Origin: a virus
IMG/VR virus record: IMGVR_UViG_3300007354_000011
Location: 1 to 34,815 of that record
Reading direction: 5' to 3' (one strand)
Length of the DNA: 34,815 nucleotides
Made by a program: the position numbers and the translations under genes. Below, piece after piece: positions 1-34,815 of the stretch (its first letter is position 1; the number at the start of each line of letters is the position of its first letter). The notes beneath the pieces were generated by a model. It saw nothing but the letters and a program-made list of their open reading frames with translations. It had not been told where the DNA came from and searched no databases.

Positions 1-99
1 CAAATGTAAATTCCGCGAGGATGGTCAACGAAGCGCCTTCGGTTGGGCAAATGGCGAATGGTCGGTAATTTTCCCTGAACAAACGTTGCGAAACTGGTT
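1..99. repeat. 99-bp terminal overlap, left copy
   Basis: These 99 bases are identical to 34717-34815. The J-domain reading frame passes from the right end into the left end in register, so the two copies are one locus on a circle (or on a terminally redundant or permuted molecule). A repeat of exactly 99 bases is what a de Bruijn assembler leaves when it closes a circle, so I read it as an assembly overlap and not as a biological terminal repeat. Confidence 0.95.
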
Positions 100-568
100 T
101 GAAGGATTTGCATCGGCGAAGCAATCCAGAACAACAATGACGCTCTATTCAATTCTAGGCATTAAGCAAACAACAGACATAGATGTGATTAAAACTGCCT
201 ACCGACGCATGGCAAAGCAATGGCATCCTGACATATGTCGTGAACCTGATGCCGCCGAACGGTTTATCCGTATTCAGGAGGCTTATCAGATATTGAGTGA
301 TCCCAATAAACGGGCGCGCTATGATGCAGGATTAGCATTGGAAACATCAATGGTAAAGAAAACTGATTATGTCATTACTGATTATGGCATTGATGATTAT
401 TCTCCTCCACTTCGTTGTGGATATATTCTGGTCGAAGGTCATGAAGTCATAGGGCGTTTTGTGGCAGATAAGATTCTTGCCTGGGAGGATATTACCGATG
501 CTCACGGGCGTACTCTGGTTACATCCTGGCCAAAAGACGCGCAGACATTCATAGAAAATTGGATATGA
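1..568 (+). CDS. J-domain (DnaJ-like) protein, C-terminal part; gene begins at 34454
   Basis: This is the 3' part of a 276-residue protein that starts at ATG 34454 and crosses the circle joint in frame; the codon at position 2 is residue 89. Residues about 135-196 form a J domain, including the motif YRRMAKQWHPD with the HPD triad at residues 163-165. J domains stimulate the ATPase of Hsp70 partners, so the protein probably recruits host DnaK to a phage complex. The segment before it (about residues 85-120, FGWANGEWSVIFPEQ) looks like a separate small domain that I do not recognise. The last 80 residues are acidic and of unknown function. The TTG at 86 is not needed as a start, because the frame is open through the joint. 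The vWA gene follows 18 nt later, so the two are probably co-expressed. Confidence 0.9.
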   Translation, partial: KCKFREDGQRSAFGWANGEWSVIFPEQTLRNWFEGFASAKQSRTTMTLYSILGIKQTTDIDVIKTAYRRMAKQWHPDICREPDAAERFIRIQEAYQILSDPNKRARYDAGLALETSMVKKTDYVITDYGIDDYSPPLRCGYILVEGHEVIGRFVADKILAWEDITDAHGRTLVTSWPKDAQTFIENWI

Positions 569-586
569 GACAAAGGAGCAAGAAAC

Positions 587-1147
587 ATGAGTACAGCTAT
601 CATTCCAGGATCCTTGGGAGCTATCGCGCAAAAAAATAACGTATCCATTGCCGAAACATTCGTTAATGCTGATGCCATCATTATCGTGGATACCAGTGGC
701 AGTATGGATGCTCATGATAGCCGTGGTGGACGTAGCCGATATGAGGTCGCCTGTGAGGAGTTAACACAACTTCAAAATACCTTACCTGGAAAAATCGCGG
801 TGATCGCCTTCTCGACAGATGTTATGTTCTGTCCCAATGGCATACCAACTTTCATGGGTGGACGTACTGATTTGACCAAGGCCTTGACGTTTACAAAGAT
901 TGTCGATATTCCAGGAATACGATTCATTGTCATTTCAGATGGCGAACCGGACGATTGTCAAACAGCACTCTCAATTGCCCGGACGTACAAAAACAAAATT
1001 GATGTGATCTATGTGGGTCCAGAAGAGCATCCGAGAGGACGTGACTTTTTACAACAATTGGCCAAAGTCAGCGGAGGGATAATCATCACTGCTGACAAGG
1101 CACAAGGGCTGCTGGAAGCAACAAAAACCTTATTGCTGCATGATTAA
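587..1147 (+). CDS. von Willebrand factor A (vWA) domain protein
   Basis: The 186-residue protein is almost entirely one vWA domain. It has a full MIDAS metal site: D35-T-S37-G-S39 in IIVDTSGSMD, T94 in GGRTDL, and D118 in VISDGEPD. Such domains bind a divalent metal and mediate protein-protein contacts, often next to AAA ATPases or chaperones. No signal peptide or membrane segment is seen, so it should be cytoplasmic. A good ribosome site (AAGGAG at 573-578) precedes ATG 587. It sits between the J-domain gene and the replicative helicase, with 5 nt to the latter, so a role in assembling or remodelling replication complexes is a reasonable inference. The partner is unknown. Confidence 0.88.
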   Translation: MSTAIIPGSLGAIAQKNNVSIAETFVNADAIIIVDTSGSMDAHDSRGGRSRYEVACEELTQLQNTLPGKIAVIAFSTDVMFCPNGIPTFMGGRTDLTKALTFTKIVDIPGIRFIVISDGEPDDCQTALSIARTYKNKIDVIYVGPEEHPRGRDFLQQLAKVSGGIIITADKAQGLLEATKTLLLHD

Positions 1148-1152
1148 CATCC

Positions 1153-2595
1153 ATGCTACTCCGAGACTTACTAAACGCGGGTATCCTATCCAGCGATGCC
1201 CAAACGTTAGCAGCCTACTTTGCCAACGAGACAGAATTTCTGGACGGTCTGGAGCAAGTCGCTCGAGCGATCGTCACAAAAACTGTCACTTTGATACCGC
1301 CAACAGGAGAACCATGGGCAACAATTTATACCCAAATGGCAACCAGCGGACAACCACCAGATCAAGTCTTTTCAACAGCACTAGCAGCCTGGCCACCAGA
1401 TGTACAAGCTGCCATCAGTGGAGCAATATCCAGACGTATACAGGACATCCAACAATGGCAACAACAGCAAGGTCCAAGCAAGCGACGCAAAACTGCCCAG
1501 TATATCAAAATGCTCAAAAGCCTGGGCTTTTCATTCAAACTTAATCTGGTGACGTATACAATCGAATTAAACGGCAAAAAGATGACAGATATAGATCATG
1601 CTATGATCCGCAATCGAATGCGAGATTTAGGAATATTTGAAGTTAAGGCTGTATTCGACGCTTACTGGGAGGAGGCATATAAAAATCGTTATCACCCAGT
1701 ACGTGATTATCTGACATCACTGAAATTCGAGGGTAGGGGAGATCCCATTGGGGAGCTGGCAAATCATTTCACATGTGAATACGGTATGTTTGAGACCTGG
1801 CTAAGGCGATGGATGATTGGCGCCTGTGCCAAAGTCATGCAGGCGGAAGAAAATCGAATGTTGGTATTGGATGGTCCACAAAATGTAGGAAAATCTTATT
1901 TTGTGCGTTGGTTGGCATCTCCTCTGCCAGAATACTTTATCGAAGGTGGGATAGATGCCAGCGATGAGGACATGAAACGCCGTCTGGGTCAACGTTGGAT
2001 TTGGGAAGTATCTGAATTGGGTGCCACCACGCGCAAATCCGATTGGGAGGCGCTGAAAGCTTTCATCACTCAACGGACAGTGACAACCCGTCTCAAATAT
2101 GATCGGGAAGATACGGATTTTCCAGCATTGGCATCTATGATTGGTACCATCAACAATGAAGAGGGGTTTCTGCCGGTTGGTGATCGGCGCTTTTATGTGG
2201 AACGGATCACGAAAATTAATTGGAACTATACCCAAATAGATGTTGACCAGTTATGGGCACAAGCTTTTGATCTCTATCTCGCCGGCGAACCATGGGAACC
2301 ACAAGGGAATGAACGAAACGTTGCAGCACAAATCAATGAAGATTATCGCATGATAGATATTGTCGAGGAGACGATCAAGAATCTGTTCGAAATTGATTTA
2401 CAACAAACCTGGCAAATGTCCACCCTTGAAATCGTAGAGATACTCAAAAGTTATGGTCTAAAATCACCTGGCGAGTTAGACTCCCGAAAGCTGAGTCGGG
2501 CGCTGACCAAATTGGGGCTGGAAAAAGCTCGGCCAATTCGTATTGGAGGAAAATTATTACGTGGTTATTATGGAATACGAAAGCGTGTGCCATGA
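1153..2595 (+). CDS. VirE-family (virulence-associated E) superfamily 3-like helicase
   Basis: The 480-residue protein has the VirE/PF05272 core that phages and plasmids use as replicative helicase. The P-loop GPQNVGKS lies at residues 241-248. It is followed by the family pattern of WEVSELGA, DWEALKAFITQ and LKYDRE, and then by the sensor-like stretch GTINNEEGFLPVGDRRFYVE. The N-terminal 150 residues are poorly conserved, and the last 80 look like a winged-helix domain. In many relatives a primase is fused at the N-terminus; here the AEP primase is a separate gene downstream, across the iteron region. ATG 1153 lies 5 nt after the vWA stop with no clear Shine-Dalgarno, which suggests translational coupling. 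I am confident of the family and less so of the exact start. Confidence 0.9.
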   Translation: MLLRDLLNAGILSSDAQTLAAYFANETEFLDGLEQVARAIVTKTVTLIPPTGEPWATIYTQMATSGQPPDQVFSTALAAWPPDVQAAISGAISRRIQDIQQWQQQQGPSKRRKTAQYIKMLKSLGFSFKLNLVTYTIELNGKKMTDIDHAMIRNRMRDLGIFEVKAVFDAYWEEAYKNRYHPVRDYLTSLKFEGRGDPIGELANHFTCEYGMFETWLRRWMIGACAKVMQAEENRMLVLDGPQNVGKSYFVRWLASPLPEYFIEGGIDASDEDMKRRLGQRWIWEVSELGATTRKSDWEALKAFITQRTVTTRLKYDREDTDFPALASMIGTINNEEGFLPVGDRRFYVERITKINWNYTQIDVDQLWAQAFDLYLAGEPWEPQGNERNVAAQINEDYRMIDIVEETIKNLFEIDLQQTWQMSTLEIVEILKSYGLKSPGELDSRKLSRALTKLGLEKARPIRIGGKLLRGYYGIRKRVP

Positions 2596-2871
2596 AATTT
2601 GCTGAATTAATTTTGATATACACAAATAAATTTGGTTACAGATGTTACAGATGTTACAGATAATTCCATTAAATTACTCTGCTGAGATATAAAAGAGTCT
2701 TTTAAAAATCATCTGTAACATCTGTAACGGAGAGTTAAAAATGATCATTCAGCGAGAGAGTTCTTTCCTTAACATGTGATCGCTAAGCTGTTACAGATGT
2801 GTTACAGATGATGTTACATGTTACAGATAGACATAACAATTTCATTACAAATAGATTAGAAAACATAACAG
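2596..2871. repeat. Iteron region, probable replication origin
   Basis: This non-coding stretch of 276 bases lies between the helicase and primase genes. It holds eight perfect copies of the 9-mer GTTACAGAT. Three are in direct tandem (2635-2661), two are inverted in tandem (2711-2728), and three are direct (2790-2798, 2801-2809, 2820-2828). Degenerate copies lie at about 2813 and just before the primase start. An AT-rich segment (about 2662-2710) lies between the first two clusters and could be the unwinding element. Direct iterons beside an AT-rich element and replication genes are typical of phage and plasmid origins. The last repeats run up to the primase start, so autoregulation of the primase is also possible. 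A 12-codon ORF at 2741-2779 with a GGAG upstream is probably chance. Confidence 0.8.
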
Positions 2872-3741
2872 ATGAATGAGAAAATCGCTTCGTTCTCTCA
2901 TAAATTCTTGGCCGCCGGAGTTGCTGTGATCCCTATCCGTTACAAAGATAAACGCCCGGAGTTTCGACTACTGCCCAAAAGCAATGCAAATTGCAGGCCA
3001 ACCTGGGAAGTTTTCAAAACTCATCTCCCTACTGAGTTTGATCTTGACCAATGGTTGAAGTATCCAATCAACTATGGCATTGTTGCCGGCTGGCAAGGTT
3101 TGCTGATTCTCGATTTCGATACCACCGTTGAATATCATGACTGGCAATTATGGGCAATCAAGCAGGGAGGATTGGCACAATATGTCGCCAATTATGCATT
3201 TCGCGTTTCAACTTCTCGTGGTGTGCATGTTTACATGCGTATTGATCACCATGAGCGTAATCGCAAAGTTGGCAATATTGATATTAAGGCTGATGGATAT
3301 GTTTTGGGACCCGGCAGTATTCATCCCTCTGGAATTGAATACAAACCTCTGCGCGATGTGTTTAATTTCCCATTGATTTCAGCACTAAGTGATGTACTCC
3401 CAGCAACAATGTTATCCCCTATACTGAGTAATTCTGCTAGCTCAGCCTGGACGGTGATTACACCACAAGCAACACCTGGAACTGATCTGATTAAAAAAAT
3501 ACGTGTTGCTAATCCGATTGAATCATTTTTTCCTACAGCAAAACCTAGTGGTCCAGGCTGGTTGATGACTCATTGCCCATTTCATGATGACCAAAATCCA
3601 TCATTTTGGATCAATACACGTAAACAAATCTGCGGATGCTTTGCAGGTTGTACCCCGTTGCCGCTGGATAGTATTAATCTGTTTGCTCGGTTACATGGAC
3701 TGAATAACCGGGATGCGATTTTTATTCTGAGTGGTAAATAG
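2872..3741 (+). CDS. AEP primase/polymerase with C-terminal CHC2-like zinc finger
   Basis: The 289-residue protein starts with an archaeo-eukaryotic primase (bifunctional primase/polymerase, PF09250-like) domain. The metal-binding DxD is D81-F-D83 in LILDFDTT. The nucleotide-binding motif is SRGVH at 115-119, and the third motif region is DIKADGYVLGPGSIHPSG at about 137-154. A C-terminal zinc-binding module follows, with CPFH at 235-238, NPSF, and CGCFAGC at 254-260, which resembles the DnaG-type CHC2 finger placed after the catalytic domain. It would make primers for host polymerase, with the upstream VirE helicase as its partner. The start ATG lies directly after degenerate iteron sequence and has no evident ribosome site, so expression may be low or controlled by the origin-binding protein. 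Confidence 0.88.
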   Translation: MNEKIASFSHKFLAAGVAVIPIRYKDKRPEFRLLPKSNANCRPTWEVFKTHLPTEFDLDQWLKYPINYGIVAGWQGLLILDFDTTVEYHDWQLWAIKQGGLAQYVANYAFRVSTSRGVHVYMRIDHHERNRKVGNIDIKADGYVLGPGSIHPSGIEYKPLRDVFNFPLISALSDVLPATMLSPILSNSASSAWTVITPQATPGTDLIKKIRVANPIESFFPTAKPSGPGWLMTHCPFHDDQNPSFWINTRKQICGCFAGCTPLPLDSINLFARLHGLNNRDAIFILSGK

Positions 3742-3763
3742 TTGTATTTTGTAGAGTAATGCG

Positions 3764-4033
3764 ATGAGAAGAAATAACAAGGCGAAAGAGCGAAGAATTT
3801 TTTGGTGTGTTGAATATTGCCAGGGGTGTGGTATTGCAATTGATAATGGACATGCTCTTTGTGCCGATTGCAAACGCAAATTGCCACGCGGGGCAAGTTG
3901 TAATGCTTGTCCATGGGAGAAGCAATGCCATGCACGACTGGCACAGTTGTATTGGGTGATTTGTGAGCGCCCTGATGTCACAGATATTGAAAGAATAAAG
4001 GCAGTCTATGGACAAGCCGCGATGTATGTTTAG
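3764..4033 (+). CDS. Cysteine-rich small zinc-binding protein
   Basis: The 89-residue basic protein has CxxC-type pairs at C15/C19/C22, C33/C36 and C46/C49, plus C55. This spacing fits one or two zinc ribbons or knuckles. The N-terminus is strongly basic (MRRNNKAKERR), which suggests nucleic acid binding. There is no membrane segment. Only a weak GTAGAG lies before ATG 3764. It follows the primase after 22 nt and overlaps a tiny membrane ORF at its 3' end. I do not recognise a named family; a transcription or replication accessory role is only a guess. Confidence 0.65.
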   Translation: MRRNNKAKERRIFWCVEYCQGCGIAIDNGHALCADCKRKLPRGASCNACPWEKQCHARLAQLYWVICERPDVTDIERIKAVYGQAAMYV

Positions 4034-4130
4034 TTCTGTTATTCCTATATGGTTGTTGATGCTAATCTGTATTTTTGTGGCATTGTGGCAGATGAGAGGT
4101 GATATGTGTATCAAAAACGTTTGGGAGTAG
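4008..4130 (+). CDS. Candidate 40-residue single-span membrane microprotein
   Basis: This ORF overlaps the end of the zinc-protein gene and the first codons of the next gene, and fills the gap between them completely. The peptide begins MDKPRCMFSS and then has one strongly hydrophobic segment (VIPIWLLMLICIFVALW). No convincing ribosome site is visible, so translation by coupling to the upstream gene would be needed. It resembles the other one-span microproteins in this genome (31708-31830, 31832-31987) in plan but not in sequence. It could be a chance ORF. Confidence 0.35.
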   Translation: MDKPRCMFSSVIPIWLLMLICIFVALWQMRGDMCIKNVWE

Positions 4131-4753
4131 TACTTGTTACTTTGCTTGGTTTGGCTTTATTGGTATATTCAGCAGCGCGCTCATTGGATTTTATTACTAT
4201 GACATTGCCACCGGATGATCAAATCCTTGCTTGGTTTGGATTGGCAGCACTGGATGGAGGCTTGGTATTCTGGTTGGTGCATTTTATCTATTCGGCCCGT
4301 GGTGGATGGCAAAGAGCTATTGCGCTTCTAATGGTAATAGTAGATTTTTTGGGCGCGGTAGCAATGTTTACATTGGATACACTTTATCATACAGTCAGCT
4401 TAACGCTGGAAGAAACGAGGGTGGCTGTGTTGGCGTTGTCTGCCATCATTGCTATTAACATTGCCAGCACAATTGCAACTCATTTATTTGATCCAGATGT
4501 ACGTCAACGGATGATAGAGGAAGACTATGATAATTTGGTAGATGAAGAGACAGAGCGTATTATGCGCAAACGGGCCAAGCTTCAGGCAACACAGATCGCG
4601 CCATCACGGGCTGACTATGAATTACGCAGACTTGCGGAACGTTACCAGCAAGATAAAAATGTTAATGATGCTGGCAATGATAATGGCAAAGTGTATTCAT
4701 CGGAGACTCAGTTGTCAGTAAACCCTACCAGGCGGCAGCGCTCCAAATTGTGA
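4106..4753 (+). CDS. Four-span membrane protein with charged cytoplasmic tail
   Basis: The 215-residue protein has four predicted membrane segments in its first 130 residues (about 7-24, 40-62, 67-88 and 103-124). A long hydrophilic tail rich in E, R and K follows. GTG 4106 is preferred because GAGAGGTGA lies a few bases upstream. The arrangement is a compact membrane domain plus a helical cytosolic tail. It could be an immunity, superinfection-exclusion or membrane-anchoring factor for replication, but the family is unknown to me. Its stop overlaps the next start (GTGA), which implies translational coupling. Confidence 0.75.
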   Translation: MYQKRLGVVLVTLLGLALLVYSAARSLDFITMTLPPDDQILAWFGLAALDGGLVFWLVHFIYSARGGWQRAIALLMVIVDFLGAVAMFTLDTLYHTVSLTLEETRVAVLALSAIIAINIASTIATHLFDPDVRQRMIEEDYDNLVDEETERIMRKRAKLQATQIAPSRADYELRRLAERYQQDKNVNDAGNDNGKVYSSETQLSVNPTRRQRSKL

Positions 4754-5007
4754 ATAATGGAGTGACTGCCGTCATACGGGAAACAGGATGGAGAATTGAA
4801 GTCATACGTGCTGGCAAATACTGGCAATGGCGTAAGGGATCAGGAAAACAACGGAGATCACGATATGGTGGAAAATTCCAAATACTCAGCACAGAACGTC
4901 AATCGGCATATTACAAAAATCGAATCACTCATGCCCGAACAGGCTCTGGAAATCTTGCAACAAGCACTGCGAGAATGCCAACAAGCAAGATTGAAAGTGA
5001 GCATTAG
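4750..5007 (+). CDS. Small basic protein of unknown function
   Basis: The 85-residue ORF starts at GTG 4750, overlapping the stop of the membrane protein by 4 nt. The first 55 residues look genuinely protein-like and basic (WRIEVIRAGKYWQWRKGSG, then RRSRYGGKF). The aromatic and basic pattern resembles short nucleic-acid-binding proteins. The last 48 codons overlap, in another frame, the ORF that starts at 4865 with a good ribosome site, and there the composition is less convincing. Either both are read as overlapping genes or this one is truncated in evolution. Confidence 0.5.
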   Translation: MNNGVTAVIRETGWRIEVIRAGKYWQWRKGSGKQRRSRYGGKFQILSTERQSAYYKNRITHARTGSGNLATSTARMPTSKIESEH

Positions 5008-5110
5008 CTCACTATATCATGCTGGCAATCAAAATACTATTATTGTTTTAGAGAATGTGAATTTTGTTGCTGGCAATTTAGTACTGGTAAGTGTTGACAA
5101 TGGGGGATGA
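4865..5110 (+). CDS. Small helical/beta protein of unknown function
   Basis: This 81-residue protein starts at ATG 4865, which is chosen because GGAGA lies 7 nt upstream; an in-frame TTG at 4796 has no such site. The N-terminal half is predicted helical and amphipathic (EQALEILQQALRECQQARLK). The C-terminal half is strand-rich (NTIIVLENVNFVAGNLVLV). There are no zinc or membrane signatures. Its stop TGA is 1 nt from the next start, so it belongs to the same tightly packed operon. No family is recognised. Confidence 0.6.
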   Translation: MVENSKYSAQNVNRHITKIESLMPEQALEILQQALRECQQARLKVSISSLYHAGNQNTIIVLENVNFVAGNLVLVSVDNGG

Positions 5111-5111
5111 C

Positions 5112-5321
5112 ATGTCTGTTATAGTTTGCTCAAAGTGTAGTCGGGAAATTGGTCAAGTGGATCAAATTGATGGTAAAGAATATTTGATTATCAATGGTCT
5201 TGCAGTTAATGTTTTGCGTGGTGTTTGTATCTATTGTGGTGCCGAGTTTCATTGGAGTATTTCAGAGAGGATGTTGGCAGAATTGATCCAGAGAGTTATG
5301 CAACTTCGTAATGGTGTATAA
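5112..5321 (+). CDS. Zinc-ribbon microprotein
   Basis: The 69-residue protein has two CxxC knuckles, C6-SK-C9 and C38-IY-C41-G, which make a four-cysteine zinc ribbon. A short amphipathic helix follows (ERMLAELIQRVMQL). ATG 5112 is preferred over GTG 5091 or ATG 5100 because GGGGGA lies just before it. It is the last gene before the strong terminator at 5355. It resembles Com-like zinc-ribbon regulators only in plan, so its function is unknown. Confidence 0.7.
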   Translation: MSVIVCSKCSREIGQVDQIDGKEYLIINGLAVNVLRGVCIYCGAEFHWSISERMLAELIQRVMQLRNGV

Positions 5322-5354
5322 TTAGATTTGAGTGGTATATTAGACCGGTTTCCA

Positions 5355-5388
5355 CCCGGCGCTTTGGCGTCGGGTTTTTTGTTTTTTT
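5355..5388 (+). terminator. Strong rho-independent terminator ending the early/replication operon
   Basis: An 8-bp stem (CCCGGCGC with GCGTCGGG, one G-U pair) around a TTTG loop is followed by six T, one G and seven T. It separates the replication genes from the M23 peptidase and packaging genes. The ribosome site of the next gene begins directly after the T tract. Late transcription must therefore pass it by antitermination or start at a promoter I could not identify. Confidence 0.92.
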
Positions 5389-5397
5389 GAGGTGATA

Positions 5398-6018
5398 ATG
5401 AAATTTCTATATCCAGTTCCACTCAACACTCCGGTATCTCAGGATTATGCTGGTCATATTCTGCGAGCAAAACTCAATCGTTGGACGAACTACAACGGCG
5501 GCATAGACTGGGCTATACCCAGCGGCTCGCCCATCGCCGCCGCTCAGGATGGTACGGTCAGCACGGTGCGCAATGACGCCACCGGTTATGGCACACATGT
5601 TCGCATCCAGCACACCGAAGGCTACCTCACCATTTACGGCCACTTGATGGATTTCAACGTCCGAGTGGGCGACAAAGTCAAAGCCGGGCAGGTGATCGGT
5701 CGCTCGGATAACACCGGAAACTCCACCGGCCCGCATCTGCACTTCGAGCTGCGCAAAGATGGTATAGCTATTGATCCAGTTCCGTTATTAGATGAATCGG
5801 TAGAATCTATATCCCCCGATACGGAGAAAGAATTGTCACCTGGAATTCAGGCGTACATTGCAGCTGGGTGGAATCTGAGGGCTGGTCCAGGGTTGGAATA
5901 TGCTAGATTAAGTTCGGCTGATGTGATCATTCCATCTATATTACTAGTATCAAAGGATGATTGGTGGCAAGTGCGTATGGATGTCTGGGTACATCGAGAT
6001 GCTATCCAAGTTAAGTAA
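5398..6018 (+). CDS. M23 metallopeptidase plus SH3b domain, probable endolysin or virion lysin
   Basis: The 206-residue protein has an M23 (LytM-like) domain at residues about 25-125 and a bacterial SH3 domain at about 150-206 (GWNLRAGPGLEY). It should cut peptide cross-bridges of peptidoglycan. Ligands D37 in GGIDWA, H82 in YGHL and H113/H115 in GPHLHF are present. The first His of the HxxxD motif is Asn33, which would weaken or abolish zinc binding. There is no signal peptide, so a holin or virion delivery is needed. ATG 5398 is chosen because GAGGTGA precedes it by a few bases. The M23-coding bases (about 5480-5760) are visibly more GC-rich than the flanks, which suggests recent acquisition from another genome. 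Confidence 0.88.
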   Translation: MKFLYPVPLNTPVSQDYAGHILRAKLNRWTNYNGGIDWAIPSGSPIAAAQDGTVSTVRNDATGYGTHVRIQHTEGYLTIYGHLMDFNVRVGDKVKAGQVIGRSDNTGNSTGPHLHFELRKDGIAIDPVPLLDESVESISPDTEKELSPGIQAYIAAGWNLRAGPGLEYARLSSADVIIPSILLVSKDDWWQVRMDVWVHRDAIQVK

Positions 6019-6087
6019 TTGGATTTGGTGGGTTGGTTTTGGCTATCATATGTTGCTAATTTTGTTGATATTGAATGTGGTAGAACG

Positions 6088-6618
6088 ATGAGGGAACGCA
6101 GAATTGCCGGAAAGTTGACTGGCAGGCAACGTGTATTTGTCGAAGCATATCTAACTACTTGGAATGCAGTTGAGGCAGCACGCCAAGCACAATATAAACA
6201 TCCAGAAAAGGTATGCTATCGTCTGATGAAATATCCGCACATTGCCGAGGCAATTGCTGAGCGACTTTCTGAGAAGGCAATGGCAGCAGATGAGGTATTG
6301 GCACGTCTGGCCGAACAAGCGCGGTCAAATCTAGCCGATTTTGTGATTTTCAAAGACGGAGAACTGATATTGAATGACAGAGAAATAAGGGCGCGGGGAC
6401 ATTTAGTGAAAAAGCTGGCAATTACAAAGTATGGCCCTCTCATCGAACTATACGATGCTCAGACCGCGTTGATCGCACTTGCAAAACGACATGGTCTACT
6501 AGTTGATAGATCTGAGAATCGAATCGATTTTATTGAGATGACATTAGATGAATGGCGTCAAATGCAACAAGAACGGCGGTCAGATGCTCAAGAAATACTA
6601 TCGCAATTTGAGGAATGA
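6088..6618 (+). CDS. terS: Terminase small subunit
   Basis: The 176-residue protein begins with the Terminase_2-type DNA-binding helices (GKLTGRQRVFVEAYLTTWNA, then EAARQA). A helical C-terminal oligomerisation and motor-contact region follows. It recognises phage DNA for packaging and loads the large subunit. An upstream in-frame TTG (6019) would add 23 residues, including a hydrophobic stretch unlike the family, so ATG 6088 is preferred. The stop overlaps the large-subunit start as ATGA, the usual terS-terL arrangement. Confidence 0.85.
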   Translation: MRERRIAGKLTGRQRVFVEAYLTTWNAVEAARQAQYKHPEKVCYRLMKYPHIAEAIAERLSEKAMAADEVLARLAEQARSNLADFVIFKDGELILNDREIRARGHLVKKLAITKYGPLIELYDAQTALIALAKRHGLLVDRSENRIDFIEMTLDEWRQMQQERRSDAQEILSQFEE

Positions 6619-8084
6619 AATTATCAGAACGGGCATTATTTTTAGTTGACAATTTGGATCTTCCTGCAGCGACTGGAGTAGATAGTGCACGTTGGGAATA
6701 TTTTCAACTTGCCCATTTATCGGATGATTCGATTTTTCGGATTGAGAACAAAGCGCGTCAGATTGCTTGGTCTTGGACCGCTGCTGCCGAGGCTATTGCA
6801 GTAGCAATTTTATATGGCATCTCTACACAATTCATTTCAATCAATTTGGATGAAGCTAGCGAGAAAATTCGTCATGCTATTGCTATTTATGAGAATCTGC
6901 AAATTAGTGGATTGCCAAAAATCATTCGTAATTCCGTATTGCATCTTGAGCTCAGTAATGGGGCCAGATTGATTTCACATGCTTCCAGGCCTCCACGTGG
7001 CAAAGCGCGTATGAATGTGGTATTGGATGAATTTGCTCATGTAATGCAAGATCGAGAGATTTACACTGCTGCATTGCCGATTATTAGTAAAGGTGGATTG
7101 TTGCGGATGGCAAGTTCGCCATTGGGAGCATCCGGGGTATTCTGGGAAGTCTTCGAAGAGAAACTACATCGTTATCCGGGATATATTCGTAAATCTACAC
7201 CGTGGTGGGAAATCTATGCATTTTGTGTGGATCCAGTACGGGCATGTAGAATAGCACCAATATTGCCGACCAATGAGCGAGTGGAACATTTTGGCAATGA
7301 GCGTATTAAAGCTATCTACGCCAATATGTTGGAGGAAGATTTTCAGCAAGAATATGAATGTACATTTGTGGATGAGACTACAGCGTGGATAGCATGGGAA
7401 ACCATTCAAAGCAATCAAGCAATATTTGATAATGCACACATGATCTGGATGCGAGCTACAAGTGTAGACCAAGCACTGGCACTTATACCACAAATATTGG
7501 CAGAGATAGAGAAAGGTCAAATAGAACCAGTTCTGATGGGGGGAATTGATGTAGGTCGCAAGCACGATTTGACTGAATTTATTGCTATTGGGAAGGCAAC
7601 TACTGGTCAACTCCCTTTGCGGTTAATGGTGTCATTAGATAATGTGCGATATGATGATCAAGAAAATTGTTTCCAACAGTTGATCGGCAGATTACCATTT
7701 GCTCAAGTTTTGATTGATCAAAATGGCATTGGCGCTCAGCTGGCAGAGAATTTGACTAAAACTGGACGAGTACAAGGTGTAGATTTTACAAATGCAACTA
7801 AACAATTATGGGCAGTAGAGGCACGTTTGCAAGCTGAACGTGGTAATACTCCGATTCCATCTGATCGAGACCTGGCATATCAAATTCATTCAATAAAAAA
7901 ACAAATTACGGCAGCTAAAAACAACACTTTTGATACTGAGCGGAATGAGAAACATCATGCTGACAAATTCTGGGCATGGGCATTGGCTATTTGGGCCGCT
8001 GTTGGATCATCATCCCGTGGTGGTTTGGCGGAATTCTATCGCCATGAACTGGAGACATTGAGAAATGGATCAAAAACGAATTGA
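6615..8084 (+). CDS. terL: Terminase large subunit
   Basis: This is the 489-residue packaging motor. The ATPase half has a variant Walker A (KARQIAWSW, residues 46-54) typical of Terminase_6-like proteins, and a Walker B NVVLDEFAH (134-142, with D138-E139). The RNase H-fold nuclease half has the expected acidic residues at D312 (GGIDVGRKHDL), D368 (VLIDQNGIG) and D450 (HHADKFWAWALA). Length and order fit complete, intact TerL proteins. It overlaps the small-subunit stop by 4 nt and the portal start by 20 nt. The packaging mode (cos or headful) cannot be read from the gene alone. Confidence 0.93.
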   Translation: MKLSERALFLVDNLDLPAATGVDSARWEYFQLAHLSDDSIFRIENKARQIAWSWTAAAEAIAVAILYGISTQFISINLDEASEKIRHAIAIYENLQISGLPKIIRNSVLHLELSNGARLISHASRPPRGKARMNVVLDEFAHVMQDREIYTAALPIISKGGLLRMASSPLGASGVFWEVFEEKLHRYPGYIRKSTPWWEIYAFCVDPVRACRIAPILPTNERVEHFGNERIKAIYANMLEEDFQQEYECTFVDETTAWIAWETIQSNQAIFDNAHMIWMRATSVDQALALIPQILAEIEKGQIEPVLMGGIDVGRKHDLTEFIAIGKATTGQLPLRLMVSLDNVRYDDQENCFQQLIGRLPFAQVLIDQNGIGAQLAENLTKTGRVQGVDFTNATKQLWAVEARLQAERGNTPIPSDRDLAYQIHSIKKQITAAKNNTFDTERNEKHHADKFWAWALAIWAAVGSSSRGGLAEFYRHELETLRNGSKTN

Positions 8085-9651
8085 TTTGAATAACAAGGTG
8101 CAAGCGTTATTATCTTTGACACAATCTGCTGTGCGCGCGCTTGGTACATTTGGTCCGGGCAGTCCACCTGAAACTTGGTGGGGTGATGAGGCACCGCGTT
8201 TATTTGAGTATCAACCAGGGATCAATCTTATAACTACGCCACGTGCAGGTTATGGTATATTGCCATATCCTGTATTACGGGCATTGGCTACTTCGGCAAA
8301 GGAAATACGTTTAAATATTGAACTAATAAAACGTACAATACGAGGGTTGGAATGGGATATTGTTGCCAAAGAATTGAAAAATGTGCAAATTGGCAACAGG
8401 ACTTATCATCCTGTTATTGAAATAGATAGCATTTATCAATTTTTTGAACAACCAGATGGTATCAATGATTTTGATGCCTGGGTAAATATGCTATTAGAAG
8501 AATTATTGGTGATTGATGCTGTTACTATTTGGCCTGAAATGCAAGATGGTCATCTGATCTCATTGGATTTGATTGATGGTGCAACCATTCGACCATTATT
8601 GGATCTACGCGGACGAACACCACGCCCGCCAATGCCGGCATATTTGCAAGTCTTGCATGGAGCGCCAACAACACATTATTCTGCTGATAAATTGATTTAC
8701 GTTCCACTTAATACAAAAGTTCATACTCCTTATGGAGAAAGTCCAATAGAATGGATATTAATGGCTGTAAATACTGCCATTCGACATGATCTACAACGGT
8801 TAGGTTATTTCACTGACGGAAATATTCCAGGTATATTGGTGGCAGTGTCGCCAGAGTGGGGAGTAGATCAAATAAAGACTTTTACTGAATATTTTGATGC
8901 ATTGGTAAAGGGAGATATTCAGCGGGCGAATCGCATCATGTTTGTACCAGGTAGTTCGGCACAGAGTGTGTATCCAATCAATCCGTTGAACGCGGATGAA
9001 TCTGAGTTGGATGAATGGCTAATGCAGGTTGCTTGTTGGGCATTTGGAAATTCTCCGGCTGAATTCGGCATTACACCTGGTGCTGGACTGGGCGGTGCTG
9101 GATATATGCAAGGTGCAGAGAATGTCCAATATCGAGCAATGGTTGGGCCAATCACGGGCTATCTGAAGGCTTTATTTGATCGTATTATTCGGGAATATAT
9201 GCATCGGCCAGATGTCGAATTCAAATGGATTGGTCTTGAACCACCAGAAGATGAGCTCAAGACTGCCCAAGTGGATCAAATCTATCTAAACATGGGAGTC
9301 TACTCACCTGAATATGTACAAAGTCGATTGGGAATTCCGACCGAGTTCAGGTCCAAATCACAACTGGAAGCGTATCTGCCATATATTCAGCGTGCTATCA
9401 AGGCAGAGCTTGCGGATTGGCGTGATCGTTCTCGTCGAAGTTTCAAACGGGGCGAACGAATGATAGTCTATCGTAGCAAAATCATTCCAGATGATTTATA
9501 TGCTGATATTGCTACGCAACTGCAAAAAGCTGAATCGCTGGATGCAATAGATGCTGCTTTTGAACATGCTCGCATTATCTTGGATACTGAGCTAACGAAA
9601 ATTGTCCCCGCGCGGGAGGTCGGGGAAGTGATACCCTTTCGGTATCCTTGA
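8065..9651 (+). CDS. Portal protein
   Basis: The 528-residue protein has the position and pattern of a portal. Its N-terminal region carries EIRLNIELIKRTIRGLEWDI, and the core has GLGGAGYMQGAENVQYRAM and a helical stem region. It forms the dodecameric ring at the packaging vertex, binding TerL during packaging and the connector proteins afterwards. It begins inside the end of terL. The final codons are CGG TAT CCT TGA, and the +1 frame from the stop leads straight into the MuF gene, so a longer portal-MuF fusion may also be made. Confidence 0.9.
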   Translation: MDQKRIDLNNKVQALLSLTQSAVRALGTFGPGSPPETWWGDEAPRLFEYQPGINLITTPRAGYGILPYPVLRALATSAKEIRLNIELIKRTIRGLEWDIVAKELKNVQIGNRTYHPVIEIDSIYQFFEQPDGINDFDAWVNMLLEELLVIDAVTIWPEMQDGHLISLDLIDGATIRPLLDLRGRTPRPPMPAYLQVLHGAPTTHYSADKLIYVPLNTKVHTPYGESPIEWILMAVNTAIRHDLQRLGYFTDGNIPGILVAVSPEWGVDQIKTFTEYFDALVKGDIQRANRIMFVPGSSAQSVYPINPLNADESELDEWLMQVACWAFGNSPAEFGITPGAGLGGAGYMQGAENVQYRAMVGPITGYLKALFDRIIREYMHRPDVEFKWIGLEPPEDELKTAQVDQIYLNMGVYSPEYVQSRLGIPTEFRSKSQLEAYLPYIQRAIKAELADWRDRSRRSFKRGERMIVYRSKIIPDDLYADIATQLQKAESLDAIDAAFEHARIILDTELTKIVPAREVGEVIPFRYP

Positions 9652-9706
9652 AAGGCAAATCGAGTCATATCATCCTGAGTATGCTGTTGTCCACATACAA
9701 TCGGCA

Positions 9707-10786
9707 TTGGAAAGAACAGAAGAGGAAATACGGCGTGTATTGTTGGGCTGGTGGCAACAATTCATTAATGATTTGATAGGTATATCAGAGATCACTAAAG
9801 ATGAGCCATTGCCAGGATTTATCTTAGCTCGATTGAATGATGAGACATGGTGGTCAACATGGAGTGAAAATTTAGTACGATTATTATTGGGAAATTTACT
9901 TGATGCAGCTAGATTGGGTATAACAACTGCAACGCGACAATTGCGAATCAAGTTAAGTTGGGATTATCTTCAGCCGACTGTATTAGATTGGGCGAGACAA
10001 TATGTTGGATTGCTAATATCTCAAATTACGTCGGATATTCGGAATTCCATAACTCGGTATATTGTGAATGGATTATCCACTGGGAGGACAGTTTATGAAA
10101 TTCGAGACGAAATTGCTGAATTGAGAGATGATAAAGATAATCATATATTTCCCGAATGGCGTGCAACGCGGATAGCCAGAACAGAAATTATACGTGCCCA
10201 TGCTCAGGGAGCATTGGTAGGATATAAATCAAGTGGAGTTGTACGTGGTATTCGATGGTTGGATGGTCAAAGTGGAGCTTGTCCGAAATGTAGAGAGCTA
10301 CACAATAAAATTGTGCGATTGGATGAGGGGTTTTATATGGATCCAAAATTTGGCGATGGATTACCTCCGCGTCATCCACATTGTCGTTGTGCCATTGCAC
10401 CAATAACGCTTGACCAAGTGAAATATTTACCTATTGATCATCCATTGCGGATCAATGAACGAAATAATATCCAGGAATTGACCGACTGGCAAACTAAAAC
10501 TCAGATAAATGGTTTTACTATAACTGGTGAACGCCGTTGGCATTATATTCGTCGACATTTTATGGGATACGAGGGACGACCACCACAAGTTAAAGATTTG
10601 GAACGTGCTGAGATAATGTTAGAACAAATATTACAAGGAAATTATGAGGGTGTCAAAATGCATCGTGGGGCATTGATTTATTACCGAGAATGGTCCCCTC
10701 GTTCGTATCTTGTTGTACCTGTTATAAACAGAGAGGTACAATCTTTATATGTTAAAGAGAAGCGCCAAGTGGATCACTGGAAATAA
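9707..10786 (+). CDS. MuF-like minor head protein with C-terminal accessory domain
   Basis: The 359-residue protein (counted from TTG 9707) has a phage Mu gpF-type head-morphogenesis domain at about residues 100-235. The hallmarks are TRIARTEIIRAHAQG, CPKC at 192-195 and PPRHPHCRC at 220-228. MuF proteins sit inside or near the portal and can be injected with DNA. Residues about 265-359 form an extra domain with WHYIRRHF and a strand-rich end (SYLVVPVI, QSLYVK). It resembles in plan the BECR-fold nuclease or toxin domains fused to phage MuF proteins. The start is uncertain: TTG 9707 has no ribosome site, and the frame is open and protein-like back to 9632. A +1 frameshift from the portal, or a non-standard start, may supply the real N-terminus. 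Confidence 0.85.
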   Translation: MERTEEEIRRVLLGWWQQFINDLIGISEITKDEPLPGFILARLNDETWWSTWSENLVRLLLGNLLDAARLGITTATRQLRIKLSWDYLQPTVLDWARQYVGLLISQITSDIRNSITRYIVNGLSTGRTVYEIRDEIAELRDDKDNHIFPEWRATRIARTEIIRAHAQGALVGYKSSGVVRGIRWLDGQSGACPKCRELHNKIVRLDEGFYMDPKFGDGLPPRHPHCRCAIAPITLDQVKYLPIDHPLRINERNNIQELTDWQTKTQINGFTITGERRWHYIRRHFMGYEGRPPQVKDLERAEIMLEQILQGNYEGVKMHRGALIYYREWSPRSYLVVPVINREVQSLYVKEKRQVDHWK

Positions 10787-10878
10787 AAATGCCCCTTTCG
10801 GGGTTTGGCGTCTGGGGGCCGGATACTCCCCAGTCTTCCGCTTTCGCGGTATGCTGGTCCGGGCTACATCCTCGCCAT
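10785..10878 (-). ncRNA. Candidate structured small RNA on the minus strand
   Basis: The intergenic bases after MuF fold compactly. A closing stem joins TGGCG (10806-10810) to CGCCA (10873-10877). One hairpin pairs CTGGGG (10812-10817) with CCCCAG (10828-10833). A second pairs CCGC (10838-10841) with GCGG (10846-10849). A loop sequence CCGGA (10819-10823) can pair with TCCGG (10858-10862) as a pseudoknot. Read on the minus strand, the second hairpin and a further CCCC/GGGG hairpin (10792-10803) both have GAAA tetraloops, and the latter is followed by CATTTTTATTT, a terminator-like tail. A promoter-like sequence lies directly upstream on the minus strand. This is an opposing RNA of about 95 nt inside the late operon. 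I recognise no known family. Confidence 0.6.
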
Positions 10879-10882
10879 AATT

Positions 10883-10911
10883 ATATTAACATAACTTGTT
10901 CAGAGAGTCAA
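10883..10911 (-). promoter_or_regulatory. Minus-strand sigma70-like promoter for the small RNA
   Basis: On the minus strand TTGACT (10911-10906) is followed after 17 nt by TAATAT (10888-10883). A perfect TATAAT (10885-10880) overlaps it at 20-nt spacing. The predicted start of transcription, near 10878-10876, coincides with the first bases of the closing stem of the RNA candidate. Confidence 0.5.
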
Positions 10912-10914
10912 TAG

Positions 10915-11505
10915 ATGAAACAACAGATACAAATTGAAGGATTAAATGAGATCATAAAATTGATAGGCAAAATCCCGATTCTAAATGATCGTATTTATGA
11001 ACCAGTGTGGGATGCAATAGGTCAAGCTGGAAAAATGTTTGAAGATCAAATTAAGCAAAATCTGACGGATAATGACAATATCGCGACTGGTGATTTACGA
11101 GGAAGCATATCTTCCAGTGATGTACAGATCACTACGGATGCAATTTCTGTAGAAGTGGGCATTGGCAGAGAATTGCCGTACGCGCAGGTAGTTGAATTTG
11201 GTTCACGTCCACATACTCCCCCATTGAAAATTACTGAGCCTGGTCAACCATTGTATGAGTGGGTACGAGTTAAACAATTGGCAGGTATTTATAATATTAA
11301 GACGCGCCGTAGATTAGGAAGTCAAGCCAGGCAAATCACGGAAAATCGTCAATTAGCACGGGCTATCTGGGTGCACATTCGCAAATATGGAACAAAAGCT
11401 CATCCATATTTCACTCCGGCGTTAGATCAAACCAGAGAACGAATTAAGACTCTAATGGAGAATGCTGTAGAACGAATCATCGAAAATTTACAAGGAGCGG
11501 CTTGA
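10915..11505 (+). CDS. HK97 gp10-like head-tail joining protein
   Basis: The 196-residue protein has the gp10-like pattern: an N-terminal helix, TGDLRGSIS, YAQVVEFGSRPHTPP at about residues 93-107, and a C-terminal KAHPYFTPALDQ before a terminal helix. Members act at the head-tail interface or in tail completion. Here the gene sits before the protease and capsid genes, earlier than in lambda or HK97 order. Only a weak AGAGAG precedes ATG 10915, and the start lies 3 nt from the -35 box of the opposing promoter. Its stop codon lies inside the left copy of the 9-bp duplication flanking the next element. Confidence 0.8.
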   Translation: MKQQIQIEGLNEIIKLIGKIPILNDRIYEPVWDAIGQAGKMFEDQIKQNLTDNDNIATGDLRGSISSSDVQITTDAISVEVGIGRELPYAQVVEFGSRPHTPPLKITEPGQPLYEWVRVKQLAGIYNIKTRRRLGSQARQITENRQLARAIWVHIRKYGTKAHPYFTPALDQTRERIKTLMENAVERIIENLQGAA

Positions 11506-11686
11506 CATCGTGATCGTTCCAAATTTGGTAAAGCTTGACCGTGGTGAAAGGTTTCTCCCACTTTGAGCCTAATATATGCAATTGTGTGGAGGAGAATCGC
11601 TGAAAGGCACATGTTTGGAGCAACTCTGCCCCACTTTCCGGGAGCGAAAACGATGTTTACCAATTTTGGAACAGTCACTTGACATC
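11501..11686. mobile_element. MITE-like insertion with inverted termini and 9-bp duplication
   Basis: A 168-bp segment (11510-11677) is flanked by direct copies of CTTGACATC (11501-11509 and 11678-11686). Its ends are inverted repeats of about 22 bp (11511-11532 and 11656-11677) that agree at 19 positions, including GTTCCAAAWTTGGTAAA. No ORF of useful length lies inside. Inverted termini plus a 9-bp target duplication are the marks of a non-autonomous transposon. The termini contain the palindrome-like CCAAATTTGG, so paired operator sites are an alternative reading. The interior has short repeated pieces such as CCCACTTT. Confidence 0.6.
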
Positions 11687-11707
11687 TTTGGATGTTTGTT
11701 CTAAAAT
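11679..11707 (+). promoter_or_regulatory. Strong sigma70-like promoter for protease/capsid genes
   Basis: TTGACA (11679-11684), a 17-nt spacer and TAAAAT (11702-11707) make a near-consensus promoter with a start expected near 11714. It would drive the protease, scaffold, capsid and downstream tail genes. The -35 box lies in the right copy of the 9-bp duplication; the left copy (TTGACA at 11502-11507) has no matching -10. Confidence 0.75.
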
Positions 11708-11725
11708 ATAAATGACAATTTCCCC

Positions 11726-11850
11726 AATACTGAGTATGAAGATGGGGACGATGCGTCCCAAGGGCATCTCAGTATTTTGAGCGGACGATTTGCGTCCTGG
11801 AATTTGCAGCAAGATCGAATCTTGCAGGCATATTTCAGGACGTTTTTATT
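11726..11850 (+). promoter_or_regulatory. Structured leader, candidate attenuator before the protease gene
   Basis: The roughly 147-nt leader contains AATACTGAG/CTCAGTATT (11726-11734 with 11768-11776), enclosing GGGACG/CGTCCC (11745-11750 with 11754-11759). GGACG (11783-11787) can pair with CGTCC (11793-11797). The same CGTCCTG (11793-11799) can instead pair with CAGGACG (11836-11842), enclosing GCAAGAT/ATCTTGC (11809-11815 with 11819-11825). That larger stem is followed at once by TTTTTATTT, like a terminator. The two pairings exclude each other, as in antiterminator/terminator switches. Confidence 0.55.
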
Positions 11851-11860
11851 TAGGAGAACT

Positions 11861-13213
11861 ATGCCTTATCTGAATGAACACGCAGCCCGATTAATGGATC
11901 CAAATCGCTTTGATCCAAATAGTTTTCGCCGCGAAAATGACAAATTTGGTGAAGGCATCCATGCCATTTTTGGCAAATTCAAAGGCGAAAAAGCTATGAC
12001 TTTGCAGGCAATTCGCTTCGATGCCAAGAAATTTACAGCTGAAGAGGCACGTTCATGGTTGAAAGAACATGAATATGAGCCATTGGAATTCGAGGAGGCT
12101 ACAGCTGAGAAGTCCATGCATTACTTTATGCCTCTTGTGAAAGTGGATATTGCAAAACGGGAAGTGTGGGGGATTGCAGCTATAGAAGAACCGGATCAAT
12201 CCGGTGAAATCATGGATTATTCTCGATCAAAGCCACACTTTATTGCATGGAGTGAGTCGATTAGAAAAGCTAGCAAAGGGAAGTCATTAGGTAACGTCCG
12301 CGATAGTCATACTACAAAGGCGATTGGAAAGGTAATTGTATTAGAGCCGAATGATGAACTAAAAGCATTCCGTGTAGGAGTCAAGGTTGTAGACGATAAT
12401 GGTTGGGAAAAAGTCATTGATGGTGTGTACACTGGATTTAGTATCGGTGGGAAATATGGTGATCGTTGGCCTGATCCTATTCATAAAGGACTAATACGTT
12501 ATGAGGCTATACCAACGGAGCTATCATTAGTAGATGTGCCCTGCATTCCAGGGGCGACATTTGAAGTCATCAAGGCAGACGGTGTAGTTGTTCATCGAAT
12601 GTTAAGCAAGGAGAAGCCAATGACAAGACGTGAAAGGATTATTCAATTACTCAAAGAAGCGGACAAATTGAACGATGAAGATTTGGCTGTTCTCATGGGA
12701 AAATTGGAGCAAATTTTCAATGAATCAGACGATGCAGAGTCAAATATTGACGGGACAGAAGAAGGTAGAGCGGTTGAAGAACAACTAGAATCAGAGTTAA
12801 CATCTGAGAAGGTGCGTGAGATCGTTTTTGCTGTATTAGAGGAATTAGGTTTTGTGCAACGTGTTGGTGAGCAAATGGCAATGACGACTAATTTGGGTGA
12901 TTTATCAAAGAGCATTACTGGGCAGGATGCGAAGATTGTCGCATTGAACAAAGCTCTTGATGAATTTAAATCTCAAATTATTGGTGATCTTGCAAAACTG
13001 GCTATTCAAGTTGAAGAATTGAGTAAACGTGGCTCGACGGGCCCTGTGATTCGAGAGTTGGGAGCGCTTGCGCCTGATACTGCGGCTGCATTGCAAAAAG
13101 CACAGGTTATGAAAGCCATTCTCAATGATATTGCTGATCCATTAGTACGTCAGGCCATGCAGAATGAAATCACCCGACTTGAAATCAAGGCATTACAATC
13201 GAACAAGCAATAA
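11861..13213 (+). CDS. Prohead protease (XkdF/U35-like) fused to scaffold domain
   Basis: The 450-residue protein has an XkdF-like serine protease domain at about residues 86-240, with KREVWGIAAIEEPDQSGEI, GKSLGNVRDSH (possible catalytic H150) and VYTGFSIGGKYG (probable nucleophile S194). A helical, acidic scaffold-like region follows (about 254-450). Proteases of this type mature the capsid by removing scaffold. ATG 11861 is chosen because AGGAG lies 5 nt upstream; an earlier in-frame TTG (11777) lies inside leader hairpins. A good internal start at 12620 could give the scaffold alone. Confidence 0.86.
   Translation: MPYLNEHAARLMDPNRFDPNSFRRENDKFGEGIHAIFGKFKGEKAMTLQAIRFDAKKFTAEEARSWLKEHEYEPLEFEEATAEKSMHYFMPLVKVDIAKREVWGIAAIEEPDQSGEIMDYSRSKPHFIAWSESIRKASKGKSLGNVRDSHTTKAIGKVIVLEPNDELKAFRVGVKVVDDNGWEKVIDGVYTGFSIGGKYGDRWPDPIHKGLIRYEAIPTELSLVDVPCIPGATFEVIKADGVVVHRMLSKEKPMTRRERIIQLLKEADKLNDEDLAVLMGKLEQIFNESDDAESNIDGTEEGRAVEEQLESELTSEKVREIVFAVLEELGFVQRVGEQMAMTTNLGDLSKSITGQDAKIVALNKALDEFKSQIIGDLAKLAIQVEELSKRGSTGPVIRELGALAPDTAAALQKAQVMKAILNDIADPLVRQAMQNEITRLEIKALQSNKQ
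12620..13213 (+). CDS. Nested in-frame scaffold protein
   Basis: AAGGAG (12608-12613) stands 6 nt before an in-frame ATG at codon 254 of the protease gene. The product is a 197-residue, highly charged helical protein (for example KADKLNDEDLA-like and EEQLESELTSEK stretches) ending 9 nt before the capsid start. This is the layout of lambda C/Nu3, where the protease gene contains the scaffold gene. Internal initiation would give the excess of scaffold over protease needed for assembly. Confidence 0.7.
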   Translation: MTRRERIIQLLKEADKLNDEDLAVLMGKLEQIFNESDDAESNIDGTEEGRAVEEQLESELTSEKVREIVFAVLEELGFVQRVGEQMAMTTNLGDLSKSITGQDAKIVALNKALDEFKSQIIGDLAKLAIQVEELSKRGSTGPVIRELGALAPDTAAALQKAQVMKAILNDIADPLVRQAMQNEITRLEIKALQSNKQ

Positions 13214-13222
13214 GGAGTAACC

Positions 13223-14716
13223 ATGATTGTCGAGAATCTTTCCCAACTTACACAGGAAGCGATCAACGAGTTTCGTAAAGCTGTGTCTAAGCCTGTGCCG
13301 GAACTGCTACAGAAGGCAGGTGTTACCCAGGCTACCGGTCTGGTGGCCTATGATCTACAGGCACCGGCTAAGAATCTTTTCCCGGTATTGACGCCTATTC
13401 GTAATAAGTTGCCACGTGTCCCTGGCGGAGGTGGTACAGCAACTAATTGGAAACGTGTTACGGCAATTAACACTGCTAACTTACTCGGATTCGTACCAGA
13501 AGGTAAGCGTAATGGTGTTATGGCAATCGCGTCTGATGATAAGAGTGCAAACTACAAGACGTTGGGCATGGAAGATAGTATTACTTATGAAGCAGAACGC
13601 GCCGCGCAGGGTTTTGAGGATATTCGATCTACCCAGGCACAACGATTACTCTGGGCAACTATGTTGCAGGAGGAATATGCTGTACTCGGTGCCAACTTAA
13701 GTGTAGCATTGGGTACGCCTACAGCTCCAACTGTGACTGTTGTAGATGGTGGTGGTACGATTGCTGATGGTACATATAACGTACGTGTAGTTGCATTAAC
13801 TTTGGCAGGATACTTGGCATCGTCTGTAACAGGTGGTGTGGTTGGACAAATCAGCATTACTCCGGCAGATGGAGGTGTAGCATTCACGTATGGCGGTGGA
13901 TCCTCGCAAAAATCGAATGCTACCAGTACAGGTGCTATTACCAACGGGAATGATAGTGCTATCCGAGCTTCAACACCGGTAGTACCAGGTGCAGTAGCTT
14001 ATGCTTGGTATGTTGGTTCAGGCGGCACAGAGTATTTGCAAGCAATCACTACGATCAATAGTGTAGAGTTAAAGTCACTGCGCACCGATACCCAAACTGC
14101 TGCATCTATTACTGCTGACAATAGCAAGAATTTGTTAGGCTATGATGGCATACTGTACACTGCATGGAACGCAGGCAGCAATGCATACATCAAAAATCTG
14201 CCGACTGGTACACCCGGCATTGGTACCGGTTTGACTGCTGATAATGCTGGCGGGATTGTGGAAATTGACGAGATGCTCGACAGCTTATGGGTAAATTACA
14301 AACTGTCTCCAACGACCATCTATGTCAATGCTCAGGAGGCCAAGAACATCACCTCGAAATTACTTGGTGCCTCCGGGGTACAATATCAGATCGCTGTCCA
14401 ACAAGGATCGGGATTTGCAGCTGGCTCAATTGTTACCAAATATTTGAACAAATTTGGCATGGGTGGTCAACAGTTGATTCCCATAGAAGTGCATCCATGG
14501 TTGCCACCGGGTGTGATGACCGCCGTTACTGAGCAATTGCCCTATCCAATCAACAATGTACCCAATGTTATGGAAATGCGCTTACGGCAGGATTATTATC
14601 AAATCGAATGGCCAATCCGCACGCGCCAGTATGAGACAGGTGTCTATGTAGAAGGTGTATTTGCTCACTATTTCCCGCCATCTATTGGGATCATCGCCAA
14701 TATTGGCAATGCATAA
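13223..14716 (+). CDS. Major capsid protein (HK97 fold) with inserted Ig/Fn3-like domain
   Basis: The 497-residue protein has the HK97-fold pattern. An N-terminal helix is followed by LPRVPGGGGTATNWKRV and the E-loop region, and it ends with a P-domain and A-domain (MRLRQDYYQIEWPI, GVYVEGVFAHYFPP). Residues about 166-287 form a strand-rich, G/T/A-rich insert with Fn3-like features (TYNVRVVALT, VAYAWYVGSGG). That insert would probably sit on the capsid surface. A strong ribosome site (AAGGAG, 13211-13216) precedes ATG 13223. It follows the protease/scaffold gene directly and should be the most abundant product of the late operon. Confidence 0.88.
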   Translation: MIVENLSQLTQEAINEFRKAVSKPVPELLQKAGVTQATGLVAYDLQAPAKNLFPVLTPIRNKLPRVPGGGGTATNWKRVTAINTANLLGFVPEGKRNGVMAIASDDKSANYKTLGMEDSITYEAERAAQGFEDIRSTQAQRLLWATMLQEEYAVLGANLSVALGTPTAPTVTVVDGGGTIADGTYNVRVVALTLAGYLASSVTGGVVGQISITPADGGVAFTYGGGSSQKSNATSTGAITNGNDSAIRASTPVVPGAVAYAWYVGSGGTEYLQAITTINSVELKSLRTDTQTAASITADNSKNLLGYDGILYTAWNAGSNAYIKNLPTGTPGIGTGLTADNAGGIVEIDEMLDSLWVNYKLSPTTIYVNAQEAKNITSKLLGASGVQYQIAVQQGSGFAAGSIVTKYLNKFGMGGQQLIPIEVHPWLPPGVMTAVTEQLPYPINNVPNVMEMRLRQDYYQIEWPIRTRQYETGVYVEGVFAHYFPPSIGIIANIGNA

Positions 14717-14723
14717 TAATTGG

Positions 14724-14754
14724 CGAGGGTATTGACATGATGTCTTTACCCTCG
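14724..14754 (+). terminator. Hairpin after the capsid gene
   Basis: CGAGGGTA (14724-14731) pairs perfectly with TACCCTCG (14747-14754), and GACA/TGTC extends the stem inside. No T tract follows, so it is probably a weak terminator, an mRNA-stabilising end or a processing site that sets the high capsid mRNA level apart from downstream genes. Confidence 0.5.
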
Positions 14755-14778
14755 TCTGGCCGTAGCTGTGGAGGAATC

Positions 14779-15012
14779 ATGCCCCAATACTTAATATGGG
14801 ACAGAACCATCACTATGATCGCACAAGGTGAAGAAATCTATCCAGTAAGAAATGGTCTGGTGGAAATTCCGATTAATCTAGCACAGGAGCTGCAAACAAT
14901 GAATGTTCAGCTTGCAGAAACACCAGAAGTAGAGAATATAGAGAATATAGATGGATTACACAACACTGGCGAACGTAAAACAGGCTCTCGGCGCAAGCGA
15001 AACAGCGGATGA
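14779..15012 (+). CDS. Small protein of the head module, unknown function
   Basis: The 77-residue protein begins MPQYLIWDRTITMIAQGEEI and has strand-like segments, then an acidic linker and a basic tail (GERKTGSRRKRNSG). ATG 14779 is preferred over 14737 because GGAGG lies 6 nt upstream, and the earlier start is buried in the capsid hairpin. It overlaps the following connector gene by 62 nt in another frame. Small proteins at this place often act as head decoration or joining factors, but no family is recognised. Confidence 0.65.
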   Translation: MPQYLIWDRTITMIAQGEEIYPVRNGLVEIPINLAQELQTMNVQLAETPEVENIENIDGLHNTGERKTGSRRKRNSG

Positions 15013-15535
15013 TCTTTTGTTGGGACGGATTATCACTGCAGTATCACGGGCTATTGATCGCCATTGCTCAAGGATGGCCATTAGTAATGATTATTTCAAG
15101 TTGGAAACGGTCACTGACGAGCAAGGAAAGGGCATTGTCTCCTCTGATGGAAACATATTCTATTGGGCACGAAAACCCAAAGTGCAATCTGTAATGGCAT
15201 TTGCCTATCGTCTTGCGCCATATACTAGCTGGATTGTTTCCAATACTGAGTATGTAGAGATAAATGGACATATGATCAAATTCTGGTCAAGTGTTCTATC
15301 GCGTGGAGAGATCCAGATTCAGATGAGTTATATAGGAGGCTTAGCTAGCACTGTAGATGAATTGCCTGCTGATATTGTTGAGGCAGCGATTGTGTTGGTT
15401 GTTCGATTTTACAAAGAGATCAAATCTGGTTTGGGAGATACTATCGGTATTGCCGAATTGGGAACATTGCAATATACAAAAGCGTTGCCAGTTCGGGTTG
15501 TGGAAATGTTGAAGCCATATGTTCGATCGATATAG
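14951..15535 (+). CDS. Head-tail connector (gp6-like)
   Basis: The 194-residue protein starts with the helical pattern of phage connectors of the HK97 gp6 / SPP1 gp15 type (YTTLANVKQALGASETADDL, then AVSRAIDRHCSR). A strand-rich middle and a helical end follow (ADIVEAAIVLVVRFYKEI). It should bind below the portal after packaging. The start overlaps the previous gene. The family call rests on position and pattern. Confidence 0.75.
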   Translation: MDYTTLANVKQALGASETADDLLLGRIITAVSRAIDRHCSRMAISNDYFKLETVTDEQGKGIVSSDGNIFYWARKPKVQSVMAFAYRLAPYTSWIVSNTEYVEINGHMIKFWSSVLSRGEIQIQMSYIGGLASTVDELPADIVEAAIVLVVRFYKEIKSGLGDTIGIAELGTLQYTKALPVRVVEMLKPYVRSI

Positions 15536-15544
15536 GAGGTCGCA

Positions 15545-15811
15545 ATGGATTTCTCGGATGCTGTCGTCAATGGCATTTCATTGGTTATGGTAATTGCAGG
15601 TCTAGTAGCCTTTGCAAAATCAATGGGTCTTACCGGACGTGCATTAACGGCACTCAGTATGGGGGTGGGTATTGCCTTTGGTCTGGCATATCAGGTCAGT
15701 CTGATCGGTGTTCCATCCGATTTTGCAGGTTGGTTTGCTGGGATCATTTATGGTCTGGGCATGGGTATTGTTACCAGTGGATTATATGATATGTTGAGGC
15801 GAGATTTCTAG
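15545..15811 (+). CDS. Holin-like small membrane protein
   Basis: The 88-residue protein has two or three hydrophobic segments (about 11-25, 33-52 and 60-80) rich in glycine and alanine, and a charged end (MLRRDF). Size and topology fit a holin that opens the membrane for the lysin. A strong ribosome site (AGGAGG) precedes ATG 15545. The next gene also encodes a membrane-anchored protein, so this pair may be the lysis module, although it sits inside the head-tail genes and far from the M23 peptidase. A structural role is not excluded. Confidence 0.6.
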   Translation: MDFSDAVVNGISLVMVIAGLVAFAKSMGLTGRALTALSMGVGIAFGLAYQVSLIGVPSDFAGWFAGIIYGLGMGIVTSGLYDMLRRDF

Positions 15812-15823
15812 AAGGGGTGAACA

Positions 15824-16177
15824 ATGCCGCCCGAATCATTATGGGTACAATATAGCCTGATCGGGATTACTTTATTGACCGTCGGTACTATTGCTGGAGC
15901 ATTATATAAATTATGGCATGAGTTATTGGGCTGGATTGAGAGTCAAGATGTAAAACGTTCCAAAGAGCGTGAGGCGCAGCGGGAGTGGGAGGAACAACAA
16001 GCGCGACAACGTGATGAACGTTGGCAGGTTTTTATGCGTCAAATGCAGGAACGTTGGTTGGATCAGGATGCACGTTATGCACAAGTTCTTGAACGTCTGG
16101 TGAATAAAATAGATAATCTAGATGTTGCGATTCGCACACATGATGCTTGGGCGCGTGGTAATCAGGAGCAGAAGTGA
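15824..16177 (+). CDS. Membrane-anchored coiled-coil protein
   Basis: The 117-residue protein has one N-terminal membrane segment (about 9-30, YSLIGITLLTVGTIAGALY) and then a highly charged helical region rich in E, R and Q (about 38-105). This plan resembles phage holin partners or inner-membrane spanin-like proteins. It lies 12 nt after the holin-like gene and its stop overlaps the next start (GTGA), so co-translation is likely. The function is inferred from plan only. Confidence 0.6.
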   Translation: MPPESLWVQYSLIGITLLTVGTIAGALYKLWHELLGWIESQDVKRSKEREAQREWEEQQARQRDERWQVFMRQMQERWLDQDARYAQVLERLVNKIDNLDVAIRTHDAWARGNQEQK

Positions 16178-16617
16178 TTACACAAATTAGGGCGAAATTG
16201 GCGCAGATTCAATCAAGTATAAATGGCATAAAGCGGGTGTATGAATATGCTCCGATGTCTCTAGCACCATCGGATTTGCCGGCGTTTGTAACATTCATTG
16301 GTACTGTAATACCACGATTTATTGGTGAACAATTGATTGAAGAGACGCGATCCTTTCTCATGCGTCTTTATGTAATTCCAATACAATCCGGCATTGATGG
16401 AGAGGCAGAAAAAGCCGTTGAGCCATTTATGGGATCTGTACGAGATGCCTTTTTGTCTCACCCGGCGTTGTATAATCTTGAGTTCGTGCGCCAGGTCAAT
16501 TGGTTAGGAGATGGCGGTATTCAAATTTTGTCTTATGCGGGTGAAAATTATATTGGTGTGGAATTCAAAATCAGTATAGTTCAATTTGCACCAATTATCA
16601 TTGCAGCTATGGAGTGA
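16174..16617 (+). CDS. Tail completion/terminator-like protein
   Basis: The 147-residue protein lies between the connectors and the tail tube, where tail-terminator or neck proteins (gpU/Gp17-like) normally are. It has an N-terminal helix (IRAKLAQIQSSINGIKRVYE), a strand-rich core (TRSFLMRLYVIPIQ) and a GVEFKISIVQFAP end, which fits that fold class. GTG 16174 overlaps the previous stop by 4 nt. The family call is by synteny. Confidence 0.6.
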   Translation: MITQIRAKLAQIQSSINGIKRVYEYAPMSLAPSDLPAFVTFIGTVIPRFIGEQLIEETRSFLMRLYVIPIQSGIDGEAEKAVEPFMGSVRDAFLSHPALYNLEFVRQVNWLGDGGIQILSYAGENYIGVEFKISIVQFAPIIIAAME

Positions 16618-16621
16618 GGCT

Positions 16622-16771
16622 ATGAAATGTCCGATTTGTAATCGAGAAATCAAACTTGAAAAAGAGAAAGAGGTACAACGCGCCTATTGTGATTGCATCG
16701 GTTTCCGGCGTTGTGTTGTTGAAATTGTTCCGTCGCAAGGTAAGGAGGTAAAGAATGACCGCTCCCAATGA
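16622..16771 (+). CDS. 49-residue zinc-binding microprotein
   Basis: The small protein begins MKCPICNREIKLEKE and carries a second cysteine group (YCDCIGFRRC), giving a probable four-cysteine zinc site. GAGG lies a few bases before ATG 16622, and the 3' end overlaps the tail-tube start. The in-frame upstream start at 16586 would overlap the previous gene and lacks a site. It lies within late genes, unlike the other zinc microproteins. Its function is unknown. Confidence 0.65.
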   Translation: MKCPICNREIKLEKEKEVQRAYCDCIGFRRCVVEIVPSQGKEVKNDRSQ

Positions 16772-17564
16772 GCGTACTTTGAACTATGGATTGCGTTACG
16801 CTTGCGTATTTGAGCTGAACGATATTGGCACGCCTAAGGGTGTAGATCAGACTGCATATGAAGGCATGCAATTCCAGGGCAGTACGGCATTTGAACTGAC
16901 ATTACCAGATTCCCGCAAAATCACCGGTTTGGGGGAGGATGGCATTACTCAGGTGGTCTATTTGCCCCCCACCGAGGGCGCCAGTGGCACTCTGAATGTT
17001 GAAGCGGCAGATCCGACCTTAGCTGCATTACTGGATGCGACGAAAGTTGCTACGGTTGGCGAAATGACTGTGATTGGTCTAGCTACTAATCGACAAGGAT
17101 TCGAGCCACAGGTTGGATTGATGTTGTATCAGGCGGCGCGCGGATTACAAACAGGTAAGACATATTGGCATACCTATTTCATACCCAGTGCACAGGTGGT
17201 TCGTAAGGCTGGGGGGATGGGCGCAGATAAAGCAGTCACGGTCTATCAAATTGCGCCCAATCGTGTAAATAAGCACCTGTGGGGAATTGCTTTTTCCAAT
17301 GCAATTGAGGGCTTTTTATCTGCGCAAGTTATAGAGGCATGGAGTAATTATCCATTGCGCCTAGCAGCGTATTTAGGTAATGGAACAGTTACTGCATTCA
17401 ACTTTCCAACCGAATCGCCAGCGGTGCAGATAGACGGTATCAAAGTATGGGTAGATGGTGCAGAAGTAATTAGCGGCATCACAAAAACTGTGACTGGCGT
17501 GACATTTACTGTTGCTCCAACCAATGGCGCTAAGATCACCATTTTGCGTGAGGTAGCTGGATAA
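16755..17564 (+). CDS. Major tail tube protein
   Basis: The 269-residue protein is placed before the chaperone pair and tape measure, as tail tube proteins are. A very strong ribosome site (AAGGAGGT at 16742-16749) and the size fit an abundant structural protein. The N-terminal 200 residues are strand-rich (GLRYACVFELND, GTLNVEAADPTLAALLDATK). Residues about 213-269 form an extra beta domain (FNFPTESPAVQIDGIKVWVD) like domains added to the outside of tail tubes or fibres. It polymerises around the tape measure. Confidence 0.8.
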   Translation: MTAPNERTLNYGLRYACVFELNDIGTPKGVDQTAYEGMQFQGSTAFELTLPDSRKITGLGEDGITQVVYLPPTEGASGTLNVEAADPTLAALLDATKVATVGEMTVIGLATNRQGFEPQVGLMLYQAARGLQTGKTYWHTYFIPSAQVVRKAGGMGADKAVTVYQIAPNRVNKHLWGIAFSNAIEGFLSAQVIEAWSNYPLRLAAYLGNGTVTAFNFPTESPAVQIDGIKVWVDGAEVISGITKTVTGVTFTVAPTNGAKITILREVAG

Positions 17565-17912
17565 ATGAAAACCATTCAGCTTGAAGTAAATGGCATCCAA
17601 GCTCGGTTGGTAGTGCGTGCAGCTACTGTAGGTGATCAATTACGACGAGATATGTTGATTAGCAAGGCGCTAGATCATCCTCTGGAGGATGAAATTGGAC
17701 AGACTGTCGCGCTGGTCATCTATCCACGTTGTATTGCCGTAACAGTAGATGGTGAAATCAATGGTAAAAGTGCCAAGATAGTAACGGTGGAAGAATTCTT
17801 AGAGTTACCGGCAGAGATCGGTGAGGCGTGGCTATCAACAGTATTGGAACTCAATCCAGCTTGGCGCCCTGGATATTCAGCATCGGAGGTAGAAGCCGAA
17901 AAAAAAGGCTAA
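17565..17912 (+). CDS. Tail assembly chaperone, short form (gpG-like)
   Basis: The 115-residue protein lies between tail tube and tape measure, the constant place of gpG-type chaperones. It is acidic and ends EKKG at a run of eight A (17899-17906) directly before TAA. That run contains the slippery heptamer A-AAA-AAA in the right phase for a -1 shift. The short form and the shifted long form together load the tape measure for tube polymerisation. Confidence 0.82.
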   Translation: MKTIQLEVNGIQARLVVRAATVGDQLRRDMLISKALDHPLEDEIGQTVALVIYPRCIAVTVDGEINGKSAKIVTVEEFLELPAEIGEAWLSTVLELNPAWRPGYSASEVEAEKKG

Positions 17913-18175
17913 ATGTCGTTCGACGATTGGAAACATTTTTTTGTGCTAAACCGTCGAACGATCTGCCCGATGAATATTTCGGATTAGGCGCTATTCCCCC
18001 AGAGATACTGAGTATTTCAGCCGATTTGCTCTTTATTTTAGAAGCCCTCGATTGGCGCTGGCCAATTACAACGATTTTAGAGCAACCGGCTGATTTGCTT
18101 TATACAGTATTAAGAATGAAATCTATCGGAGAGATCCTACGTCGTCAGCACGAAAGCGAGAATGAAGATGACTGA
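17565..18175 (+). CDS. Tail assembly chaperone, -1 frameshift product (gpGT-like)
   Basis: A -1 slip on GAA AAA AAA GGC at 17898-17909 joins the first 114 codons to a downstream frame read from 17906 to the TGA at 18173-18175. The product is 203 residues. The downstream part continues RLNVVRRLETFF and is proline-, leucine- and tryptophan-rich. It has no ribosome site or sensible start of its own; the ATG at 17828 lies inside the upstream coding region. The arrangement and the overlap with the tape-measure start match lambda G/GT. Confidence 0.82.
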
Positions 18176-20504
18176 TTATGGGATGTTATTTAGATTGCTT
18201 TTTACTTCTGACGCGAAGAATGCAGAAAGAGATCTCAAAGAGTTGCAAGGGCGGTTGGTTGAATTACACAAGCAGGCCGAAGCAGCACGTGAGGCGTTGA
18301 AATTTGCCAAAACAACTGGCCAGGATACTACACAACTCCAGAAGAAGTTGAATGAAATTGAACAGGAGATCGAGGGGATTACCAAAGGGGCACAAGAAGC
18401 AGAACATGCCATGCATGGAATGTCCAGAGGTCTGCAAGATCTGAAATATTTTAATTTGCGTGATATTGGACAGAGTCTGACTATCGTTGGTGATTCACTT
18501 AGTCGAATTGGGGATCGACTGACAAGAACATTGACCAATACATTGACCAGTGCAATGCAGGCATACTTGCAATCAGCGGGACAGTTCGATGCTTCTGCTA
18601 TGCATTGGAATGAGGCACAACAAGAATTGCATCGCTCAATTATTCGTATTGGTGAAACAGCAGTAGAGGAGTTTACACCAACACTGGAAAAAGCTGCCGA
18701 ATTGGTAGATAAGATTGCAGATTTCATTGAAAAACATCCTGATGTACTAAAGATTGCCGCTAGTATTGGATTTGGAACAGCAGCTATTGGCCAAATTACC
18801 AGTGCATTGGGATTATCTATGATGTTTGTAAATTCAATGCAGGGAATAGGTACTGGGACAGCAATAGGTGGTCTTGCAGCTGGTTTGGGTAATGCAGCAG
18901 TATCTGGCGGAGTATTGGCCATGGCTACAGCAATTGGAGCAGTTATCGGCAAGGAAATTGCTAATGCCATTCAAGATAGTCTGGGAGTAGAAAAAAGCAC
19001 CTGGTCAGATATTGGAACAACATTGAAACAATTGGCAATATTGTCATCGCCAGGAACGAGCCTGGGTGTCACATTAAAAGCATTAGGCGATTTAACCGGG
19101 GAGGATGTGTTCTATGAGACTGCTCAACAGATTATGGATTTTCAGACATCGGTTATGGGATTAGGCGATTCTGCCGAAACTGCAACAGATAAAACAAAGA
19201 ATGCAATACAAATCACCGATGCAGAAGTACAAGCATATATCAACTACAGAGAAGCTGAAAAATCTGCCACAGAACGTTATGAGGAACAGCGTACTTCAAT
19301 TGTTGAAAAAGCTGAAGAAGAACGGATGCGAATAACAGAAAGGTATGAGGAACAACGGGCATCCATTGTAGAACAATACGCGCAAGAACGAGCAAGGCTC
19401 GAAGCACGTTATGAAGAGCAACGTAGTCAAATCATTGAAAATTACAATCGGCAATTAACCAATATCACACGAAACTATCTAGATCAAGAACAACGTGCAG
19501 AAGAGGACTACTACCGCCAGCGGACGCAAATGGCACAACAATATAACTTGGAGATACGGCGCATGGAAGAAGATCATCAGCGACAAATGCGACGTATATC
19601 CGAGGATCACTACGACCGTATAGATGATCTGGTAGCAGCACGGGACGCGTATGGATTGTTAGAAGAACAACGACGTTATGAAAAAGAACGCCAACGAGCA
19701 GAGGAGGATTATCAAGTTCAGGCACAACGGCGCAGCGAGGATTTCGCTCGACAAGTGGCTGAAATGGAACAACAATTTGCCATCCAACGGGCGCGGCGCG
19801 CTGAGGATTATCAATTACAGTTACAAGAGCTGGAGCGTCAAAAACAAGAACAATTAATAAAATTGGAGGAAAGCTTTGCTGAACAAATGGCAAAGCTAGA
19901 CGAACAAGAAGCACTCAAACTTGCCAAACTAGATGAAGAGTTTCAGAAAGAGATGAAATTGCGAGATGATCAGACACAGAAACGATTGGATGAGTTACAG
20001 AGAAATTTTGATACTGAAGCTCAGCAACGGCGGACTGCTTTTGGTCGACAACTGAGTGATTTGGGATCGGCGCTATTGAATGATCAGACAGTGAAACGTC
20101 AATATTATGCAGCCATGCAAGCAGATCTTCAGCGCTTCTTAACCGATTATCGCAACTCTTTGTTACAAGGTCTTTATAGTGGTATATCTTCTTCATCTGG
20201 ACAACCTACCGGAGGTCGGTCCACAGGTGGTTATGTTGACTATGGATTATACCGCTTAGGCGAACGTGGACGGGAATATGTACTCAATACAGAAACTACA
20301 CATCAACTAGAGGCAGAATTTGGAAATCTGACCCAAGATAAACTACTGAGTAATCTACGGCAATCCAGAACTGGCAGCAAATCATTGCATATGAACATTG
20401 GCTTGCATGGGGTGACAATGTCGCAAGTACAACAACTAATGAAAGAAAATAATGTTGTCTTGATGCAACAATTGTATTATGCTGTGCAAACATTGATGGT
20501 GTGA
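18162..20504 (+). CDS. Tape measure protein
   Basis: The 780-residue protein has an N-terminal helical region (1-95), a long hydrophobic, glycine/alanine-rich membrane-like part (about 196-270) and a very long charged coiled coil (about 365-645). The coiled coil is built from repeated units such as ERYEEQRASIVEQY. The C-terminus (about 700-780) has GGYVDYGLYRLGERGREYV, common at tape-measure ends. It sets tail length, and may help DNA enter the cell through the hydrophobic part. At the usual ratio of about 0.15 nm per residue the tail would be near 115 nm, an inference only. The start overlaps the chaperone frameshift product by 14 nt. Confidence 0.9.
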   Translation: MKMTDYGMLFRLLFTSDAKNAERDLKELQGRLVELHKQAEAAREALKFAKTTGQDTTQLQKKLNEIEQEIEGITKGAQEAEHAMHGMSRGLQDLKYFNLRDIGQSLTIVGDSLSRIGDRLTRTLTNTLTSAMQAYLQSAGQFDASAMHWNEAQQELHRSIIRIGETAVEEFTPTLEKAAELVDKIADFIEKHPDVLKIAASIGFGTAAIGQITSALGLSMMFVNSMQGIGTGTAIGGLAAGLGNAAVSGGVLAMATAIGAVIGKEIANAIQDSLGVEKSTWSDIGTTLKQLAILSSPGTSLGVTLKALGDLTGEDVFYETAQQIMDFQTSVMGLGDSAETATDKTKNAIQITDAEVQAYINYREAEKSATERYEEQRTSIVEKAEEERMRITERYEEQRASIVEQYAQERARLEARYEEQRSQIIENYNRQLTNITRNYLDQEQRAEEDYYRQRTQMAQQYNLEIRRMEEDHQRQMRRISEDHYDRIDDLVAARDAYGLLEEQRRYEKERQRAEEDYQVQAQRRSEDFARQVAEMEQQFAIQRARRAEDYQLQLQELERQKQEQLIKLEESFAEQMAKLDEQEALKLAKLDEEFQKEMKLRDDQTQKRLDELQRNFDTEAQQRRTAFGRQLSDLGSALLNDQTVKRQYYAAMQADLQRFLTDYRNSLLQGLYSGISSSSGQPTGGRSTGGYVDYGLYRLGERGREYVLNTETTHQLEAEFGNLTQDKLLSNLRQSRTGSKSLHMNIGLHGVTMSQVQQLMKENNVVLMQQLYYAVQTLMV

Positions 20505-20505
20505 A

Positions 20506-20898
20506 ATGGCATATCAATATGACTTCAAAATAGGTATGACATATGAAAACATGGTGAATGTTGAGTCATTGGCTGATAATACTATGCCCGCGCCACGCAC
20601 AACATTTACTCAGTATAGTGAGATGCGATTGTTAGCAGATGGATCACAACGAGGTATTGGTGCACCTACATGTGAATGGAATTTTGGCATATTGAAAAAA
20701 GCACAGCGAGATGCTCTTCGAGCATATTGCCCAGGTGCGTCGACAGTAGTTTACATTCGCACGCGTACTAATGATAATGACACATATAAAAACTATCAGG
20801 CGATCATGAATTGGCCGATTTTCTCTGAGAACCGTGAAATGACTGGTGTGCGCATTGATTTTATTGTTACATTTCGGAATCTAATCGAGGTCATTTGA
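20506..20898 (+). CDS. Small distal tail protein
   Basis: The 130-residue protein directly follows the tape measure, where Dit- or gpM-like tail-tip proteins lie. It is rich in strands and aromatic residues (YQYDFKIGMTYENMV, then MRLLADGSQRGIG and CEWNFGILKKAQRDALRAY). It should form a tail-tip ring between tube and tip protein. Its TGA overlaps the next ATG. The call is by position; no diagnostic motif is seen. Confidence 0.6.
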   Translation: MAYQYDFKIGMTYENMVNVESLADNTMPAPRTTFTQYSEMRLLADGSQRGIGAPTCEWNFGILKKAQRDALRAYCPGASTVVYIRTRTNDNDTYKNYQAIMNWPIFSENREMTGVRIDFIVTFRNLIEVI

Positions 20899-23831
20899 TG
20901 GCACGGGCAATCACTTCAGATGAATTAGTAAAGTTACGTCGAGAGGGACAGTTTTCACGCATTTTTGCTGCAATCATACAACCAGTAGCGGTTTTCAAAG
21001 CACAAGTTAATCAAACATTCGATGTGCGAGACAGCATTGTAGAAATTACCTATGGTAATGTGACTTTAGGTGCTTATACTGACATTCTTCCTGGTATGAC
21101 TATGCTAATCGGTTCGGCGGATGGTAAATATGACTATGGCATCTGTCGCATTCGGAAGGTAGCCGATGCAAATAAGATCTACATTGGTGAAACGTCGGAA
21201 GTAAACTGGCAGAATAATGCATATCTGACGGTGCTTAACGAATTCAGTTTATGGCAAAAGCATTTACGTGTTCTGGCAGATACCACTGTTTATATGGATT
21301 GGGATATTGCATATAGTGATCAACATACGGATTTTGTGCCCATTCCGGTATTAGGACCCGACGCGGTATTAAAGATAACTGGTGCATCAATATCTACGCA
21401 ATTTGATGCCTCTCAATCCTGGTGTCCGGGCTCAACTATTAGTAGCTATTTATGGAGTGCTCCTGGTGCATCTGCAACTAACGGAATGAATACAGCTACA
21501 CCAATAATTACTTATAACCAAACTGGAATATATCAGGTATCATGCCAAGTTACAGCGGCCAACGGGAAAAATGCTATTGGTTATCGAACTGTTTATGTTT
21601 GGAATGAAATAAACCTACCCAAAAAAGTCGATTTGCTTTCATGTTCTGGTAATTGGGAAAGTGGTGGTTGGCATTTTTCGCTGCGGTTATATGATGATGA
21701 TGCAGATTTTTCCTACTTACGTGACCACGTCAAAATTATTTTATTTGCTGAGGATTACTATGGCAATGAAATGATTTCTATCGGTCCTATCAATGGGCGG
21801 GAGAATATTATTGTCATAGGCTGGGTCATTGGTGAAAGCATCCAGATCGATCCCAATGGTGGCTATGTAAACTTTGAATGTGCTGGCCCACAACATTGGC
21901 TCTCACGTCAATTATCATTTCCTATGGGATTTGAATATAGCAGCGGAGCGGCCTCACGTTGGACACAGATTCAGGCATTGAATGTAGATCGTGCATTGGC
22001 ACATTACTTTACCTGGCGTTCAACAGCCAGCGCGGTCATTGATTGCTTTGGATCTACTGATAATCGTCTGGCAAAAGCATTCAAAACGCCGTTGGGAACG
22101 GCTTGGCAACAGATGACCATACTGGCTGAGGCATCTATTTTGGCACATCCATGTTGCGACCGATATGCACGTGTATTTGTTGCTCCCGATACTCAATATC
22201 AGGGGGGGGCACCGATAGAAGTCATGACGGTGCTCAAAATAGATCGTGGAGATGCATTAAACATCGAACGCCGTATATTCGGAGAAGTGGCGCAACTATC
22301 ACTCTCCGGTGTGGCATTTAATGGGTCATCTGCTCAGGCACTTTTCTCGCTTGCTCCAGGACATGCTCCGGCTAGAATTGGTAGACATGAGACATTGGAC
22401 AATCTCTTATTGAGCGATCAATCACAAGCTAATACATTGGCTGGATTGCATTATGCAAAGCTAAATAATCCGTATCCATCTGTTGGTTTTGATTTAGTGC
22501 AGAACAACCGTATGATTGATATTTGTCCAGCACAAGTGATACGATTGTCTGTAGATGCATCGGATAATCCACGTGGTGGTGCATTAGATATGGAGATCAT
22601 TCCACGTGAAATCAACTTCATTTGGAATACACCAGCTAATATGTTAAGTCTGTCGTTGAATGGCGAATCAAAAGTTACAGAAGGATTATCAATTACCGGA
22701 ACAATTCCCAACAGTCCACCTCCACCAACTATACCACCGCCGCCGCCGCCGTCACCACCACCACCATCTGAACCACCGACTATACCGCCCCCACCGACTA
22801 TACCGCCTATACCAACCGAAATAAAAGAAGTCTTTGTGTTATTGAATGGCGGTGGATTGTGGTATACAGATGAATTCGATCAGACAACACCACGTTGGCG
22901 CTCATTGAATATTGGATTGAATGAAAATGAGATCGAAAATATTGTCATGGCAGAGGTATTTGCCAGTGGACGATTTATAATCGCATCCAGGTTGGATTTA
23001 TGGATTGGCACATTAGACATTGCACCGCAAAAGATCATAGATCAGACATGGCTCGATACTCAATATCCGCCGGCGGGAGGCTCACCATCTGACCGGGCAT
23101 ATATTAAGGGTTTGGGGATCTCATTGAACAAAATTCTGATCGGCGCCGGCATACAGGGTGTGATTATTGGTATACATGAAGTCTGGATTGCTGATATTTA
23201 TGGTAATTTCATTAAAGGTGCACAAGTTAGCCCATACGGGACACTGAATGGCGATAGTCGTATCATCTTTTCCGATGGGCGTTGGTTTTATCCCCACTTA
23301 AACAATGATATTTTCAATAACCGTCGCATTGATATTCTGGATGCGACTGCGCAAACGTTAATTGATACGAAAGAGCCGGTTAGTGGGGGATCATTTGTTG
23401 GAGCGCACATTACTGCGCCTGGTCAAGGAAGAATCATCTATGGCGCAATAGGTACCAATGATCCAGTATGGAAATCAACGGATGGTGGAAACAACTTTAG
23501 CACAATCAGTTTTTATACTCGTGGAGATTACAATCAGCCGATTGATGCATCGTTAAATGGATTATATTTAATGGCGCCAGACGCTCAAGATTCGAATAAA
23601 CTCAAACGATCCACGGATGGCGGTAGTACCTGGGGAACAACCAATATGACAGATGGAAATTTCTATGCTGTCAAATGTATCGATCAAGATCGTTGGTTGA
23701 CGAGCGCAGTTATCCTAACTTATCCCAAACTTTTCTACACGAGCGACTTCGGTCAAACCTGGATTGATAAAACTGGCAATCTCGACGATTATGTTCGTTA
23801 TTTCCCAATCACTAGGATCTTTGTACGATGA
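20898..23831 (+). CDS. Large tail-tip protein with PKD domain, proline hinge and BNR-like propeller
   Basis: The 977-residue protein has at least four parts. An N-terminal beta region (1-150) is followed by a PKD-like domain (about 155-235, TFDASQSWCPG-type start). A tail-baseplate-like part (about 235-600) comes next. A proline hinge (about 605-645, runs such as PPPPPPSPPPPSEPP) leads into a C-terminal region (about 645-977) with Asp-box motifs KSTDGGNNF, STDGGSTWG and TSDFGQTWI. Asp boxes mark sialidase/BNR beta-propellers that bind or cut surface glycans. It is probably the tail-tip hub carrying a host-surface binding module on a stiff hinge. ATG 20898 overlaps the previous stop. Confidence 0.8.
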   Translation: MARAITSDELVKLRREGQFSRIFAAIIQPVAVFKAQVNQTFDVRDSIVEITYGNVTLGAYTDILPGMTMLIGSADGKYDYGICRIRKVADANKIYIGETSEVNWQNNAYLTVLNEFSLWQKHLRVLADTTVYMDWDIAYSDQHTDFVPIPVLGPDAVLKITGASISTQFDASQSWCPGSTISSYLWSAPGASATNGMNTATPIITYNQTGIYQVSCQVTAANGKNAIGYRTVYVWNEINLPKKVDLLSCSGNWESGGWHFSLRLYDDDADFSYLRDHVKIILFAEDYYGNEMISIGPINGRENIIVIGWVIGESIQIDPNGGYVNFECAGPQHWLSRQLSFPMGFEYSSGAASRWTQIQALNVDRALAHYFTWRSTASAVIDCFGSTDNRLAKAFKTPLGTAWQQMTILAEASILAHPCCDRYARVFVAPDTQYQGGAPIEVMTVLKIDRGDALNIERRIFGEVAQLSLSGVAFNGSSAQALFSLAPGHAPARIGRHETLDNLLLSDQSQANTLAGLHYAKLNNPYPSVGFDLVQNNRMIDICPAQVIRLSVDASDNPRGGALDMEIIPREINFIWNTPANMLSLSLNGESKVTEGLSITGTIPNSPPPPTIPPPPPPSPPPPSEPPTIPPPPTIPPIPTEIKEVFVLLNGGGLWYTDEFDQTTPRWRSLNIGLNENEIENIVMAEVFASGRFIIASRLDLWIGTLDIAPQKIIDQTWLDTQYPPAGGSPSDRAYIKGLGISLNKILIGAGIQGVIIGIHEVWIADIYGNFIKGAQVSPYGTLNGDSRIIFSDGRWFYPHLNNDIFNNRRIDILDATAQTLIDTKEPVSGGSFVGAHITAPGQGRIIYGAIGTNDPVWKSTDGGNNFSTISFYTRGDYNQPIDASLNGLYLMAPDAQDSNKLKRSTDGGSTWGTTNMTDGNFYAVKCIDQDRWLTSAVILTYPKLFYTSDFGQTWIDKTGNLDDYVRYFPITRIFVR

Positions 23832-25366
23832 GTCTGCGATCGGTTAAACAACATATCCAGTCCAATCGAGATTTCAAAGTCATTGGACCAACACCGGCAT
23901 TTCTAGGAGATGCCAATGGCATAGTAATTGATCCAGCAGAAAAACATCACGTTTTTGTACGTTTATTTAATGGTCAGGTTTTGTCAGTTTTCAATGATCG
24001 AGTAAAGAAGATAGCCAATCTACCAGTAATGATTGGCTATGAACGTGGATACTTACGCATATTAGGGCCGCGTGATGTATATGACCAACCGCTTTATAAT
24101 GGCGTCCTAGATCATGCTGAGCAACACTTGCCATTCGCAGAAGATGTACTGAATATTTGGGCAGAACAATTCATGCCGTGGATTGTTTTGCCAGTAATTG
24201 GACAAATGAAGGTGAGAGTCCTACGACGTGCACTCTGGGATGGTACACAATGGATCATGCCATCAGAAGAAATTGTGGACTTGACTACTCACATTCCCTC
24301 GACCGGGGCACGTTTTTCCTTACTGAGTATTGTAGAGGGAGCTATTGTTGTTACCGATGGAACGATTAAAGATAGCATTGCCTATTTAACTGAAGCTGAT
24401 ATTCCTGCATTATCTGGTACTCCATTAGCCGCGGTGCGGCTATATGCCGGGCAAAGTGAGATCATATATACCCAGGAAATCGCCGATTTGGTTGATTTGC
24501 GTGGATTGGGTATTGGCGGAATAGGAACAGGCAATGGTACTCCAATGTTGTTGCATTGGTTTGTGGATGGTGTATTAGCTATAGCAACGGCAGTGGGACA
24601 TCGTTATATTATGCCAATTGGTGGAATAATTAGTAATATTATAGCGAATATCAAAAGTACTGGTAGCTCAGGAAGTACCATTATCGATGTTTTGAAGAAT
24701 GGCATATCAGTTTTTAATATGGATCAATTAATTATTCCATATAATGATCCATCAGGAATTGTCAGTGCTATACCTGATATTACCAGTATTACAGCTGGAG
24801 ATATTTTGACTATCGATATCAAACAGGTGGCCAACGGCGCGAAGGGATTAACTGTTACACTGGTAGGAACAGGAGGTAGCGGTAGCAGTGGGAGTGGCGC
24901 TAATACATTTGTTGAGCTTCTGGACACACCCGCATCTTATTCAGGTAGTGCTGGAAGAATTGTCGTTGTTAAAAATACAGAAAATGGACTAGAATTTCGC
25001 ACATCAGTTGCTCAAGTGATATTCACTATTGAGGGAACTTTATCAGTCAAATCGGGCGATTTACGTGTTTATAATCTATCTGGCGCAGCGCGTATGATCA
25101 CAAAAGTGCATCTAACAGTCAGCTCTGCACCAACAGGGGCAGCGATAATCGTTGACATCCACAAAAACGGGACGACAATCTTCACCAATCAGACTGATCG
25201 TCCCCAAATTGCAGCGGGGAGCAATACTGGTCAATCTACCTCAGTAGGGGACGCTAGCTGGAATGATGGAGAATACCTCACGATGGATATAGATCAAATT
25301 GGATCTAGTGCGCCAGGAAGCAATTTAGTAGTCACTATCGTGTACAAACAGGAATTGCCACTATGA
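23828..25366 (+). CDS. Receptor-binding/tail fibre-like protein with duplicated beta domain
   Basis: The 512-residue protein has a helical N-terminal half and two similar beta domains in its second half (about 255-355 and about 405-510). Each carries a strand ending in VDIHKNG or IDVLKNG and a later YLTMDIDQI or ILTIDIKQV. A serine/glycine linker (GSGSSGSGANTF) and LLDTPASYSGSAG, common in fibre proteins, separate them. The duplication suggests a trimeric or repeated fibre tip. ATG overlaps the previous stop (ATGA). The function is inferred from position and domains. Confidence 0.7.
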   Translation: MSLRSVKQHIQSNRDFKVIGPTPAFLGDANGIVIDPAEKHHVFVRLFNGQVLSVFNDRVKKIANLPVMIGYERGYLRILGPRDVYDQPLYNGVLDHAEQHLPFAEDVLNIWAEQFMPWIVLPVIGQMKVRVLRRALWDGTQWIMPSEEIVDLTTHIPSTGARFSLLSIVEGAIVVTDGTIKDSIAYLTEADIPALSGTPLAAVRLYAGQSEIIYTQEIADLVDLRGLGIGGIGTGNGTPMLLHWFVDGVLAIATAVGHRYIMPIGGIISNIIANIKSTGSSGSTIIDVLKNGISVFNMDQLIIPYNDPSGIVSAIPDITSITAGDILTIDIKQVANGAKGLTVTLVGTGGSGSSGSGANTFVELLDTPASYSGSAGRIVVVKNTENGLEFRTSVAQVIFTIEGTLSVKSGDLRVYNLSGAARMITKVHLTVSSAPTGAAIIVDIHKNGTTIFTNQTDRPQIAAGSNTGQSTSVGDASWNDGEYLTMDIDQIGSSAPGSNLVVTIVYKQELPL

Positions 25367-26358
25367 CTCTATTATTTGTAGAAGGCTTTGATTCATTAGA
25401 TGCAACTAATCTTCTTGGGCGGTGGGATGCAAACTTTACATCTATGACAACAGGGCGTTTTGGTGCACAATGTGCAAGAACAACAAGTGCTACAGGGCAT
25501 GCGCACATGATAGGTTCGAATGTTACAAGTTTCGTCTGCGGATTTGCCTATAAGAAGCCATCTTCTAATGGGCTTTCTTCATCTGGGATCGATATCATCC
25601 AGTTCAAAGATGGCTCTAGCAAACAAATCGAGCTAAGGATCAATGACTCATGGAAGCTAATCCTGACGCGCAATGGGACGGCATTAGCCACATCAACGTT
25701 GTCCATCAACGTCAACACCTGGCACTATATCGAGGTCAAGGCGACAATCGCCGACAGCGGCGGGACGGCGATTGTGAGGGTGGATGGTGTGGAATTCATC
25801 AACTACACCGGCGATACCAAGAACACGGCGAATGCTTATATCACAAACATTCTCATTACGTGTGGGTCGAACGGTAATGAGGTGATGTTCGATGATATAT
25901 ACTTCCAGAACCAAAGTGGTTCTGTGAACAACGATTTCCTTGGGGATAGCAGGATTATCACGTTGAAGCCAAATGGTGCTGGTGCATCAACACAATGGAC
26001 TCCAAGTGCAAACAGTAATTACCAAAACGTTGATGATACAACATCGGATGGGGATTCCACCTACAACTATTCTGGTACTGTTGGACAGATTGATACATTT
26101 GCGATGGAAGATATTTCCGGTTCTGGCACAATAAAAGGGATTGCCATAAACCTTGTGGCTCGCAAAGATGATGCTTCTGCGAGGCAAGTTTCTCCAATAA
26201 CCAGAGTTGGTTCTACGAACTATGAAGGTTCTGCGCATACTATGGCAGCAACTTATGTTATGTATCAATCTATACGAGAAACAAATCCGGCAACAGCTAG
26301 TGCATGGCTTGTAAGTGAAGTCAATGCGGCTGAGATAGGTTATAAGATGGTGGCATAA
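25363..26358 (+). CDS. Tail protein with lectin (ConA/LamG-like) domain
   Basis: The 331-residue protein begins with a laminin-G/concanavalin-like sandwich (about 1-185). Its typical strands are VNTWHYIEVKATI, AIVRVDGVEFINY and EVMFDDIYFQN. A second beta domain follows (about 195-331, DSRIITLKPNGAG). It should bind host glycans. The bases about 25680-25870, which encode the middle of the lectin domain, are visibly more GC-rich than their surroundings, hinting at domain exchange. It overlaps its neighbours at both ends (ATGA and TAATG). Confidence 0.72.
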   Translation: MTLLFVEGFDSLDATNLLGRWDANFTSMTTGRFGAQCARTTSATGHAHMIGSNVTSFVCGFAYKKPSSNGLSSSGIDIIQFKDGSSKQIELRINDSWKLILTRNGTALATSTLSINVNTWHYIEVKATIADSGGTAIVRVDGVEFINYTGDTKNTANAYITNILITCGSNGNEVMFDDIYFQNQSGSVNNDFLGDSRIITLKPNGAGASTQWTPSANSNYQNVDDTTSDGDSTYNYSGTVGQIDTFAMEDISGSGTIKGIAINLVARKDDASARQVSPITRVGSTNYEGSAHTMAATYVMYQSIRETNPATASAWLVSEVNAAEIGYKMVA

Positions 26359-26561
26359 TGGCTGAAGATAGAGTAACTCTTGTATCAGAAGAAGTAGTTG
26401 TTACAGAGGTTGGTAAGCCACTAGTAACTCTTGTATCAGAAGAAGTAGTTGTTACAAATGCCGGCAAACCGTTGGTAACCTTAGTATCTATGGAAGTTTT
26501 GATAACAAATTATTCTGTGGCAACTGGCAGGGTGGCAGGACCACCGTTACAGATATATTAA
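26358..26561 (+). CDS. Small tail protein made of 17-residue repeats
   Basis: The 67-residue protein contains three copies of a 17-residue unit (VTLVSEEVVVT followed by xxGKPL), encoded by 51-nt repeats starting at 26373, 26424 and 26475. The first 33 nt of copies one and two are identical. The alternating pattern of valines and polar residues fits a beta-strand or beta-spiral fibre segment. ATG overlaps the lectin gene stop. Short proteins with such units often occur among tail-fibre genes. Confidence 0.65.
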   Translation: MAEDRVTLVSEEVVVTEVGKPLVTLVSEEVVVTNAGKPLVTLVSMEVLITNYSVATGRVAGPPLQIY

Positions 26562-26574
26562 TGAGAGGCGTGTC

Positions 26575-27540
26575 ATGCAACATAATGATCAACAACTTGG
26601 TAAACCACAGGTGTTATATAAAGGCACATATGCCGAAATTATGGCATTAACTGATGTACCATCTGGCGCATTGGCATATATAACTAGTCTAATTGATATT
26701 GGTTATCCATACCCTGCATTGGCTTATTACACTGGATCGGCATGGGAGATCATCCATGTACCGAACTATTTTCGACTGGATCAGAACAACACAGTCAGCG
26801 GACAAACCACGTTCAATGCTTTATCTCCAGGATCGCCGCCGTTTTTGCTGAACGATGCTGCAACTGGTTTAGTTCAATATCTGGATGCCGATAAGCTGGA
26901 TGGGCAGCATGGGAGCTATTACACTCCAGAACTCGGAGGCATGAGCTATGCGAATAGATTGAGATCAGGATATAGTGCTACAGATGATTTCATAACCGCA
27001 CCCACGTACAATTGGGCGGGATCTCCATTTTACACGCCAGATTGGTATGATACTTTATACAGCAGACTCAGGTTTAGGCCGCCACAAAATCAAAGATCTA
27101 TGTTTGTACTACCTCTTTCGACACAACTTATGGTATATAGTGGCTATAATGGAAACACAGTTGGAGACTATTGGGGGATTAGATTTGATGATGGAACAGA
27201 CAATAACTATGCTGAACTAGTTTTTTATATAGCACAAACTAATCCTTTCTTATGGGATATACGTTTGCGTTGGGTTATTGGAGGCGGAGCGATGAACTCG
27301 ACGACTATTGTACAATCCATAAATGTTCCACCAACACAAATTATCCATATTTATAGAGATGGGAGCGATTGGTCGTCCTGGGTGTGTCGTCCCACGATCA
27401 GGATGCCGTGGGGAATCACAAATATAGTAGGTAGTGCGACATCAACGTTAACCTGGACTCCAACTCGTGCAGGGTTACTATGCAAGACCAGCCAAACCTG
27501 GCCAATTACTGAAATTGATTGGTACTATAGAGCAAATTAG
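26575..27540 (+). CDS. Tail fibre protein
   Basis: The 321-residue protein has the fibre motif VQYLDADKLDGQHGSYY at about residues 101-117, found in many phage side-tail fibres. Before it lies a short N-terminal attachment region (VLYKGTYAEIMAL). The C-terminal 180 residues are aromatic and strand-rich (LRFRPPQNQRSMFVL, WPITEIDWYYRAN) and probably form the receptor-binding head. GAGAGG precedes ATG 26575. It is the last gene of the late operon and faces the integrase gene. Confidence 0.78.
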   Translation: MQHNDQQLGKPQVLYKGTYAEIMALTDVPSGALAYITSLIDIGYPYPALAYYTGSAWEIIHVPNYFRLDQNNTVSGQTTFNALSPGSPPFLLNDAATGLVQYLDADKLDGQHGSYYTPELGGMSYANRLRSGYSATDDFITAPTYNWAGSPFYTPDWYDTLYSRLRFRPPQNQRSMFVLPLSTQLMVYSGYNGNTVGDYWGIRFDDGTDNNYAELVFYIAQTNPFLWDIRLRWVIGGGAMNSTTIVQSINVPPTQIIHIYRDGSDWSSWVCRPTIRMPWGITNIVGSATSTLTWTPTRAGLLCKTSQTWPITEIDWYYRAN

Positions 27541-27574
27541 TATGCTTGTGATAATTTATCTTATCAAAAGCATA
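27541..27574. terminator. Bidirectional hairpin between fibre and integrase genes
   Basis: TATGCTT (27541-27547) pairs with AAGCATA (27568-27574), and TGATAA (27549-27554) with TTATCA (27561-27566), with one mismatch between and a 6-nt loop. It fills the gap between the convergent genes exactly. T tracts are weak on both sides, so termination is inferred from the symmetric position. Confidence 0.6.
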
Positions 27575-27575
27575 A

Positions 27576-28433
27576 TCAGAGTCTAAATCGATCTACTGGC
27601 GATGCCCGCCGATGTGCATCATCTATATCCACTTGTGCCAGTTGCAAATAATGTGAGACCATTTGCATTGTTGAATGGCCAAGGATTTGCTGTAACGTAT
27701 AGGGATCTCCCCCATTGCGCAAGTAATAGACCGCAAATGTATGGCGAAAACGATGTGGGTAAACACCTTTTACGCCAGATTTTTTACCAATGTAAACCAG
27801 TAAATGAGTAAGAGACAAACGAGTAATATCAAATAGTCGCTGGTGATTTGAATCATCCTTTCTTATAACTATACGAAACAACGCCGAGGCAGTACGGGGG
27901 CTAACTGGAATATAGCGTTCTTTATTCCCCTTCCCCATCACTCTTATGCGACGAGCACGCAGATCAATATCATCGTATGTCAATTGGATTAATTCCGAGG
28001 CGCGTATTCCTGTATCCAACAATAATAACAATATTGCACGATTGCGATAATATTTCCGCCCCACCACAGAAAATAATGCCCGAATTTCAGTTTCTGTAAA
28101 TGGAATGATCGCCTTTTTTTGTGGCTTTGGACGTGGCACTTGACGCACAATATGACGTTGCACGTAATTCTCTCGCATTAACCATGTCCATAATGCTGAG
28201 AGCGCAATATGTTTATTGAGCAATGATTTAGGTTGCAACTCAGTATATTGAGCTAAATAGAATACTATATGATGACTTTGAATTTCCTTAGCGGGCAAAT
28301 CTCCAGTAGTTTGTAAGAAGCTGCGCAAAGTGCGTGAATAATCATCAATTGTATGCCGAGATAGTTGACGTGCTTTGCATTCGAGAAGAAAACCTTCAAT
28401 AGCTTGAGATAATCTTATTAACCGTGTGCTCAT
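27576..28433 (-). CDS. int: Tyrosine recombinase integrase
   Basis: The 285-residue protein has an N-terminal SAM-like core-binding domain (about 5-95) and a catalytic domain with the full active site. R144 lies in TGIRASEL, K171 or K168 in the beta hairpin, H227-xx-R230 in PHRFRHTFA, H253 in LGHST and Y262 in SHYLQL. There is no long arm-binding domain, so the protein looks XerD-like in size. It should integrate and excise the phage at the tRNA-Leu-derived attP 70 bp upstream. No ribosome site is evident before ATG 28433. It reads leftward, the same way as the repressor across attP. Confidence 0.93.
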   Translation of the reverse strand: MSTRLIRLSQAIEGFLLECKARQLSRHTIDDYSRTLRSFLQTTGDLPAKEIQSHHIVFYLAQYTELQPKSLLNKHIALSALWTWLMRENYVQRHIVRQVPRPKPQKKAIIPFTETEIRALFSVVGRKYYRNRAILLLLLDTGIRASELIQLTYDDIDLRARRIRVMGKGNKERYIPVSPRTASALFRIVIRKDDSNHQRLFDITRLSLTHLLVYIGKKSGVKGVYPHRFRHTFAVYYLRNGGDPYTLQQILGHSTMQMVSHYLQLAQVDIDDAHRRASPVDRFRL

Positions 28434-28458
28434 AACTGGACAGGATTTAAAAGATGCA

Positions 28459-28635
28459 GCACATGGTCAAACGATATTGATAACCATGTGCCAACAGAAT
28501 GCGCTGGGTGGGAGTTGAACCCACACGCCTTTCGGCACATGGCCCTCAACCGAGAGGGGGAAATTTCGCAGTTTTGGGCACATGGCTATAGAATTTTATG
28601 AATCTATGTTACTGATTTGAATGAAACCATGTTAC
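28459..28635. promoter_or_regulatory. attP: attP region with repeated arm-type sites
   Basis: Four copies of GCACATGG flank and overlap the tRNA-like core. They are at 28459-28466 (+), 28483-28492 (as ACCATGTGCC, minus), 28534-28543 (+, inside the core) and 28577-28586 (+). ATGTTAC occurs twice further right (about 28605 and 28629). Repeats of this kind around a tRNA fragment beside the integrase gene fit binding sites for integrase or an accessory factor. The exact exchange point cannot be seen without the host sequence. Confidence 0.75.
28500..28551 (-). tRNA. 3' half of tRNA-Leu(GAG): attP identity segment, not a full gene
   Basis: Read on the minus strand from 28551, the sequence gives the anticodon loop TTGAGGG (anticodon GAG), the 3' anticodon strand, and a long variable arm TGCCGAAAGGCGT. 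A T arm (GTGGG-TTCAACT-CCCAC) and an acceptor strand with discriminator A (CCAGCGCA) follow. The 5' half is absent: upstream bases (CCCCCTCTC) do not pair with the anticodon or acceptor strands. Phages that integrate in tRNA genes carry such a 3' part to restore the gene. Confidence 0.85.
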
Positions 28636-28658
28636 ATAGACAACATAGAACACACGTT

Positions 28659-29078
28659 CTATCTGTCTTTTAAGACACTGCGAGCCGGGGGCTTTTCCCG
28701 GCTCTTTTGAATTTTGACTTTCTGCCGTTCTACTTCAAATAGCAATAACTCCAGATAACGCTTTTGCTCTTCTAGTGGCAATTGGCGCAGGAGATAAAGG
28801 ATTTGCTCTTCATACTCAGTATCAGGGGGGGCGGGGGGTAGTAGGCCGGCGGCACGGAACACAGTTTCAGCAGACAAATTCAGTCCACGAGCTATCGCAA
28901 TAAGTGTTTCGGGTTCTGGGTTTCTCTCATTGGATAAAATTCTACTTATTACTGCTGGAGCTTTATTGGAAGCTCTTGCCAATTCAGCAATAGTCATATC
29001 TTTTAATCTTAATTGATTTGCCAGCCATTCAGAAAACTTTACCATTTGGTAATACTTTAACATATTTGAAATTGACAT
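28659..29078 (-). CDS. HTH (Cro/CI, XRE-family) repressor
   Basis: The protein of up to 139 residues has an HTH_3 domain (about 18-72: MTIAELARASNKAPAVISRI and ETLIAIARGLNLS) and a helical charged C-terminus (EEQILYLLRQLPLEEQKRYLE). It lacks a LexA-type peptidase domain, so induction must not depend on RecA autocleavage of this protein. Three starts are possible (29078, 29063, 29045), none with a ribosome site. ATG 29045 fits the usual domain border and lies inside the palindrome TTACCAAATGGTAA, suggesting a leaderless, autoregulated message. It faces the early operon and should hold lysogeny. Confidence 0.87.
   Translation of the reverse strand: MSISNMLKYYQMVKFSEWLANQLRLKDMTIAELARASNKAPAVISRILSNERNPEPETLIAIARGLNLSAETVFRAAGLLPPAPPDTEYEEQILYLLRQLPLEEQKRYLELLLFEVERQKVKIQKSREKPPARSVLKDR
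28682..28708 (+). terminator. Rightward terminator hairpin embedded in the repressor gene end
   Basis: GAGCCGGG (28682-28689) pairs perfectly with CCCGGCTC (28697-28704) and is followed on the + strand by TTTT and a T-rich stretch. It lies antisense within the last repressor codons. It could stop rightward transcription from the attP side, or from host DNA after integration, before it reaches the immunity region. Coding constraint makes chance less likely but does not exclude it. Confidence 0.55.
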
Positions 29079-29143
29079 TGGGTATTAATGTATTACCTAT
29101 TGACAAATTGTGTTTTTTTGTGTAGACTATTACCAATCGGTAA
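29039..29143. promoter_or_regulatory. Immunity operators: TTACC-N4-GGTAA palindromes
   Basis: TTACCATTTGGTAA (29039-29052) and TTACCAATCGGTAA (29130-29143) share the same half-sites. A half-site TATTACC (29091-29097) and an opposite GGTA (29081-29084) lie between them. One palindrome covers a possible start codon of the repressor, another lies just after the -10 of the rightward promoter, and the half-site touches its -35. The layout suggests cooperative control of divergent promoters by the repressor and its rightward counterpart. Confidence 0.78.
29100..29128 (+). promoter_or_regulatory. Early rightward promoter
   Basis: A perfect TTGACA (29100-29105), a 17-nt spacer and TAGACT (29123-29128) form the promoter. 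It lies 45 bp before the first early gene, with an operator palindrome over the start point. It probably drives all genes from 29174 through the circle joint to the terminator at 5355. Confidence 0.75.
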
Positions 29144-29173
29144 CAAATTATTGCCCATCAACAAGGAGGTCAA

Positions 29174-29461
29174 ATGCCAGAAATTTTTATTAATATTCGC
29201 GCTGACGAAGATGACGTCAAAATGGTTGAGCGAATGATGCGGGAAGATTTTATTGACAATCGTTCTGCTTTCATTCGCCGTCTTATTCGCCAAGAGTGGG
29301 CACGGCGATATAACCAGGTGAGCCCCATGATCGAAGCGACTGAGCACCTAGAAGGGAGCAACCTGGAAGGAAGCACTACACCGGAAGATGTCGAACAAAC
29401 TATGACGAATGTAATGTCATTGGTCGAACGAATCATGAGAACTTTTAAGAATGAAGAATAA
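29174..29461 (+). CDS. Small DNA-binding-like protein, Cro position
   Basis: The 95-residue protein is the first gene after the early promoter, where Cro lies in lambdoid phages. The N-terminal part has a strand (EIFINIRADED) followed by two helices (VKMVERMMREDFIDN, then SAFIRRLIRQEWARR). This recalls ribbon-helix-helix (CopG/Arc) proteins, not HTH. The rest is acidic and probably disordered. An excellent ribosome site (AAGGAGGT) precedes ATG 29174. It may bind the same operators or modulate the repressor. Confidence 0.65.
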   Translation: MPEIFINIRADEDDVKMVERMMREDFIDNRSAFIRRLIRQEWARRYNQVSPMIEATEHLEGSNLEGSTTPEDVEQTMTNVMSLVERIMRTFKNEE

Positions 29462-29477
29462 CGAGGAGTGAAACAAC

Positions 29478-29780
29478 ATGTACCATGACAATGGACGTAA
29501 GCACTACAACGGAATACGCCTGGGGGTGCGGACCGACCCGGAAATGCAAGATGCAGCGGCAGAACGAAAAGCAGATTATGAAAAATATTTGAGATGGTTA
29601 AGGCGCGATCTAATGATCTTTCCCCAACCTAAAAGCCTAATTTTGGCGGCACGTTATCTTGTGGATTATGAACCTAATGTATCGCAATGGGTCAGGGTGC
29701 TGGCAGCCGGACAAGAAATGAATGCAGACCTCATCGAAAAAGTTCTAATTGCTCTTCTCGACAACCAAACTGTAGCATGA
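29478..29780 (+). CDS. Early protein A of a paralogous pair, unknown function
   Basis: The 100-residue helical protein has LILAARYLVDYEPN and WVRVLAAG. The same order of motifs (LLAARFLITEYN, WVALVAGG) appears in the protein at 30087-30365, so the two look paralogous. There is no membrane or zinc signature. GAGGAG lies about 10 nt before ATG 29478. Early position suggests host takeover or regulation, but nothing in the sequence shows the function. Confidence 0.65.
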   Translation: MYHDNGRKHYNGIRLGVRTDPEMQDAAAERKADYEKYLRWLRRDLMIFPQPKSLILAARYLVDYEPNVSQWVRVLAAGQEMNADLIEKVLIALLDNQTVA

Positions 29781-29854
29781 AAACGGTGATTGACGAAAAA
29801 AGGCGAATTTTGGATCAAATTCAGCCGTAATCGAGGATCAGATGCTATCGCCAA

Positions 29855-30070
29855 ATGGCAACCAAACCCAGGGAATGGCCGAATATGTGTAGAGAGGCGC
29901 GGGATCGTGCAGCAGAATATGCAGTGCATGGCCTTTGCCTTCTTAGACCTTTGTTAGATGGAAAGGAGATAACAGAACTAGAGAAAATCAGACGTATTGC
30001 TCTTGCCATTGATGATTTTCAAACCATTGCCCGACTGCTTGAATCAGTGGGCGCACAAACAAGACCATGA
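29855..30070 (+). CDS. Small early helical protein
   Basis: The 71-residue protein is predicted mostly helical (ARDRAAEYAVHGLCLLRPLL, then LEKIRRIALAIDDFQTI). The ribosome site is weak. A 74-nt gap before it contains a run of six A and a 17-codon ORF starting at 29777 that is probably chance. No family is recognised. Confidence 0.5.
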   Translation: MATKPREWPNMCREARDRAAEYAVHGLCLLRPLLDGKEITELEKIRRIALAIDDFQTIARLLESVGAQTRP

Positions 30071-30086
30071 TATGAAAGGAGATCAG

Positions 30087-30365
30087 ATGGAAGAATTAAT
30101 AATTACACTCGAAGAGGCAATCACCTGTATGAGATATGTAGATCTCTTATGCAAAGAGATCCAATCGGAGGATCCTTCCAAAGTTGCATTGCTAGCCGCA
30201 AGATTTTTAATTACTGAATACAACCGTGATCTATTACCGGATTGGGTAGCTCTTGTAGCCGGCGGTAATTTGGAAACATGGGATCAGGTGATTGATGAAG
30301 CGCGCATTGAGATTGCTGTTGATAAGGCCATCAACGAGGAGAAAATCTATGGCGACCTGGCTTGA
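30087..30365 (+). CDS. Early protein B of a paralogous pair, unknown function
   Basis: The 92-residue acidic helical protein shares with the 29478 protein the pattern LLAARxL, then Y, then WVxxxAGG, then D-x-VI. ATG 30087 is preferred because AAAGGAG lies 6 nt upstream; earlier in-frame starts lie inside the previous gene. The 3' end overlaps the next gene, whose ribosome site lies within it. Its function is unknown. Confidence 0.68.
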   Translation: MEELIITLEEAITCMRYVDLLCKEIQSEDPSKVALLAARFLITEYNRDLLPDWVALVAGGNLETWDQVIDEARIEIAVDKAINEEKIYGDLA

Positions 30366-30711
30366 TCTACGTTTTTGGGTAGTAATCCTTATTGCAATGT
30401 TGCTGATGGGAGTTCTTCTAGTTGCCACTCACCAGACACAAATTAATCTCTCTCTGCATGCTCTGGATCGACATGGCAACGAAGCATTGATGGTGAAACA
30501 ATGCCTGGACCAGAAAGGCCCACTCCAGGTCTGGCAACAACCCAATGGGAGAATCGCTAAGATTTGTCAACTGGATAATGGGAAATTTGGCATTCTTATT
30601 GAGGATGCAAATGGTAACAACATCACTGCATTCGTAAAAAATAAGTCGCGCACCTTACAGCAGGTCATTCAATACCTGCGAAACAAAGGTGCGCAACTCC
30701 TATCGAAATGA
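30349..30711 (+). CDS. Single-span membrane protein with exposed C-terminal domain
   Basis: The 120-residue protein has an N-terminal membrane segment (about 8-27, FWVVILIAMLLMGVLLVA) and a C-terminal domain of about 90 residues with two cysteines (QCLDQKG, IAKICQLD) and strands (GKFGILIEDANG). GAGGAG precedes ATG 30349. The topology (short N-terminus in, domain out) suggests an envelope-located early protein, perhaps superinfection exclusion. The two cysteines could form a disulfide outside the membrane. Confidence 0.68.
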   Translation: MATWLDLRFWVVILIAMLLMGVLLVATHQTQINLSLHALDRHGNEALMVKQCLDQKGPLQVWQQPNGRIAKICQLDNGKFGILIEDANGNNITAFVKNKSRTLQQVIQYLRNKGAQLLSK

Positions 30712-30737
30712 TTATAGCATATTCAGGAGGAATGAAC

Positions 30738-31436
30738 ATGATTCAACAACCTTACGATCCCTGGGCAGTGGCATCCAACCCGCCTGAGGAGACTTTTGCA
30801 ACATTCGGTGAGATATCCATCAATGCCTGGCCTTGCATGTTGGTAAGCGGTGTAGGTAAGATGCCCTATGACGACAAAGTATTGGACCCCACAACTGGCA
30901 AGGAATATCGGCGCTATACAGCAGTCGAGTTGTCCATTATGCCATTACCAGAGACTGGCGCCTCATATGAGGTACGGAGATCTATGCTTGCAGAATTTGG
31001 TGAGTGGCGCGACATCACATGGCCGTCGCTCAAGGCCCTAGGGGTACTGAGCGCACAGGAGATCAATGATAAATATGCGCAGATCGAACTTGTACCCACC
31101 GGTCGAACATATACCAGTCAGGCAGGCGAGACTAAAAATGCTACCGCAATTCGTTTCATGGCGCTCTATGATAATCGAGAGGCATGTCTGGCAGCATATA
31201 GAAGCAACGCGCCACAATCGTCATTTCCCTCATCTGACAATGGCAATGGCAAAGAGCGTGAAACAGCATTGAAATTTGCCAAAGTCTTGGTTGGCAACGC
31301 GATGCGCAATGCCAACAAAGACGTTGAAAAAGCGCGGGCTATGCTCATGTCTATGTTGGCCGGTCAACCATTGGTCAATAAATACTTCACGGTTGATAGC
31401 CCAGAGATCGTCGAATTGATTGTAGCGGAGACGTAA
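30738..31436 (+). CDS. Early protein of unknown function beside the recombination genes
   Basis: The 232-residue protein is soluble and mixed alpha/beta, with AWPCMLVSGVGKMPYDD, EYRRYTAVELSIMPL and a low-complexity linker (SSFPSSDNGNGKE) before a helical C-terminus. AGGAGG lies 7 nt before ATG 30738, so this start is preferred over 30708. Its size and place before nuclease and RecA-like genes would suit a single-strand DNA binding or annealing factor, but I see no motif that proves it. Confidence 0.7.
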   Translation: MIQQPYDPWAVASNPPEETFATFGEISINAWPCMLVSGVGKMPYDDKVLDPTTGKEYRRYTAVELSIMPLPETGASYEVRRSMLAEFGEWRDITWPSLKALGVLSAQEINDKYAQIELVPTGRTYTSQAGETKNATAIRFMALYDNREACLAAYRSNAPQSSFPSSDNGNGKERETALKFAKVLVGNAMRNANKDVEKARAMLMSMLAGQPLVNKYFTVDSPEIVELIVAET

Positions 31437-31452
31437 ACCCACGGAGATTGAT

Positions 31453-31629
31453 ATGAAAAAGTGCTTCGATTGTGGAGAGTTCTACCTCGGTCTAAATGAC
31501 GATGACCCATGTCCAAATTGCAGGCAAAATGTTATGCCCGACCGTGAGCGTGAACGTCTAGATCAAGAATTTGATCAATGGTTGGATAATGGCGCATTTG
31601 ACCCTGCGAACGAGATACTTGATGCCTAA
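31453..31629 (+). CDS. 58-residue zinc-ribbon microprotein
   Basis: The protein begins MKKCFDCGEFYLG and has a second knuckle CPNC, giving a compact four-cysteine zinc ribbon. An acidic helix follows (DRERERLDQEFDQWLD). GGAG lies 7-8 nt before ATG 31453. It resembles rubredoxin-like or transcription-factor-like ribbons in plan only. Three other zinc microproteins occur in this genome. Confidence 0.72.
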   Translation: MKKCFDCGEFYLGLNDDDPCPNCRQNVMPDRERERLDQEFDQWLDNGAFDPANEILDA

Positions 31630-31707
31630 TTGGTAGATGCGTCGGCAGTGAATATAACAACAATCACATGCCGAGCCGGAAAGCGTAACCGGCAACTGGA
31701 GGATATT

Positions 31708-31830
31708 ATGGACGATAGATCAACCTGGTTATTAGCAATCACACTGCTGGTACTAAGCATTGTTGGACTATGGTTGAGTGAACATCCCGAAATCGTTCGA
31801 GCGATTAGTATGTGGATGAACGGAGATTGA
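31708..31830 (+). CDS. 40-residue single-span membrane microprotein
   Basis: GGAGG precedes ATG 31708. The peptide MDDRSTWLLAITLLVLSIVG and the following WLSEHPEIVRAI contain one membrane segment and a short amphipathic end. The 78 nt between the previous stop and this start contain no gene. It is followed after 1 nt by another one-span microprotein with its own ribosome site, so the two are probably made together. Confidence 0.65.
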   Translation: MDDRSTWLLAITLLVLSIVGLWLSEHPEIVRAISMWMNGD

Positions 31831-31831
31831 C

Positions 31832-31987
31832 ATGAACGAGATTGACATGAAGGATATTGAAAAGATAGTTGACCAGTTACGTAGTGATTATGATCGAAGA
31901 ATGCGATTACAAAAAATAATTGAGACGACGATCTGGGCGTTGATTATTTTTGTCATCGTTATTCTAGCAATCTGGTTATTTTCGTAA
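31832..31987 (+). CDS. 51-residue C-terminal-anchored membrane microprotein
   Basis: CGGAG lies 7 nt before ATG 31832. The first 30 residues are charged and helical (MKDIEKIVDQLRSDYDRRMR), and the last 20 form one membrane segment (WALIIFVIVILAIWLF). The topology is opposite to the preceding microprotein, so the two might form a hetero-oligomer. The plan (coiled coil plus tail anchor) is common in phage accessory proteins. Its function is unknown. Confidence 0.65.
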   Translation: MNEIDMKDIEKIVDQLRSDYDRRMRLQKIIETTIWALIIFVIVILAIWLFS

Positions 31988-32139
31988 CACGATCACCGTT
32001 CTGGTTTGGAACCGGTCCTCCTCCGGCTCCAGATCAGACCGGTGGGAGTGGTTACCCACCCTGTTTCTCTCCTTGGAAACCCCGCCGTTGGTTATAAGAT
32101 CTCCAGCGGCGGGGAGAGGAGACCCATAATGAGGACACT
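31988..32139. other. Gene-free, hairpin-rich intergenic region
   Basis: No gene is seen here, but stems are dense. ACCGGTC (32011-32017) can pair with GACCGGT (32037-32043). TCTGG (32000-32004) can pair with CCAGA (32029-32033), enclosing CCGG/CCGG. GGTGGG (32041-32046) pairs with CCCACC (32055-32060). CCCCGCCG (32080-32087) pairs with CGGCGGGG (32107-32114). Some stems exclude others. There is no T tract, so a simple terminator is unlikely. It may be a leader of the nuclease gene or a small RNA. Confidence 0.55.
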
Positions 32140-32913
32140 ATGACACTTACCGCTGTCATAATTGATCGCAGAGAACCACCCTGGATACAAAATCTCAAAT
32201 TCGATGGAATTGATATTGCAATCGTAGAATTGGATTTCGGCGATCTGCATGCTGTGACCGATGATGGACATTTGTTGATAATCGAGCGCAAGACGCCTGA
32301 CGATTTGCTTAACAGTCTGCGGGATCAACGATTATTTCCACAAATGGCGCGGTTATCACAAACTCGCTTAGATCAACAACTTGCCGGACAACGGCCAACT
32401 ACATGGCCATATTTGGTTATTACCGGAGATTTACGTTGCTCATCAGATGGAAAAGTAATTACAGAACGAAATACTGCCTGGAGTTATGCTGCATTGCAAG
32501 GGGCACTACTCAGTATTCAAGAAATGGGGGTTTTTGTAATCCATTGTGGGGGAGATTCGGATTTCGAAGATTGCGTTATTCGTCTTGGAAATCGTCCGCG
32601 AGATGTTATACAACATATTCTACCACCGCGTCCGGCATTGACGTTGGGACCAGGCGTCGCGTTAATTGCCAGTTTTCCAGGCATCGGCATAGAACGAGCA
32701 TTGGAGATATTACGCTGGGCGGGCAATAAACCAGCACATGCACTGATGGGTTTGACGGATTTACATATTGATGCACCAGTAGGTATTGCTGTTCGAAAAA
32801 AAGTGCGTCAAGTACTTGGATTAACCGAAAACGAAACATTAGAAGTTTTCCAGGAGGATAAATATGTTCCAGAAAGCAACCAGGAAACAATCACGATTGC
32901 GGATGACCATTGA
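32140..32913 (+). CDS. XPF/ERCC4-family structure-specific nuclease
   Basis: The 257-residue protein has the ERCC4 nuclease motifs. IIDRREP at 7-13 gives D9 and E12, LDFGD is at 31-35, and the signature is IIERKTPDDL at 47-56, with SLRDQRLFPQ following. A helix-hairpin-helix (SFPGIGIERALEI, about 178-190) binds DNA near the C-terminus. Such enzymes cut flaps, forks or Holliday junctions. GAGG lies a few bases before ATG 32140. The 3' end overlaps the RecA-like gene by 50 nt, pointing to joint action in recombination-dependent replication. Confidence 0.9.
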   Translation: MTLTAVIIDRREPPWIQNLKFDGIDIAIVELDFGDLHAVTDDGHLLIIERKTPDDLLNSLRDQRLFPQMARLSQTRLDQQLAGQRPTTWPYLVITGDLRCSSDGKVITERNTAWSYAALQGALLSIQEMGVFVIHCGGDSDFEDCVIRLGNRPRDVIQHILPPRPALTLGPGVALIASFPGIGIERALEILRWAGNKPAHALMGLTDLHIDAPVGIAVRKKVRQVLGLTENETLEVFQEDKYVPESNQETITIADDH

Positions 32914-33730
32914 TGGGCCAGCAGGCAGCGGCAAGACATACACTGCTTTGCGCTTTGCCCACGCGCTAGGTGGACGTATTGCTCTTATAGATACCGAACG
33001 AGGCAGCGCCAGTAAATATGTGGGGGATGCTCCTGACGGTATTCCATGGGATTTCGACGTGCTTAATCTGACTGTATTTAGCCCAGAGAAATATACTGAG
33101 GCTATTCTGACAGCTGGACGCGCGGGATATTCAGTATTGGTGATTGATAGCCTATCCCATGCCTGGGAAGGTGTTGGCGGAGCATTGGAAATCAAACAAA
33201 GAGTTGGCGAATCTTGGAGTGCATGGCGGCACGTCACACCTATTCATAACCGAATGGTAGATGCTATCTTACAAAGCCCATGTCATGTCATTACTACCAT
33301 GCGTAGTCGGATGGAATATGTCCAAGAAGTGGATCAAACCACAGGACGTATTATCGTGCGTAAAGTAGGAATGGCGCCCATCCAACGCCCCGGTACTGAG
33401 TATGAGTTTGATCTAGTCTGCGATTTGGATTGGGCACATATTATGACAGTGAGCAAAAGTCGCTGTCCAGCAGTGGCAGACAAAATCGTAGAACGACCGG
33501 GTCCAGAATTCATGCAACCGATAATTGAATGGCTATCGAGTGGAGTAAATGTACCAAACGCGTCCATGACCCCGAATGAGATGCAATTCGTAGAAACCAT
33601 TACATTGGATATGCTATTAGCTCAGTATGGAGCGGAGGCAATATTAGCTGCTAATGGTGGAGCAATCCCTGGTACGCAAGAGGAAATTAATCTGATTGCA
33701 GAATTATTGAGGCTGAGTCAAGAATCATGA
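32864..33730 (+). CDS. RecA-like ATPase (Sak4/AAA_24-type)
   Basis: The 288-residue protein has Walker A GPAGSGKT (18-25), ALIDTERGSAS after the second strand, and Walker B VLVIDSLSHAW (91-101). It lacks the N- and C-terminal domains of RecA, as in phage Sak4-type single-strand annealing or recombination ATPases. AGGAGG lies 7 nt before ATG 32864. The neighbours are a flap/junction nuclease and a RecB-type nuclease, so it likely works in phage recombination or repair. Confidence 0.87.
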   Translation: MFQKATRKQSRLRMTIDGPAGSGKTYTALRFAHALGGRIALIDTERGSASKYVGDAPDGIPWDFDVLNLTVFSPEKYTEAILTAGRAGYSVLVIDSLSHAWEGVGGALEIKQRVGESWSAWRHVTPIHNRMVDAILQSPCHVITTMRSRMEYVQEVDQTTGRIIVRKVGMAPIQRPGTEYEFDLVCDLDWAHIMTVSKSRCPAVADKIVERPGPEFMQPIIEWLSSGVNVPNASMTPNEMQFVETITLDMLLAQYGAEAILAANGGAIPGTQEEINLIAELLRLSQES

Positions 33731-34461
33731 TTGAACATCTGAGTTATTCCAGCATCTCATCATATTTGAATTGTGGGGCATGGTGGCAGTTTAAATATAT
33801 TCACAATATGCCTACACCTGCTACACCAGCGCTAGTATTTGGTAGCGCGATCCATAATACTATTGAAGAACATATCCAGGGCAATGGCGCGCTGTTGGAT
33901 TTATGGAGCTCTGCATGGGAAAAAGCCATTCGACAGCCTATTGAATGGGGAATGGATACACCAGAACAACATTACAACGAAGGTATACGTATTTTGAGCG
34001 ATGCTGAAATACAGCGCAATGTGGGTGCAATTAAACCGCGTGAGATCGAGCATCGGGTTGAATTGCATGTACCGGGTGTGCCGGTGCCGGTAATCGGTTA
34101 TATTGATGTGATTACGGAGGATGGTATTCCGGGCGATTTCAAGACCTCCGCAAAATCCTGGTCATTCGATCGAGCAGCTGGAGAAATGCAACCATTGTTC
34201 TATTTGGCAGCTTTATCTCAGGCTGGGAGGAAAATGGATGGGTGGCGATTTCGGCATTATACAATCATCAAAACCAAGCAACCGAAATTTGAAGTTTTCG
34301 AAGTCAGCCATAGTCCTAAAGAGCTTTTCTTCTTGTTTAACGTTATCAACCAGGTATGGCGAGCAATTCAGGCCGGAATCTACCCATACAACCCAACCGG
34401 ATGGAAATGCTCACCGACATATTGTGAATTCTGGATGCAATGTAGGGGAAAATATGTCTAA
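33727..34461 (+). CDS. Cas4/RecB-like PD-(D/E)XK nuclease with Fe-S cluster motif
   Basis: The 244-residue protein has GSAIHNTIEEH (H43), GYIDVI (D127), GDFKTS (D137 and K139), and QPLFYLAAL (155-163), all motifs of the PDDEXK_1 family. C16 together with C228, C233 and C239 fits the four-cysteine iron-sulfur cluster of Cas4/AddB-type exonucleases. No CRISPR array or cas1/cas2 gene is present, so it is a recombination exonuclease, not an adaptation factor. It overlaps the RecA-like stop by ATGA and the J-domain start by 8 nt. Confidence 0.9.
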   Translation: MIEHLSYSSISSYLNCGAWWQFKYIHNMPTPATPALVFGSAIHNTIEEHIQGNGALLDLWSSAWEKAIRQPIEWGMDTPEQHYNEGIRILSDAEIQRNVGAIKPREIEHRVELHVPGVPVPVIGYIDVITEDGIPGDFKTSAKSWSFDRAAGEMQPLFYLAALSQAGRKMDGWRFRHYTIIKTKQPKFEVFEVSHSPKELFFLFNVINQVWRAIQAGIYPYNPTGWKCSPTYCEFWMQCRGKYV

Positions 34462-34815
34462 ATGTACCATCCGTGCTGATCGTGGTGGATTGATAGTGCG
34501 TACTCCCTACAATGCAGGATTCATCGCGGTGATCAAATCATTGCCTGTACCTGCACGGCGCTACAATCCAATTGACAAATCTTGGATCATAGATCCCCAG
34601 TATGGTTCTCAAATAGCAAATTGGATTGCTCAGCATTTCGGGGAGTTGATAACGGTGCCGCCGATTTCTGATACTCCGCGCGTGGAAACGCAGATATTGG
34701 AAGTGCGTTACATAGGCAAATGTAAATTCCGCGAGGATGGTCAACGAAGCGCCTTCGGTTGGGCAAATGGCGAATGGTCGGTAATTTTCCCTGAACAAAC
34801 GTTGCGAAACTGGTT
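34454..34815 (+). CDS. J-domain protein, N-terminal part; continues at position 2
   Basis: This is the 5' part of the 276-residue protein completed at 1-568; bases 34717-34815 are the duplicated overlap. Residues 1-65 (for example RGGLIVRTPYNAGFIAVIK and RRYNPIDKSWIID) resemble the small N-terminal domain that precedes helicases in some phage SNF2-like proteins. That likeness is from memory of the pattern, not a proven match. AGGGGAAAAT lies before ATG 34454, which overlaps the Cas4-like stop by 8 nt. The gene is thus the last of the recombination group and the first of the replication group. Confidence 0.88.
   Translation, partial: MSKCTIRADRGGLIVRTPYNAGFIAVIKSLPVPARRYNPIDKSWIIDPQYGSQIANWIAQHFGELITVPPISDTPRVETQILEVRYIGKCKFREDGQRSAFGWANGEWSVIFPEQTLRNW
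34717..34815. repeat. 99-bp terminal overlap, right copy
   Basis: This copy is identical to bases 1-99. Counting it once gives a circle of 34,716 bp. The codon phase at 34715-34717 continues at position 2, which supports closure. Confidence 0.95.

Follow-up and report, generated by a model that had tools for sequence, protein, structure and literature searches.

Why should a virus place its best promoter and its strongest terminator-like hairpin one directly behind the other, ahead of the genes that build its head? The locus lies in the virus record IMGVR_UViG_3300007354_000011, whose whole 34,815-nt sequence (the window) carries terminase, portal, head, tail, integrase and repressor genes. 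The first gene behind the leader (11861–13213, + strand, ATG at 11861) encodes a head maturation protease with a scaffold-like C-terminal region and is followed by the major capsid protein gene (13223–14716, +; PHROG 13692), relatives of which are annotated as major capsid or head proteins. An in-frame TTG extension from 11777, running through the leader, was rejected as the protease start because homologous proteins begin at MPY. The nearest capsid relatives in bacterial genomes (64–71% identity) belong to Bellilinea, Thermanaerothrix, Levilinea, Anaerolinea and other Anaerolineae-type Chloroflexota; as part of the attenuator explanation developed below, which as a whole we consider probable, the window would be a temperate phage of such hosts.

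The promoter is of the sigma-70 type (TTGACA-17-TAAAAT, 11679–11707, +), an 11/12 match and the best in the 34.8-kb window; its spacer ends in TGTTCT, as in several relatives, and it predicts a transcription start near 11714. About 85 bp further on lies a 52-nt hairpin (11792–11843, +) resembling an intrinsic terminator. With −30.3 kcal/mol it is more stable than any other hairpin of the window that has TTTT behind it (the runner-up reaches −15.3), so that the best promoter match and the best hairpin with a T-run stand in that order before a single gene start. A T-rich tract, TTTTTATTT (11843–11851, +), sits directly at the stem end, and transcript 3' ends are predicted there. The ribosome binding site AGGAG (11852–11856, +), unpaired in the predicted fold, comes next; TTTTTATTT ends 9 nt ahead of the protease start and the stem itself 18 nt ahead. 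The leader as a whole folds to −56.1 kcal/mol, compared with −35.0 kcal/mol for shuffled sequences (z = −5.5; none of 200 shuffles as good). Such an immediate block to a promoter by a strong terminator is easiest to understand as a regulated one.

A sequence-only reading of this DNA had proposed that the segment CGTCCTG (11793–11799) has two competing partners, and the letters agree. The upstream GGACG (11783–11787) pairs with CGTCC (11793–11797) in a small hairpin, P4 (GGACG-ATTTG-CGTCC, 11783–11797, +), and the downstream CAGGACG pairs with the full segment at the base of the 52-nt hairpin. Because the 3' arm of P4 is shared with the terminator base, the two structures are mutually exclusive, and P4 is the candidate antiterminator. 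The same reading had counted the GGACG/CGTCC unit twice upstream. Two copies of GGACG-N3..6-CGTCC do occur, exactly two in the 34.8-kb window (11746–11758 and 11783–11797) against 0.04 expected, but just one is additional, since the other is the switch hairpin P4 itself. The additional copy lies in a look-alike of P4, hairpin P3 (GGGACG-ATG-CGTCCC, 11745–11759, +). This first unit is enclosed by P2, a covarying 8-bp stem found by folding, with a 5' arm AATACTGAG (11726–11734, +) and a 3' arm CTCAGTATT (11768–11776, +); neither P2 nor the promoter had figured in the earlier reading. P3 and P4 look alike within a given type of leader, by AGGACG..GCGTCCT in the window's type (B) and by NAGAN loops in type A, a resemblance that we spotted post hoc.

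The same succession of promoter, structured leader, small hairpin P4, long terminator, T-tract and ribosome site stands upstream of the protease in relatives, both in prophages within the genomes of Bellilinea, Thermanaerothrix, Levilinea and Anaerolinea and in phages from metagenomes. Their T-tracts resemble TTTTT(G/A)TTTT, and in most members the ribosome site follows directly. Four leader types, A–D, can be distinguished. Type A (L003, L011, L082, L083, L085, L088, L119, L136, L138 and L127) has a hairpin 1 with a GNRA-type loop, a P2–P2b–P3 domain and a two-part P4; its GA(N)/TA internal loop and its NAGAN loops are conserved. Type B comprises the window, L009/L010 and L084/L087, which amount to three independent sequences. 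Types C (L002, L005) and D (L086) differ in their upstream parts and keep P4 and the terminator in the same place, P4 of L005 with one mismatch. L005 also carries an 18-nt palindrome, CGGTTGAATGTTCAACCG, at about 3690 near its predicted start site, which could be operator-like or a hairpin. At L007 (3064–3390), a leader of the same architecture stands one gene further upstream, before a tail-completion-like gene and not the protease, and in more distant phages (L211, 3270–3470; L209; L216) a long hairpin with a T-run lies directly before the protease. Distant capsid relatives in cultured phages leave little or no room for such a leader, which is therefore not essential to head modules of this kind in general.

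The ten type A leaders were aligned with plain MAFFT, and covariation was assessed with RNAalifold. Hairpin 1, P2, P2b, P3 and P4 were recovered unprompted, with 10 pairs changed on both sides. When the named type A structure was scored directly, 98.6% of cells were paired and 10 of the 22 pairs showed double-sided change, a result that none of 500 shuffles equalled; sliding the partners against each other made pairing collapse to 24–41%. P4 accounts for three of the double-sided changes, and the terminator, conserved in position, has three pairs changed on both sides. In type B, all eight P2 pairs form in the window (ATACTGAG/CTCAGTAT), in L009 (TGCTGAAC/GTTCGGCG) and in L084 (TGCTAGAC/GTCTAGCG) from largely different letters. 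With three independent sequences in type B, the window's own P4 is less well supported than that of type A. The antiterminator/terminator geometry suggested for this leader is supported, both stems being kept in relatives with compensatory changes, and none of the close relatives examined lacked the two alternatives. The leaders share two structural features of intrinsic-terminator attenuators, with a stable hairpin running directly into a T-tract upstream of the first gene and, in type A, a covarying, mutually exclusive antiterminator, for which type B offers few sequences. That an either/or design has been preserved while its letters changed suggests, at the level of sequence, that it is probably a real switch for virus-shell production.

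Folding energies indicate which state would prevail. The terminator fold was preferred over the P4 fold by 6–16 kcal/mol in 15 of 15 leaders tested; in the P4 fold the upper terminator stem persists and the base next to the T-tract is open. On its own, P4 of the window is weak, at −5.9 kcal/mol at 37 °C and −3.3 kcal/mol at 55 °C. These energetics point to OFF as the default, with a factor holding P4 for ON, although equilibrium folding does not prove how the RNA behaves during transcription. When upstream leaders were tested sequence by sequence for complementarity to the terminator arm, with T-runs picked by eye from the leaders, the values were not unusual for such RNA (mean z = −0.56), and P4 pairing was not beyond chance in single sequences. 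We therefore dropped this argument and place the weight on position and conservation.

We consider it probable, then, that the region is a default-OFF transcription attenuator gating the head (protease–capsid) operon, turned ON by a trans-acting factor that stabilizes P4. RNA polymerase would initiate at the near-consensus promoter (11679–11707), and in the nascent leader the upstream P2/P3 domain would fold before the small hairpin P4. Were P4 left unheld, the hairpin at 11792–11843 would capture its 3' arm and close against the T-tract, and transcription would end before the ribosome site. Were P4 stabilized by the trans-acting factor, presumably acting through the P2, P3 and P4 hairpins, the terminator base could not close and polymerase would read through into the protease, capsid and later genes. 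Two other modes of control were rejected. A leader-peptide attenuator of the trp/his type would need the leader ATG at 11712, a codon that is no further downstream than the predicted start site and that relatives lack; sequestration of the ribosome site was discounted because the predicted fold leaves it unpaired and neither of the competing stems includes it.

Among known systems, the lambdoid PR' region offers one parallel: a strong promoter is followed by an early leader terminator and then by late structural genes, which Q antitermination releases. Q acts via a DNA element and modifies polymerase for distant terminators, whereas here a local alternative RNA fold overlaps a terminator lying right against the ribosome site. 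No Q-family antiterminator was recognized among the window proteins scanned with Pfam and PHROGs, in a record that may be incomplete. The Mu-gpT-DE RNA motif is likewise described as a conserved RNA near phage head genes; the present leaders differ in matching no Rfam family.

A parallel in working is provided by the ANTAR-controlled leaders targeted by EutV, NasR and AmiR, in which the second of two hairpins overlaps the terminator, the unbound RNA forms the terminator, and binding stabilizes the antiterminator to allow read-through (PMC3369931). The second hairpin of the window likewise overlaps and excludes the terminator. ANTAR targets, however, have hexaloops with A1 and G4, whereas the loops here are 5-nt NAGAN in type A, ATG and ATTTG in the window and variable across type B, and it is a phage head operon that would be controlled. 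Scans of window proteins revealed no ANTAR domain, and control genomes likewise gave no match. As the loop rule does not hold and these scans showed no ANTAR protein in the window, we describe the leader as ANTAR-like in its working and do not file it as an ANTAR target. The likeness of P3 to P4 suggests, by analogy with the ANTAR systems (PMC3369931), that one binder, perhaps a dimer, may contact two hairpins.

The factor is more likely to be a phage protein than a host metabolite, because the upstream domain diverges strongly between phages of similar hosts. No antiterminator protein was recognized among those window proteins that were scanned against Pfam and PHROGs. Between the tail-completion and major tail genes, the window encodes a small Zn-ribbon protein (CPxC...CxC; 16622–16771, +) that belongs to no curated family and is kept in several leader-bearing phages; it was not found beside the L127 leader (L291 examined). 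It is a possible RNA binder and a mere candidate for the trans-acting factor.

The same observations bear on four other explanations. The type A multi-helix domain, with its GNRA-type loop, GA(N)/TA internal loop and NAGAN loops, is compact and aptamer-like, and the P2/P3 domain could be an aptamer for a metabolite or ion that reports host state and sets read-through into the capsid operon. We regard such a riboswitch as unlikely: unlike a metabolite aptamer, the domain differs strongly among the four leader types although their phages have similar hosts, it has no Rfam riboswitch match, and the leader was not found at host genes. It is somewhat less likely still that an excess head-module protein (the protease–scaffold, the capsid protein or another) binds the leader and promotes termination, even though the leader stands immediately ahead of the head genes. 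The terminator is the favoured fold even with no ligand bound, so such feedback could work only through folding kinetics, and scans of the head proteins recognized no RNA-binding family. Precedent for such autogenous control comes from the Bacillus subtilis rplJL leader, where L10 is reported to autoregulate by protein-controlled transcription attenuation (PMC4538822). The resemblance lies in attenuation within an operon leader under protein control, and the difference in the operon, which is a host ribosomal one, and in the RNA.

Alternatively, the long hairpin could be a constitutive element with no switching, one that just stabilizes the 5' region of the mRNA or serves as an RNase III or leaky-terminator site that sets expression level. 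Hairpins are frequent at the 5' ends of phage mRNAs, and the predicted fold leaves the ribosome site free; yet P4, the competitor of the terminator base, shows conservation with compensatory changes in type A and adjoins the terminator in all four types, and we give this possibility about as little credence as feedback by a head protein. Least probable is that the terminated leader of ~130–165 nt is made for its own sake as a phage small RNA, and that the operon depends on rare read-through or on upstream transcripts. Its own strong promoter, stable fold and strong terminator would suit such an RNA, and the lambda late promoter also gives a short leader RNA. The position of the ribosome site directly after the T-tract in most members, and the conservation of the alternative P4 fold, both argue against it.

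The leader RNA was found only in these phages. A type A model detected one copy per type A prophage, with one carrier among 396 Anaerolineae genomes; weak matches (E about 0.04) in three host genomes (L268, L269, L270 about 1500) were taken as chance because they lie in the coding DNA of ribosomal protein operons. Rfam gave no match at gathering level in the window and eight related loci, and leader-only scans returned merely unrelated sub-threshold matches. Searching cultured phages at the DNA level returned no match, and scans for P4-like strings hit mostly coding DNA or loci already known. Single-protein pattern scans with the protease (P0001) found nothing in genome and viral contigs, the patterns being too specific; alignments found the relatives. 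Our literature search, whose scope took in few subscription journals, turned up no report of such a capsid leader. Terminator/antiterminator attenuation is a well-known class; this RNA, its place at a head operon and the host phylum are new to the sources searched. More tentatively, the leaders may represent a new phage-borne class of protein- or ligand-sensing RNA that gates capsid production after initiation. In the lysogen the head promoter would be constitutive, with its transcripts truncated in the leader; during lytic growth the look-alike P3 and P4 would receive a phage signal that opens the operon.

Most of what is known about late-gene control in temperate phages comes from lambda-like models. 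If the attenuator explanation is true, a local RNA switch placed at the head operon would be a distinct solution, used in the Chloroflexota, a phylum whose phage biology is little studied. Two of the prophages sit in cultured hosts, Bellilinea caldifistulae and Thermanaerothrix daxensis, which makes the idea directly testable. Confirmation would provide a new protein–RNA or ligand–RNA pair and a handle on how capsid genes are silenced in such prophages.

Follow-up and report, generated by a model that had tools for sequence, protein, structure and literature searches.

The window analysed here is the complete IMG/VR record IMGVR_UViG_3300007354_000011 (34,815 bases), which can be assigned to a tailed phage on the basis of its terminase, portal and capsid-like matches. 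A putative phage attachment site (attP) lies between the integrase gene int (27576-28433, minus strand) and an HTH repressor-like gene (28659-29078, minus strand), with two small DNA-binding genes (HTH and RHH) in its neighbourhood. A terminator-like hairpin is present on the plus strand at 28682-28704, within the end of the minus-strand HTH gene. Elsewhere in the window, the protein encoded at 13223-14716 matches PHROG 13692 (E 5.5e-125), a PHROG without a given function, as well as major capsid/head proteins of Arthrobacter and Alicyclobacillus phages, and is closest to Brevundimonas phages (44%).

The product of int is a tyrosine integrase of 285 amino acids, in which Pfam places a SAM-like core-binding domain (PF02899/PF13495) at residues 13-90 and the catalytic domain (PF00589) at residues 113-266, while in the AF2 model (mean pLDDT 89.5) the four-helix core-binding bundle already begins at residue 8. 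This arrangement leaves no space for an arm-binding domain, and a lambda-like N-terminal domain of that kind was sought with both methods and is absent. The integrase is therefore without an arm-binding domain, in agreement with the preliminary description of this DNA, and consists of core-binding and catalytic domains only, like the simple tyrosine recombinases of Smyshlyaev et al. (2021). The nearest solved structures by sequence are XerC-like, XerA, XerD and gp33 of 5vfz; the fold search labels 5vfz as Brujita integrase and also aligns lambda Int (75-356) and Tn1549 Int (82-397), whose aligned structures were solved without the first 74 and 81 residues, respectively.

The tRNA-Leu(GAG) core and its hosts

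Based on the alignment to host loci, the attP core is the 3' half of a tRNA-Leu(GAG), 52 nt long (28500-28551, minus strand). It comprises the C' core half-site CCATGTGCCG (28533-28542, minus strand), which corresponds to the variable region together with the 3' strand of the anticodon stem and is identical in the host, and the presumed 7-bp overlap TTGAGGG (28543-28549, minus strand), which is the anticodon loop; the cleavage points are inferred, and host identity ends two bases beyond. On the other side of the overlap lies a degenerate C half-site, CTCTCGG (28550-28556, minus strand), in place of the GGCATGG found in the host. ARAGORN found no complete tRNA in the window, as expected if the site is an attP, and Rfam gave no real match at this locus.

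The preliminary description had proposed the core as a direct host probe, and it served well as one. A 24-base core pattern, running from the anticodon loop to the variable arm, was searched in genome_contigs and matched 34 stretches, all of which (34/34) contain a tRNA-Leu(GAG) gene. Every one of them is titled Chloroflexota/Chloroflexi or as a named member, and wherever the title is finer than the phylum it points to Anaerolineales (Bellilinea was placed there by a lineage check, and the remaining named genera we take to belong there as well). In these hosts the anticodon arm reads GGCATGG-TTGAGGG-CCATGTGCC, and the match between phage and host extends from the GG just 5' of the loop through the tRNA 3' end. 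All 52 nt are identical in nine of the 34 loci (L092, L097, L100, L101, L102, L109, L114, L117 and L121), which upholds the earlier assignment of an attP to this tRNA; in L092 (JAGVAD010000032.1) the identity reaches 28495 (57 nt in total), and in L115, where the contig end cuts the tRNA, the 44 nt available are all identical. L114 and L115 are two contigs of one genome (DYEC01), each ending within tRNA-Leu(GAG) and with slightly different 5' halves; the gene may be present twice in this genome, or the assembly may have broken at a site that is occupied.

Since the identity runs from the GG and the loop to the 3' end, and the anticodon stem is lost on the other side of the phage site, the crossover would most likely take place in the 7-base anticodon loop, a position that fits the classical tRNA sites, as far as these are covered in the accessible part of a review (PMC8371274). 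A block of identity that extends from the loop as far as the 3' end of the tRNA is the mark of an integrase with its attB in the anticodon arm, and such a block is present here. The same host tRNAs also settle the status of the GCACATGG copy that had been described as an arm site inside the core: it does lie there, but CCATGTGC is present in the host tRNAs themselves (34/34 loci, by the search pattern used), where it makes up the C' core half-site, composed of the 3' strand of the anticodon stem and the bases that open the variable region. For this reason we rejected the idea that the phage had placed an arm site in the tRNA.

The alignments of the host loci to the window stop at the tRNA and a few bases behind it, without any integrated copy of this phage, and an exact pattern of the phage left side plus core had no match in viral_contigs. 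The search for prophages, suggested in the preliminary description, was nevertheless productive in a relative. The sister prophage L161, whose integrase is the closest to that of the window by tree (59% identity over 182 columns, shared clade 100/99), sits behind a complete tRNA-Leu(GAG), and its junction is, as judged from the sequence, an attL of the predicted kind and at the predicted place. Past the tRNA end, L161 has sites at 6 (minus, CTATGTGCTG), 33 (plus, CTATGTGCCG) and 79 (minus, CCATGTGCTG); those of the window are at 7 (minus), 34 (plus) and 69 (minus).

Half-site copies and the target tRNA

The preliminary description had also reported four copies of GCACATGG, in both orientations, around the tRNA fragment. 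These are indeed the only exact ones on both strands of the 34,815 bases: 28459-28466 (plus), 28484-28491 (minus), 28535-28542 (plus) and 28578-28585 (plus). Their number alone is unremarkable (shuffle mean 1.97, with four reached in 16 of 100 shuffles), and with one mismatch allowed GGCACATGG occurs 11 times in the window versus 9.99 expected. Their clustering within 127 bp, on the other hand, has p ~2e-7 for four random positions (analytic; 0 of 2,000,000 simulated).

Relatives of the integrase were collected from genomes and viral contigs. Matches at <=1e-20 are found in 21 of 32 host genomes and at <=1e-25 in 89 of 301 genomes of the order. Among viral contigs, the integrase alone retrieved just one weak relative, whereas an alignment query found 220, of which 80 were kept. 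Many relatives lie directly 3' of a complete same-strand tRNA, and the targets include Pro-GGG, Pro-CGG, Val-TAC, Val-CAC, Gly-TCC, Gly-CCC, Met-CAT, Arg-CCG, Arg-TCT and Leu-GAG; on a tree of 58 integrases, the target label switches at least 16 times.

For each locus, the half-sites C and C' were taken as the 10 bases read outward from the anticodon loop, copies were counted as matches of at least 8/10 in the interval from the end of the tRNA to about codon 20 of int, and the null was obtained by permuting the tRNAs among loci (20,000 permutations). For the discovery set 65 loci (39 + 26) were examined and 32 were used together with the window, loci without a complete same-strand tRNA upstream being excluded and L086 dropped as lying on the same contig as L090. 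The new set comprised 40 fetched loci (25 used, 15 excluded) and the viral set 80, of which 62 have a T-arm upstream, 10 have none and 8 have too little upstream sequence. Loci with similar arms were then removed, leaving 26, 20 and 42 (discovery, new and combined sets) and 47 or 48 (viral set). In L160, the tRNA reported by ARAGORN resembles an attP fragment and not a whole tRNA.

The copies change along with the target. The 15 representative loci examined first have 30 copies of their own half-sites, versus a permuted mean of 7.5 (maximum 24), and 13 of the 15 loci have at least one. The 26 non-redundant discovery loci have 40 sites versus 11.1 permuted (maximum 28), with at least one copy in 20; the 20 newly fetched ones have 33 versus 11.65 (maximum 30), with at least one in 16. 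Combined, a copy is present in 35 of 42 non-redundant loci, representing 19 of 22 distinct half-sites, and the remaining seven loci have no copy at 8/10. When successive 10-mers along the tRNA are scanned, the matches peak exactly at C' (58 matches, 30/42 loci), with a lower peak on the 5' strand (27 matches, 17/42 loci) and only 1-12 matches for 10-mers at least 4 bases from the edge of the stem, including those of the T-arm. When scored against shuffled arms, the best single site of many loci is weak; the case is carried by counts, positions and the tRNA permutation, and not by single-site scores.

The layout is also fixed. The int side has a first copy, oriented away from C', whose start is 3-9 or 13-17 nt beyond the end of the tRNA (two spacing classes about one helical turn apart), and a second copy, oriented like C', whose start is 27 or 28 nt after that of the first; a third copy is found further on, often at the int start. 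The inverted pair at 27/28 nt (both sites at least 7/10) is present in 24 of 42 loci versus 5.45 permuted (maximum 14) and is missing in the other 18, of which L083, L148 and L160 have strong copies elsewhere. The pair is oriented like a core, with a spacer of 17-18 nt versus 7. The expected positions hold 40 sites of at least 8/10, versus 6 after a 5-bp slide in either direction and 1 with the orientation flipped, while 10-bp slides keep 17-21 sites because the two classes are 10 bp apart; the position windows of the permutation test on the discovery and new sets were based on the 15-locus set, but coded after the new set had been seen.

On the P side of the viral attP loci (n = 48, window included), sites of at least 7/10 occur at -26 (plus) in 18 loci, at -53 (minus) in 9 and at -77, -78 and -79 (minus) in 5 each, the level for dissimilar half-sites at these positions being 1-5%. 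At 8/10 or better, 47 viral loci have 45 sites in the named positions versus 25.5 permuted (maximum 42), with P-side positions that were picked from the same loci. A C-like half-site beside the loop is kept in 7 of the 48 viral loci, which may be integrated copies. The sequences of the copies, their positions and their change with the target tRNA are thus observed directly in the family.

The window fits this layout at six positions. On the int side, P'1 (CCATGTGCCA, 9/10; 28484-28493, plus strand) faces opposite to the C' direction at +7, and P'2 (CCATGTGCTG, 9/10; 28457-28466, minus strand) lies in the C' direction at +34; the spacer of the inverted pair (28467-28483) has 17 nt, ten above the 7-nt core overlap. 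The weak copy P'3 (7/10; 28422-28431, plus strand) at +69 covers int codons 1-4, and its counterpart is the third site of L161 (79, minus). On the P side, P1 (CCATGTGCCC, 9/10; 28576-28585, minus strand) is 26 nt from the overlap, the position common to 18 of the 48 viral loci, and is followed by two weak copies, P2 (CTATGTTACT, 6/10; 28604-28613, plus strand) at 54 nt, near the family position -53, and P3 (CCATGTTACA, 7/10; 28627-28636, plus strand) at 77 nt. Judged by these scores, the core, with its degenerate C side, is surrounded by an array of six sites, of which the three outer GCACATGG copies are the strong ones. The preliminary description was right in placing copies on both flanks of the core, but its separate arm motif does not stand, since the outer copies are copies of the C' half-site.

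A proposed role for the copies and its alternatives

We consider it quite probable that the locus serves as attP for a temperate phage that infects Anaerolineales (Chloroflexota) and targets the anticodon arm of tRNA-Leu(GAG), and that the half-site copies are bound by extra integrase protomers via the core-binding surface. In this mechanism, the phage would supply a complete tRNA 3' half, restoring the host tRNA and leaving int directly downstream, as is seen in the sister prophage L161 and may be expected for this phage. Integrase protomers would use one and the same surface to bind C' and the outer copies, building an ordered higher-order complex on attP that would compensate for the degenerate C side and make attP differ from attB; the latter, a bare but complete dyad, would then be captured by the attP complex. 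Additionally, the copy over the int start would let the integrase turn down its own gene after integration. Since the copies change with the target tRNA in the relatives, the sites are likely to be read by the core-binding and catalytic domains of the integrase itself. Binding, assembly or cooperation, and a role in the direction of recombination are all inferred here from sequence patterns. We also lean, less firmly, towards the more general proposal that this clade of arm-less integrases builds its own arms, consisting of up to six core half-site copies at fixed positions on both sides, with an inverted pseudo-core that, by about one helical turn, would be too wide for recombination, and that the array is rewritten at each move to another tRNA. 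If true, such self-built arms would be a way of controlling direction without an arm-binding domain.

The copies could alternatively be operators only, bound by the integrase to shut off int once the phage has integrated, and without a role in a recombination complex. In the window and in several relatives the int start is overlapped by a copy, and negative autoregulation through attL has been shown for KplE1 intS (accessible text of PMC2951348). Nevertheless, the P-side copies (-26, -53, -77) are separated from int by integration and yet have fixed positions, and the constant spacing and the helical-turn classes are easier to reconcile with a complex than with a simple operator; we judge operators alone to be unlikely, while an operator role can hold in addition to the complex. 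A little less likely still is that the copies are read by a protein other than the integrase, such as a directionality factor, a host factor or one of the HTH and RHH products. Lambda-like systems employ extra proteins on their arms and two small DNA-binding genes are close by, but, as the copies follow the anticodon stem, such a protein would need to track the integrase specificity at every target change. Moreover, GCACATGG is absent from the HTH-RHH gap, the expected place of a repressor operator, and the copies were rejected as repressor operators on this ground.

A further alternative is that the inverted pair is an RNA element (a terminator or a tRNA antisense) and matches the tRNA for RNA reasons; in its favour, the tRNA-Met group has its first copy in a terminator-like hairpin that follows the tRNA. 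This seems very improbable, given that the P-side copies are outside any tRNA-int transcript, that both orientations occur with fixed helical spacing, and that no terminator was found at the pair in the window. Chance or base composition, to which the ordinary count of four exact copies and the one-mismatch count would point, is hardly credible in view of the 127-bp cluster and the family-wide permutation, position and 10-mer tests, and we regard it as already refuted.

The proposed integrase-bound array has partial parallels in known systems, and by its sequence the locus carries extra sites resembling the core half-site, as attI1-like and irs-like sites do. In the integron site attI1, IntI1 binds the direct repeats DR1 and DR2 beside the core (PMC8946536, accessible part). 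Both systems lack an arm-binding domain and have extra sites beside the core (integrase-bound in attI1) and a site adjoining the integrase gene; however, the two direct repeats of attI1 are confined to one side and its partner in recombination is attC, whereas the phage array lies at a tRNA, flanks the core on both sides and comprises as many as six copies, which are mostly inverted and change with the target. The irs of Tn4430 and Tn5401, in the portion of PMC7157771 available, has a core (IR1-IR2) and the TnpI sites DR1 and DR2 just upstream of the recombinase's own gene, whose expression is also modulated by TnpI binding. TnpI is likewise a tyrosine recombinase with extra core-type sites near its own gene, but it resolves transposon cointegrates, has no tRNA target and has its sites on one side.

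The integrase of mycobacteriophage Brujita is similarly arm-less and is the fold match 5vfz. It is reported to work without arm-type sites or a directionality factor, the attP of such systems lying inside the repressor gene (accessible text of PMC7194413); here, in contrast, the core (28500-28551) and all proposed sites (28422-28636) are outside the HTH ORF (28659-29078), and conserved half-site copies are found on both sides of the core. As in lambda, attP has sites on both arms and int beside it, and tRNA targets are common in the wider class, but in lambda a separate N-terminal domain reads the arm sites (PMC8138268, in part); this phage integrase lacks such a domain, and its arm sites copy the core half-site. 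In the available portion of their paper (PMC8138268), Smyshlyaev et al. count 27 phages with simple recombinases versus 410 with arm-binding domains. The arm-binding domain is presented as the step that lets tyrosine recombinases drive mobile elements, and direction in arm-less systems as a conundrum (PMC8138268; PMC6109161, both in part).

The literature within reach of our search, which draws mainly on journals open without subscription and on many sources in part, contained neither a conserved two-sided array of core sites that changes with the target tRNA nor an arm-less phage integrase described with such an array. Extra recombinase sites beside the core are already known (attI1, irs), and what appears to be new is a target-tracking, two-sided array in arm-less phage integrases. 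With arm-like sites that are copies of the core half-site, the question of direction becomes testable with one purified protein and mutated sites. The copy rule also lets a predicted target tRNA be checked against the arms in Anaerolineales phages, and the family offers dozens of natural integrase-target pairs for studying specificity change.

Relatives with other arrangements

In six relatives (L150, L151, L152, L182, L202 and L207) the integrase is preceded by a tRNA-Met 3' half only, beginning exactly at the anticodon loop, and these look like tandem or displaced elements displaying the P side. On the P side of L207, a copy that matches at all 10/10 positions lies 25 nt before the loop; a 7/10 copy is at the same place in L151, L152, L182 and L202, and there is none in L150.

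A second arrangement, with the integrase upstream of a tRNA 3' fragment, is found in L125-L128, L156 and L162-L164, where the fragment is mostly Pro-CGG (Leu-GAG in L156). These eight relatives are nearly free of copies (one site of at least 8/10 in L126 and one in L156), and the array would therefore be dispensable for some arm-less integrases of this kind. In L125 and L127, the tRNA fragment is followed on its 3' side by repeated pieces of the tRNA acceptor end, each trailed by the same sequence, a pattern suggestive of successive insertions of several elements at the site.
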